Of a DNA stretch of 36,895 bases, positions 1 to 36,895 are shown one piece after another. The DNA is from Candidatus Uhrbacteria bacterium (GTDB lineage Bacteria; Patescibacteriota; Patescibacteriia; 2-12-FULL-60-25). Under the pieces are notes generated by a model that worked only from the letters and a program-made list of their open reading frames with translations, made no database searches and was not told the DNA's origin. Made by a program: the position numbers and the translations under genes. Numbering within the stretch: the first letter of the stretch is position 1; every line of letters begins with the position of its first letter. Where the stretch lies: positions 1 to 36,895 of the forward strand of contig JAUSEV010000044.1 in assembly GCA_030649995.1 (NCBI GenBank), written 5' to 3'.

Positions 1-140
1 TGAAATTACCGCCTCTATGCACGAAGCCTCGAGCCGATCACCCTTGGCGACAGAGGTTTCATGCGGATGCCTTAAAAGTGACCTCTTAAAAGGGACATTC
101 TAACTTCCCTAGAAAGAGGACATTCTAACTTCTGTTTGAC
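1..140. repeat. Left-edge IS-like remnant with a 15-bp direct repeat
   Basis: No gene is supported here. The 15-bp word GGACATTCTAACTTC occurs at 93-107 and again at 118-132, a 25-bp period, just before a TTTGACAT. Paired 'GGACATTCTAACTT' words next to a TTGACAT are the kind of sequence I associate with ends of IS481/IS3-like elements, but no transposase is visible in the 90 bases to the left. A short open stretch ends with a stop codon near base 75. The label as an IS end is inference; the repeat is seen. Confidence 0.35.
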
Positions 141-157
141 ATTTGCCTTGATTGCCC

Positions 158-186
158 TTGTTCTTTTTCAGATTTTAAGCTATTCT
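158..186 (+). promoter_or_regulatory. Probable promoter of tRNA-Trp
   Basis: A -35-like TTGTTC (158-163) and a -10-like TATTCT (181-186) are 17 bases apart and end 19 bases before the mature tRNA 5' end at 206. Matches to consensus are moderate. Confidence 0.4.
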
Positions 187-205
187 TTGGGCGCATTTGA
201 TGCAT

Positions 206-279
206 AGGGGCGTCGTTCAATGGTAGGACGCTGGTCTCCAAAACCAGCAACGTAGGTTCGATTCCTACCGCCCCTGCCA
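206..279 (+). tRNA. trnW: tRNA-Trp (anticodon CCA)
   Basis: The cloverleaf folds fully. The acceptor stem AGGGGCG (206-212) pairs with CGCCCCT (269-275). The anticodon stem CTGGT/ACCAG encloses a loop with T237 and anticodon CCA at 238-240. The T arm contains GGTTCGATTCC. Discriminator G276 is normal for tRNA-Trp, and the terminal CCA is encoded at 277-279. It decodes UGG. An intrinsic terminator follows within six bases, so it is a single-gene unit. Confidence 0.95.
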
Positions 280-284
280 GGAAG

Positions 285-315
285 AAATCACGGATACAAA
301 GGCCGTGGTTTTTTT
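285..315 (+). terminator. Intrinsic terminator of tRNA-Trp
   Basis: The stem AAATCACGG (285-293) pairs with CCGTGGTTT (303-311), with one T-G pair and a nine-base loop, followed by a T run to 315. Confidence 0.75.
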
Positions 316-331
316 ATCCACAATTTTGATA

Positions 332-360
332 TTGACATAATAGAACAAAAATAGAACAAT
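332..360 (+). promoter_or_regulatory. Possible near-leaderless promoter of the truncated BRO-N gene
   Basis: TTGACA (332-337) is followed after 17 bases by AACAAT (355-360), a weak -10. A start site seven bases further on would fall on the ATG at 367, giving a leaderless message. No SD sequence precedes the ATG. Confidence 0.35.
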
Positions 361-547
361 GTCCTTATGAACGATTTTCAACAAACTCAAATCGCCCTGT
401 TCAAGGGCAAACAAATTAGAAAAACACTTCACAACAACGAATGGTGGTTTTCAATTGTAGACGTTGTTGAGGCGTTGACTGATAGCGTCAACGCTCGCGA
501 TTATTGGTTCAAAATGAAAATAAGGGTTAAAGATGAGACTGGAGTTG

Positions 548-572
548 AACTGTCGACATTTTGTCGACAGTT
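548..572. repeat. 11-bp inverted repeat inside the truncated BRO-N gene
   Basis: AACTGTCGACA (548-558) and TGTCGACAGTT (562-572) are perfect complements around TTT, with the self-palindrome TGTCGACA in each arm. The centre is codon 65. Confidence 0.85.
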
Positions 573-702
573 GAAACTGGAGGCTCCGGATGGGAAAATG
601 CGTGAAACCGACTGTCATTTTCTAACGAATTCCGGCCACCTGTCCGCCGTAGCTTCAGCGAAGGTGGATGCGCAACGTCGGTTCAACCATTACCAGCGTC
701 CG

Positions 703-727
703 AACGTCTTCCACGAGCCCCTGCCAC
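703..727 (+). repeat. tRNA-3'-end-like direct repeat, copy 1
   Basis: AACGTCTTCCACGAGCCCC then TGCCAC matches 24 of 25 bases of copy 2 at 1468-1492. The end GAGCCCC-T-GCCA has the form of an acceptor 3' strand, discriminator and CCA, and the sequence before it resembles a T loop. No complete tRNA can be folded. It could be a residue of a tRNA-targeted integration event. Confidence 0.55.
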
Positions 728-784
728 ACTAAAGTTGTCGCAAAACGGCTTTTGTGTTAGCATTTTTTCATGAAATGATATTAC

Positions 785-1411
785 ATGCTTGCGTTGTCTC
801 TCGTTTTTTTTGGTGCTGGGTGTTCAAAAAACCAGACTCCTACGCCAGGCGATACACATGGAATGAACCAATACTTAGATCTTACGTATGGTTTTTCGTT
901 TTGGTATCCCAACACCCTTAAAATCACGTCGTCAACGATGCAAAACGACACAGCATTTCCCGGCGGCGTCATCGTGGAGCGATTGGTTGTCGGGCCGGCG
1001 GACGGTCCGACAATTAGTGTGGTGGATTCTCCGACCAGTTCTATCACCGACGAGCCCACTAATCATGCAAGCCCGATCAGCCAAACGAAATATTTTTATG
1101 AAACCACTTCCGGGCAATGGATGGTGGTGCATCCGGAAGATGTACAATATGGAAGTCGTTTCGCCACGACAACAGCAGATGTTTCCAAGAAGACTATCGG
1201 AGGTCTTACGATGTTACCGACCGGATTACGCTTTGATGCAACGATTATCCCATTGAGCACCACGCGGTTTCTCGTTATTAATGATGGAGGTACAGGTCTC
1301 GCACCTTCGCTTGCCAAAACAGTTACCTTAAGCGGAGCATCCATTGACGCCTCGATACAGTCGAATGCCTTGAAGGAAGAGGCTGGTGTATATGCGGAAT
1401 ACGCGAACTAA
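785..1411 (+). CDS. Small predicted lipoprotein, 208 aa, unknown function
   Basis: The N-terminus MLALSLVFFGAGC is a very short lipoprotein signal with a lipobox-like FGAGC, so Cys13 would be the lipid-anchored residue after cleavage. The mature part is rich in Ser, Thr, Gly and Pro and has no transmembrane segment. A motif YGFSFWYPNTLKI at about residues 35-47 resembles the start of the 'Y-GF-F-YP' extracytoplasmic domain seen in many small Gram-positive and CPR lipoproteins (PsbP-like or DUF-type); I cannot name the family. The gene stands alone, between two copies of a 25-bp tRNA-like repeat. There is no SD before the ATG. The signal is short for a lipoprotein, so a slightly different start is possible, although an in-frame stop lies close upstream. 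Confidence 0.65.
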   Translation: MLALSLVFFGAGCSKNQTPTPGDTHGMNQYLDLTYGFSFWYPNTLKITSSTMQNDTAFPGGVIVERLVVGPADGPTISVVDSPTSSITDEPTNHASPISQTKYFYETTSGQWMVVHPEDVQYGSRFATTTADVSKKTIGGLTMLPTGLRFDATIIPLSTTRFLVINDGGTGLAPSLAKTVTLSGASIDASIQSNALKEEAGVYAEYAN

Positions 1412-1467
1412 TAAGTCGAGGTAGAATAGTTTTTTGGTCTTAGTACCTTAGTTCCAACCAAAGTTCT

Positions 1468-1492
1468 AACGTCTTCCACGAGCCCCTACCAC
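1468..1492 (+). repeat. tRNA-3'-end-like direct repeat, copy 2
   Basis: This is the second copy of the 25-bp word at 703-727, with one G-to-A difference (TACCA instead of TGCCA). It is followed after two bases by a 13-bp hairpin, the context expected after a tRNA gene. The upstream bases GTTCTAAC could be a T loop, but the T stem does not pair. The two copies enclose the lipoprotein gene. Confidence 0.55.
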
Positions 1493-1494
1493 GA

Positions 1495-1522
1495 AAAACA
1501 ACCACTTAAAAGTGGTTGTTTT
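1495..1522. terminator. Bidirectional hairpin terminator
   Basis: AAAACAACCACTT (1495-1507) pairs perfectly with AAGTGGTTGTTTT (1510-1522). The flanking A and T runs let it work on either strand; on the plus strand it would end the lipoprotein transcript. Confidence 0.65.
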
Positions 1523-1562
1523 CATAAAATTTGACAGAGTTTTTCCTTGACATGCCAAAATA

Positions 1563-1571
1563 TGATATACT
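1563..1571 (+). promoter_or_regulatory. Extended -10 promoter giving a leaderless transcript
   Basis: TGATATACT contains the extended -10 TGn (1563-1565 region) and TATACT (1566-1571). A start about seven bases later lies next to the ATG at 1581, so the message would have almost no 5' leader. A -35-like TTGACA at about 1548 is only 13 bases away, which is too close for a normal spacer, so the extended -10 probably carries recognition. Confidence 0.5.
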
Positions 1572-1580
1572 TTATCCATT

Positions 1581-3059
1581 ATGACACACCCACACGCAAA
1601 AGTTCCTTCACGGTTCGACCGTTTTCAGCGTCGCGCGGAGACTCACGCCTCCGAATTTTGGGCTTTCTTTAAACCGTTTATGTTGGGGGCTTTTACCGTC
1701 ATGGCTACGCTCATTTTTGCCATCGGCGGCATTCATTTTTCCCTGGCGGAAGAAGGAATCGGTTCCATGCCAAGCGTGACGACTCAACCTCAAATGGAAA
1801 ATTTTCCGATGATGGATCAACCTCCAACCGCGAACTTTCAACCTCCGCAAACGGGTGATAGCATGCCCCAACTTTTTGAAGGGACACCCTGTAAACAAGG
1901 AGAACCTTGCTCTTCTCCGGGGACTTCTTCCGGTGGGAGCACCGATGGTGACCGGAAACCGTTTTTTGGTCAACCGTCAGGACAGAATTCTTTTAACCCC
2001 TCTCACGAAGGTCAAAATCGGGGAGAGTCATTCCAAGGAAACGGTGAGCAAGATCAAAAACGCCAAGCGCAAATGGAAGAGGAGAATCAAAAGCGTCAGG
2101 CCCAAATGGAAGAACGCCAGAAAAAAGATGAAGAGCGTCGACAAAAAGAAATGGGACGACAATTTGCACAAATGAAAAAACAGATGGCTCCCCTCTCTTC
2201 CGTGCTCAAGCGCATTACCGCGCGCATTACCAGTTTAGAAAAACAAGGAGTGACGGCACCCGCGGAACTCAAAAGTCAGATCGAGGCGACGGATCAAGCG
2301 TTAAAAATCATTTTAAGCGCCGAATCGATGGATGCGGATGGGGTGCAAGACGCCTTGGGTTCTTTGCAAGAAAACGGGGAAGCCCTGCGCGAAGCGTTCC
2401 AAAAACTGGAACAACTGGCGCAGATGCCGCGCCTGATCAAACAGGCGGAAAGAGAAATAAAACGTCTCGATTCCGTTTTGTCACGTTCAAAAAAACTTGC
2501 CGGACGATCAAAAATCGATGTTTCCGAACTCGTCAACAAACTTCAACAAACGATTGATGAGGTAAAAGCCGGTTTTGCCAAAGCTAAACAACTGGTCGCT
2601 GCCGGCGAGGCGGAGGAGGTCATGACCATTCTGCAAGATGAGGTGTTTGGAAAAATGGATGATGTTTATCAAACGGAAAACATGATCCGTATCTTGCAAA
2701 ACATTCGCGCCAATCTTTCGCAATTTGACCGTTTTGTTTCTCAAGCCAAACGCGGTATCGCCAAACTCAAAAAGGCCGGCGAAGATACGGCCGACGCTCA
2801 AGCTCAACTGGATGAGATGGTGCACAAACTCGCAGAGGTCAAACAACGTATTTCGCAAAAAATTTCCGACCCGGAAGAATTAAAAGATTTGGTGGATGCC
2901 GTTTTCCAAGATCAAGAAGCGGTTTCTGACGCTTTGGGTCAGCCATCTTCGTTTGTTCCTCAAAGTTCGCAGCCATCAGGAGGACAAGGCAGCATCAAAG
3001 AATTCAAAGATTTCTCTCAATTCAATTTCGGCCAGCAGCAAGAACCGCCGCATAATTGA
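1581..3059 (+). CDS. Membrane-anchored coiled-coil protein, 492 aa, unknown function
   Basis: A basic N-terminus is followed by one hydrophobic segment (about residues 27-54, ending in HFSLAEE), which could be a signal or an anchor. Residues 60-140 are a Pro/Gln/Ser/Gly linker, and residues about 150-185 are a Gln-Lys-Arg-Glu stretch in which the word QKRQAQMEE occurs twice in tandem. Residues about 185-450 are strongly helical and heptad-like with alternating Lys and Glu, as in a long coiled coil. The C-terminus is again Gln/Ser/Pro rich. The layout suggests an extracytoplasmic stalk or scaffold. It precedes the DUF5667 gene on the same strand, 90 bases away. I do not recognise a named family. 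Confidence 0.7.
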   Translation: MTHPHAKVPSRFDRFQRRAETHASEFWAFFKPFMLGAFTVMATLIFAIGGIHFSLAEEGIGSMPSVTTQPQMENFPMMDQPPTANFQPPQTGDSMPQLFEGTPCKQGEPCSSPGTSSGGSTDGDRKPFFGQPSGQNSFNPSHEGQNRGESFQGNGEQDQKRQAQMEEENQKRQAQMEERQKKDEERRQKEMGRQFAQMKKQMAPLSSVLKRITARITSLEKQGVTAPAELKSQIEATDQALKIILSAESMDADGVQDALGSLQENGEALREAFQKLEQLAQMPRLIKQAEREIKRLDSVLSRSKKLAGRSKIDVSELVNKLQQTIDEVKAGFAKAKQLVAAGEAEEVMTILQDEVFGKMDDVYQTENMIRILQNIRANLSQFDRFVSQAKRGIAKLKKAGEDTADAQAQLDEMVHKLAEVKQRISQKISDPEELKDLVDAVFQDQEAVSDALGQPSSFVPQSSQPSGGQGSIKEFKDFSQFNFGQQQEPPHN

Positions 3060-3149
3060 TTCGATGCCCGTGTAACAATTCTTTTCGTCCGTGGTACCCT
3101 TTTATGCAAAGGTCTATTTTCGTTCCCTTATTCTTTATTCCAAACCCCT

Positions 3150-4049
3150 ATGCCTATTATCGGAATCGTTATTGCCATTATCGTCGTGTTAGGAGGTGGC
3201 ACCTCTTTGGTGGCTCAAACATCTTTGCCGGGTGACGCTTTGTATCCTGTAAAGATCAATGTCAATGAAGAAGCGCAAGCTTTTCTGCAAACATCGATCG
3301 AAGCCAAGGCCAGATGGGAAGTTGAGCGGGCGGAACGGCGGCTGGAAGAAGCCGAGGAACTTACCGTCAAGAGCACGGTAACCGTTGATGCGCGAATGCG
3401 CATTGAAGAAAACTTCTCTCAACAAGCGGAACGTGTAAAAGCGCGCATCAAAAAATTGGAGGAAATCGATGCTAGAGCCGCGGCAAATATCCGTGCAGAA
3501 TTTGAAACGAGCCTCAAAGCGCATGTTCGTATCCTCACCAATCTCGCCACACAAAATATGGATAAAGATGAAGCAAAAGAAATTGATCATCTGACCGTAG
3601 TGATCGAGGATCAGGTTCATGCCACTACACGAGCGCGCATGGAGTCGAAATCGAAAGCATCTGTCGAGCTTCGCGTGGATGTCCAAGCGGCGGCTGAAAG
3701 AAACCTCACAGCCGCAGAAAATAAAATTGCGGAAGTGCGCGCCTTTATCGAGGCAAACAAAAATCGGGCAAGCGCCGAGGCAAGCGTGGCCGCGCAAGCA
3801 AAACTGACTGTCGCGGAAGGGTTGGTGGTGCGGGGAAAAACAAAAATGGACGCCAAAGCCTACAACGAAGCGTTTATCTTGTTCCAAGAAGCACTGCTCA
3901 CCTCTCAAGAAGCAAAACTTTTATTAGACGCGCACCTGCGTTTGGATATTGATCTCTCCACAGAAGGAGAATCAAATGTCGCCACAGGAACAGAGCGTTC
4001 GGGAATCAAAATTGACGGGGGCGTGGGAAATATCAAAATCCAATACTAG
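3150..4049 (+). CDS. DUF5667-type secreted helical protein, 299 aa
   Basis: The N-terminus is a hydrophobic segment (residues 1-22) followed at once by LPGDALYPVKINVNEE, the signature I associate with DUF5667, a family frequent in CPR bacteria and Actinobacteria and of unknown function. The rest is alpha-helical and very rich in Ala, Glu, Lys and Arg, typical of an extracytoplasmic helical bundle. The C-terminal 25 residues are Gly/Ser/Thr rich. No SD precedes the ATG. It lies 90 bases after the coiled-coil gene and converges on the peptidase gene, so the two envelope genes are probably related in role; co-transcription is plausible because no terminator is seen between them. Confidence 0.75.
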   Translation: MPIIGIVIAIIVVLGGGTSLVAQTSLPGDALYPVKINVNEEAQAFLQTSIEAKARWEVERAERRLEEAEELTVKSTVTVDARMRIEENFSQQAERVKARIKKLEEIDARAAANIRAEFETSLKAHVRILTNLATQNMDKDEAKEIDHLTVVIEDQVHATTRARMESKSKASVELRVDVQAAAERNLTAAENKIAEVRAFIEANKNRASAEASVAAQAKLTVAEGLVVRGKTKMDAKAYNEAFILFQEALLTSQEAKLLLDAHLRLDIDLSTEGESNVATGTERSGIKIDGGVGNIKIQY

Positions 4050-4086
4050 TGTGGAAGAAAAATCCACTAAACGATATCAAAAAGAG

Positions 4087-5163
4087 TTACGACTGTAAAA
4101 AACGATTCAGAAAATCAAAAATTTGTTCCATTGCTCCGATATCCGCATATTCCGTATATTGATGCGCGTTGTAATATCCGGATCCGATCGGCACGCAGAT
4201 GATGCCGCGCGCGTTAAAAACGTTGGCATCACTCCCGCCGAAAGTCGCGAAATAATTCGGCTTGAGTTCCATAGTGCCAAACGTTGATTCGAGTCGTTGA
4301 AATAACGGGTGGGTTTGATCAAGTTGATACCCCTCAAACTCAAATTCGTGTTCCACGATACATTGGCCGTGGAATTTTTTTGCCACATCACAAAATATTT
4401 TTTCGATACGTTTTCCTTCCGCTTCGACCAAAGTGTTATCATAGCTGCGCAATTCTGCTTTCAAAGAAACCTTCCCCGGTACGCTATTTCTAGCTGTCCC
4501 CGCTGACAACAGCCCAACATTCCATGTCACCCCTGCAGCACTGTATCCCCACGGAATTGACGAAAGAGCCTCGCACGCCATCTGTAAAGCGTTGATTCCA
4601 TTTTCCGGTTCACGAGGGTGAACGATCTTTCCGATAAATTCCGCATCAAAACGAACGTATCCGGGAGCTTGAATCACCACTTGCGTCACAGGCCCGTCTT
4701 CATCCAACACCAAACCGATCTTGGATTTTAATAACGAATAATCGGCGTTGCGCGCGCCAAACAATCCCGTCTCCTCGCCGCGCGTCAGCAGGACTTCGAG
4801 CGGAGCGTGCGTCGCATGATCTTTTGCGGCGAGGTCGATTAAAAGTTCGATCAAAATCGCCAATCCCGTTTTTGGATCAACGCCTAAAATACTTGATCCA
4901 TCAGAACGAATCACATCTCCCTCAATCGTATATTTAACATTGGGTGCGGGTTCGGGAATATCGAGATGAGTTGAATACATGACCGACTCTCCCTGACCCG
5001 GTATCGTCGCGATCACGTTTCTAAAACCATCTTCCTGCCACTTTACGCCCGCCTCATCCAAGCGATGTTCCACATACCGAATAACCTCTTTCTCATTCGG
5101 ATAGATTTCATTGATGGCCATGAGCTCAATCAATGTTTTTTGCAGACGTTGTTTTAAGGACAT
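4087..5163 (-). CDS. M20-family metallopeptidase, peptidase T-like, 358 aa
   Basis: The protein has the zinc-dependent exopeptidase layout of the M20 family. STHLDIPEP carries the first metal-binding His and the Asp after it, GVDPKTGLA replaces the usual GADD-G bridging Asp block but keeps the Asp, and RGEETGLFGA carries the catalytic Glu pair. Further along come DEDGP, and GGSDANVF plus HQYTEYAD supply late metal ligands. A central dimerisation insert (about residues 180-290) is present. Length fits the family (about 350-410). It would cut amino acids from short cytoplasmic peptides, useful for a scavenging cell. There is no SD; an imperfect palindrome lies at 5173-5196 just upstream of the start. 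Confidence 0.88.
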   Translation of the reverse strand: MSLKQRLQKTLIELMAINEIYPNEKEVIRYVEHRLDEAGVKWQEDGFRNVIATIPGQGESVMYSTHLDIPEPAPNVKYTIEGDVIRSDGSSILGVDPKTGLAILIELLIDLAAKDHATHAPLEVLLTRGEETGLFGARNADYSLLKSKIGLVLDEDGPVTQVVIQAPGYVRFDAEFIGKIVHPREPENGINALQMACEALSSIPWGYSAAGVTWNVGLLSAGTARNSVPGKVSLKAELRSYDNTLVEAEGKRIEKIFCDVAKKFHGQCIVEHEFEFEGYQLDQTHPLFQRLESTFGTMELKPNYFATFGGSDANVFNARGIICVPIGSGYYNAHQYTEYADIGAMEQIFDFLNRFLQS

Positions 5164-5204
5164 AGTTTTTTTATCAAGACACGATGCACGATCTTGTGTT
5201 GGTG

Positions 5205-5239
5205 AAAAAAGCGGCGAGGAGAGGGTATCGCCCCGCCGC
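5205..5239 (-). terminator. Intrinsic terminator of the methyltransferase operon
   Basis: Read on the minus strand, GCGGCG (5239-5234) pairs with CGCCGC (5216-5211) and is followed by six T (5210-5205). It lies 18 bases past the methyltransferase stop codon. Confidence 0.75.
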
Positions 5240-5256
5240 AGAAATAAAAGGTTCGA

Positions 5257-6072
5257 CTAACGCTTGATACCAACCCACCAGGTGGAGCGCGCAATCATGC
5301 CGAGCGCGTTTGGATCGTGACCGGCGTAGTACGCCGGATGAAGATCCGTCGCCACCCCGACCCGCCGGAGATCAACTCCGACGCCATCGAAGTGTGCCAC
5401 AACCTCTGCGTCCATCAGAACAAGCTTTTGGTAGAAGCCCTCCCACAGGATTCTGCCCGTCTCGTTATCGGTGACGATCACGTCGATCGTCATGACCTGC
5501 GAGACAGGATCGTAGCGAGGCGTACGACAATCCGTCGCCCGCTTCCCGTCAAACACCACCTGCCAACTGCTCGAGTGACCGCACCGGTCCAAATAATTCC
5601 TGCCGATGTAGTCCATGATGAAGAAGGCTCCGCGCCGCAACAAACGAACCATCCCGACCGTAACCTCGCGGAGCGCATCTCGCTCGATCACGTCGGCAAA
5701 GGAATTTCCGAGAACCGCTGCCGCGTCGAATTTCTCATCCGTATCCCAACTTCTCAAATCAGTCTCAATAAAGTGTGCTGCGTTCGGCCACCGAGATTTG
5801 GAAACCTGTTGGCGGGCTTTGTTGAGACATTCCGGTGACAGATCCACTCCTACGAGCCGCTCTACGCCCCTTTCTAAGAACTGGGCGGCGTGCCTCCCTG
5901 TGCCGCAACACGGCAGGAGCAAGGAGCGAGGAACAACATTTGCCATCAGACGAAGCGTCGAAGAGACCTCGCTTCTGGCCAGAGGCTCATCATCATGCAC
6001 ATCCCGATCAAGTTCCGACATGACGTCGTAGTGCTCTCTGATTCCGAACTGCCGCGGTCTCACTCTTGGCAT
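5257..6072 (-). CDS. SAM-dependent methyltransferase, class I, 271 aa
   Basis: A class I methyltransferase core is clear. Motif I is LLLPCCGTGRH at about residues 51-61, where the Gly-rich loop binds SAM. The acidic residue ending beta-2 is D77 in GVDLSPE, FIETDLRSW (101-109) is the motif II region, and FDAAAVLGNS and FIMDYIGRNYLD follow. The second half (WEGFYQKLVLMDAEVV) is an antiparallel sheet typical of small-molecule or peptide methyltransferases. The substrate is unknown. I chose the ATG at 6072 rather than further upstream, because AGGAGG lies nine bases before it, inside the last codons of the upstream gene, and the two genes are then four bases apart. Translational coupling with the upstream gene is likely. 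Confidence 0.8.
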   Translation of the reverse strand: MPRVRPRQFGIREHYDVMSELDRDVHDDEPLARSEVSSTLRLMANVVPRSLLLPCCGTGRHAAQFLERGVERLVGVDLSPECLNKARQQVSKSRWPNAAHFIETDLRSWDTDEKFDAAAVLGNSFADVIERDALREVTVGMVRLLRRGAFFIMDYIGRNYLDRCGHSSSWQVVFDGKRATDCRTPRYDPVSQVMTIDVIVTDNETGRILWEGFYQKLVLMDAEVVAHFDGVGVDLRRVGVATDLHPAYYAGHDPNALGMIARSTWWVGIKR

Positions 6073-6076
6073 CGCG

Positions 6077-7948
6077 TTACGCCTCCTCATTCGTAAAGAT
6101 CACCGGACCCTCGGCAGCATCAGACGCTCCATGAATTCGGTAGCTGTCCGCTCGCAGGGTGATCATGGAACCAGCCCAGTCAACCGTGCCATTCGACTGA
6201 CGGAGGAAGAACGGAGTGAGACGAGAACGAGCATCATCCATCATCTTCACCGTACCATCCAAGTCGAGATACGGCGCCCGGAAGACACGGGACTTGATGA
6301 AGTGCTGGGCCACCATCGGGTGAGGCAACTTCATCCGTTCACGCAAGCTACGCGACCACTCTGCTTCCGAAGTCTGAACACCAACCTCCAGCGAACGCGC
6401 GCCCCAGCTCCAGTTGTGACCGTCCCAACCGGCGGACTTTGTGAGCCAGAACGCACGATCGCGCTCCAGCTCCTCCAAATCCACAAACCCGTCGGCGAGG
6501 AGCCGCGTTTCGGCGAGGAACCGATGCAGAACCTGCACCGCTTCCGGATCCCGATCACGAATCCACGCCTGCACGCTCGGCAACCGCGCCGCAGCCATGA
6601 GCACTTTCGATTCAAGGCAAAACCACGGCGGGTTGATGATGGTCGCCCCACGCTCGGTCCAACGCACGAAGCGATCCAGGATCCCCGTGTTGACGAAGTT
6701 GTCGAAGTAGCCGAAGCGGAACACCACGGTCTTGTCGCCGAGATCATCCTCCCCGGGCAGACCATCGACTCCATGCACAAACTCCAACAGTCCGCTCTTC
6801 CTCAAACGACCAAGGAAGTCCGTGTTCCACTTGAGACGCGGATCAAGCTGGCTCGGCTTGTGCCAACCGGTTCGAGCACGCTCATGAATCTCCTCGATCG
6901 GACGATCGAAGAACAGGTGTGCTTCCACCCCTCGCTCGGCGAGCGCACGACAGAAAGCGGCCTGATCGAAGGCGTACTCGCTCCACTCGTTCGTGGCGAT
7001 GACGAGGTACTTCCGACCGTTCAAGTATCGAACGAAGGCATCCACGGTTTCAGTCGGAAGTCCGTAGCCCACTTGCGTGGCATGAGTCATGCCGTGCCCG
7101 GCCGGCGCGCTTTCAAGTTCAGTCGCAACCGGCAACCAAGCCCCTGTCTCCGGATGTGTTGCGAGTACGATGTCCGGCCTGATGAAGTCCATCCGACCCG
7201 ATGTCATGAGCGCCGGAATCCGATCCGGCTTGCCATGCGAGAGAAACCTCGTCAGCGTCTCGTCGTGACCGAAAAGCTCACCAACAGCGTCGAAGAGGAG
7301 GAACAAGGCGCGAGCCGTTGCCATCAGCATAACCTGCACAGCCTTCGGCAACTGGAGAGGATCGGTCAGGTGCAACCACGAAACCCCTTCGAGACCCTTG
7401 TAGCCGATGCCCGTGGCCTCCATGCGCCGTAGACACGTAGCCACTTTCGCATCGACGCTACGCCGCGCGATCTCAAGAAGACGCAGATCATCATAACCGT
7501 CAACAAGCGACAGGGGGATGAGAGCCATGTCGGCCAGCGTCAAAGCATGACCGCCAACCGTGGGATAGTGCTTGTAGCTGACCCATTCCCGCGTCCGATT
7601 CTCCTTCGCTCCAGTCTGCTTGTTCACCACCTGATCGATCCGCCGCCCCATGCTCCAATCGAAACGGAACTCATGAAACTTGATCGCGAACAGATCAAAC
7701 AGCTCGCGGTTGCGCGGCCACTCTCCCTGCTTCGCAGTCGCAACCGTGCTCGCAGCCTCTCCAAGTTCCGCTCGTAAATAGGCCACGAGCTGCGCACGAT
7801 CGGTCGTGACTTTCGAGTGGCTCCACCCGCTGGCACGTCGTGCGGTCTCCTTGGGAAAACCATGGCGCACGCGCAGCTCTTCCAACTGAAGGAGCCGTTC
7901 ACCGGCCTCTCCAGTCACTTCTCTGACTCTTTCCGCCCGTTTCTTCAT
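6077..7948 (-). CDS. Large protein with circularly permuted ATP-grasp-like features, 623 aa
   Basis: I do not recognise a named family. Some blocks recall the circularly permuted ATP-grasp fold (glutathionylspermidine synthase/DUF404-407 group). RPDIVLATHPETGAWLPV (about 257-274) then ATELESAPAGHG could be the acceptor strand. NPPWFCLESKVLMAA (439-453) resembles the segment before the lysine. LTKSAGWDGHNWSWGA (502-517) looks like a Lys plus Gly loop, and HPMVAQHFIKSRVF (543-556) resembles the hinge strand ending in the nucleotide-binding Gln. The last 40 residues (VDWAGSMITLRADSY) could supply the late Arg. Residues 1-60 are helical and basic. If right, it would form an amide or ester bond at the cost of ATP, on an unknown substrate. 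SD-like GGAGAAGAGG precedes the ATG. It is the first gene of an operon with the methyltransferase. Base composition is visibly more GC-rich than the neighbours. Confidence 0.55.
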   Translation of the reverse strand: MKKRAERVREVTGEAGERLLQLEELRVRHGFPKETARRASGWSHSKVTTDRAQLVAYLRAELGEAASTVATAKQGEWPRNRELFDLFAIKFHEFRFDWSMGRRIDQVVNKQTGAKENRTREWVSYKHYPTVGGHALTLADMALIPLSLVDGYDDLRLLEIARRSVDAKVATCLRRMEATGIGYKGLEGVSWLHLTDPLQLPKAVQVMLMATARALFLLFDAVGELFGHDETLTRFLSHGKPDRIPALMTSGRMDFIRPDIVLATHPETGAWLPVATELESAPAGHGMTHATQVGYGLPTETVDAFVRYLNGRKYLVIATNEWSEYAFDQAAFCRALAERGVEAHLFFDRPIEEIHERARTGWHKPSQLDPRLKWNTDFLGRLRKSGLLEFVHGVDGLPGEDDLGDKTVVFRFGYFDNFVNTGILDRFVRWTERGATIINPPWFCLESKVLMAAARLPSVQAWIRDRDPEAVQVLHRFLAETRLLADGFVDLEELERDRAFWLTKSAGWDGHNWSWGARSLEVGVQTSEAEWSRSLRERMKLPHPMVAQHFIKSRVFRAPYLDLDGTVKMMDDARSRLTPFFLRQSNGTVDWAGSMITLRADSYRIHGASDAAEGPVIFTNEEA

Positions 7949-8036
7949 CCTCTTCTCCTCTCGCCATCGCGGCGTTCACGCTGTTTTGGAACGATCTGAT
8001 TTTTTTCCTTATTCTCAAGGTGCGCTTATCATGAAA

Positions 8037-8066
8037 GAAAAACACCGCGTTTTGCGCGGTGTTTTC
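8037..8066 (-). terminator. Terminator of the 36-residue gene
   Basis: CACCGCG (8043-8049) pairs with CGCGGTG (8055-8061), extended by A-T pairs on both sides, so it can terminate on the minus strand (T run at 8042-8038) and on the plus strand. It lies 23 bases past the stop of the small gene. Confidence 0.75.
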
Positions 8067-8088
8067 CATGGAATCTAATGTGTTTCAA

Positions 8089-8199
8089 TTAGATGCGTAC
8101 AGGATTGACCGCGAAGGTTGGCGTAACAAACCAAATGCCGAACACAACCATATAAAGGCTGCGGAGCAAATGCGTGTGACGCTTCGCGATGTTAATCAT
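8089..8199 (-). CDS. 36-residue leaderless microprotein with a signal-like hydrophobic segment
   Basis: The reading frame begins MINIAKRHTHLLRSLYMV, continues through a hydrophobic stretch (VVFGIWFV) and ends TPTFAVNPVRI. A basic N-region, a hydrophobic core of about 14 residues and a T-F-A before VNPVRI give the shape of a signal peptide with a possible signal peptidase cut leaving a six-residue tail; it could equally be a single-span membrane peptide. A strong promoter (8208-8237) places the start of transcription two to four bases before the ATG, and an intrinsic terminator follows, so a short transcript of about 160 bases is well supported. There is no SD. It lies between map and the ATP-grasp-like operon on the same strand. 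A non-coding RNA is the main alternative. Confidence 0.6.
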   Translation of the reverse strand: MINIAKRHTHLLRSLYMVVFGIWFVTPTFAVNPVRI

Positions 8200-8207
8200 G
8201 TAAATAC

Positions 8208-8237
8208 ACACTAACCGAAAACAGAAAACTTTGTCAA
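8208..8237 (-). promoter_or_regulatory. Promoter of the 36-residue gene
   Basis: On the minus strand TTGACA (8237-8232) and TAGTGT (8213-8208) are 18 bases apart. The -10 ends eight bases before the ATG at 8199, so the message would be leaderless or nearly so. Confidence 0.6.
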
Positions 8238-8296
8238 ATCGTTTTGACTCATCCCTTGGGGATAAAGAGATAATTTTTGCTTACTCTACTCTAAAA

Positions 8297-8335
8297 AGCT
8301 AACCAGCTAACGCCTAAGAAGCTAACTCGTCCGGC
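8297..8335 (-). repeat. TTAGCT short tandem array running into map
   Basis: On the minus strand GTTAGCT-like units recur three times (around 8328, 8311 and 8302). The array supplies the last codons and the stop of map (DELAS, stop). It is one of a set of similar, mostly 7-base arrays at gene junctions in this window. Confidence 0.55.
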
Positions 8336-9114
8336 CACGGGGTAATCAAATCATACCCATCATCCGTCACCGCCACCGTCACCTCAAAATGCGCAGCCAT
8401 GCTTCCGTCGTCTGTGACAATAGTCCACCCGTCATCTTTCACCCGCACCCGCCATGTTCCAAGCGTCACCATTGGTTCAATGGCGATCACCATGCCGGTT
8501 TGCAATTTTATTTTCGGCAAACGCGGATCGCGATAATTTGGAATCTGCGGCTCTTCATGCACGGCATGACCGACGCCATGCCCCACAAGATCTTTGACAA
8601 TCCCATATTTTTTCGACCGTCCGCTCTCGGTCAAATAATCCTCGATGGCCGCGCCGATGTCGTTCACAAACTTTCCTGCGCGAATAACAGCCAGCCCTCG
8701 CACCAACGACTCGCGCGTATCCGCCACCAAATTTTTTACAGATGGATCGGTCTCCCCTACAATAACCGTCGTCGCCATATCCGTTGCCAACCCTTCAACC
8801 CAAACACCAATATCAAGACCGACAACATCACCGGCGAGAATAGTACGATCAGGAATCGGCAAACCATGAACCACTTCATCGTTGATCGAAATGCATACTG
8901 CCCCCGGAAACGCCGGACCACGCTCCCCGATCCGATACCCGAGAAATGACGGTGTGCCCCCTGCCGCCGCAAAACGATCGCGAGCGATTTTATCAAGCGC
9001 CGCCGTCGAAGCTCCAGCCACGCACGCGCGACGAATCTCACGCAGCGTGTTCGATAATAACTCGCCACCGCGATGCAGCTTTTCAATCTCTTGGGGCGTT
9101 TTGATCAAAGACAT
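8314..9114 (-). CDS. map: Methionine aminopeptidase, type I, 266 aa
   Basis: This removes the initiator Met from new proteins, using two metal ions. The family blocks are present: SINDEVVHGLPIPD with the first active-site His, DIGVWVEGLATDMATT with the two Asp ligands, GHGVGHAVHEEPQIPNY with His ligands, IEPMVTLG with the Glu ligand, and HFEVTVAVTDDG with the last Glu. The start at MSLIKTPQEIEK is typical of the family; an in-frame upstream ATG would add an unusual 15 residues encoded by the GAAGCAT repeat. Downstream of adk on the same strand, as in most spc-type operons. It is followed by a heptamer array instead of infA and rpmJ. Confidence 0.93.
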   Translation of the reverse strand: MSLIKTPQEIEKLHRGGELLSNTLREIRRACVAGASTAALDKIARDRFAAAGGTPSFLGYRIGERGPAFPGAVCISINDEVVHGLPIPDRTILAGDVVGLDIGVWVEGLATDMATTVIVGETDPSVKNLVADTRESLVRGLAVIRAGKFVNDIGAAIEDYLTESGRSKKYGIVKDLVGHGVGHAVHEEPQIPNYRDPRLPKIKLQTGMVIAIEPMVTLGTWRVRVKDDGWTIVTDDGSMAAHFEVTVAVTDDGYDLITPWPDELAS

Positions 9115-9118
9115 AATT

Positions 9119-9141
9119 CGTGAAGCATGAAGCATGGAGCA
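9119..9141 (-). repeat. GAAGCAT short tandem array
   Basis: On the plus strand GAAGCATGAAGCATGGAGCAT gives three units of seven bases directly upstream of map. It would sit in the map leader on an adk-map transcript. Confidence 0.5.
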
Positions 9142-9174
9142 TAAAACGTCAAACCCCACGAAGACCTCCCTTTA

Positions 9175-9235
9175 TCCCTCCTTCGCAAGGAGGGAGATCT
9201 ATCGGAATCTTATCCCTCTCCTTACGAAGGAGAGG
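9175..9235. repeat. Paired-hairpin repeat between map and adk
   Basis: Two perfect 9-bp hairpins with three-base loops follow one another: TCCCTCCTT/AAGGAGGGA (9175-9195) and CCTCTCCTT/AAGGAGAGG (9215-9235). A related pair is at 29743-29854. They look like a dispersed palindromic repeat and lack a T run, so termination is not implied. Confidence 0.6.
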
Positions 9236-9262
9236 TTAGGTGAGGTTGATCCCCATTTTTAT

Positions 9263-9922
9263 TCACGCCGCAAACCCCAGCTTCTCCATCTTTTTGACCA
9301 GTTCTTGAAACAAAAAATGAATAGGTTGTTCCCCGTTCACCGTCAACAGGACACCGCGCTGACGATAGTATGTGGCCATGGGTTCGGTCATAAAATGATA
9401 GGCGATCAAACGCTGACGAATGACCGCTTCTTGATCGTCATCGCGTTTGATGAGCGCATGCCCGCACAAAGCGCAACGGCCTGCCATAGCAGAAGGAGCC
9501 GCTTCCACATGAAACACGGAACGACAATGCACGCACTGTCGCCGTCCGATAAGACGACGCACCGCCTCTTCATCGCGAATTTTAATGTGAATTGCCAAAT
9601 TGATTTTTACCAAACGATCAAGAGACTCGGCCTGTTCCACATTCCGCGGATACCCCTCCAACACAAACCCGCGATCTGTCGCAATCTCCTTTAACCGTTT
9701 TTTGATGATGGCATTCACCACCTCATCCGGCGCCAACATGCCGCGAGCAACGTATTCCTCCGCAATTTTTCCAAGCGGTGTTTGAGCCTCGATCTCGGCG
9801 CGAAACATATCACCGGATCCCAAAAGCGGCAGATCATACCGATCGGACAACAACTGCCCCTGCGTACCTTTGCCGCAACCTTGAGGACCGAAGATGATAC
9901 CGTGAACGCGAGTGCGGGTCAT
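9263..9922 (-). CDS. adk: Adenylate kinase with zinc-binding lid, 219 aa
   Basis: It interconverts ATP plus AMP and two ADP. The P loop is GPQGCGKGTQ (about residues 12-21), followed by GSGDMFR and the AMP-binding EGYPRN. The lid carries CVHC and CALC, four cysteines in the zinc-binding pattern seen in many Gram-positive enzymes. The RRLIGRRQC and RRDD-like (KRDDD) lid arginine blocks are present. Length is normal. It lies between secY and map, but a terminator and its own promoter separate it from secY. No SD is seen. Confidence 0.94.
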   Translation of the reverse strand: MTRTRVHGIIFGPQGCGKGTQGQLLSDRYDLPLLGSGDMFRAEIEAQTPLGKIAEEYVARGMLAPDEVVNAIIKKRLKEIATDRGFVLEGYPRNVEQAESLDRLVKINLAIHIKIRDEEAVRRLIGRRQCVHCRSVFHVEAAPSAMAGRCALCGHALIKRDDDQEAVIRQRLIAYHFMTEPMATYYRQRGVLLTVNGEQPIHFLFQELVKKMEKLGFAA

Positions 9923-9997
9923 ACGAAAGAAGTACGAGATAAGAAATATGAGATAAGAAATACGATTCTGGAAGAAAGCGGAAACAGAAGCCGGAAA

Positions 9998-10026
9998 AGC
10001 ATAACATCCAACGCGGGGATTGACAA
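9998..10026 (-). promoter_or_regulatory. Promoter for adk-map
   Basis: On the minus strand TTGTCA (10026-10021) and TATGCT (10003-9998) are 17 bases apart, upstream of adk and downstream of the secY terminator. A leader of about 70 bases rich in TTTCTTATCTC-type repeats would follow. Confidence 0.5.
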
Positions 10027-10056
10027 AAGGTTGGATTTAACGAACGCATCCCGACC

Positions 10057-10102
10057 GAAAAACGCACCCTCGCGACTTCGGTCTCGGGGTGCGTATTTTT
10101 TT
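10057..10102. terminator. Terminator after secY
   Basis: ACGCACCC (about 10062-10069) pairs with GGGTGCGT (about 10087-10094), with an inner GAC/GTC pair around a TTCG-like tetraloop. Runs of A on the left and T on the right make it bidirectional; on the minus strand it ends the spc operon transcript. Confidence 0.75.
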
Positions 10103-10110
10103 ATTTTTCT

Positions 10111-10259
10111 CTGTCATTGCGAGCGTAGTCCGACGAAGCCTGCCTACCGGCCAGGCAGGCGCGGCAATCTCCCTCACCTGTGAGGTGAGTGCGCCTCTGG
10201 AGCAGATGGGTACGGGGAGATTGCCACGTCGTTCACAGACTCTCTCCTCGCAATGACAG
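10111..10259. repeat. MITE-like palindromic element (CATTGCGAG type)
   Basis: Perfect 13-bp terminal inverted repeats CTGTCATTGCGAG (10111-10123) and CTCGCAATGACAG (10247-10259) enclose nested palindromes, including GGCAATCTCCC/GGGGAGATTGCC and GCCTGCC/GGCAGGC. Elements with CATTGCGAGCG ends and GAAGCAATCTC interiors are dispersed in many bacterial genomes. It carries no gene. Confidence 0.75.
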
Positions 10260-10271
10260 CCTGATTTTGGT

Positions 10272-10302
10272 CTAATGTCTAATTACTCATTACGCATTCC
10301 TT
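10272..10302 (-). repeat. TAATGNN short array after secY
   Basis: On the minus strand GGAATGCGTAATGAGTAATTAG contains three TAATG-like units at seven-base steps immediately after the secY stop. It belongs to the junction-array set. Confidence 0.45.
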
Positions 10303-10305
10303 TTT

Positions 10306-11583
10306 TTAATACGCATCGTACTGCCTCATCGTCAACTGCGATTCGATTTGTTTTACGGATTCGATGACCACCGACACGACGATCAAAAGCGAGGTGCCTC
10401 CCAAAGCCAATGTTTGCGTTCCGGTGAATCCCTGCACAACGACCGGCATCACAGCGATGAGTCCCAAGAACAACGATCCGCCCAAGGTGATGCGATGAAT
10501 CACGTGTTGAATATATTCCGCCGTGGGCTTGCCAGGTCGAATGCCTGGCACAAACCCGCCTTGCTTTTGTAAATTCTCCGCGATCTGTTCCGGATGGAAC
10601 ACGACCGCCGTGTAGAAATACGTGAAACCAACCACAAACAAAAAATACAACAGACCGTAAATGGATTGATTCTGTAAAGTGACGATCACCCATCGTGCCG
10701 CCTCGGCGATGAAGGGTGTTTTTGCTTGCGCAAAAAATTGCGCCGCGACTGATGGAAAGAGCAAAAGAGAAATGGCAAAGATGATCGGAATGACACCGAC
10801 CATGTTGACGCGCAACGGAAGGGATGAGGCAACGCCTCCCGTTGAACTCCCCGTACCGCGCGAAGCGCGAGCGTATTGGATGGGGATGTTTCGTTGACCT
10901 TCTGTCACAAACACCACTCCCACCACCGTCAAAATGGCGACCGCCGCATACACGAGAACGGTAAAGAAATCCGACGAACTGTACGTGGCAAAAAATTGAG
11001 AAAGAGAACGCGGCAAATCCGCCACGATCCCAGCAAAAATCAACAAGGAAACGCCATTACCCACCTTCTTTTCCGACATGAGTTCACCGATCCACATAAG
11101 AAAAACCGTACCAGCCGTCACGATACAAACAATGGATACCACTCCAAGCACATTGGTGTTTGCCAAAATGTTTACGCCTGACTGCCGCATCAGGGAAAAC
11201 AATCCGAACGACTGGACAATGGCGAGCGGGACCGTCAAAAGGCGTGTCCACTGGTTGATCCGTTTTTGACCTGATTCGCCTTCTTTTTGAATTTCTTCCA
11301 AACGAGGAACGACCATGGTCAGCAATTGAAAAATGATGGAAGCGGTAATATACGGCGCCACGCCCAAAGCTACGACGCTAAAGTTTCTGATGGTGCCGCC
11401 GGAAAACAAATTCAACAATCCCAACACCTGGTTGGCATCAAACACTTTGCGCAACGCCACAACATCAATCCCGGGCAATGGTAAATTGGCGGTGACACGA
11501 AAAATCACCATCATCACAAGCACAAAAAGCAGTCCATTGCGAACCTCTTTGGCCTGCCACGTGCGTTTCAATTTATCCCACAT
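10306..11583 (-). CDS. secY: Preprotein translocase subunit SecY, 425 aa
   Basis: This is the channel subunit of the Sec translocon. Ten hydrophobic helices can be traced. Recognisable blocks include TANLPLPGIDV with the plug region after it, NLFSGG, GVAPYITASIIFQLL, GNGVSLLIFAGI, the cytosolic loop RNIPIQYARASRG and the C-terminal FLGLIAVMPVVVQ. Length is normal. It follows rplO as in a standard spc operon, across a 64-base spacer that can form a long hairpin from inverted TAATGGG arrays. No SD precedes the ATG. Confidence 0.95.
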   Translation of the reverse strand: MWDKLKRTWQAKEVRNGLLFVLVMMVIFRVTANLPLPGIDVVALRKVFDANQVLGLLNLFSGGTIRNFSVVALGVAPYITASIIFQLLTMVVPRLEEIQKEGESGQKRINQWTRLLTVPLAIVQSFGLFSLMRQSGVNILANTNVLGVVSIVCIVTAGTVFLMWIGELMSEKKVGNGVSLLIFAGIVADLPRSLSQFFATYSSSDFFTVLVYAAVAILTVVGVVFVTEGQRNIPIQYARASRGTGSSTGGVASSLPLRVNMVGVIPIIFAISLLLFPSVAAQFFAQAKTPFIAEAARWVIVTLQNQSIYGLLYFLFVVGFTYFYTAVVFHPEQIAENLQKQGGFVPGIRPGKPTAEYIQHVIHRITLGGSLFLGLIAVMPVVVQGFTGTQTLALGGTSLLIVVSVVIESVKQIESQLTMRQYDAY

Positions 11584-11596
11584 AAGAGATGAAGGT

Positions 11597-11668
11597 ATGC
11601 GTAATGGGTAATGAGTAATGGGTAATGGGGGTTTGACGCATTACGCGTTACCCATTACGCATTACTCC
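11597..11668. repeat. Inverted heptamer arrays forming a long hairpin between rplO and secY
   Basis: TAATGGG/TAATGCG units in one direction (11597-11627) face CATTACC/CATTACG units in the other (11639-11668). ATGCGTAATGGGTAA pairs perfectly over 15 bases and the stem extends with a few mismatches. On the minus strand the array encodes the last residues of L15 (VMRNG) and its stop. It could slow or attenuate transcription into secY, but lacks a T run. Confidence 0.6.
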
Positions 11669-12109
11669 TTTTTTAATGCTTCCCCCGGCTTTTTCAATGG
11701 CGGCTTTGGCGGAAGCGGTTACGAGGATGCCTTGAATCGTGAATTTTTTCTCCACGCTTCCGGAGCCGACAATCTTGGCGATCCTTGATTGGCGTGGCAT
11801 CAACTCGACCTCTTTGAGATTCTTGATTTGGATCACGGCGCCGTCTGAAAAATGTTTTGCCAAACGCTCCAGAGTGATGGTGACCGGTTTTTCTCGGCGG
11901 CTCGTAAATCCGCGCGACTTGGGAAATCCCAACAACATCTGTTTCAATCCTTTTAAACCCAAACGTTTTTTTCCGCCGGTGCGAGCGCGTTGCCCCTTGG
12001 TACCGCGTCCGGCTGTTTTACCGCGACCGGAACCGAGACCTCGACCAATACGAAATTTCTTCGTCCGTGAACGCGGACGAGGAGTGAGGGTGTTGAGAGT
12101 GAGAGACAT
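11648..12109 (-). CDS. rplO: 50S ribosomal protein L15 (uL15), 153 aa
   Basis: A basic, Gly-rich N-terminus (RIGRGLGSGRGKTAGRGTKG, about residues 22-41) then GGKKRLGLKGLKQMLLGFPK is the L15 signature, and the C-terminal domain ends with ILVTASAKAAIEKAGGS. It binds 23S rRNA. It directly follows rpsE with only 18 bases between, so rpmD is absent. The last five residues and stop lie inside a TAATGCG tandem array, so the tail is probably not conserved. Confidence 0.93.
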   Translation of the reverse strand: MSLTLNTLTPRPRSRTKKFRIGRGLGSGRGKTAGRGTKGQRARTGGKKRLGLKGLKQMLLGFPKSRGFTSRREKPVTITLERLAKHFSDGAVIQIKNLKEVELMPRQSRIAKIVGSGSVEKKFTIQGILVTASAKAAIEKAGGSIKKGVMRNG

Positions 12110-12121
12110 AGGAAACGCTGT

Positions 12122-12152
12122 TACCTGTTAGCTGTTAGCTGTTAGCTGTGGT
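12122..12152 (-). repeat. CAGCTAA heptamer array at the rpsE/rplO junction
   Basis: On the minus strand CAGCTAACAGCTAACAGCTAA gives three perfect seven-base units. The array encodes the S5 tail (QLTANS) and its stop, and each unit carries a TAA, so a stop arises in any frame. Confidence 0.7.
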
Positions 12153-12811
12153 TTAGGGATGCTAACGGCGCGCAATTTTTTAAGAGCGGCGAACGTCGCT
12201 TTCACATTGTTGATTTTGTTTGATGAACCTAAAATTTTGGACACCACATTCGGAACACCAGCCAGTTCCAGCACCACGCGTACGGCTCCTCCGGCCTTAA
12301 TCCCGGTTCCTCGTGGAGCCGGCTTGAGCAAGACGAAGGCGGCGCCAAATTTTGCGCTGACCGGATGGGGAATCGTTTCAAAAACCATGGGAACGGTTAA
12401 CAATGACTTTCGCGCTTGCGTGGTGGCTTTAGAGGTTGAGAGCGCCACATCGGCACCCTTGGCCAATCCAAATCCTACGCGGCCTTTGCGATTTCCAATA
12501 ACGGTGAGCGCGCGAAAACGCATGCGCTTGCCACCTTTGGTTACGCGCGTAACGCGAGCGATTTCGATATTTTTTTCTTCATAATCCGCCTCGGCTGGCA
12601 CATCGGATTTTGATCCGCCGTCGCGCCGACGACCTCCCGCGCCCCCGCCTCCGCCGCGGCCACCACGAAATCCGCCGCCTCGTTGACCACCGCGAAATCC
12701 GCCGCTCGGACGACGTCCCGCGTCAGCGGTCGAAATCGCCACGCTTGCCGGTGCGACGATCGGTGGTTCGCTTGCCGGTGCGACTGGTTGTTGCTGTGTC
12801 TCGTCAATCAT
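12128..12811 (-). CDS. rpsE: 30S ribosomal protein S5 (uS5) with RGG-rich extension, 227 aa
   Basis: The conserved part starts near residue 75 and contains RVTRVTKGGKRMRFRALTV and GRVGFGLAKGADV, the S5 RNA-binding domain, then GTGIKAGGAVRVVLELAGV of the second domain. S5 takes part in decoding fidelity. Residues 1-75 are an extension: an Ala/Pro/Gln part followed by FRGG, GGGFRGGRGGGGG and GGRRRDGG, like an RGG RNA-binding tail. E. coli S5 (167 aa) lacks it. The start at MIDETQQQ has no SD; a shorter start is not offered by a later Met before the conserved domain. It lies between rplR and rplO. Confidence 0.92.
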   Translation of the reverse strand: MIDETQQQPVAPASEPPIVAPASVAISTADAGRRPSGGFRGGQRGGGFRGGRGGGGGAGGRRRDGGSKSDVPAEADYEEKNIEIARVTRVTKGGKRMRFRALTVIGNRKGRVGFGLAKGADVALSTSKATTQARKSLLTVPMVFETIPHPVSAKFGAAFVLLKPAPRGTGIKAGGAVRVVLELAGVPNVVSKILGSSNKINNVKATFAALKKLRAVSIPKPQLTANS

Positions 12812-12816
12812 AGTGG

Positions 12817-13176
12817 TTAGAATTTAAGACCGCCCTCGCGAGCGCCTTCGGCCACGGCACGCACACGGCCGTGATACCGTTTATCTCGACGATCAAACAC
12901 GACTTTTTCTATCCCCTTTTCCTTGGCTCGTTCCGCCAACAACTTTCCGACCAAAGAGGCCACTTCCGTTTTTTTCTTTCCCGATCGTCCATCAGCCGAA
13001 ATCTCAAGATCACGAACGGCGACGAGAGTTCGACCCGATGTGTCGTCAATGATCTGCGCCGAAATATGAGACAAACTTCGATGCACCGCCAAACGCGGGC
13101 GTTCACCCACTCCCTTGACCTTCGCGCGAACGCGGGCAATACGACGTATTTTCTGTTGTTGGAAAGTTTTTTTCAT
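12817..13176 (-). CDS. rplR: 50S ribosomal protein L18 (uL18), 119 aa
   Basis: The block [20 protein letters not shown], the centre TLVAVRDLE and the C-terminal [26 protein letters not shown] are the L18 signature. L18 binds 5S rRNA in the central protuberance. The basic N-terminus [20 protein letters not shown] is usual. Order rplF-rplR-rpsE is standard and spacing is tight (five bases to rpsE). Confidence 0.94.
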
Positions 13177-13190
13177 AATGATTCATTATT

Positions 13191-13742
13191 TTATGCGGCG
13201 GTCTTTGCCGTCTTTCCGGCCTTACGGCGAATCACCTCATCGACATATTTAATCCCCTTCCCTTTGTAAGGCTCCGGCGGTTTGATCCGACGAATTTGAG
13301 CGGCCGTTTCTCCCAAGAGATACTTGTCTGAACCGGACAACGTCAAAATCTGTTTTTCCACTTTCGCCTCAATCTCCTGCGGTAAAGAAAAAACGACTTT
13401 ATGAGATAAGCCGACGTCCATGGAAAGATTTTTTCCCTCCAACGCCACCTTAAATCCGACTCCAACAAACTCCAAAGATTTTTGAAACGGTTTTTGAACT
13501 CCATCCACCGCATTTTGCAACAATTGACGCGTCAGCCCCCAAATGGCGCGCTCCTCCACGCGCTCCCCATCGGAAACGGTCACGAGAAGCGCTCGCGGAT
13601 CAGCTTGCAAAGACACGCTCGCATAGGGTGGGAGCGGAACGGTAAGCGTGGCGTTCGGTCCTTTGACCACGACCTTTCCGGATTCAATAGCCGCTTCGAC
13701 TGGAGCGGGAAGGAGGACGGGTTTTTTTCCAATTCGTGACAT
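13191..13742 (-). CDS. rplF: 50S ribosomal protein L6 (uL6), 183 aa
   Basis: MSRIGKKPV at the N-terminus, VKGPNATLTVPLP, and near the end PEPYKGKGIKYVDEVIRRKAGKT are the L6 signature. L6 stabilises the GTPase-associated region of the large subunit. I chose the ATG at 13742 because MSRIGKKP is the family start; the longer frame would add residues translated from a CATTACC array. Confidence 0.95.
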   Translation of the reverse strand: MSRIGKKPVLLPAPVEAAIESGKVVVKGPNATLTVPLPPYASVSLQADPRALLVTVSDGERVEERAIWGLTRQLLQNAVDGVQKPFQKSLEFVGVGFKVALEGKNLSMDVGLSHKVVFSLPQEIEAKVEKQILTLSGSDKYLLGETAAQIRRIKPPEPYKGKGIKYVDEVIRRKAGKTAKTAA

Positions 13743-13743
13743 A

Positions 13744-13773
13744 AGTGGGCGTAATGGGTAATGCGTAATGGGT
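13744..13773 (-). repeat. CATTACN heptamer array before rplF
   Basis: On the minus strand CACCCATTACGCATTACCCATTACGCC has three to four seven-base units, in the short spacer between rpsH and rplF. Confidence 0.6.
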
Positions 13774-13783
13774 GAAAAATCTA

Positions 13784-14176
13784 TTAATAGATTTCGCACA
13801 AAACCTCGCCTCCCAACTTGCGACGACGAGCGTCTTTGTTTGTGAGAAGACCCATGGAGGTTGAGATAATGGCAATACCCTGATCGGATAATACGCGTGG
13901 AAGCTCCGTGGATTTTCGATAAACGCGACGTCCCGGCTTTGACACTCGCTTGATCGAACGCACAAAGGGAGCCTTGCCAATATACTTGAGATTCACTTCC
14001 ATGGTCTTTCCGCCCTGATCCGCCATTTCTCGAACCGCGCCCACATAGCCTTCCTGTTCCAGAAGTTTTGCCACGGCCAACTTTAAACGAGAAGACGGGA
14101 GAGTCATCTGTTCATGATGCGCCGCTTGCGCGTTACGCAAACGGGTTAAAAAGTCGCTGATAGGATCGGTATTCAT
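13784..14176 (-). CDS. rpsH: 30S ribosomal protein S8 (uS8), 130 aa
   Basis: DPISDFLTRLRNAQAAHHEQ at the N-terminus, and ISTSMGLLTNKDARRRKLGGEVLCEIY at the C-terminus, are the S8 signature. S8 binds helix 21 of 16S rRNA and, in E. coli, represses the spc operon by binding its mRNA; whether that occurs here is not shown. It starts nine bases after rpsN. Confidence 0.95.
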   Translation of the reverse strand: MNTDPISDFLTRLRNAQAAHHEQMTLPSSRLKLAVAKLLEQEGYVGAVREMADQGGKTMEVNLKYIGKAPFVRSIKRVSKPGRRVYRKSTELPRVLSDQGIAIISTSMGLLTNKDARRRKLGGEVLCEIY

Positions 14177-14185
14177 AAGAGAAAA

Positions 14186-14371
14186 TTACCAACTGGATTT
14201 TGTGACTCCCGGGAGCTCGCCTCGGTTTGCCAACTCGCGGAAACAAATACGACAGAGGTTGAAGTCTCGCATAAAACCGCGTTTTCGTCCACAGCGCCAA
14301 CAACGACGCACCAAGCGCGAGGAAAACTTGGGCGGTCGAACCGATTTAGCTATTTGGGATTGAGTGGCCAT
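14186..14371 (-). CDS. rpsN: 30S ribosomal protein S14 type Z (uS14), 61 aa
   Basis: Two cysteine pairs, CWRCGRKRG and CRICFRELA, form the zinc site of the short (type Z) S14. [12 protein letters not shown] and the end [11 protein letters not shown] are typical. It sits between rplE and rpsH, the normal place. The ATG follows a CTGTAAG array. Confidence 0.95.
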
Positions 14372-14375
14372 ATTG

Positions 14376-14402
14376 GGTAGCTTACAGCTTACAGCTTACA
14401 GT
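14376..14402 (-). repeat. CTGTAAG heptamer array at the rplE/rpsN junction
   Basis: On the minus strand CTGTAAGCTGTAAGCTGTAAG is three perfect seven-base units and contains the stop codon of rplE. Confidence 0.7.
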
Positions 14403-14950
14403 TTTGAGCTGTCAGCTTTTTGAAAAGGGAAGCCGAGGGCGCGTAACAGGAGTAAACCATTTTTTGCCGAACCGGCATTGGTCGTTACCGTGACTTGAAG
14501 ACCGTGAACGCGCTCGACCTCATCCGTATGAATTTCCGGAAACGGGAGGTGCTCGCGAAAACCGACGGATAAATTTCCCCGACCGTCAATTTGCTTTGGA
14601 GAAATTCCACGAAAGTCACGCACGCGAGGAAAAGTGGCGGAAATAAGACGAGTCAAAAAATCCCACATCCGCGGTCCGCGCAAAGTCACCATCATCCCCA
14701 CCACCATCCCCTGACGAATCTTGAAACTGGCAATAGACTTTTTCGCTTTTGTTTTGACCGGCTTTTGACCGGTGATACGCTCCAAAGTGCGCTCGACCGT
14801 CTCCAAAACTTTTTGATCTTTAATTCCTTGCGATAATCCAACGGACACCACAACCTTCTCCACCTTTGGAGTTTGCAAAGCGTTCTTTAAACCCAACTCT
14901 TTTTGCAAGAGGGGCACAATATCTTTTTGATAGCGTTCTTTCAGAGTCAT
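14396..14950 (-). CDS. rplE: 50S ribosomal protein L5 (uL5), 184 aa
   Basis: RYQKDIVPLLQKELG at the N-terminus, VVSVGLSQGIKDQK, KTKAKKSIASFKIRQGMVVG and the block TFPRVRDFRGISPKQIDGRGN identify L5. It binds 5S rRNA and contacts the P-site tRNA. Length is normal. It follows rplX by 11 bases. The last residues (DSSKL) and stop run into the CTGTAAG array. Confidence 0.95.
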   Translation of the reverse strand: MTLKERYQKDIVPLLQKELGLKNALQTPKVEKVVVSVGLSQGIKDQKVLETVERTLERITGQKPVKTKAKKSIASFKIRQGMVVGMMVTLRGPRMWDFLTRLISATFPRVRDFRGISPKQIDGRGNLSVGFREHLPFPEIHTDEVERVHGLQVTVTTNAGSAKNGLLLLRALGFPFQKADSSKL

Positions 14951-14961
14951 ATCAAGAGAAG

Positions 14962-15234
14962 TTATGAAGCTTGCGGTCGTTTATTCAGTCGCAAAGTCTT
15001 ACCATCCGATCCCACAAATTGCACGCGCGAAACCGGAATGGGCATGGGAAATTCCACGATCTGACCTTTTTCTCCGCGCTTCTGGCTGCGCAAGTGGCGC
15101 TTATTCACATTGACCCCTTCGACCACCACACGTCCCAGCTTAGGGAAAGTTTGTAAAACTTTTCCTTGTTTCCCTTTATCCTGTCCGGAGGTCACGGCAA
15201 CGTGATCGCCGGTTTTTACTAAAAGTTTAGACAT
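14962..15234 (-). CDS. rplX: 50S ribosomal protein L24 (uL24), 90 aa
   Basis: A KOW motif lies near the N-terminus (GDHVAVTSGQDKGKQGKV), followed by VVVEGVNVNKRHLR, the L24 signature. L24 starts assembly of the large subunit by binding the 5' part of 23S rRNA. It is a little shorter than the E. coli protein (104 aa). It lies between rplN and rplE. Confidence 0.94.
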   Translation of the reverse strand: MSKLLVKTGDHVAVTSGQDKGKQGKVLQTFPKLGRVVVEGVNVNKRHLRSQKRGEKGQIVEFPMPIPVSRVQFVGSDGKTLRLNKRPQAS

Positions 15235-15238
15235 AACA

Positions 15239-15610
15239 TTACAAGACTTCAGGAGCTAAAGAAATAATCTTCGTATAACCTCGCGCGCGCAATTCGCGGG
15301 CCACCGGACCAAAAATACGCGTACCCTTTGGCTCTCTGGATTTTGGATCGATAATGACGCCGGCGTTGTCGTCAAATCGAATATACGTTCCATCCGCTCG
15401 ACGCGTTTCTTTGTGCGTGCGTACAATCACCACCTTCACAATGTCTGATTTTTTCACCAAACCGCGCGGCACCGCTTCTTTCACCACACACGTGACCATA
15501 TCACCCACATGCGCGTAATGCATTTTGTACCCGCCGTGCACCTGAATACACTGAAGCTTTTTTGCTCCACTGTTGTCTGCCACAACGAGCATCGTGCGAT
15601 GTTGAATCAT
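15239..15610 (-). CDS. rplN: 50S ribosomal protein L14 (uL14), 123 aa
   Basis: [22 protein letters not shown] at the start, [15 protein letters not shown], and the basic [18 protein letters not shown] identify L14. It lies at the subunit interface. Length is normal. Its start overlaps the rpsQ stop by four bases (ATGA), so coupled translation is likely. Confidence 0.96.
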
Positions 15611-15888
15611 ATGGAGGAAACGGCTTTCTTCACCGTGGAAAGATAACGCCAGCGTTTGTCTTTACTGATAGGACGGCACTCTTCGAATTCGACCAGATCT
15701 CCCACATGAGCCGCGCCAACGGAATCGTGAATTTTAAACTTTCGAGATACGGTAAAATATTTTCCGTATTTCTCGTGAGCGACGCGCCGGTCTACGCGAA
15801 CCACGGCCGTGGATTTCATGGCGGTCGAAACAACGGTTCCTTGCAACCGACGTCGCTGTTTTACGGAAGGAGAGGTGGTGGAAGTCAT
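15607..15888 (-). CDS. rpsQ: 30S ribosomal protein S17 (uS17), 93 aa
   Basis: [23 protein letters not shown], then [16 protein letters not shown] and [13 protein letters not shown] are the S17 signature. It binds 16S rRNA helix 11. It overlaps rpmC at its start and rplN at its end, each by four bases. Confidence 0.95.
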
Positions 15889-16085
15889 ACGGATGAAGAG
15901 ACAGAAATTGCGCGGAGAAGGGTTTCGATGCGAGCCAAATCTTTTTTCCCTTTTCTCACATTGCGCACTTTATTTAATTGACGCGTCGCCACCTTAAAAC
16001 GCATATCACGCAACTCACTACGAAGCTCCTTTGCCAAGCGACGAAGCTCGTCCACAGATTTCATTTTGAGTTCCTTGATATCCAT
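15885..16085 (-). CDS. rpmC: 50S ribosomal protein L29 (uL29), 66 aa
   Basis: MDIKELKMKSVDELRRLAKE, LRDMRFKVATRQLNKV and the final IARIETLLR-like ARIETLLRAI show the two-helix L29 fold. It lies near the peptide exit tunnel. It overlaps rpsQ by four bases and starts one base after the rplP stop region, as expected. Confidence 0.93.
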   Translation of the reverse strand: MDIKELKMKSVDELRRLAKELRSELRDMRFKVATRQLNKVRNVRKGKKDLARIETLLRAISVSSSV

Positions 16086-16086
16086 A

Positions 16087-16500
16087 TTATGGGTGACTGA
16101 TAAATTTACAGACCGAAGAGAGTTTGTAGGCCGCGCTCTGTAACGCTTCCTTGGCCACAGCCGCGCTCACGCCGTCCATTTCAAACATCACGGTTCCGGC
16201 TCGCACCACAGCCACGTAATGATCAACCGCGCCTTTTCCCGCGCCCATCGGCGTCTCATTGCCCTTTTTGGTGATGGGTTTATCCGGAAAAATACGAATC
16301 CAAATCTTGCCGGTGCGCTTGATGTGGCGACTCAGGACGCGACGCGCGGCTTCTATCTGCTGACTGGAAACCCAAGATGGCGTGATCGCCTTTAAACCAT
16401 ACTGGCCAAAAGCCAACCCTATCTTATCCGTAGCCACACGGATATTGCGTCCGCGGCCTTTGTGCCATTTGCGATGTTTAACTTTCTTGGGAATCAACAT
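16087..16500 (-). CDS. rplP: 50S ribosomal protein L16 (uL16), 137 aa
   Basis: [19 protein letters not shown] at the start, [30 protein letters not shown] and [22 protein letters not shown] are the L16 signature. L16 helps form the A-site region of the peptidyl transferase centre. I chose the ATG at 16500, the family start; the longer frame runs back into rpsC. Confidence 0.95.
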
Positions 16501-16516
16501 AAAGAAGATAACGTGA

Positions 16517-17266
16517 CTAGTAGTTGGTCGTTGAAGGACGAGATGGGCGTCCGTTTTCTCGATCAGCGCCACGTCCGGCACGGGCCGGGGTTGTTGGCTG
16601 ATACTGGGATAATCGATCCTGCACAAACACATCCCCGCGATAAATCCATACTTTTACGCCAATCGCTCCTGCCGTGGTATGCGCCGATGATTGGTAATAG
16701 TCAATGTCCGCGCGCAAATTGGTGAGGGGAATTTTCCCCCAACCCAACCATTCGCGACGGGCGATTTCCGCCCCGTTTAATCGTCCGGAAACGGCGATTT
16801 TGACACCCAACGCCCCTGCTTTTTTTACACGCTCAATAGCCATTTTCAGCACACGACGAAACGGCATGCGACGTTCAAGCTCCTGAATCACCCCTTGAGA
16901 AACCAAATTAGCTTCCAAAGCCGGCCGCCCAACCTCCTGTACGGACAGATTGAATTGAACGGACTTGGCTTTCCCGGGAAAAAACTGTTTTAACACCTTC
17001 TTTTTAAGATCTTCAATCCCCGTACCGGAACGACCGATCACGAGGCCAGGCTTTGCCGTGTACAACGTCACCGAGAGAGCGCCTCGAGACCGCTCAATAT
17101 CTACGCGATTCAGTGCCGCCTCTTTTAAGGCCTTTCGGAAATAGTCACGCAAACCCAAATCCTGTCGCAACTGATCGCGATACACTCCTTCACGCGCAAA
17201 CCAACGCGACGGCCATGTGGTGGTCGTGCCGAGGCGGAAGATGATTGGATGAACTTTGTGACCCAT
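16517..17266 (-). CDS. rpsC: 30S ribosomal protein S3 (uS3), 249 aa
   Basis: MGHKVHPIIFRLG at the start, the KH-domain GXXG as PGLVIGRSGTGIEDLKK, and MPFRRVLKMAIERVKKAGALG, LNGAEIARREWL and TTAGAIGVKVWIYRG identify S3. It forms the mRNA entry site. The C-terminal 25 residues are Pro/Arg/Gly rich. It begins four bases after rplV. Confidence 0.96.
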   Translation of the reverse strand: MGHKVHPIIFRLGTTTTWPSRWFAREGVYRDQLRQDLGLRDYFRKALKEAALNRVDIERSRGALSVTLYTAKPGLVIGRSGTGIEDLKKKVLKQFFPGKAKSVQFNLSVQEVGRPALEANLVSQGVIQELERRMPFRRVLKMAIERVKKAGALGVKIAVSGRLNGAEIARREWLGWGKIPLTNLRADIDYYQSSAHTTAGAIGVKVWIYRGDVFVQDRLSQYQPTTPARAGRGADRENGRPSRPSTTNY

Positions 17267-17270
17267 AGGG

Positions 17271-17732
17271 TTAGGAGGTAGGCTGGTAGGCTGGTAGGCT
17301 GGTAGCTTGATCTGATACTGACACTGACTTCTTTACATCCTTCCTTTGTTTCCGGATGGCTTGTTTCTTTTCTTGCTTTTTTTCTTTTTTGTTTTGCGGC
17401 TTCTCGGTGCCAAGAATGATTTCGATGTGCGTGGTTCGCTTGCGAATCGGGGCGGCTCGTCCAAAGGCCCGTGGGCGAGAACGTTTTAATGTCGGTCCCC
17501 CGTCCGCAGTGATCTTTTGAATGAATAAATCCTTTTTGTCAAGATGAGCGTTGTGTTCGGCGTTGGCAATGGCGGAGCGCAAGAGCTTGAGAACCGGGAG
17601 AGCGGCATCCTTTTTGATAAACAAAAGACGAGTTTCCGCGGCTCCAACGGGAAGTCCTCGCACAGCATCAATCACGAGCCGCACCTTGCGAGGCGACATG
17701 CGAAGAAAACGAAGAGAGGCGTGGACATCCAT
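17271..17732 (-). CDS. rplV: 50S ribosomal protein L22 (uL22) with low-complexity tail, 153 aa
   Basis: LRFLRMSPRKVRLVIDAVRGL at the N-terminus and the beta-hairpin region GPTLKRSRPRAFGRAAPIRKRTTHI are L22. The hairpin lines the exit tunnel. After residue 113 a Lys/Gln/Arg tail follows, then SVSDQATSLPAYQPTS, whose last part is translated from an eight-base repeat (17276-17306). The core is normal; the tail is specific to this genome. Confidence 0.94.
   Translation of the reverse strand: MDVHASLRFLRMSPRKVRLVIDAVRGLPVGAAETRLLFIKKDAALPVLKLLRSAIANAEHNAHLDKKDLFIQKITADGGPTLKRSRPRAFGRAAPIRKRTTHIEIILGTEKPQNKKEKKQEKKQAIRKQRKDVKKSVSVSDQATSLPAYQPTS
17276..17306 (-). repeat. Octamer array inside the 3' end of rplV
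   Basis: On the minus strand AGCCTACC recurs three times in tandem. It encodes the last residues of L22 (LPAYQPTS) and then its stop. Confidence 0.65.
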
Positions 17733-17735
17733 AGA

Positions 17736-18083
17736 TTATTTTTTAGGCCGAGCCGCCGGAGCGGCTGCCGGGGCCAACGCTGCACCGGCTGCCGGAGCGG
17801 TTCCGCCGGCTTCCAATGACTTGGTGAGTTTTCCTCCATGGCGGACAAATTTGCGCGTGGCGGAAAATTCCCCGAGTTTGTGACCAACCATATTTTCCAC
17901 CACAAACACCGGAATATGAACGCGGCCGTTATGAACGCCAAAGGTTCTTCCAACCATGTTTGGAGTGATCGTCGAAGCGCGCGACCATGTTTTGATGATC
18001 GTCTTATCTCCCGGCACAAGCTTGCTCACTTTGAGCAGCAGCTTGGCATCGGTAAACGGACCTTTTTTAAGACTTCGTGACAT
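17736..18083 (-). CDS. rpsS: 30S ribosomal protein S19 (uS19) with Ala/Pro tail, 115 aa
   Basis: [16 protein letters not shown] at the N-terminus and [47 protein letters not shown] are S19. It sits in the head of the small subunit. The last 27 residues are Ala/Gly/Pro rich ([15 protein letters not shown] region), beyond the usual 92 residues. Confidence 0.95.
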
Positions 18084-18088
18084 AGGGT

Positions 18089-18928
18089 TTAAAGTTTATT
18101 ACCACGACGACGCGTAAGAATATGACGATCGGAAGAGCGGTGACTTCGGCGTGTTTTAACACCAAGGGCGTGCTTGCCCCATTTGGTCTTGGCATATTTC
18201 ATGCCGATCGGATGCTTTCCTTCTCCACCCCCGTGCGGGTGGTCCACCGGGTTCATCACCTTACCACGAACGGTTGGCCGAATCCCGCGATGACGCGTAC
18301 GACCCGCCTTGCCCCAACGCACCAAATGCCAATCCGGATTTGATACCGTTCCAATCGTTGCCGCACACGCCTTGGAAACCATTCGAATTTCTCCGGAAGG
18401 TAAACGCAGCGTCGCCATATCACCTTCAATCGCCATAAATTCAACGCGTGTTCCGGCGCCACGGGCCAATTGAGCTCCTTTCCCCGGAAAGAGTTCAACG
18501 GCATGCACCAACGTTCCCACCGGAATTTTTTCCAAAGGCAAACGATTGCCCGTTGCGATTTCCGCCTCCGTTTTTGAAGACATAATCATATCTCCCGCTT
18601 TCATGCCATTTGGCAACAAGAAATATCCCTTGACTCCGTCCTGATAAACCAAGAGTCCGATGCGCGCTCCGCGGCTTGGATCATATTCAACGGATACGAC
18701 TTTCGCCGGAATATCATAGCGCTGTCGCTGGAAATCCACGTCGCGAATCAACCGTCGATGCCCGCCACCCTTGTGACGCACGGTAATTTTCCCGCCGGTA
18801 CGACCACCGAAATTTTTTCGGTTCTTGACCAGAGACTTTTCCGGCTTATGGCGAGTGATATCGGAAAAATCCTGCACCGATGAAAGTCGGCGTCCTTTGG
18901 TTACGGGTCGGTAAATCTTAATTGGCAT
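18089..18928 (-). CDS. rplB: 50S ribosomal protein L2 (uL2), 279 aa
   Basis: [14 protein letters not shown] at the start, [34 protein letters not shown]-like [19 protein letters not shown], and [18 protein letters not shown] with the conserved His near the peptidyl transferase centre identify L2. I chose the start at 18928, the family start. An ATG at 18940 overlaps the rplW stop as TAATG and could add MFFL by coupled translation. Confidence 0.96.
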
Positions 18929-18939
18929 AAGAAAAAACA

Positions 18940-19392
18940 TTAGACACCCTCATACAATTGGATGGTTTGGCCTTTGGCGAGAGTCACAAACGCTTTCTTC
19001 CAAGCCACGCGTACCCCTGCCCGACGACCACGATGCATGGGCTTCCCTTGATAACGCGTCGTACGCACCCCGACCACGTTTACCCGATAGAGCGCTTCCA
19101 CCGCTTTGCGAATCGCGATTTTTTCGGCATGTATCGAAACTTGAAAAACATAGGTGCCAAGATCAGCCAAATGAGCCGCCTTCTCACTCACATGCGGTTT
19201 GCGCAATAATCGAAAGGACAGTTCGTGTCCTGGGGAAATCGAGGAACCGGTCAAGCGTTCTTCCGACGGGGCCGAGATCGCGTTCGACGGAGCCGCCGAT
19301 TTTTTGATCACGCTTTCATCCCGCTTGGTGGACAAGAGGGTCGCCTGACTCTTTTTATGAAATCGTGTATGAAATCGATCAAGAAATCCCAT
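18940..19392 (-). CDS. rplW: 50S ribosomal protein L23 (uL23) with N-terminal extension, 150 aa
   Basis: The core begins near residue 57 (SFRLLRKPHVSEKAAHLADL) and continues with YVFQVSIHAEKIAIRKAVEALY and VNVVGVRTTRYQGK, the L23 fold that binds the trigger factor near the exit tunnel. Residues 1-56 are an extra basic, Ser-rich stretch with no counterpart in typical L23 (about 100 residues). The upstream start fits the five-base gap to rplD. Confidence 0.93.
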   Translation of the reverse strand: MGFLDRFHTRFHKKSQATLLSTKRDESVIKKSAAPSNAISAPSEERLTGSSISPGHELSFRLLRKPHVSEKAAHLADLGTYVFQVSIHAEKIAIRKAVEALYRVNVVGVRTTRYQGKPMHRGRRAGVRVAWKKAFVTLAKGQTIQLYEGV

Positions 19393-19397
19393 AGAGT

Positions 19398-20024
19398 TTA
19401 GGTGTAAAGTTTTTCAAAAACCGGAATGGCGTCCTTCAAAAAGACAACGGATTTGTAAGCCAACACATCGAGCAATCCCACCGAGTTGGCCGTCACAAGT
19501 TTTGTGGAAGGAAGATTTCGGACCATCCGCAACAACAAAGGGTTGGAATTGGGAGTGATAAACAAAACTTTTCCGGAGACGGGGAGTTTTTTGATCGTCT
19601 GGGCCATCCGTTTGGTTTTACTCGGTTCGGTATTAATCGTATCAACAGCCATGAGATTATTCTGTATGAGTTTATCCGACAGAGCCATAAATAAAGCCTT
19701 GCGTTTTGTTTTTTTATTGATCTTCACATGAAAATTCCGCTCGCTCGTCGGCCCAAAAACAATACCGCCGCCCACCCATTGTGGAGAACGCGTCGAACCC
19801 TGACGAGCGCGGCCGGTTCCTTTTTGTTTCCATGGCTTTTTGCCTCCCCCTCTTACTTCGCCCTTGGTTTTGGTCGAAGCGATGGTTCGACGCGCGTTGG
19901 CCTGTTCCGCCACGACAACTTCATGCACCAAACCCTGATCCGGCTTCACGCCAAAAACCGTCTCTGACAGAGACACGTCTCCCAGCCGTTCACCTTCTTG
20001 ATTGTAGAGAGAAATGTTTGGCAT
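19398..20024 (-). CDS. rplD: 50S ribosomal protein L4 (uL4), 208 aa
   Basis: TKTKGEVRGGGKKPWKQKGTG then RARQGSTRSPQWVGGGIVFGP is the L4 internal loop that reaches the exit tunnel, and KINKKTKRKALFMALSDKL follows. In E. coli L4 also represses the S10 operon; that role is not shown here but the long leaders around rpsJ and rplC would be the place to look. Three bases separate it from rplC. Confidence 0.95.
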   Translation of the reverse strand: MPNISLYNQEGERLGDVSLSETVFGVKPDQGLVHEVVVAEQANARRTIASTKTKGEVRGGGKKPWKQKGTGRARQGSTRSPQWVGGGIVFGPTSERNFHVKINKKTKRKALFMALSDKLIQNNLMAVDTINTEPSKTKRMAQTIKKLPVSGKVLFITPNSNPLLLRMVRNLPSTKLVTANSVGLLDVLAYKSVVFLKDAIPVFEKLYT

Positions 20025-20027
20025 AAT

Positions 20028-20630
20028 TTAATTGGCAACCATCTCGAGAATCGCGTTACGCGCACCCGGCACGGCTCCTTTTAAGGCGATGATTCCGCCA
20101 TCCCGCACGTCCACCACGCGTAAATTTTTGACGGTCACGCGTTCGTTTCCCATGCGGCCGGCCATACGCCTACCTTTGAGCACATGCTGCACCCCGCCGG
20201 CACCGATCGAACCGGGCATACGAGTCTGATCCTTGTGACCGTGAGACGTTGGATGACCGTGAAAATGGTGGCGCTTGACCACGCCTTGAAAGCCTTTTCC
20301 TTTGGAAACTCCGGAAACCTGAACGAGATCCCCGATCTGAAAGACGTTTGCCTCAACCACATCGCCCCGCTTAAAGGCATGGCCTTCTGCCACACGAAAC
20401 TCACACAAATGGTGAAGCTTTGGAAGATCTTTGAGATGCCCCTCCTCGGGTTTGGTCAATTTCCTGATAGGAAGAAAACCGATCTGAACCGCGCTGTATC
20501 CGTCTTGGTCCATCTGTTTGACTTGTGTGACCACGCAAGACCCGGCCTGAACCAACGTGATGGGAATCACGTTTCCATCCGCGCCGTACACCTGCGACAT
20601 TTCCAGTTTTTTTCCGAGAATAAATTTCAT
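20028..20630 (-). CDS. rplC: 50S ribosomal protein L3 (uL3), 200 aa
   Basis: MKFILGKKLEMSQVYGADG at the start, then VQVSGVSKGKGFQGVVKRH, GHPTSHGHKDQTRMPGSIG and GRRMAGRMGNERVTVKNL identify L3. It reaches the peptidyl transferase centre. Length is close to normal. The gene starts after an unusually long 263-base spacer from rpsJ. Confidence 0.96.
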   Translation of the reverse strand: MKFILGKKLEMSQVYGADGNVIPITLVQAGSCVVTQVKQMDQDGYSAVQIGFLPIRKLTKPEEGHLKDLPKLHHLCEFRVAEGHAFKRGDVVEANVFQIGDLVQVSGVSKGKGFQGVVKRHHFHGHPTSHGHKDQTRMPGSIGAGGVQHVLKGRRMAGRMGNERVTVKNLRVVDVRDGGIIALKGAVPGARNAILEMVAN

Positions 20631-20893
20631 ATTTTCTCTGACTTACACAAAAGCCAGAAATCCGGTTCCCGACGTTCATCATCGAGAAACAAACTTCCGG
20701 CTTCCGTACAGCGAACGGAAACAATTTTTATTGATGTGAACGAAATCGATGAAAGATTGATCTTGCTTCTTTATGCGAGATGGCTGTATTCGACAGCCTC
20801 TTAGGGAGGTTATGCTCTCATGAAGCATCGCTGCGCTTCACTTGTTCCATCCCTGTTGATGGAACAGCAACTTACTCCTCAAGAATCGATCAT
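20631..20893 (-). promoter_or_regulatory. Long structured spacer between rpsJ and rplC
   Basis: No gene is seen in these 263 bases. On the minus strand several hairpins follow in order: GTTCCATC/GGATGGAAC (about 20835-20875), GAAGC/GCTTC, GGCTGT/ACAGCC (about 20785-20805) and TTCCGT/ACGGAA (about 20700-20730). Standard S10 operons have only a few bases here. It could be a leader controlling rplC onwards or a spacer with its own promoter. Confidence 0.5.
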
Positions 20894-21247
20894 CTACATT
20901 TTTATCTCTACATCCACGCCCGCCGGCAAATTGAGCGAGGTCAACGCATCGATCGTCTTGGCATTCGGATCCAGAATATCGACGATGCGTTTGTGGATTC
21001 TCATCTCAAACTGCTCACGGGCATTCTTATGCACAAAGGTTGAACGGTTGACCGTCCACTTCTTTTTTTCCGTGGGCAGCGGAACCGGACCGACCACCTT
21101 TACGCCGGTACGTTCTGCCGTCTCAATGATGGTTCGCGTCGCCTGATCAATAATTTTATGATCGTACGCGCGGATTTTAATCCGCACGCGATGCGAAGAA
21201 GAGACCTCTTGAGCGACAGCCTTCTTGGCCGTGGAAGAATCAGACAT
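20894..21247 (-). CDS. rpsJ: 30S ribosomal protein S10 (uS10), 117 aa
   Basis: RVRIKIRAYDHKIIDQATRTI then KVVGPVPLPTEKKKWTVNRSTF and FVHKNAREQFEMRIHKR identify S10. It also serves in transcription antitermination with NusB in other bacteria. I chose the ATG at 21247 (MSDSSTAKK); a TTG-started longer frame would begin within the large upstream hairpin. About 17 extra residues precede the core. A purine-rich AGGAAAGG-like word is absent on the coding strand, so initiation is SD-poor. Confidence 0.94.
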   Translation of the reverse strand: MSDSSTAKKAVAQEVSSSHRVRIKIRAYDHKIIDQATRTIIETAERTGVKVVGPVPLPTEKKKWTVNRSTFVHKNAREQFEMRIHKRIVDILDPNAKTIDALTSLNLPAGVDVEIKM

Positions 21248-21271
21248 GGGTAAAGGAAAGGAGCCCGGACA

Positions 21272-21327
21272 TTCGGCCCCCGTTTTTGCCAACCTGACGC
21301 ATCAGGCTGCCAAAAACGGGGGCCGAA
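21272..21327 (-). promoter_or_regulatory. Long hairpin upstream of rpsJ, alternative to the tuf terminator
   Basis: TTCGGCCCCCGTTTTTG (21272-21288) pairs perfectly with CAAAAACGGGGGCCGAA (21311-21327); inside, CCTGA/TCAGG (293-297 with 302-306 of the 21 kb block) adds a second helix. The right arm (21311-21322) is also the 3' arm of the tuf terminator, so the two structures exclude each other. Confidence 0.7.
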
Positions 21328-21339
21328 GCTCCCCCGTTT
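21311..21339 (-). terminator. Terminator after tuf, part of a putative attenuator
   Basis: On the minus strand AAACGGGGG (21339-21331) pairs with CCCCCGTTT (21322-21314) around an eight-base loop, then two more T and GG. It lies five bases after the tuf stop codon. The short T run makes it a moderate terminator. Confidence 0.6.
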
Positions 21340-21343
21340 GGAT

Positions 21344-22534
21344 TTATTTAATAATTTTCGTGACCACACCGGCACCGACCGTTTTTCCTCCCTCGCGAAT
21401 GGCAAAACGCATCTTTTCTTCCATAGCAACCGCCGTAATCAACGTGACTTCCATTTTGACGGTATCGCCCGGTTGCACCATGGCGACCGCTTCCGGAAGT
21501 TTGACTTCACCGGTTACGTCTGTGGTTCGAATATAGAATTGCGGTTTATATCCCGTGATAAACGGCTTGTGACGGCCGCCTTCCTCTTTGGTCAAGGCAT
21601 ACACTTCCGCTTCGAACTGGGTATGAGGCGTAATCGTACCCGGTTTGGCCAAGACCATGCCGCGTTCCACTTCGTCCTTTTTTGTGCCGCGCAAGAGGAT
21701 GCCAGCATTGTCACCGGCCATGCCGGAATCCAGTTGTTTATTGAACATTTCAATGCCCGTGACAACCGTTTTACGCGTCTCACCCAAACCGACGATTTCC
21801 ACTTCTTCATTGATCTTCACTTGACCGCGTTCAATACGACCGGTAACGACGGTGCCGCGACCTTCGATAGAAAACACGTCTTCAATCGGCATGAGAAGCG
21901 GCTTGTCCATTTCACGCACCGGCTCCGGAATAAATTCATCGCAAGCCTTGATGAGATCCAACACCGGTTTGGAGGCGGCTTCATCTTTTGGATTCTGCAA
22001 CGCCTTTAACGCTGAACCGCGAATAATCGGGGTTTTGTCGCCGTCAAATTCATACTTCTTCAAAAGATCGCGGATTTCTTGTTCCACCAAATCGATGAGT
22101 TCCGCGTCTTCCACCATGTCAACCTTGTTCAAAAAAACAACGACAGCCGGCACACCAACTTGGCGCGCGAGCAAAATGTGTTCGCGTGTTTGCGGCATCG
22201 GACCGTCTGTGGCGGACACGACCAAAATCGCGCCATCCATTTGAGCCGCGCCGGTGATCATGTTCTTAATATAATCCGCGTGACCTGGACAATCCACGTG
22301 GGCATAGTGACGCTTCTCGGATTCGTACTCGGTGTGAGCCGTGGCAATCGTAATACCACGAGACTTTGACTCGGGAGCTTTGTCCAGGTCATCAACACCC
22401 TTGGTTTGAGCCTGCATCCCGTGAGCCGCGAGGACAGACAGGATGGCTGCCGTGAGCGTCGTTTTTCCATGGTCCACGTGACCGATGGTGCCGATGTTCA
22501 CATGCGGTTTTGTTCGCTGAAATTTATCCGCCAT
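21344..22534 (-). CDS. tuf: Elongation factor Tu, 396 aa
   Basis: EF-Tu brings aminoacyl-tRNA to the ribosome. The GTPase motifs are complete: [10 protein letters not shown] (about 19-28), [12 protein letters not shown] with the DxxG, NKVD, and SALKAL. Domains 2 and 3 follow ([43 protein letters not shown], and [10 protein letters not shown]). Length is standard. It has its own promoter (22617-22645) because the str operon is split by an island between fusA and this gene. No SD is seen. Confidence 0.97.
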
Positions 22535-22535
22535 A

Positions 22536-22600
22536 CGTGAAAGAATTAGGAATTAAGAAGAAAGAATAAAGAATAATGATTGATTAAGAGAGACCTTGCC
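22536..22600 (-). repeat. AGAAT/TTAAT low-complexity array in the tuf leader
   Basis: AGAATTAGGAATTAAGAAGAAAGAATAAAGAATAATGATTGATTAAG is built from near repeats of GAATNA. A matching pyrimidine-rich stretch (22670-22700) lies on the other side of the promoter and could pair with it. Confidence 0.45.
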
Positions 22601-22616
22601 TCGCAAGAGTGTCGAA

Positions 22617-22645
22617 ATGATAACAGAGCCTAAAAAAACATGCAA
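22617..22645 (-). promoter_or_regulatory. Promoter of tuf
   Basis: On the minus strand TTGCAT (22645-22640) and TATCAT (22622-22617) are 17 bases apart. The start would be near 22610, leaving a leader of about 75 bases. Confidence 0.65.
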
Positions 22646-22707
22646 GCCCTGCCCGATATTCCCCATTTCTTTATTCCTTATTCTTGATTCTTGCTTCTTT
22701 TTTTGGC

Positions 22708-23064
22708 TCAATCTAGCGTTTCATCAACCGGTTCAAGATAAAAACGCTCTTCCCTTGTGAGCCCTTCATCGGGCAAAGAATCGGCGGTAAATAATTCATC
22801 CACATCCTGTTTTTGATCAATAGGTAAAACCTTTTGATCCTCCATGACCGACTCTGTTTTGATCTCATCAACCACGCCCTGCCACAACTCCTCCTTTGAA
22901 ACCCTGTTTTCCTGCTTTATTTTTGCTGTATTTTTTTGTCCTTCTGCCAGCCGTTCATATTCTTCCAACGGCAAAATCGCCATCGGTTCACGACCGCCAA
23001 TATCCGTAACGATTACGGGCAATCCTCGTTGCCGCGCCAGCTCCAAAATGCGTTGCCATGACAT
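22708..23064 (-). CDS. Antitoxin-like small protein (Phd/YefM-like N-terminus), 118 aa
   Basis: The N-terminus MSWQRILELARQRGLPVIVT then DIGGREPMAILPLEEYERL recalls the 'R-PVVI-G-AVLLSLEEYERL' core of Phd/YefM-type antitoxins, and similar small genes are common in CPR genomes. The rest is acidic and Lys-rich (EELWQGVVDEIKTES and so on), likely disordered. No toxin-like gene is adjacent on this strand. I chose the ATG at 23064; the longer frame upstream crosses a divergent promoter. Function unknown, antitoxin role is inference. Confidence 0.5.
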   Translation of the reverse strand: MSWQRILELARQRGLPVIVTDIGGREPMAILPLEEYERLAEGQKNTAKIKQENRVSKEELWQGVVDEIKTESVMEDQKVLPIDQKQDVDELFTADSLPDEGLTREERFYLEPVDETLD

Positions 23065-23109
23065 AAGTGACCACATCACAACACAGAATGACAAAAAAGC
23101 GCAAGAGGG

Positions 23110-23139
23110 TTGACGAAATCGACAAAAAAATGATAAATA
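23110..23139 (+). promoter_or_regulatory. Promoter of the 119-aa gene
   Basis: TTGACG (23110-23115) is followed after 18 bases by TAAATA (23134-23139), with a TG before it as in an extended -10. An SD word AAGGAGAG (about 23157-23164) precedes the GTG start. Confidence 0.6.
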
Positions 23140-23167
23140 ATATCCGTCATCCTCCAAGGAGAGAACG

Positions 23168-23527
23168 GTGCCAAAAAAACGAGCCATCGTAACAAGAAGC
23201 CGCAAAGTCAGAGTTTCGACAAGAAGGGTCACGCCAAATCTGACAGAGAAAGATTGGCGACTGATCCGAGAAGTTTCTTTGCCCAAAAAGTACGCGCCGC
23301 TTGTGAGTCGACTGATCGAAACTCACAACCAACCCATGTCGACGTGGGAGGCGTTCCGACTGTTCAAAGACTATGAAAAATTCTGGACCGGCCAGCTCGC
23401 TTCTCGGTTGGCGATCTTGAATCGCTTCATGAGTGAGGCAGGCCGTCCTTACAGACTCTTCTTCGTTCTGCGTGGCAAAATGATCAGCGAAAATCAGGTT
23501 CAGTTCTTCCGAGTCGTCATCCGATAA
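23168..23527 (+). CDS. Unknown 119-aa protein with strong SD
   Basis: The start is GTG, four bases after an AAGGAGAG SD. The N-terminus is very basic (MPKKRAIVTRSRKVRVSTRR), then a helical, aromatic-rich domain with TEKDWRLIREVSL, STWEAFRLFKDYEKFW and RLAILNRFMSEAG, ending RPYRLFFVLRGKMISE. I do not recognise a family; the shape suggests a small nucleic-acid-binding protein. It has its own promoter and terminator, runs opposite to its neighbours, and uses the strong-SD style seen in the methyltransferase and sigma4/alpha-CTD genes, unlike the core genes. Confidence 0.65.
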   Translation: MPKKRAIVTRSRKVRVSTRRVTPNLTEKDWRLIREVSLPKKYAPLVSRLIETHNQPMSTWEAFRLFKDYEKFWTGQLASRLAILNRFMSEAGRPYRLFFVLRGKMISENQVQFFRVVIR

Positions 23528-23544
23528 GCACGTTTCTCCCAAAA

Positions 23545-23579
23545 GCCCGCAACCGATTCCTCGGCCGCGGGCATTTTTT
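23545..23579 (+). terminator. Terminator of the 119-aa gene
   Basis: GCCCGC (23545-23550) pairs with GCGGGC (23567-23572), with an inner CCGA/TCGG stem, followed by a T run. It lies 17 bases past the stop. Confidence 0.8.
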
Positions 23580-23618
23580 ATTTTTGACATTTTACATTTC
23601 AAGTTTCAGAATCACCCA

Positions 23619-23852
23619 TCAAACAAACGCGATCGCCTTGCGTACGGCGACTTCTGGATTTTTATGGAGAAGCCGATTTGCTTGAGATAAAAACTTACTG
23701 GCTTCCAATATCTCAATCAATACCGGCGTGTCATTCTTGGTAAAATGCACGACCACATTCCCCAGCTCTTTTGCGGAATAAATTTTTTTATCCGTCAGCT
23801 CCCATATCAAAACATCCGCTTCCGGCTCGTAACTGATTTTGGGATTTGTCAT
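23619..23852 (-). CDS. DUF2283-type protein, 77 aa, putative antitoxin
   Basis: ISYEPEADVLIWELTDKKIY then NVVVHFTKNDTPVLIEILEA is the DUF2283 pattern ('Y-D-D-L-I-L…V-D-G-V-GIEIL-AS'). Family members often lie beside DUF4258 genes in toxin-antitoxin-like pairs. Here it starts one base after the DUF4258 stop (TAAAATG), or overlaps it by 14 bases if the upstream Met (23867) is used. Its role in neutralising the partner is inference. Confidence 0.7.
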   Translation of the reverse strand: MTNPKISYEPEADVLIWELTDKKIYSAKELGNVVVHFTKNDTPVLIEILEASKFLSQANRLLHKNPEVAVRKAIAFV

Positions 23853-23853
23853 T

Positions 23854-24111
23854 TTATTTTTTTTCATATTGTTTTCTGCGACCTGGATAAAACGTGATGA
23901 CGGTCATCACATTCCCCTCTTGTCTATACACTACACGTAAAACACGATGTGCGTCAAAACCGATTTGCGCAATAAGCAATGGCAAATGGGAATAGTCAAT
24001 AAAATCCGGCTTCTCCAACGCTACCGTCACCTGCGTTGCCGTTATAGAAACACCGTGCCTTCGTAAGAGACTGAATTTTTCCTGCGCATGTTTTGTAAAT
24101 CGAACAATCAT
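23854..24111 (-). CDS. DUF4258-type protein, 85 aa, putative toxin
   Basis: MIVRFTKHAQEKFSLLRRHG begins the 'H-xx-R-xx-RGI' pattern of DUF4258, a small RelE-like family; IGFDAHRVLRVVYRQEGNVM then VITFYPGRRKQYEKK forms the usual strand end with Tyr and Lys. These are proposed to act as mRNA-targeting toxins in some genomes; that is not shown here. I chose the ATG at 24111 since the longer frame would overlap the divergent cassette promoter. Confidence 0.65.
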   Translation of the reverse strand: MIVRFTKHAQEKFSLLRRHGVSITATQVTVALEKPDFIDYSHLPLLIAQIGFDAHRVLRVVYRQEGNVMTVITFYPGRRKQYEKK

Positions 24112-24182
24112 CGAAGGAATTAAACCATGCGTGGATACCGATGAGAAGACGGCTCCGTATGGCATGCAGTAACAGGGCGGTC

Positions 24183-24258
24183 TTGACATAGCCTTGCGCA
24201 TAATATGGGGGGGGTAGAATGGGGGTAAGATTCTTAAATCCATCGAAATGCTATGTCA
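24183..24258 (+). promoter_or_regulatory. Cassette 1 upstream module with poly-G tract
   Basis: TTGACA (24183-24188), then TTGCGCATA, then eight G (24207-24214), TAGAAT (24215-24220), GGGGG, AAGATT and the sequence ATCCATCGAAATGCTATG ending in the start codon. It matches the cassette 2 module (25970-26045) almost base for base, although the proteins that follow are unrelated. TTGACA to TAGAAT is 26 bases, too long for a standard promoter. Confidence 0.65.
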
Positions 24259-24981
24259 AAAGAAAAATATCAGCCGAGCACCGAAGAAATGAAAAAGGCG
24301 GAAGAAACCATGACGGAGGAACAAAAACGAGATTCAGGATATCGTGAAATCAACGAGCAATGGCGCAACGAAATAATGACAGCATTGAAGCGCGATCCGA
24401 GTCTCATCGTTGATTTGATCAATGATCTCCAATCGGATCATTATGCAAACTTTCGATTTCAAAAATATCAGAAATCCATGGGCAAAGTTCCAAAAAGCCA
24501 AAAAGATGTTACCGAGGCTTGGTTCAATGACTTTGTCAGGCGCTTACGAGATCACGACACAAAGGGCATGAACGTTTTTACAACACAAAATTTAGTGCGT
24601 GAGGTAAAACCCGATAGCATGGAAAGAATGATTTCTGCATTAAATTTGGATACGGTTTATTTAACAAGCCATGTCACTCATACAGATACAGAGGGGTCTA
24701 CCGAACATTTGAGGCTCTGGAAAAATCCTCCAAACAGCCAAAGGGGCTATCCGGATTGGGGAACAAGTGGACAAAGCGGGATCATGGAGACTTGGGGTTT
24801 AGAGCACGAAGGCGCGATTCATGATAGCTATTTGGAGGCGGAGAGGATGATTCGCCATATCACAGAGGGACCGGATGCCGCATATAAACTGGATAAAGAA
24901 GATTTTTTTAGGATTTCTCCTGGAGATGTAGCCGTGTTTCGTCAGAAGGGCTATAAACAATACAAATTGATCAAAAAATAG
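24253..24981 (+). CDS. Cassette 1 protein, 242 aa, unknown function
   Basis: It starts MSKEKYQPSTEEMKK. Residues 1-90 are charged and helical, and the middle includes EAWFNDFVRRLRDHDTKG and NVFTTQNLVREVKPDSMERM, and the C-terminal part has LRLWKNPPNSQRGYPDWGTS, MIRHITEGPDAAYKLDKEDF and GDVAVFRQKGYKQYKLIKK. I do not recognise a family. Both its upstream and downstream flanks are shared with the gene at 26038-26382. No signal peptide or membrane segment is seen, so it is likely cytoplasmic. Confidence 0.65.
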   Translation: MSKEKYQPSTEEMKKAEETMTEEQKRDSGYREINEQWRNEIMTALKRDPSLIVDLINDLQSDHYANFRFQKYQKSMGKVPKSQKDVTEAWFNDFVRRLRDHDTKGMNVFTTQNLVREVKPDSMERMISALNLDTVYLTSHVTHTDTEGSTEHLRLWKNPPNSQRGYPDWGTSGQSGIMETWGLEHEGAIHDSYLEAERMIRHITEGPDAAYKLDKEDFFRISPGDVAVFRQKGYKQYKLIKK

Positions 24982-24999
24982 GCACCTAAAAATACCAGC

Positions 25000-25080
25000 A
25001 AAAAACCGCCCCATCATCGGGACGGTTTTTTTCTCTTTTCTCTCCAGCGAAGGCGGCGGATAAAAAATACCGACCAAGGA
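25000..25080 (+). terminator. Cassette 1 terminator and conserved 3' flank
   Basis: AAAAAACCGCCCC (from 25000) pairs with CGGGACGGTTTTTT, with one mismatch, as an intrinsic terminator (25000-25032). The next 45 bases (TCTCTCCAGCGAAGGCGG… to ACCGACCAAGGA) match the region after the cassette 2 terminator with small changes. The hairpin lacks a partner in the neighbouring BRO gene. Confidence 0.7.
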
Positions 25081-25088
25081 CGCCTCTT

Positions 25089-25922
25089 TTATTTTAATTT
25101 TTTCAACGTTTTCTTTTTTTGAAAAAAATTCGCAGACGTGATAACCGGCGTTCCCGTGCGTGATTCGATCTGTTTTCGTGCGCTGCCGGCAATCCGGCCG
25201 CCTTGTTTGGCCGCGCGGCGATTTTCCGTAAAACCATTCACATCTTGCTTGCGTGCGATTTCCGTTGTGGATGCTTCGGCGAGCATGTTCAAAACCAATT
25301 CCAAATTGCTCATGTGGTCACGTAAATTTTGAGATTTCAAATTTTTTAATTTTTTGTAGTCACGCGTCTTCATTCCGGCCCAAGCCTCGGTGATGTCATC
25401 CGTCAAGATTGCGTATTCCGGTTTTTGAACGCCGCGATTTTTCCATTCGTTCGTCAACTCGTGACGCGCCTCGATCGTCCGCATACGTTGCGCAATCCAT
25501 TCCTCCGAATAACCTTTTTTCCGATAATATTCTCCCGCGCGTTGAATAGCGATCTCCGGATCTTCAATTTCCTTTAACCGTTCATAACCAACCTTAGCTA
25601 ACCATTGTTTGAAGGGTTCGGCTTTCGATGATGGAATGGATTGGATGAGACGAAGAAGCGTTTCCGTGTCCGTACAGTCCGTGGCATATTTTTTGCCATC
25701 TTGGGCCATAAATTTCAGTTGTACGATTTTTTCGTACAACTGAAAACCCTCTTCATGTAGCTTTCTTTTCAGGTCAGTCCAATAACGTTTTGGAATCGTA
25801 CTTCCCGTCAAAATCTGAACAATATCGATAATACTAAAGAACCAAAGTTCCTTTTGCTGATTCCATACGCGCCGGACCTCTTTTTGTTCAAACAAAACGA
25901 TAGAGGGTTGTTTTTTGATCAT
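25089..25922 (-). CDS. Full-length BRO-N family protein, 277 aa
   Basis: The BRO-N DNA-binding domain spans about residues 5-115 (KELWFFSIIDIVQILTGS, RYWTDLKRKL, VQLKFMAQDGKKYATDC, TETLLRLIQSIPSSKAEPFK). The C-terminal half has the companion pattern KGYSEEWIAQRMRTIEARHE, LTNEWKNRGVQ and a final region with ENRRAAKQGGRIAGSARKQI common in CPR BRO-type proteins. Such proteins are thought to bind nucleic acid; their function in CPR is unknown. The truncated gene at 367-732 is its paralogue. Codons 60-70 carry a perfect 14-bp inverted repeat. It is divergent from cassette 2, with a 15-bp palindrome between. Confidence 0.85.
   Translation of the reverse strand: MIKKQPSIVLFEQKEVRRVWNQQKELWFFSIIDIVQILTGSTIPKRYWTDLKRKLHEEGFQLYEKIVQLKFMAQDGKKYATDCTDTETLLRLIQSIPSSKAEPFKQWLAKVGYERLKEIEDPEIAIQRAGEYYRKKGYSEEWIAQRMRTIEARHELTNEWKNRGVQKPEYAILTDDITEAWAGMKTRDYKKLKNLKSQNLRDHMSNLELVLNMLAEASTTEIARKQDVNGFTENRRAAKQGGRIAGSARKQIESRTGTPVITSANFFQKKKTLKKLK
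25713..25745. repeat. 14-bp inverted repeat inside the BRO-N coding region
   Basis: TTTCAGTTGTACGA (25713-25726) and TCGTACAACTGAAA (25732-25745), with five T between, are perfect complements. The centre falls on codon 65 of the BRO-N gene. Inside the truncated paralogue, an 11-bp inverted repeat with a different sequence (548-572) is centred on codon 65 as well. Confidence 0.85.
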
Positions 25923-25948
25923 GCATTAAGCTTACACCCTTTCAACAA

Positions 25949-25963
25949 AAGATGCCGCATCTT
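25949..25963. promoter_or_regulatory. 15-bp palindrome between BRO-N and cassette 2
   Basis: AAGATGCCGCATCTT is a perfect palindrome around one central base, placed in the divergent spacer between the BRO-N start (25922) and the cassette 2 promoter module. It is a candidate operator for either gene; an autoregulating BRO-N protein is one possibility. Confidence 0.5.
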
Positions 25964-25969
25964 AAGTCC

Positions 25970-26045
25970 TTGACACCCACTTGCATACCGTGTGGGGGGG
26001 TAGAATGGGGGTAAGATTATTAATCCATCGAAATGCTATGTCAAA
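25970..26045 (+). promoter_or_regulatory. Cassette 2 upstream module with poly-G tract
   Basis: TTGACA (25970-25975), TTGCATA (25981-25987), seven G (25994-26000), TAGAAT (26001-26006), GGGGG, AAGATT and CATCGAAATGCTATG lead into the gene. It matches cassette 1 apart from the G-run length and a few bases. TTGACA to TAGAAT is 25 bases. Confidence 0.65.
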
Positions 26046-26382
26046 AACGCCAGAGCAACCGCCAATCGCGAAAAAAGAAAAAGAGACAATAAACGAACCA
26101 GAGAAGATATTCCTACGCGTTAAAAACGGCGGCGTTTATGAAATCTCAAAGGATGGGTTGATCTTCACGCTAGGACTGATAGACGTATCGGAAATTGGCA
26201 AACCGAAACATCCTTTAACAGGCATTGAAATGGAGGACGCGCGTCGCAAGATTCTTGAAACAAGAGATGCTGCTCGTGAGCTTATGGAACACCGACAAAA
26301 ACGATTAGATGAGGCAAGGGATCACCTAAAGGAGACCGAAACGGCGCTTGAGTGGGTGTCGCGATCCGTGTCGAAAAAATAA
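26038..26382 (+). CDS. Cassette 2 protein, 114 aa, unknown function
   Basis: It starts MSKTPEQPPIAKKEKET; the ATG at 26038 is preferred over an upstream TTG because it lies at the same place in the conserved module as the cassette 1 start. The middle IFLRVKNGGVYEISKDGLIF then TLGLIDVSEIGKPKHPLTG is a small beta domain, and the second half is a helix rich in Arg and Glu (RRKILETRDAARELMEHRQK and so on). I do not recognise a family. Apart from MSK it has no clear likeness to cassette 1. Confidence 0.6.
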   Translation: MSKTPEQPPIAKKEKETINEPEKIFLRVKNGGVYEISKDGLIFTLGLIDVSEIGKPKHPLTGIEMEDARRKILETRDAARELMEHRQKRLDEARDHLKETETALEWVSRSVSKK

Positions 26383-26400
26383 CTTTCACCCTCGGTTTCC

Positions 26401-26485
26401 AAAAGCCGCCCCATCACGGGACGGCTTTTTTATTTTTTCCTTCTTCTTCTCTCCAGGAAGGGCGGGGAGAGAAAATCGACCGAGG
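26401..26485 (+). terminator. Cassette 2 terminator and conserved 3' flank
   Basis: AAAAGCCGCCCC (26401) pairs with GGGACGGCTTTT, with one mismatch, as an intrinsic terminator to 26430. The following bases (TCTCTCCAGGAAGGGCGG… GACCGAGGA) match the cassette 1 3' flank. Confidence 0.7.
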
Positions 26486-26582
26486 ATGTTTGAGCGACCA
26501 AAATGTTTCACGAACGTGAAACGCGAAAAATGAAAAGACGCGAGTTCCACAGGGCGTATTTTTTCTCCCCGACCTTCCGTTT

Positions 26583-28673
26583 TTATTTCTTTCCTTTTCC
26601 CTCGATGATGGTTTGCGCCACATTATTCGGCACTTCGCCGTAGTGACCAAATTCCATGGTGTAACTGGCGCGGCCTTGCGTCATGGAGCGAATCGTTGTG
26701 GCATAGCCGAACATTTCCGAGAGTGGCACAAGGGCGCTCACGATGCGCGCGCCGGCGCGCTCTCCCATGTCTTGGATTTGTCCGCGTTTGGAATTTAAGT
26801 CACCGATCACATCGCCCATAAAATTTTCCGGAGTGACCACTTCCACTTTCATGATCGGTTCGAGAAGATACATCCCCGCTTTTTTACACGCATCTTGAAA
26901 CGCGAACGAGCCGGCGATTTTGAAAGCCGCTTCGGACGAGTCCACCTCGTGATAACTTCCGTCGGTGAGGGTAATTTTGACATCCAACATAGGATAACCT
27001 GCCAACACGCCGCGTTGCATCGCTTCTTGAATTCCTTTGTTGATGGGCTGAATGTACTCGCGTGGAATCACACCGCCCTTAATCTCGTCAACGAACTCAT
27101 ACCCTTTACCACGTTCCGCCGGTTCAGCCGTGATAACGCAGTGACCATACTGCCCGCGACCGCCGGATTGACGGATGTACTTCCCCTCCCCTTCCGCCAA
27201 TTTACGCATCGCCTCTTTATACGCCACTTGCGGCTTACCGACGTTTGCGTCCACCTTAAATTCGCGTTTCATACGATCGACGATAATTTCCAGATGCAAT
27301 TCACCCATGCCGCTAATAATCGTTTGCAAGGTTTCTTCATCCGTGCGAATACGGAACGACGGGTCTTCCTCGGCCAACTTTTGCAACGCCACACCCATCT
27401 TTTCTTGATCCGCTTTTGTTTTTGGTTCAATGGCAACGGAAATGACTGGTTCCGGAATCACAATATTTTCGAGCATCAGAGGTCGACGCTCGTCATATAA
27501 CGTATCACCGGTGAATGTGGCTTTGAGACCGACCGCGGCGGCGATTTCTCCGGCATACACATCGCTCACATCCTCACGTTCATTGGCGTGCATACGGACG
27601 ATGCGGCTCACCCGTTCTTTGTCGCCGGTTTTAGCATTGATAACGTACGATCCCGAAGACAGATGGCCGGAATACACGCGAAAAAAAATCAGCTTGCCCA
27701 CAAACGGATCAGACATGACTTTAAAAGCCAAAGCAGCAAACGGCTCATCATCGGACGGATGCAACTCAACCACTTCCTCCTCGTGATCGATCGCGTGCGC
27801 CACGGTGGGTGGAATGTCGAGAGGAGATGGAAGATATTCCACGATCGCATCCAACAAAAATTGCACCCCTTTATTTTTGAGAGCTGATCCGCACAAGATG
27901 GGGTTGATCGCGCCGGCAATGGTTGCCTTGCGCAAACCGTTTTTCAACTCTTCGATCGTGAGTTCTTCGCCGGCGAGAAATTTTTCCATGAGCACCTCAT
28001 CATTTTCCGCGATCGCTTCCACGAGCTTGACGCGGTAGGCTTTGGCTTTTTCCAGCAGATCGGCGGGAACCTCCACTTCCTCAATCTCCGTTCCAAGATC
28101 GCCTTTATCATCTTTATACATTTCCGCTTTCATGCGAATCAGATCGATAATTCCGATAAAATGTTCTTCCGCGCCGATGGGCAACTGAACGGGATACGCG
28201 TGCTTGGTTAAACGGTTGTGAATCGAGTCAACATCTTTGTAAAAATCCGCGCCCATGCGATCGAGTTTGTTGATAAAACAGATGCGCGGCACGTTGTATT
28301 TGTCCGCTTGACGCCACACCGTTTCCGATTGCGGTTCCACGCCGGCGACCCCGTCGAACACGGTGACCGCGCCATCGAGCACGCGCAAACTGCGTTGCAC
28401 TTCGATGGTAAAGTCGATGTGACCGGGAGTATCAATCAAGTTAAGACGACAACCTTTCCAAAAACAGGTTGTTGCCGCGGCCGTGATGGTAATGCCGCGC
28501 TCGCGTTCCTGCTCCATCCAGTCCATCGTCGCCTCACCTTCGTGCACCTCGCCGATCTTGTGCTTGCGTCCGGTATAAAATAACACACGCTCGGAAACGG
28601 TAGTTTTTCCAGCGTCGATATGGGCGATGATGCCGAAGTTGCGGGTGTCTTTGAGAGAGTATTCACGGGGCAT
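26583..28673 (-). CDS. fusA: Elongation factor G, 696 aa
   Basis: EF-G drives translocation on the ribosome. GTPase motifs are [34 protein letters not shown], and NKLDRMGAD, and all later domains are present ([32 protein letters not shown] of domain IV, and the tip GGVIPREYI). Length is standard. It follows rpsG across a CTAGGCN array and ends the first half of the split str operon. No SD is seen. Confidence 0.97.
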
Positions 28674-28681
28674 AAAAAAGG

Positions 28682-28742
28682 TTTCTAGGCTCTAGGCGTC
28701 TAGGCTCTAGCTAGTTACCTAGCGCCTAGCGACTAGCGCCTT
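28682..28742 (-). repeat. CTAGGCN array between rpsG and fusA
   Basis: CTAGGCTCTAGGCGTCTAGG and further CTAGCG units give six to seven near repeats of seven to ten bases in the 74-base spacer. It belongs to the junction-array set. Confidence 0.55.
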
Positions 28743-28747
28743 CATTA

Positions 28748-29215
28748 TCATCTCGCAAAGTGAGCAAAAGCACGATTCGCGGCGGCCATGTTTTGCACAT
28801 CGGTTTTCTTTTTGACCGCGTCGCCGCGATTTTGTGCGGCCTCCATGAGTTCAAACGCCAATTTTTCCGCCATCGGTTTTCCTTTACGAGAACGCGCCGC
28901 GTTCAAAATCCAACGAAACGCCAGTTGTAAACGACGCTCGGCGCGAACCTGAAGCGGAACTTGGTAGTTGGCGCCGCCCACGCGGCGGGATTTGACTTCG
29001 AGCAACGGCGATACGTTTTTGACCGCCTCATCAAAAATTTCCATAGCCGGCTTTTTCATTTTTTCTTCCATCTCCGAAAGCGCGGTATACACAATATGCT
29101 GCGCCGTCTGTTTCTTACCGCCTTGCATCACATAGTTGATAAGTTTCGCAACCACCGGCGAATTGAATTTCGGATCGTTGCCAATCTTTCGTTTTGGAGC
29201 TTTTTTTCCTCTCAT
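28748..29215 (-). CDS. rpsG: 30S ribosomal protein S7 (uS7), 155 aa
   Basis: MRGKKAPKRKIGNDPKFNSP then LINYVMQGGKKQTAQHIVYT, MKKPAMEIFDEAVKNVSPLLEVKSRRVGG and FRWILNAARSRKGKPMAEKLA (partly quoted) identify S7, which organises the 30S head. Length is normal. It follows rpsL as usual. Confidence 0.95.
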   Translation of the reverse strand: MRGKKAPKRKIGNDPKFNSPVVAKLINYVMQGGKKQTAQHIVYTALSEMEEKMKKPAMEIFDEAVKNVSPLLEVKSRRVGGANYQVPLQVRAERRLQLAFRWILNAARSRKGKPMAEKLAFELMEAAQNRGDAVKKKTDVQNMAAANRAFAHFAR

Positions 29216-29218
29216 AAG

Positions 29219-29256
29219 AATTTACGAAAATACGAAATCACACGAAAATACGAAAT
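29219..29256 (-). repeat. ATACGAAATCACACGAAA array between rpsL and rpsG
   Basis: ACGAAAATACGAAATCACACGAAAATACGAAAT contains two copies of a roughly 16-base unit in the 44-base spacer. Confidence 0.5.
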
Positions 29257-29259
29257 GAA

Positions 29260-29691
29260 TTATTTTTTCTTTTCTTCCTTTGGCGTGCGAGTGCCGTAAA
29301 GCGATCGGCTACGGCGACGCGCGGAAATGCCTTGCGTGTCATATACTCCACGCACTATATGATAACGCACCCCAGGCAAATCCTTTACACGACCGCCTCG
29401 AATGAGGACGATAGAGTGTTCCTGCAAATTATGTCCTTCGCCGGGAATATACCCCGTGACCTCCTGTCCGTTGGACAATCGAATACGCGCAATTTTACGA
29501 ATGGCGGAGTTTGGTTTTTTCGGCGTCATGGTCGTAACCTTGGTACACACCCCACGCTTAAAACCGGAACCTCGACCATAAGAGGTGCGCTTGCGATGCA
29601 AGGTGTCCATCTTAAACTGAAGAGCCGGGCTCTTGGATTTGGTCCGGATGGACTTACGCTCGCGACGGACGAGTTGGTTGATGGTAGGCAT
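29260..29691 (-). CDS. rpsL: 30S ribosomal protein S12 (uS12), 143 aa
   Basis: [40 protein letters not shown] and [20 protein letters not shown] with the conserved Lys region of the decoding loop identify S12. The C-terminus ends in a Lys-rich EEKKK. It heads the str operon behind a strong promoter. Confidence 0.96.
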
Positions 29692-29703
29692 GAAAGTGCG
29701 GAT

Positions 29704-29732
29704 AATCTACCAGCACCCGTAGAATGCGTCAA
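29704..29732 (-). promoter_or_regulatory. Promoter of the str operon
   Basis: On the minus strand TTGACG (29732-29727) and TAGATT (29709-29704) are 17 bases apart. The start would be 5-6 bases before the ATG, a near-leaderless message. Confidence 0.65.
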
Positions 29733-29742
29733 GAGTCTGACC

Positions 29743-29854
29743 CTCCCTCTTAACATAAGAGGGAGATGGAGGGAGTTAAAACGCAATCAGGCGTTACCCT
29801 CATAACCCTTTTCTTTTTTAACTCCTCCTCACCTCCTCTTTAGCAAAGAGGAGG
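29743..29854. repeat. Paired-hairpin repeat upstream of the str promoter
   Basis: CTCCCTCTTA/TAAGAGGGAG (29743-29765) and CCTCCTCTTT/AAAGAGGAGG (29832-29854), each with a three-base loop, flank a 66-base region with complementary GTTAAAA and TTTTAAC words. It matches the 9175-9235 element in style and may work as a bidirectional transcriptional stop. Confidence 0.55.
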
Positions 29855-29868
29855 AATTCAGAGGGAGA

Positions 29869-30516
29869 CTATCCCGCCACCAATCGAAACAAGCCGTGGG
29901 CGGCGGCGGATAGCCAAGAAAAAATTCCCACATTGCCAAATGCATCTAAAAAAATCAGACCGATCAGCAGCAACGAACCCTTGGTCTCAAGAAAAAAACG
30001 AAAGGCTTGATAGCGAGGGTCGGCGAGCGCGGACAAAAGAACTTTGGAACCGTCGAGTGGCGGAATGGGAATAAGATTAAACAACATCAACGCAAAATTA
30101 AGATAGGCGGCATACAACAAAAATACGATGAGAAGATTTTGTTCGCCAAAGCTCGGCAATAAAAATCGAAACAACAAAGCGCAAATCAAACCTAAAAGTA
30201 AATTGGAAAATGGACCGGCGAGCGCGACGAACGTCGGACCCCAACGGGGGTACTTCAAATTGTAAGGATTAAACGGCACCGGCTTCCCCCAACCAAAACC
30301 GACCGTGAGCAGGGCAACAAAACCCAACGGATCAATGTGCGACAGAGGATTGAGCGTCAGACGACCCATGCGTTTGGCGGTCGAATCCCCCAACCAATAG
30401 CCAACCAAAGCATGAGCATATTCATGCACGGAAAGAACCATAACGAACACAGCCACCAACACAAAAAAAACCAACGGTTGTTGAAACAACAAAGAGAGGA
30501 GCGACATGCCACTCAT
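29869..30516 (-). CDS. Site-2 protease, M50 family, 215 aa
   Basis: The zinc site HEYAH is at about residues 31-35, preceded by a hydrophobic helix, and the third ligand block NLIPIPPLDGSKVL is near residue 160. Several other hydrophobic helices match the RIP (regulated intramembrane proteolysis) topology of the small SpoIVFB/YwhC-like group. It would cut a transmembrane substrate within the membrane; the substrate is unknown. There is no PDZ domain. I chose the ATG at 30516 (MSGMSLLSLL); a second ATG at 30507 is as likely. Confidence 0.85.
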   Translation of the reverse strand: MSGMSLLSLLFQQPLVFFVLVAVFVMVLSVHEYAHALVGYWLGDSTAKRMGRLTLNPLSHIDPLGFVALLTVGFGWGKPVPFNPYNLKYPRWGPTFVALAGPFSNLLLGLICALLFRFLLPSFGEQNLLIVFLLYAAYLNFALMLFNLIPIPPLDGSKVLLSALADPRYQAFRFFLETKGSLLLIGLIFLDAFGNVGIFSWLSAAAHGLFRLVAG

Positions 30517-30607
30517 TATCCCTCCCCTTGACCAAAACAGCAAGATCCTATATCTTATTTCCATTCTCTATTCTCTATTCTTGATTCCTGCTTCTTGATT
30601 CATCCCT

Positions 30608-30814
30608 ATGTCTCGCATTGACCAACTCACCGGTAAAAAAGCAAACTTCGGAAATTCCCGAAGCCATTCCAATATCGCGACCAAGCGTCGCCAAAACGTC
30701 AATTTGCAAACCGTGACCATCAACGGCCGTCGTATGCGTGTGTCCGCGCGAACCCTCAAGACCATCAAAAAAATGGTGAAGGAAATTCACGGAGAAAAAA
30801 TGAGTAAAAAGTAA
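30608..30814 (+). CDS. rpmB: 50S ribosomal protein L28 (bL28), 68 aa
   Basis: [20 protein letters not shown] then [20 protein letters not shown] are L28; [13 protein letters not shown] ends it. It lies apart from the main cluster on the plus strand. No SD is seen. Confidence 0.93.
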
Positions 30815-30863
30815 AAACCATAAAATGGACTACCCTCACGGGGTATCAATTCTAAATCAAAGC

Positions 30864-30959
30864 TCTGTCATTCTGAACGCAATTCTATGGAGTGAAGAAT
30901 CTTCGGATCCGATCGGTCGAAGATCCTTCGTTTCGTCGGACTTCACTCAGGATGACAGA
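30864..30959. repeat. MITE-like palindromic element (TGTCATTCTGA type)
   Basis: TCTGTCATTCTGA (from 30864) and TCAGGATGACAGA (to 30959) are inverted ends with one mismatch, and AGATTCTTC/GAAGATCCTTCG-like inner words add to the palindrome. Such TGTCATTCTGAACG elements are dispersed in many bacteria. Confidence 0.75.
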
Positions 30960-31004
30960 TGGCTCACGCAGCAGAGCTGCGGGGTATTGACCATCAGAGA
31001 GAAT

Positions 31005-31034
31005 AAAAAGACAGCCGCGAAGAAGAGCGGCTGT
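31005..31034 (-). terminator. Terminator of the sigma4/alpha-CTD gene
   Basis: ACAGCCGC (31011-31018) pairs with GCGGCTGT (31027-31034), with T run on the minus strand (31009-31005), 15 bases past the stop codon. Confidence 0.75.
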
Positions 31035-31048
31035 TTTGTTGAAGTAGA

Positions 31049-32236
31049 CTACGGTGCGACGGATGCGGGCGGATTTCCCCGCCCGTGCGTGCGCTCGATG
31101 AGAAGCTGCTTGAACTCTTCGCTATACTTTGTGCCGAAGGCGAGCCCCATCTCGGCCAGAAGTTCATTGAGTTCTCGCAAGCTCTTCCATCCGAAACTCT
31201 TGATCCTGAGCATTTCAGGTTCCGTTCTCTCGGCAAGCTCCCAAACCCACCGAATGTTTCCATTTTGCAGACAGTTCATGGAACGGACGCTCATCTCAAG
31301 CTCATCCACCGACTTGACGAGATGGTTGAGCCGGTCGAACTCGATAGGAGCAGGCGGGGCGACGGGCGCGGTGTTGATGGGCGCAGGTGCATGGACCAGG
31401 ATCGTGAACGGTTCGAGAAGCGACTTGAGCCCTTTGCTTCTCGACGGATGGCGGAGCTTCCGCAGTGCTTTTGCCTCGATAAATCGGATGCGCTCGCGCG
31501 TGACCTCGAAGTCGTTCCCGACCTCTTCGAGCGTGCGGCTTTTTTCTCCGCCGATCCCGAACCGCATGCGGATGACCTTTGCTTCCCTCTCGGTCAGCGT
31601 GTCGAGAATCTTCCCGACGACCTCGCGCACGTTGTGCGGCCAGACGGGTTTGATATCACCGCGCTCATCGCTCACGCAACGATCCGTCAGGTCGCGCAAG
31701 AGATCGTCGTGTGAGGACGGCGGCAGAATGGCACCAGCTTGAATCCCAACGAAATAATCACTCAAGAGCTGAACCGGATTCCGGCTTTTATACGAATCCG
31801 GTGCCCATATCTCGCAGAGCATCGCACGGATCAGCACGGCCTCGGGTTCGAGATCGGCATGGTATCCGGGCATGATGAGCTTGCCCATAGCCATCACGAG
31901 GCCATTAATGAACGGAACCAGATCATTGACCTGAAGCCAGTCACCCAGATGAAGCATGACGATCTCCGCATCGAATCCTTCGGACGAATCCTGCGACGGC
32001 TCATCCCTCATGAACCGAACCCAGCACTCCGCATATCGCTTGATCACGTTTCGGAAGATCTGTGCACGATCCATCTTCGATTTCCGCGTGATGCCCTCAC
32101 TCTTCAGATCCTCACGCAACGTCGTTTTATCACAACCGACGACTTCAGCAATCCAATCGAGAGAGAGTCCGAGCGGCTCAAGCATTTGAATCAGGGGAAT
32201 ACGAGCGCGGCGTGCTTGGTAGTAATCCCGTTTCAT
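31049..32236 (-). CDS. Sigma-70 region 4 / RNA polymerase alpha-CTD fusion protein, 395 aa
   Basis: Three parts can be seen. Residues 14-50 ([20 protein letters not shown] then [10 protein letters not shown]) look like a helix-turn-helix. Residues about 207-270 are sigma region 4: [20 protein letters not shown], the [19 protein letters not shown] recognition helix part and [14 protein letters not shown]. Residues about 302-370 match the alpha subunit C-terminal domain: [54 protein letters not shown] Pro/Ala linker (281-299) joins them. Sigma region 2 is missing, so it is not a full sigma factor. It could bind -35 and UP elements as an activator. ATG 32236 has AGGAGG five bases before it. Terminator and promoter make it a single unit. 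Confidence 0.85.
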
Positions 32237-32276
32237 GTTGCCTCCTGTGGCACATGGTGTGAGTTGAAAAACGAGC

Positions 32277-32301
32277 GTGACCGAATTTCGGATACGGTCA
32301 C
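32277..32301. promoter_or_regulatory. Inverted repeat between the promoter and SD of the fusion gene
   Basis: GTGACCG (32277-32283) and CGGTCAC (32295-32301) are complements around 11 bases, and CCGAATTTCGG (32281-32291) forms an inner overlapping palindrome. It lies between the -10 and the SD, so it may be an operator or RNA hairpin. Confidence 0.5.
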
Positions 32302-32305
32302 GGAT

Positions 32306-32334
32306 ATCAAAACAGAATTCACGCGATATGTCAA
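32306..32334 (-). promoter_or_regulatory. Promoter of the fusion gene
   Basis: On the minus strand TTGACA (32334-32329) and TTTGAT (32311-32306) are 17 bases apart; the -10 is weak, so alternative GATATC-based reading is possible. Confidence 0.45.
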
Positions 32335-32340
32335 CCATCT

Positions 32341-32375
32341 CACAAAGAAAAACCCCATCGCGAAGACGGGGCTGG
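32341..32375 (-). terminator. Terminator of the 225-aa gene
   Basis: On the minus strand CCCCGTC pairs with GATGGGG (one G-T pair, five-base loop), then TTTTTCTTT. It lies about 25 bases past the stop codon. Confidence 0.7.
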
Positions 32376-32396
32376 AGAAACAGGTGAAAGAGCGGA

Positions 32397-33074
32397 TCAC
32401 TTGACGACGAACGACGCGAAGTGACACAGCCTCGCTGCGGCCTTCAAGAAGATCTTGGGCGTGACCTGCGCGGGAAGCAGAAGCGATTCGCGCGACTCTT
32501 CCTGGCCGGAAGCGTCGATCCACTTCACCGGCAGAGCGATGCGCTTGGTCTTACTGTCCACGGGAACCTGCCGACGCTCCATGATCTTCCGCAGCCGTGC
32601 AAGAGTGACCAATCCTTGCACGTGGTCCTTCCTGTATCCCCCATCTACCCGCGGCTTCTCATGGAAAACCTGGATGCCGACCGTGTGCGGACTGGTGCAC
32701 CAGTGGTAGTCGAGGACGACCAGAAGTTCGCCTCCATGCGGCATCTGTCCCCCTTCCATGTAGAACTGCAGGTGATCCTGCGGGCCTTCGCCGAAGGGTT
32801 CGTACCCATTAGGCAAGACACAGACAAGCGGACGCGGCGCGTTCGTGAGGCCGATCTTCACCAGAACACGCGGCCGTTCGGCGATGATCTCGACCGCCAT
32901 CACCGTTCCACCCGTGAGCACGAAAATCAGTTCCGGCTTTTTCGGATCATAGATACTGAGCATCTGATCCCCCAAGCTCGGTGTCTGGACCATGGCGAAC
33001 ATGAACCGCTTGCTCATTTTTCGCCAAAACTCCGGGTCTGCAACGTGGTAGACGTCTTTGTCATCCTTGCGCAT
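32397..33074 (-). CDS. Unknown 225-aa protein with strong SD
   Basis: [20 protein letters not shown] begins it; the middle has [40 protein letters not shown] and [20 protein letters not shown], a beta-rich pattern, and the last third [21 protein letters not shown]. No family is recognised. An AAAGGAG SD lies about nine bases before the ATG at 33074. It precedes the fusion gene on the same strand but a terminator separates them. Same expression style as the sigma4/alpha-CTD gene. Confidence 0.65.
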
Positions 33075-33182
33075 GTGAACGTGCTCCTTTCGTAACGTAA
33101 ACAAAGTCTGACACAAACTCGATCAAAACGTCAACTCTCCCCCGTCAATTCCTGCTGACGTTTCAGGATTCACGATTCACGA

Positions 33183-33974
33183 TTATAAAACCCTCGTGTG
33201 GGTTTTTTTGATGATTGCCACCGCTTCTTTTACCGTATCAACCGGTTGTAAAATTTTAAAATCATCTCCGGAAATAAATTTATTTTCATCTCGCAAACTC
33301 TCTTTGACCCACTTCAATAACGGCTCCCAGTACGCGCGACCGATGAGAATCACCGGTACTTCGGTCGACATTTTTTCCGTTTGAATCAACGTCACGATTT
33401 CAAACAACTCATCCAACGTGCCAAACCCGCCCGGGAAAAAAACATAAGCTTGTGCCGACGCGGACAACATCACCTTGCGCGTAAAAAAATAATGGAAGCC
33501 GATCGCTTTTTTAATATACGAATTGCGCCGCTGCTCATGCGGCAAGCTAATGTCCAAGCCGACCGATTCCGCCCCGGCCTCCGACGCTCCCCGATTCGCC
33601 GCTTCCATAATGCCGGGTCCCCCTCCCGTCACAATCGTAAAACCGGCCTTGCCGCATTGAAAGCCCAAATCTTGAGCCATTTTGTAGTCATGACTTCCGG
33701 CGGACACGCGCGTGCTGCCAAACACGCTCACCTCTTTTTGTAGATGCGATAAAAACTCGAACCCTTCCACAAATTCCGCCATGATGCGAAAAATTCGCCA
33801 GTTGATATTTTCTGTAAAACTCTCCCCTCCTCCCAGAGGAACCCCTTTTGCATCGGCTCGACACAACCAACCCTGGAGACGTTTTTCCGATGTATTTTTC
33901 GCTCCATCCGTGTTCGGTCGAGGACCCGTCCATGAGGGCTGCGTGGGATGCGAATGTTTTTTGGTCTTGGGCAT
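33183..33974 (-). CDS. LOG-family protein (TIGR00730), 263 aa
   Basis: The central block TGGGPGIMEAANRGASEAGA and the motif PGGFGTLDELFEIVTLIQ (GGxGTxxE) identify the LOG group, which in several bacteria and plants cleaves nucleoside 5'-monophosphates to release the base. The N-terminal 60 residues are basic and low in structure. Family length is about 180-250, so the extension is extra. The upstream membrane protein gene is 24 bases away. Confidence 0.88.
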   Translation of the reverse strand: MPKTKKHSHPTQPSWTGPRPNTDGAKNTSEKRLQGWLCRADAKGVPLGGGESFTENINWRIFRIMAEFVEGFEFLSHLQKEVSVFGSTRVSAGSHDYKMAQDLGFQCGKAGFTIVTGGGPGIMEAANRGASEAGAESVGLDISLPHEQRRNSYIKKAIGFHYFFTRKVMLSASAQAYVFFPGGFGTLDELFEIVTLIQTEKMSTEVPVILIGRAYWEPLLKWVKESLRDENKFISGDDFKILQPVDTVKEAVAIIKKTHTRVL

Positions 33975-33998
33975 AGTAATGATGAGAATACACGTTTA

Positions 33999-34460
33999 TC
34001 ACTTTCCCTTCAACAACGGTTTGCCTGCCAAACTTTCGAGGCCTCGCACAAACATCAACAGATGATGTTGATGCCACAACGGACCGAGACTAAAGCGCAC
34101 GCGTGATCCGTCAAAAAACTCAAAAAACATCGTCTCCATTCCATGTTCCACGTTCAATCCTTCATGCACCAATACGATGGTTTTAACTTTTGCGAGATCA
34201 ACGGGAGGCGTCGGTTTAAACCAGGCGCGAAATTTTACGGTCTTTCCATCAGACCGTAATTCCTCGGTCAACCCCTCCAAAAAATAGACGAGCGTTGCCA
34301 CCAACACCAAAGTCAAAAGCCATTGCAACCAGAGAGAGTGATAAGGCGAGCGGTAAGAGATGATGAGCAAAGTAAAAAACGAAAAAATCATGGACAAAAG
34401 AATAATCCCGCCCACACTCGCGAGTTCCGCGCGCGCTCGAATCGATCCCGTCTCTCGCAT
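33999..34460 (-). CDS. Two-pass membrane protein, 153 aa, unknown function
   Basis: Two hydrophobic helices (about residues 17-36, GGIILLSMIFSFFTLLIISY, and 45-65, WLQWLLTLVLVATLVYFLEG) are followed by a soluble domain with LAKVKTIVLVHEGLNVEHGM. I do not recognise a family. The start at 34460 (MRETGSIRAR) is preferred over the longer frame, which overlaps the HU terminator. It may be in an operon with the LOG gene. Confidence 0.6.
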   Translation of the reverse strand: MRETGSIRARAELASVGGIILLSMIFSFFTLLIISYRSPYHSLWLQWLLTLVLVATLVYFLEGLTEELRSDGKTVKFRAWFKPTPPVDLAKVKTIVLVHEGLNVEHGMETMFFEFFDGSRVRFSLGPLWHQHHLLMFVRGLESLAGKPLLKGK

Positions 34461-34480
34461 ACAAACACAGCATACCAAAA

Positions 34481-34506
34481 CCCCTCCTGTTTTGGGAGGG
34501 GTCTTT
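34481..34506 (-). terminator. Terminator of HU
   Basis: CCCCTCC pairs with GGAGGGG around a TGTTTT-type loop, with A and T runs on each side, so it can act on both strands. It lies between the HU stop and the membrane protein start. Confidence 0.7.
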
Positions 34507-34520
34507 TATAGACGACAACT

Positions 34521-34802
34521 TTACAATACCGCCTCTTTAGCTGCTTTGGCCACGCGGAATTTGACCACGGTCTTGGCCGGAATCTGAATGGTCGCGCCAG
34601 TCGCCGGATTGCGACCCATGCGAGCCGCGCGATTGACCTTGACCAATTTTCCAAAACCCGGCAGCACAAATTCACCCTGTGACTTAACGTTCTTATATGC
34701 CATCTCCGCCAAAACATCCATAAACATAACAACATCCTTCTTCGCGTGACCCGTCTTAGCGGCGAGCTCCTGCATGAGCTGTGACTTAGTCATTTTAGCC
34801 AT
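34521..34802 (-). CDS. HU-family DNA-binding protein, 93 aa
   Basis: MTKSQLMQELAAKTG at the N-terminus, then GFGKLVKVNRAARMGRNPAT, the beta-arm region with the conserved RxxRNPxTG, and IQIPAKTVVKFRVAKAAK identify HU. It bends and packs DNA. Length is normal. The gene has a candidate promoter 34858-34886. Confidence 0.94.
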   Translation of the reverse strand: MAKMTKSQLMQELAAKTGHAKKDVVMFMDVLAEMAYKNVKSQGEFVLPGFGKLVKVNRAARMGRNPATGATIQIPAKTVVKFRVAKAAKEAVL

Positions 34803-34857
34803 AGAAAAATGAGAAAAACCCTAAAAAATTAAATAAATAAAGTGGGTTTGCTTGCAT

Positions 34858-34886
34858 AGGATAAATCCTGCGAGAAGAAAAGGCAA
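34858..34886 (-). promoter_or_regulatory. Possible promoter of HU
   Basis: On the minus strand TTGCCT (34886-34881) and TATCCT (34863-34858) are 17 bases apart; a second candidate with TTGACG lies further upstream. Confidence 0.35.
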
Positions 34887-34917
34887 GAAACGCTGGGGAA
34901 AACGTCAAGAGGGGGTC

Positions 34918-34946
34918 TTGCAGGACCATAAAAAACTCGCTATCCT
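34918..34946 (+). promoter_or_regulatory. Promoter of tRNA-Pro
   Basis: TTGCAG (34918-34923) and TATCCT (34941-34946) are 17 bases apart. Between it and the tRNA lies a perfect 8-bp hairpin (CTCTGAAT/ATTCAGAG, 34964-34983) ending one base before the mature 5' end, a place where RNase P would cut. Confidence 0.6.
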
Positions 34947-34984
34947 CCTAAAACTTCTCTGTTCTCTGAATTGATATTCAGAGT

Positions 34985-35058
34985 CGGGCTATGGCGCAGC
35001 TGGCTAGCGCGCTTGCATGGGGTGCAAGAGGTCGCGGGTTCAAATCCCGCTAGCCCGA
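34985..35058 (+). tRNA. trnP: tRNA-Pro (anticodon GGG)
   Basis: CGGGCTA (34985-34991) pairs with TAGCCCG (35051-35057). The anticodon stem CTTGC/GCAAG holds the loop ATGGGGT, anticodon GGG, with G37. T arm GCGGG-TTCAAAT-CCCGC. Discriminator A35058. No CCA is encoded. The recombinase stop codon, on the other strand, uses bases 35050-35052 of the tRNA. No terminator follows. Confidence 0.95.
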
Positions 35059-36648
35059 CTTAATAAGACAAAGGGCGTTTTCGAAGGCATCACCACCAAA
35101 AAAATCGCGACGTGGGGCAGCCGATTGGCCACTCGACGCTTGGCGATTCGAACGTGGGGCAGCCGTTTTGTTTGATTGGTTAGCCAAATGGTGGGCAGCC
35201 GATTTCACGAATTGTTCGACGATTTGAAAAGCCCCTGTCCATATCCACGATACGGTTTTGGTTTGGAGTTGAGGGTTCGTTCCGTTTTTTGCCACAAACG
35301 ATTTGATTTCAGGAAAATCGTTTGACACTGCCAATTTTTTGGCTAAGGATAGGTCTTTCCAGAATTCTTTTAAAGGTTCGAACCGAAAATTACCCTGGCG
35401 TCTAAAAGCTGACTTTTTTTGGTTGAAGTCAGTTTTTTGTTTAATAAGTTCTTCTTTCTTTTTAAGATAGATTTGCTTGTCGAGTGTGCCATCTAAAAAG
35501 GCGTCAACCAGCATGCTCAGTTTCTGATCAAGTGCTTGAATTTTGTTGTCCAAATTTAGTGCGAAATTAGTATGGTTGTTTTTTGATGCCTCCTCCCACT
35601 GTTTAATGCGGGCCAGCCCTTGTGTGTACCACTCTTCAGAAAGGGATATGGTTTGAAGCTGCTCCTTAACCTGCTCGATCAGTTTGCTCTCGGAGATATA
35701 TTTTTGTGAGCAGTGCCCCAACCTTTTGGTACAGCGATAATAGCGATAGGTACCGCCATGACCGTGAGCAAACTGAGCCGTGACTGAGGCACCGCATTCC
35801 GCACAGGTAAACAGTCCCGTAAACGGGAAATGGTGGCCTTCTTTTTTCTTTCTAGGATGGGATCTTAATTGTAATATTTTCTGAGCAGCTTCAAACGTTG
35901 TTGAATTAACCAAAGCCGGAAAGGTGCCTTCATACGTTTCCCCTTTGTGGCTGATAATGCCGAGATAAACTTTGTTAGTGAGGATATGATGAATGGCAGC
36001 TTTCACCAAAGGCTTGCCGGTACTGCCGACGACACCCCAAAACGCAAGGCGATCCGATAGAGTTTGAAAGGTATGATTGCCCGTTGCGAATTCCTCGAAT
36101 GTTTTCTTGATAATTCTACTTTTAAAAGGATCAGGCTCCACATTCCTTGTTTTGGGATTATTGATATATCCAAAAGGAGCTTTCGTCGGCCACTCCCCTC
36201 TTCTCAGTTTTTGGCGGATACCACGCTTAACATTTTCCGATAAGTTGTCCGAGTAATATTTAGATTGGCCAAAAGCGACTTGTAACATAAAAAGCCCTTG
36301 GGGAGTGGGTTCAAACCAAAAGGTCGGGAATTTCAATGAAGTGATTTTTTCAGTATCAATAGAGTAAATAATCTGTCCTCCATCTATGCTGTTGCGAGCA
36401 AGTCTATCAGGGTGCCAGGCGAGCAGTCCGACAGATTCTTTACTCTTTTCTACCTCCAGCATCATTTCATTGAAAATTTCCCGACCGGGCTTTTTGGCGC
36501 TTTTGCTCTCAATAAAAGTTTTGGCAATAACAATATTTTCTCGTTTGGCGAACTCCTGTAACTCTGTTAGCTGAGCTTCTATACTCATGACTTGTCGCTC
36601 CTCATCTTCGGTAGACTTGCGAGCGTAGAGAAAATATTGTATTGCCAT
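35050..36648 (-). CDS. Large serine recombinase, 532 aa
   Basis: The resolvase-like catalytic domain begins FLYARKSTEDEERQ, with Ser12 as the nucleophile and AWHPDRLARN carrying the conserved Asp-Arg-x-x-Arg. A recombinase domain (GIRQKLRRGEWPTKAPFGYI, SDRLAFWGVVGSTGKPLVKA) is followed by a zinc ribbon (CAECGASV… CTKRLGHC), then a coiled coil with Lys/Gln repeats. The last 60 residues repeat SAAH/TAAPR/SAAPR, encoded by three GTGGGGCAGCCG-like words. Such enzymes integrate or excise mobile DNA. The stop codon overlaps the tRNA-Pro 3' end, as if integration used it. AAGGAG ends one base before the ATG, closer than a normal SD. Confidence 0.9.
   Translation of the reverse strand: MAIQYFLYARKSTEDEERQVMSIEAQLTELQEFAKRENIVIAKTFIESKSAKKPGREIFNEMMLEVEKSKESVGLLAWHPDRLARNSIDGGQIIYSIDTEKITSLKFPTFWFEPTPQGLFMLQVAFGQSKYYSDNLSENVKRGIRQKLRRGEWPTKAPFGYINNPKTRNVEPDPFKSRIIKKTFEEFATGNHTFQTLSDRLAFWGVVGSTGKPLVKAAIHHILTNKVYLGIISHKGETYEGTFPALVNSTTFEAAQKILQLRSHPRKKKEGHHFPFTGLFTCAECGASVTAQFAHGHGGTYRYYRCTKRLGHCSQKYISESKLIEQVKEQLQTISLSEEWYTQGLARIKQWEEASKNNHTNFALNLDNKIQALDQKLSMLVDAFLDGTLDKQIYLKKKEELIKQKTDFNQKKSAFRRQGNFRFEPLKEFWKDLSLAKKLAVSNDFPEIKSFVAKNGTNPQLQTKTVSWIWTGAFQIVEQFVKSAAHHLANQSNKTAAPRSNRQASSGQSAAPRRDFFGGDAFENALCLIKSG
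35185..35279 (-). repeat. Inverted repeat, left arm, in the recombinase 3' region
   Basis: These 95 bases are the exact reverse complement of 36801-36895 at the window edge. They encode the end of the conserved C-terminal part (NPQLQTKTVSWIWTGAFQ and following). Confidence 0.9.
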
Positions 36649-36717
36649 ACTCCTTGGGTTAAAGAAGAAAATGTATAAATCTGAAATTGAAAAATATTAA
36701 TGTTAAGCGTGGTTGTT

Positions 36718-36895
36718 AAAAATTGGCAGTGTCGCGACGAGAGGAGCAGTGGCAAAAAACGGAAAGGACTATCAAGGACTTAATGGGCGAAGCACATCAA
36801 CGAACCCTCAACTCCAAACCAAAACCGTATCGTGGATATGGACAGGGGCTTTTCAAATCGTCGAACAATTCGTGAAATCGGCTGCCCACCATTTG
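36718..36895 (+). pseudogene. Degraded inverted fragment of the recombinase C-terminus, cut by the window edge
   Basis: Three blocks match the recombinase gene in reverse order and strand: 36718-36733 with 35324-35339, 36749-36764 with 35280-35295, and 36801-36895 with 35185-35279. Between them, 36 bases (36765-36800) are present here but absent in the intact gene, and 15 bases replace 28. The 13-base difference shifts the frame, so the fragment is not a working gene, although the last 46 codons still read TNPQLQTKTVSWIWTGAFQI and on. It could be a second element, or an assembly artefact at a contig end. Confidence 0.7.

Follow-up and report, generated by a model that had tools for sequence, protein, structure and literature searches.

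A conserved RNA element between tuf and rpsJ of Candidatus Uhrbacteria is a candidate intercistronic ribosomal-protein leader

Introduction

Between tuf and rpsJ, the genes of elongation factor Tu and ribosomal protein S10, nine genomes of one clade of a Candidatus Uhrbacteria family encode a conserved RNA element composed of a basal stem (P1), a one-sided bulge, and an upper stem (P2). Our preferred reading, to which we give a probability of about 0.6, is that this element is an intercistronic ribosomal-protein leader that lies outside Rfam and acts on the translation of rpsJ; for its ligand we can offer a candidate only. Comparison of genomes indicates that the element is real and functional-looking, and that it belongs to a known kind of regulator, the ribosomal-protein leader, while being undescribed in the sources searched.

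The window, by which we mean the whole stretch of 36,895 nt that was analysed, comes from a genome of 1.08 Mb in 50 contigs that is 99% complete, and NCBIfam profiles confirm the identities of tuf, rpsJ, rplC, and rplD in it. A sequence-only reading of the window had described three segments, A, B, and C, within positions 21272-21339 of the minus strand, and had suggested that B chooses between A and C in the manner of a transcription attenuator. That reading was right to place a regulatory-looking RNA between tuf and the S10 operon. It missed segment D and a 7-nt bulge, which fall just outside these positions and complete the conserved structure.

Results

Segments A, B, and C lie on the minus strand where they had been placed (Table 1). 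The tuf stop codon TAA (21346-21344) is followed by ATCC and then by segment A; 9 nt separate the stop codon from P1, and a loop lies between A and B. The A:B pairing of the window forms a GC-rich stem of 9 bp with a T run behind it, and folded alone it reaches -16.6 kcal/mol (z -1.65 relative to shuffled controls). The claim of a perfect 17-bp B:C hairpin was confirmed by folding: the stem is continued after one mismatch by 8 further pairs, and the fold has an energy of -47.9 kcal/mol and a z score of -7.53; none of 200 shuffles folded as well. A and C compete for B, which, as had been stated, is unable to pair with both at once. Compared with the whole genome, the tuf-rpsJ segment has no second copy and matches only itself in inverted orientation.

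Table 1. Positions of genes, RNA segments, and structural elements around the tuf-rpsJ and rpsJ-rplC gaps of the window
Feature	Position	Strand	Basis or remark
tuf (elongation factor Tu)	21344..22534	-	NCBIfam TIGR00485, 697 bits
Segment A, AAACGGGGG	21331..21339	-	pairs with B in the terminator-like alternative; 3' part common to P1
P1 5' strand, GGGGAGC	21328..21334	-	consensus fold placed on window
P2 5' strand, 17 nt	21311..21327	-	fold, RNAalifold
Segment B, CCCCCGTTTTTG	21311..21322	-	partner either A or C; T run 21316-21312
Distal P2, 8 bp + 4-nt loop	21290..21309	-	variable among relatives
P2 3' strand, includes segment C	21272..21288	-	fold, RNAalifold
Segment C, CAAAAACGGGGG	starts 21288	-	within P2 3' strand
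7-nt bulge, UGUCCGG (consensus UGNCANG)	21265..21271	-	column conservation in alignment A3
P1 3' strand = segment D, GCTCCTT	21258..21264	-	ends 10 nt before rpsJ AUG
rpsJ (S10)	20894..21247	-	NCBIfam TIGR01049, 139.9 bits; ATG 21247-21245
E1	20799-20882	-	conserved RNA between rpsJ and rplC
E2	20649-20720	-	terminator-like hairpin with T run before rplC

The gene rpsJ was found in 40 of the 41 genomes of the family, and all 40 upstream spacers were examined. Nine genomes (G000, G001, G002, G007, G014, G015, G016, G028, and G039) have a common layout, in which a P1 of about 7 bp and a U.G or C-G pair are followed by a one-sided bulge on the 3' side, P2, and the rpsJ AUG. The bulge, UGNCANG, is 7 nt long (6 nt in G014), P2 ranges from 8 bp to more than 25 bp, and P1 ends about 8-11 nt before the rpsJ AUG. 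Alignment A3 and the covariance model built on it (R1) used 8 of 10 candidates, leaving out G014, which MAFFT misaligned, and G020, which has no bulge. Across the 13 core pairs of these eight aligned sequences, 96.2% of cells are paired, and 10 of the 13 pairs, including all 7 of P1, have changed on both sides. Neither the percentage paired nor the covariation score was reached in any of 500 shuffles, and sliding the partners by 1-3 columns left only 56.7-65.4% paired. From the same alignment RNAalifold returned P1, the bulge, and P2 unprompted, with 15 of 22 pairs doubly changed, and alignment-free folding of single sequences gave the same arrangement in 8 of 9 genomes. When segments A and D were swapped among genomes, 37 of 5000 permutations paired as well as the true combinations, kinship being uncontrolled in this comparison. 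In the window the consensus fold has an energy of -56.7 kcal/mol versus -58.4 for the MFE, which closes a slightly different basal stem instead of P1; the consensus fold lies 8.6 kcal/mol below P2 alone. Taken together, comparative sequence analysis establishes the predicted structure, position, and conservation of P1, the bulge, and P2.

The bulge (A3 columns 73-79) is the sharply conserved part, with 77.0% pairwise identity, as compared with 38.1% at rpsJ fourfold sites, 38.6% in distal P2, and 44.0% in the linker. This conservation bears on two explanations that require no regulatory protein. The C arm, 17 nt long, repeats B plus its flanks exactly in inverted orientation, as would be expected if the sequence had been copied by template switching and had no function; such a mutational or chance origin is very improbable, given that the pairs covary and the bulge is conserved among genomes whose fourfold sites are saturated. 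Cutting of the long duplex by RNase III, separating tuf from the S10 operon mRNA, would accord with the nearly perfect 25-bp duplex of the window and with the unrelated long hairpins that occupy the same spacer in other clades of the family. However, P2 is only 8 bp long in G016, where P1 and the bulge stay, and it is the bulge rather than the length of the duplex that is conserved; we regard processing as an improbable account of the element. An AUG in the bulge was also considered as the rpsJ start and rejected, being in frame, by eye, in only some genomes.

The covariance model matched 9 of the 41 genomes of the order, which consists of a single family, and 9 of 380 genomes of the class, one copy each and only at tuf-rpsJ. 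G014, absent from the model, was recovered at E 9.2e-10. All nine matches lie directly upstream of rpsJ, and tuf is visible upstream in eight; the contig of G001 ends first. Of 80 named loci, five matched with E values of at most 4.4e-10, and their bit scores were the same as in family genomes. With filters switched off, the best match in the window apart from the element and its own reverse strand has an E value of 1.7. A tree of tuf, rpsJ, and rplC places the nine carriers within one 12-genome clade (SH-aLRT 99), and the other 28 family genomes on the tree have a different hairpin or a short spacer in place of the element. As far as searched, the element is restricted to one clade of the Ca. 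Uhrbacteria family. A search of the window against Rfam found two tRNAs only, the relaxed threshold adding weak microRNA, snoRNA, and ALIL matches, none near its gathering score; searches with six loci gave no match at E 0.05.

Other genera of the family have a different tuf-rpsJ hairpin with a conserved 3' trailer, approximately GGGAC-GGGAAC-NAYC-AUG (L021, L023, L024, L027, L028, L030-L033, L035-L037, L040, and L041); the alignment for the sister clade (A6) took in 13 of 14 sequences.

Within the carrier clade, G020 and G021 keep P1 and P2 and have no bulge, and G012 keeps the order tuf-rpsJ with a 27-nt spacer and no hairpin. The element is therefore dispensable: the 28 genomes outside the clade do without it, and three members of the clade have lost either the bulge or everything. 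The two bulgeless genomes, and the short distances from the tuf stop codon to P1 and from P1 to the AUG, would also suit a hairpin that senses no protein, with P1/P2 closing rpsJ until the ribosome terminating on tuf opens it. Such ligand-free coupling is unlikely as a full account, since the bulge is conserved far above neutral sites and would be needless for a plain hairpin.

The attenuator reading holds that A:B terminates transcription after tuf, that B:C prevents this, and that the ratio of the two is regulated. The A:B hairpin of the window, with its T run, does look like a terminator, as had been claimed; this part of the claim does not extend to relatives, where a terminator-like hairpin with a T tail occurs in 1 of 38 family spacers, the window's own. 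(This survey omitted 2 of the 40 spacers, those of G001 and G033, whose contigs carry no tuf end.) A:B is strong in G000, G001, G021, G028, and G039 and weak or absent in G007, G015, G016, and G020, so several members of the clade keep P1/P2 with A:B weak or missing. Loss of an arm in relatives with the same gene order is thus found for the A:B terminator but not for P1/P2, which is kept in 11 of 12 clade genomes. For antitermination, the competing strand has to be transcribed ahead of the finished terminator. Here C, which starts at 21288, follows the end of the A:B T run (21312) by 24 nt; polymerase is already beyond the termination point by the time C is made, and B:C therefore cannot act as an antiterminator. 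We therefore found neither a conserved terminator with a U tract nor an antiterminator strand that is made first, and the choice between A:B and B:C is not supported as an attenuator. Two observations run in its favour besides the shape of A:B in the window. Among spacers of other Patescibacteria, 26 of 62 have a terminator-like hairpin after tuf (the 62 remain after removal of 16 of the 78 named-locus spacers that nearly duplicated family spacers), and partial termination after tuf may therefore be widespread. Furthermore, only 66 of 5000 permutations of swapped segments paired as well as A and B of the same genome, with kinship uncontrolled; this fit suggests that a transient A:B state may be real. 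On balance, attenuation at this site is quite unlikely.

A Shine-Dalgarno-like sequence precedes 2 of the 26 ORF starts examined (window 9263-29691, minus strand), a count that takes in some ORFs possibly misstarted or non-genic; CACCTCCTTT is retained at the 16S 3' end despite this scarcity. It follows that the absence of structure around the start may be of more than usual importance, and also that a block of initiation by P1 is less clear, because Shine-Dalgarno sequences are rare here.

Mimicry of rRNA by the bulge received no support in a resemblance test that used sequence only, for the bulge and its flank: the best 16S match was worse than those of most column-shuffled motifs (424 of 500 as high), and for the 23S region, flanking or intervening DNA included, 60 of 500 shuffled motifs scored as high. 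A resemblance to 16S helix 43, the S7 site, had first been suspected from the E. coli sequence; this candidate was rejected, the motif being missing from the organism's own 16S gene and the motif scan empty. The 23S gene itself (G000:C26:44-3011, L137-L140) matches its model in separated pieces over the contig, and intervening sequences are suggested because the pieces span more DNA than the model.

The window spacer contains no GTTCTTT and lacks the GYTCTTT core close to the start codon; all it has is pyrimidine-rich sequence in the P1 3' strand and the linker. The P1 3' strand was considered as a degenerate boxA, but the exact motif is absent from the window. Elsewhere, GTTCTTT precedes rpsJ in 16 of 78 tuf-rpsJ spacers of named Patescibacteria loci (L081, L087, L089, L090, L096, L097, L102, L107, L112, L114, L115, L117, L118, L127, L134, and L136), as compared with a mean of 0.8 in 200 dinucleotide shuffles. 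At a 16S rRNA locus on the minus strand (L047), a boxA-like GGGTTCTTTTTGAGAG stands directly before the 16S 5' end, and GTTCTTT occurs there.

The next gap of the operon, between rpsJ and rplC, holds two further elements. E1 has the strands GGAG-NAAGU and UAAC-CUCC, which enclose a variable inner domain, and an internal loop GGAGNAAGU...UAACCUCC. All 40 family genomes that have rpsJ carry it: a pattern search found it in 39 and the covariance model in G021. In alignment A5, which used 32 of 39 sequences, 99.0% of pair cells are paired, with 0 of 500 shuffles as high; the E1 model matched 36 of 380 class genomes, all within the family and with one copy each, and E1 has no Rfam family (six loci, E 0.05). 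A hairpin of the E2 type was found by arm search in 34 of 40 family spacers, and in many cases a small hairpin whose loop contains UCGC comes before it. E2 is a possible attenuator for L3/L4. Judged by sequence, E1 and E2 together are a better candidate for an attenuator of this operon than A:B between tuf and rpsJ.

Discussion

The tuf-rpsJ element has the two properties by which ribosomal-protein leaders are recognized, a conserved structure that covaries and a position consistently upstream of a ribosomal-protein gene (9 of 9). As for an expression platform, P1 ends 10 nt before the AUG, where initiation may proceed without a Shine-Dalgarno sequence, and no terminator is conserved; the conserved core of P1, bulge, and P2 adjoins the rpsJ start and therefore points to translation. 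We envisage that in the tuf-rpsJ transcript A would pair first with B, and that once C appears B would be captured into the stable P2, freeing A to close P1 with D, so that P1, the bulge, and P2 would form one long irregular helix before the rpsJ AUG. A ribosome finishing tuf could then open P1 and allow coupled translation of rpsJ. The ribosome at the tuf stop codon, which the sequence-only reading had named as a possible signal, is plausible as an input for the leader as for A:B. A protein of the operon might bind the bulge and hold P1 shut, thereby lowering rpsJ translation when ribosomal proteins are in excess; S10 is the first candidate, solely by the adjacency of its gene. A:B resembles a weak terminator only in the window genome, where it may secondarily trim read-through from tuf.

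A parallel is the uS7 site between rpsL and rpsG in the E. coli str operon, which is likewise intercistronic and joins coupled translation to autogenous control by a ribosomal protein (in the part of the text available from PMC10931766), as is proposed here. There, uS7 represses the coupled but not the independent translation of rpsG from an intercistronic site (PMC10931766, same part). The present element differs in its gene pair, in having only a candidate ligand, and in the lack of any 16S similarity found here. The E. coli S10 leader is positioned before rpsJ, and the window element would similarly control the S10 operon just before its first gene. In E. coli, however, the leader is a long 5' UTR and works with a terminator and NusA, whereas the window element is intercistronic, follows tuf, has no conserved terminator, and matches nothing in Rfam. 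The protein acting in the E. coli leader is uL4 (available text of PMC10931766).

The candidate leaders of Eckert and Weinberg 2020 share the definition used here, a covarying structure consistently upstream of ribosomal-protein genes (PMC7247131, as far as its text was available). That paper lists no leader of rpsJ in its Table 1, and its main text, as available, mentions neither 'Patescibacteria' nor 'Candidate Phyla' (PMC7247131). Our literature search, with most subscription papers beyond its scope, found no report of this element or of ribosomal-protein leaders in Patescibacteria. Autoregulation of NusE (S10) through BoxA has been predicted in gammaproteobacteria (PMC5725501, in the portion available), and the two systems are alike in that S10 would act on rpsJ at a site immediately upstream of the start; BoxA, unlike the window element, is a short linear motif. 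S10 is NusE, and boxA autoregulation may therefore extend to Patescibacteria.

A wider reading, in which control of the S10 operon of this family is split so that S10 reads the tuf-rpsJ leader while L3 or L4 reads E1 and acts by way of E2, is put forward tentatively, and we think it somewhat doubtful. If true, two undescribed RNA devices would take the place of the one L4 leader that E. coli has, in a lineage poor in Shine-Dalgarno sequences, and S10, which is also NusE, would set its own synthesis through coupled translation. Feedback control by ribosomal proteins seems hardly described in Patescibacteria. The sharply conserved bulge offers a direct target for binding tests, and the family-wide RNA between rpsJ and rplC would provide an attenuator open to testing in a group of whose regulation little is known.

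Follow-up and report, generated by a model that had tools for sequence, protein, structure and literature searches.

How do two unrelated genes come to stand between nearly the same flanks? The question is raised by a 36,895-nucleotide stretch of DNA (hereafter the window) from a Patescibacteria (CPR) genome of 1.08 Mb in 50 contigs. The interval between fusA and tuf holds two small genes, p1 and p2, with a minus-strand BRO-N gene between both (Table 1). The original prediction proposed gene cassettes, in which a payload is exchanged inside fixed 5′ and 3′ flanks, or else a single gene family that had diverged quickly and kept only its expression signals.

Table 1. Features of the p1–p2 locus, in window coordinates.
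Feature	Position	Strand	Remarks
p1	24253..24981	+	242 aa; no Pfam family above cut-off
p1 N-terminal motif	24253-24345	+	residues 1-31
p2	26038..26382	+	114 aa orphan; C-terminal half charged, coiled-coil-like
BRO-N / DinD-like gene	25089..25922	-	divergent from p2; Pfam E 3e-8, phrog_15286 E 2e-106
5′ module of p1	24183..24261	+	TTGACA (24183-24188), G-run, TAGAAT, 5′ UTR, ATGTCAAAA
5′ module of p2	25970..26046	+	TTGACA (25970-25975), G-run, TAGAAT, 5′ UTR, ATGTCAAAA
G8 tract, p1 promoter spacer	24207..24214	+	
G7 tract, p2 promoter spacer	25994..26000	+	
Putative -10 box TAGAAT of p1	24215..24220	+	assigned by its position and by 50 similar sites (mean spacer 17)
Putative -10 box TAGAAT of p2	26001..26006	+	
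Terminator-like hairpin after p1	25001..25034	+	
Terminator-like hairpin after p2	26401..26429	+	
Tail after p1	25038..25080	+	resembles 26447-26486
Tail after p2	26447..26486	+	resembles 25038-25080

The flanks are far more alike than shuffled sequence. From TTGACA to the third codon the 5′ modules align locally with a score of 97, the best of 2000 shuffles scoring 29, and the 3′ modules reach 71 where shuffles give at most 27 (E 3e-9 within the window). The 5′ flanks had been described as near-identical, which is right from the G-run through ATGTCAAAA (96% identity over 52-53 nt), but most of the 16-18 nt after the shared TTGACA differ. The match that had been claimed for the 3′ flanks is also real, but weaker than at the 5′ side, at 73% identity with gaps. 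The 3′ module consists of two parts, a hairpin terminator and a tail. The tail (GGAAGG.CGGGGAGA.AAAAT) may be a small dispersed repeat; part of it recurs in inverted orientation at 26556-26578. When up to three mismatches are allowed, GGGGGTAGAATGGGGGTAAGAT matches twice in the genome, in none of 56 relatives and in none of 100 shuffles of the window. The whole 36.9-kb window contains exactly two G/C runs of at least six, which are the p1 and p2 tracts, and in both genes a second G-run follows TAGAAT.

The proteins encoded between these flanks are a different matter. Both the dissimilarity of the two coding sequences and the reverse BRO-N gene between the copies had been noted beforehand, and both were borne out, the latter by the Pfam and PHROG matches in Table 1. 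Pairwise BLASTP finds no alignment of p1 with p2 beyond a 39-residue N-terminal match (E 0.11); judged by their sequences, the two are non-homologous over their length. Neither has an evident signal peptide, and p2 has no relatives in 144 genomes or IMG/VR. The predicted structure of p1 has a mean pLDDT of 39, and is therefore unusable for a fold search. A viral origin was rejected, as relatives of neither protein are found in IMG/VR; the sole poly-G promoter match in that collection (L130) has no convincing gene downstream.

The fusA–tuf interval (window 22534-26583) is a variable cargo site, in which relatives have other genes, among them ABC transporters. The cargo adjoins a small conserved gene (MSWQRI..., about 22708-23064, minus strand). 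Upstream of p1, the minus strand carries at 23619-24112 a DUF2283 gene (Pfam E 1e-9) beside a DUF4258-like gene (E 0.2), and the two are possibly a toxin-antitoxin-like pair.

The start of p1 belongs to a wider group of proteins. Its motif, roughly ExYxPSxEExxxAExxMTxEQxxxSxxRE and hereafter the N-motif, occurs at the N-terminus, or close to it, of CPR proteins that are otherwise unlike, in 10 of 381 genomes of the class and 12 of 380 of the phylum (E<=0.01, with the weakest matches doubtful). The relatives keep the MSK start at the protein level. The parts joined to the motif include a nucleotidyltransferase-like domain (a weak Pfam match), a CYTH domain (E 1e-6) and a methyltransferase-like part that was recognised by eye and is unconfirmed by Pfam; most have no Pfam family. 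Two such proteins, L006 from Uhrbacteria and L061 from Moraniibacteriota, are alike beyond the motif (30% over 110 aa, E 9e-11), and p1 shows weak similarity to L006 there (E 0.014). One candidate, L008 in genome G083, was discarded as a chance p1 match within an endonuclease-like ORF. In at least five CPR genomes (L046, L047, L048, L049 and L064) the N-motif is joined to a conserved nucleotidyltransferase-like protein of about 340 aa, and these fusions are without spacer repeats. The suggestion of one fast-diverged family fits p1 and its relatives, which keep the N-motif while their C-terminal parts are unlike, but does not clearly extend to p2, in which the N-motif, if present at all, has decayed (HMM E 0.003 in a set of 67 payload ORFs).

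What many of these genes have in common lies in front of them. The promoter spacers of N-motif genes hold poly-G in p1 (G8), L006 (G9), L057 (G6), L061 (G12) and L067 (G8), TAC repeats in L068 and L072, and AG repeats in L070. Of 26 N-motif genes, 8 have a strict repeat upstream, versus 4 of 228 other genes in the same loci (Fisher P 1.5e-6). Three of the four repeat-bearing controls are the partner gene at L068, p2, and the BRO gene, whose promoter region is also that of p2; about two thirds of N-motif genes are without such a spacer repeat. In 318 kb of related loci picked regardless of G-runs, five of the six distinct runs of at least seven Gs directly precede the TANNNT of p1, p2 or N-motif genes.

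These promoters were then sought with patterns of differing breadth. A narrow flank pattern, TTGACAN{18,32}GGGGGTANNATGG, has only three matches in 115 genomes, namely p1, p2 and a p1-like gene of a genome of the same genus (G001). A broad pattern, TTGACN{6,21}G7+TANNNT, finds 52 distinct sites, spread over 35 of the 381 genomes of the class, compared with one in the reversed control; the strict form of the site is present in only about 9% of class genomes. The optimal spacer for sigma-70 promoters is about 17 nt. The distance from -35 to -10 averages 17.0 nt (sd 2.2) over 49 of the 51 sites measured, the outliers being p1 and p2, and this mean arises although the pattern permitted much longer gaps. 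In 55 genomes of another class, TTGAC(TAC)4 or more gives 11 sites with 4 to 18 TAC units, and its control gives none. Matches at L032 and L093 fall inside fusA and were set aside, as was L089, an hrcA-like promoter with G6.

Payloads were taken mechanically as the ORFs downstream, so that a few are spurious. They number 67 and form about 48 clusters, of which the largest two consist of a clade of reverse transcriptases and of the N-motif genes. Seven proteins, from payloads or N-motif genes, were compared with Pfam and match no family. A search with the two flanks alone had been put forward as the way to recognise cassettes; the 5′ signal by itself does return many unrelated payloads. Promoters with a repeat in the spacer recur before unrelated genes across the Patescibacteria.

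The reverse transcriptases are solitary and carry an LGNLTSQ motif. Their promoter, TTGAC...G-TAACAT with 8-11 Gs in the spacer, is found at L077-L084 (most of them), L096, L098, L099, L102, L144, L145 and L178, often only 6-13 nt before the ATG, i.e. near-leaderless. When ten loci of 4-8 kb, seven of them with a reverse transcriptase, were compared with themselves, no template or variable repeats appeared nearby, and for this reason we do not call them DGRs. Elsewhere, two (TAC)n promoters in different families (L131 and L140) precede related products with one N-terminal membrane segment; these proteins are 75% identical over the first 57 aa and their remainders differ.

The arrangement in the window has independent replicas. 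In L068, from a second CPR class, two unrelated genes at a distance of 1.2 kb enclose a gene in reverse orientation, a layout like that in the window. Their promoters and 5′ UTRs have about 110 bp in common, and identity ends at the ATG. The two promoter copies differ by two TAC units; by count, 7 units place TACTAT at a spacer of 17 nt and 9 units at 23. Their 3′ sides are unlike, and the promoter therefore appears to be the travelling unit. Genome G373 (L169) has an array of five poly-G promoters before five unrelated genes in 6 kb, with the block TGCGGATAACTTTCATTGACTT in three promoters and nearly so in a fourth, and a sixth promoter without an intact G-run; no 3′ side is common to its cassettes. 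Fixed flanks with an exchanged payload, as originally predicted, thus generalise to the unrelated payloads, the L068 pair and the five-member array, but a cassette made of both a 5′ and a 3′ flank is not general, because the L068 pair has no common 3′ flank. The fixed element that matters is a promoter whose spacer holds a slippable repeat; the repeat and its meaning had been overlooked.

There are also signs that the repeats change in length. Tract lengths lie between 6 and 12, with the total spacer centred on 17. Paralogous copies with their flanks kept have tracts of different lengths, G9 and G11 in one genome (G023) and G9 and G10 in another (G008). In G146 two contig ends overlap by 171 nt and differ solely by one inserted G (G9 versus G10). 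The overlap resembles a single locus of which the assembly has kept two tract lengths, and it could also be a homopolymer error or a paralog. Six poly-G sites, from five loci, lie within 250 nt of a contig end, compared with 1.3 expected. The G146 overlap and this excess fit variation within populations; they may also reflect homopolymer error, repeated modules or a paralog.

We consider it probable (about 0.74) that these are slipped-strand, phase-variable promoter modules standing before exchangeable small genes, the switching and the expression being deduced from sequence. Each gene would be a small expression cassette, with a sigma-70-type promoter and a slippable simple repeat in its spacer; in p1 and p2 the repeat would be the G-tract just before TAGAAT. 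Slipped-strand replication would add or remove repeat units, shifting the distance between -35 and -10 in or out of its optimum near 17 nt, so that, we propose, the gene would be high or low in different cells. Local duplication or recombination would copy the module, which would in this way come to stand before unrelated small genes, and p1 and p2 would share one such module. That a change in length alters transcription, and that p1 and p2 themselves switch, is what we infer from these patterns. The spacing in the window itself counts against this reading, as do the many N-motif genes that lack a spacer repeat and the low share of class genomes with a strict poly-G site. TTGACA lies 26 nt (p1) or 25 nt (p2) from TAGAAT, compared with 13-21 nt at other sites, and weaker -35 candidates stand closer, TTGCGC at 15 nt in p1 and TTGCAT at 14 nt in p2. 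Given the long distance, this conserved CTTG element may be the working -35 instead, in which case both promoters may be two to three Gs below the optimum.

Other explanations cover part of the evidence. It is unlikely that a whole gene was duplicated locally with its promoter and terminator, its coding part then being replaced or diverging very fast, in which case the poly-G promoter would just be the ancestral one and would imply no switching. The likeness of both flanks (96% at the 5′ side, 73% at the 3′ side), the weak match of p2 to the N-motif model and the occurrence of the exact module only twice in the genome speak for such a history, but total divergence of the coding part beside a 96% identical 5′ UTR is impossible without replacement or conversion, and the L068 pair shares its 5′ side only. 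A duplication also leaves unexplained both the differing kinds of repeat at the same spacer position elsewhere and the spacer mean of 17. The strong conservation of poly-G right before the -10 box in one reverse transcriptase clade, over several genera, and the second G-run after TAGAAT in p1 and p2 would also suit a fixed element, i.e. a binding site or structure for a regulator or special sigma factor, with no slippery switch. This we regard as improbable, since relatives of the same gene family have TAC and AG repeats in that place, the tract varies from 6 to 12 around a total spacer nonetheless centred on 17, and a sister promoter at L169 has a degraded G-run.

Two further accounts look away from the spacer. 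In one of them the shared block is a divergent minus-strand promoter, and ATGTCAAAA is kept because its complement is the -35 TTGACA of the upstream genes. There is a divergent minus-strand gene upstream of both copies, and a promoter scan reports, on the minus strand, TTGACA-17-AATAAT (11/12) from 26044 and TTGACA-18-AAGAAT (10/12) from 24259; promoter-like sites are, however, no more numerous in total than in shuffles (20 vs 18.2), the N-motif relatives keep MSK as protein, and L057 (ATGTCGATG) is without the box, all of which makes this account highly improbable. Differing payloads between similar flanks, and arrays of them, also recall site-specific cassettes, of the integron or another kind, whose flanks would hold recombination sites. 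What is conserved, though, is a promoter; no cassette recombination machinery was noticed, the repeats listed for the window include neither a candidate attC site nor an inverted-repeat recombination site at the promoter's ends, and the 3′ sides are not common in the replicas (L068 and L169). We rate this the least credible of all.

If slippage of the spacer repeat is indeed at work, the data suggest that small genes in these bacteria may be switched on and off at random. Proteins of the p1 and p2 type are perhaps variable interaction or effector proteins, some with a common N-terminal tag. The genomes of Patescibacteria are very small, and many members of the group live on other microbes. A bolder and quite tentative idea, which we think somewhat doubtful as it stands, is a widespread contingency system of the Patescibacteria: repeat-switched promoter modules would move among unrelated small orphan genes, many of them N-tagged (for export or a shared partner?), and populations would express a random subset for interactions with hosts or phages. 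Should the promoters switch, a repeat-bearing promoter would be a ready index of the genes that are varied from cell to cell, which are mostly orphans beyond the reach of homology annotation. Tract variation could account for some contig breaks in MAGs, and switching is testable at once with existing reads.

Parts of this arrangement have counterparts in known systems. One is the Vlp system of Mycoplasma hyorhinis, cited in PMC11868660. It combines a conserved promoter region and 5′ end with variable 3′ parts and a homopolymer, poly-A, in the promoter. Vlp genes, however, encode homologous lipoproteins, whereas p1 and p2 lack homology over their length, and neither shows an evident signal peptide. 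Unrelated payloads within the same flanks, the mark of cassettes, are found in p1/p2, the L068 pair and the L169 array. Homopolymer length has been proposed as a general regulator of expression in prokaryotes (PMC2831843); the abstract of that work concerns tracts within coding genes, while here the tract is in the core promoter.

The mechanism class is already known from porA of Neisseria meningitidis and tp0126 of Treponema pallidum, where the length of a poly-G tract (about 7-11) between -35 and -10 sets the spacer around 17 nt and expression is best near that value (PMC7864442). A repeat between -35 and -10 is likewise present in p1, p2 and many relatives. Those systems control surface proteins of pathogens, one gene at a time, unlike the present case, in which one module precedes unrelated orphans that are small and mostly look non-secreted, relatives have TAC or AG repeats in place of poly-G, and switching is predicted. 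No report of promoter phase variation in Patescibacteria was found in the open literature, most subscription papers being outside this coverage. One promoter module over unrelated genes, with interchangeable types of repeat, appears to be new in the Patescibacteria.
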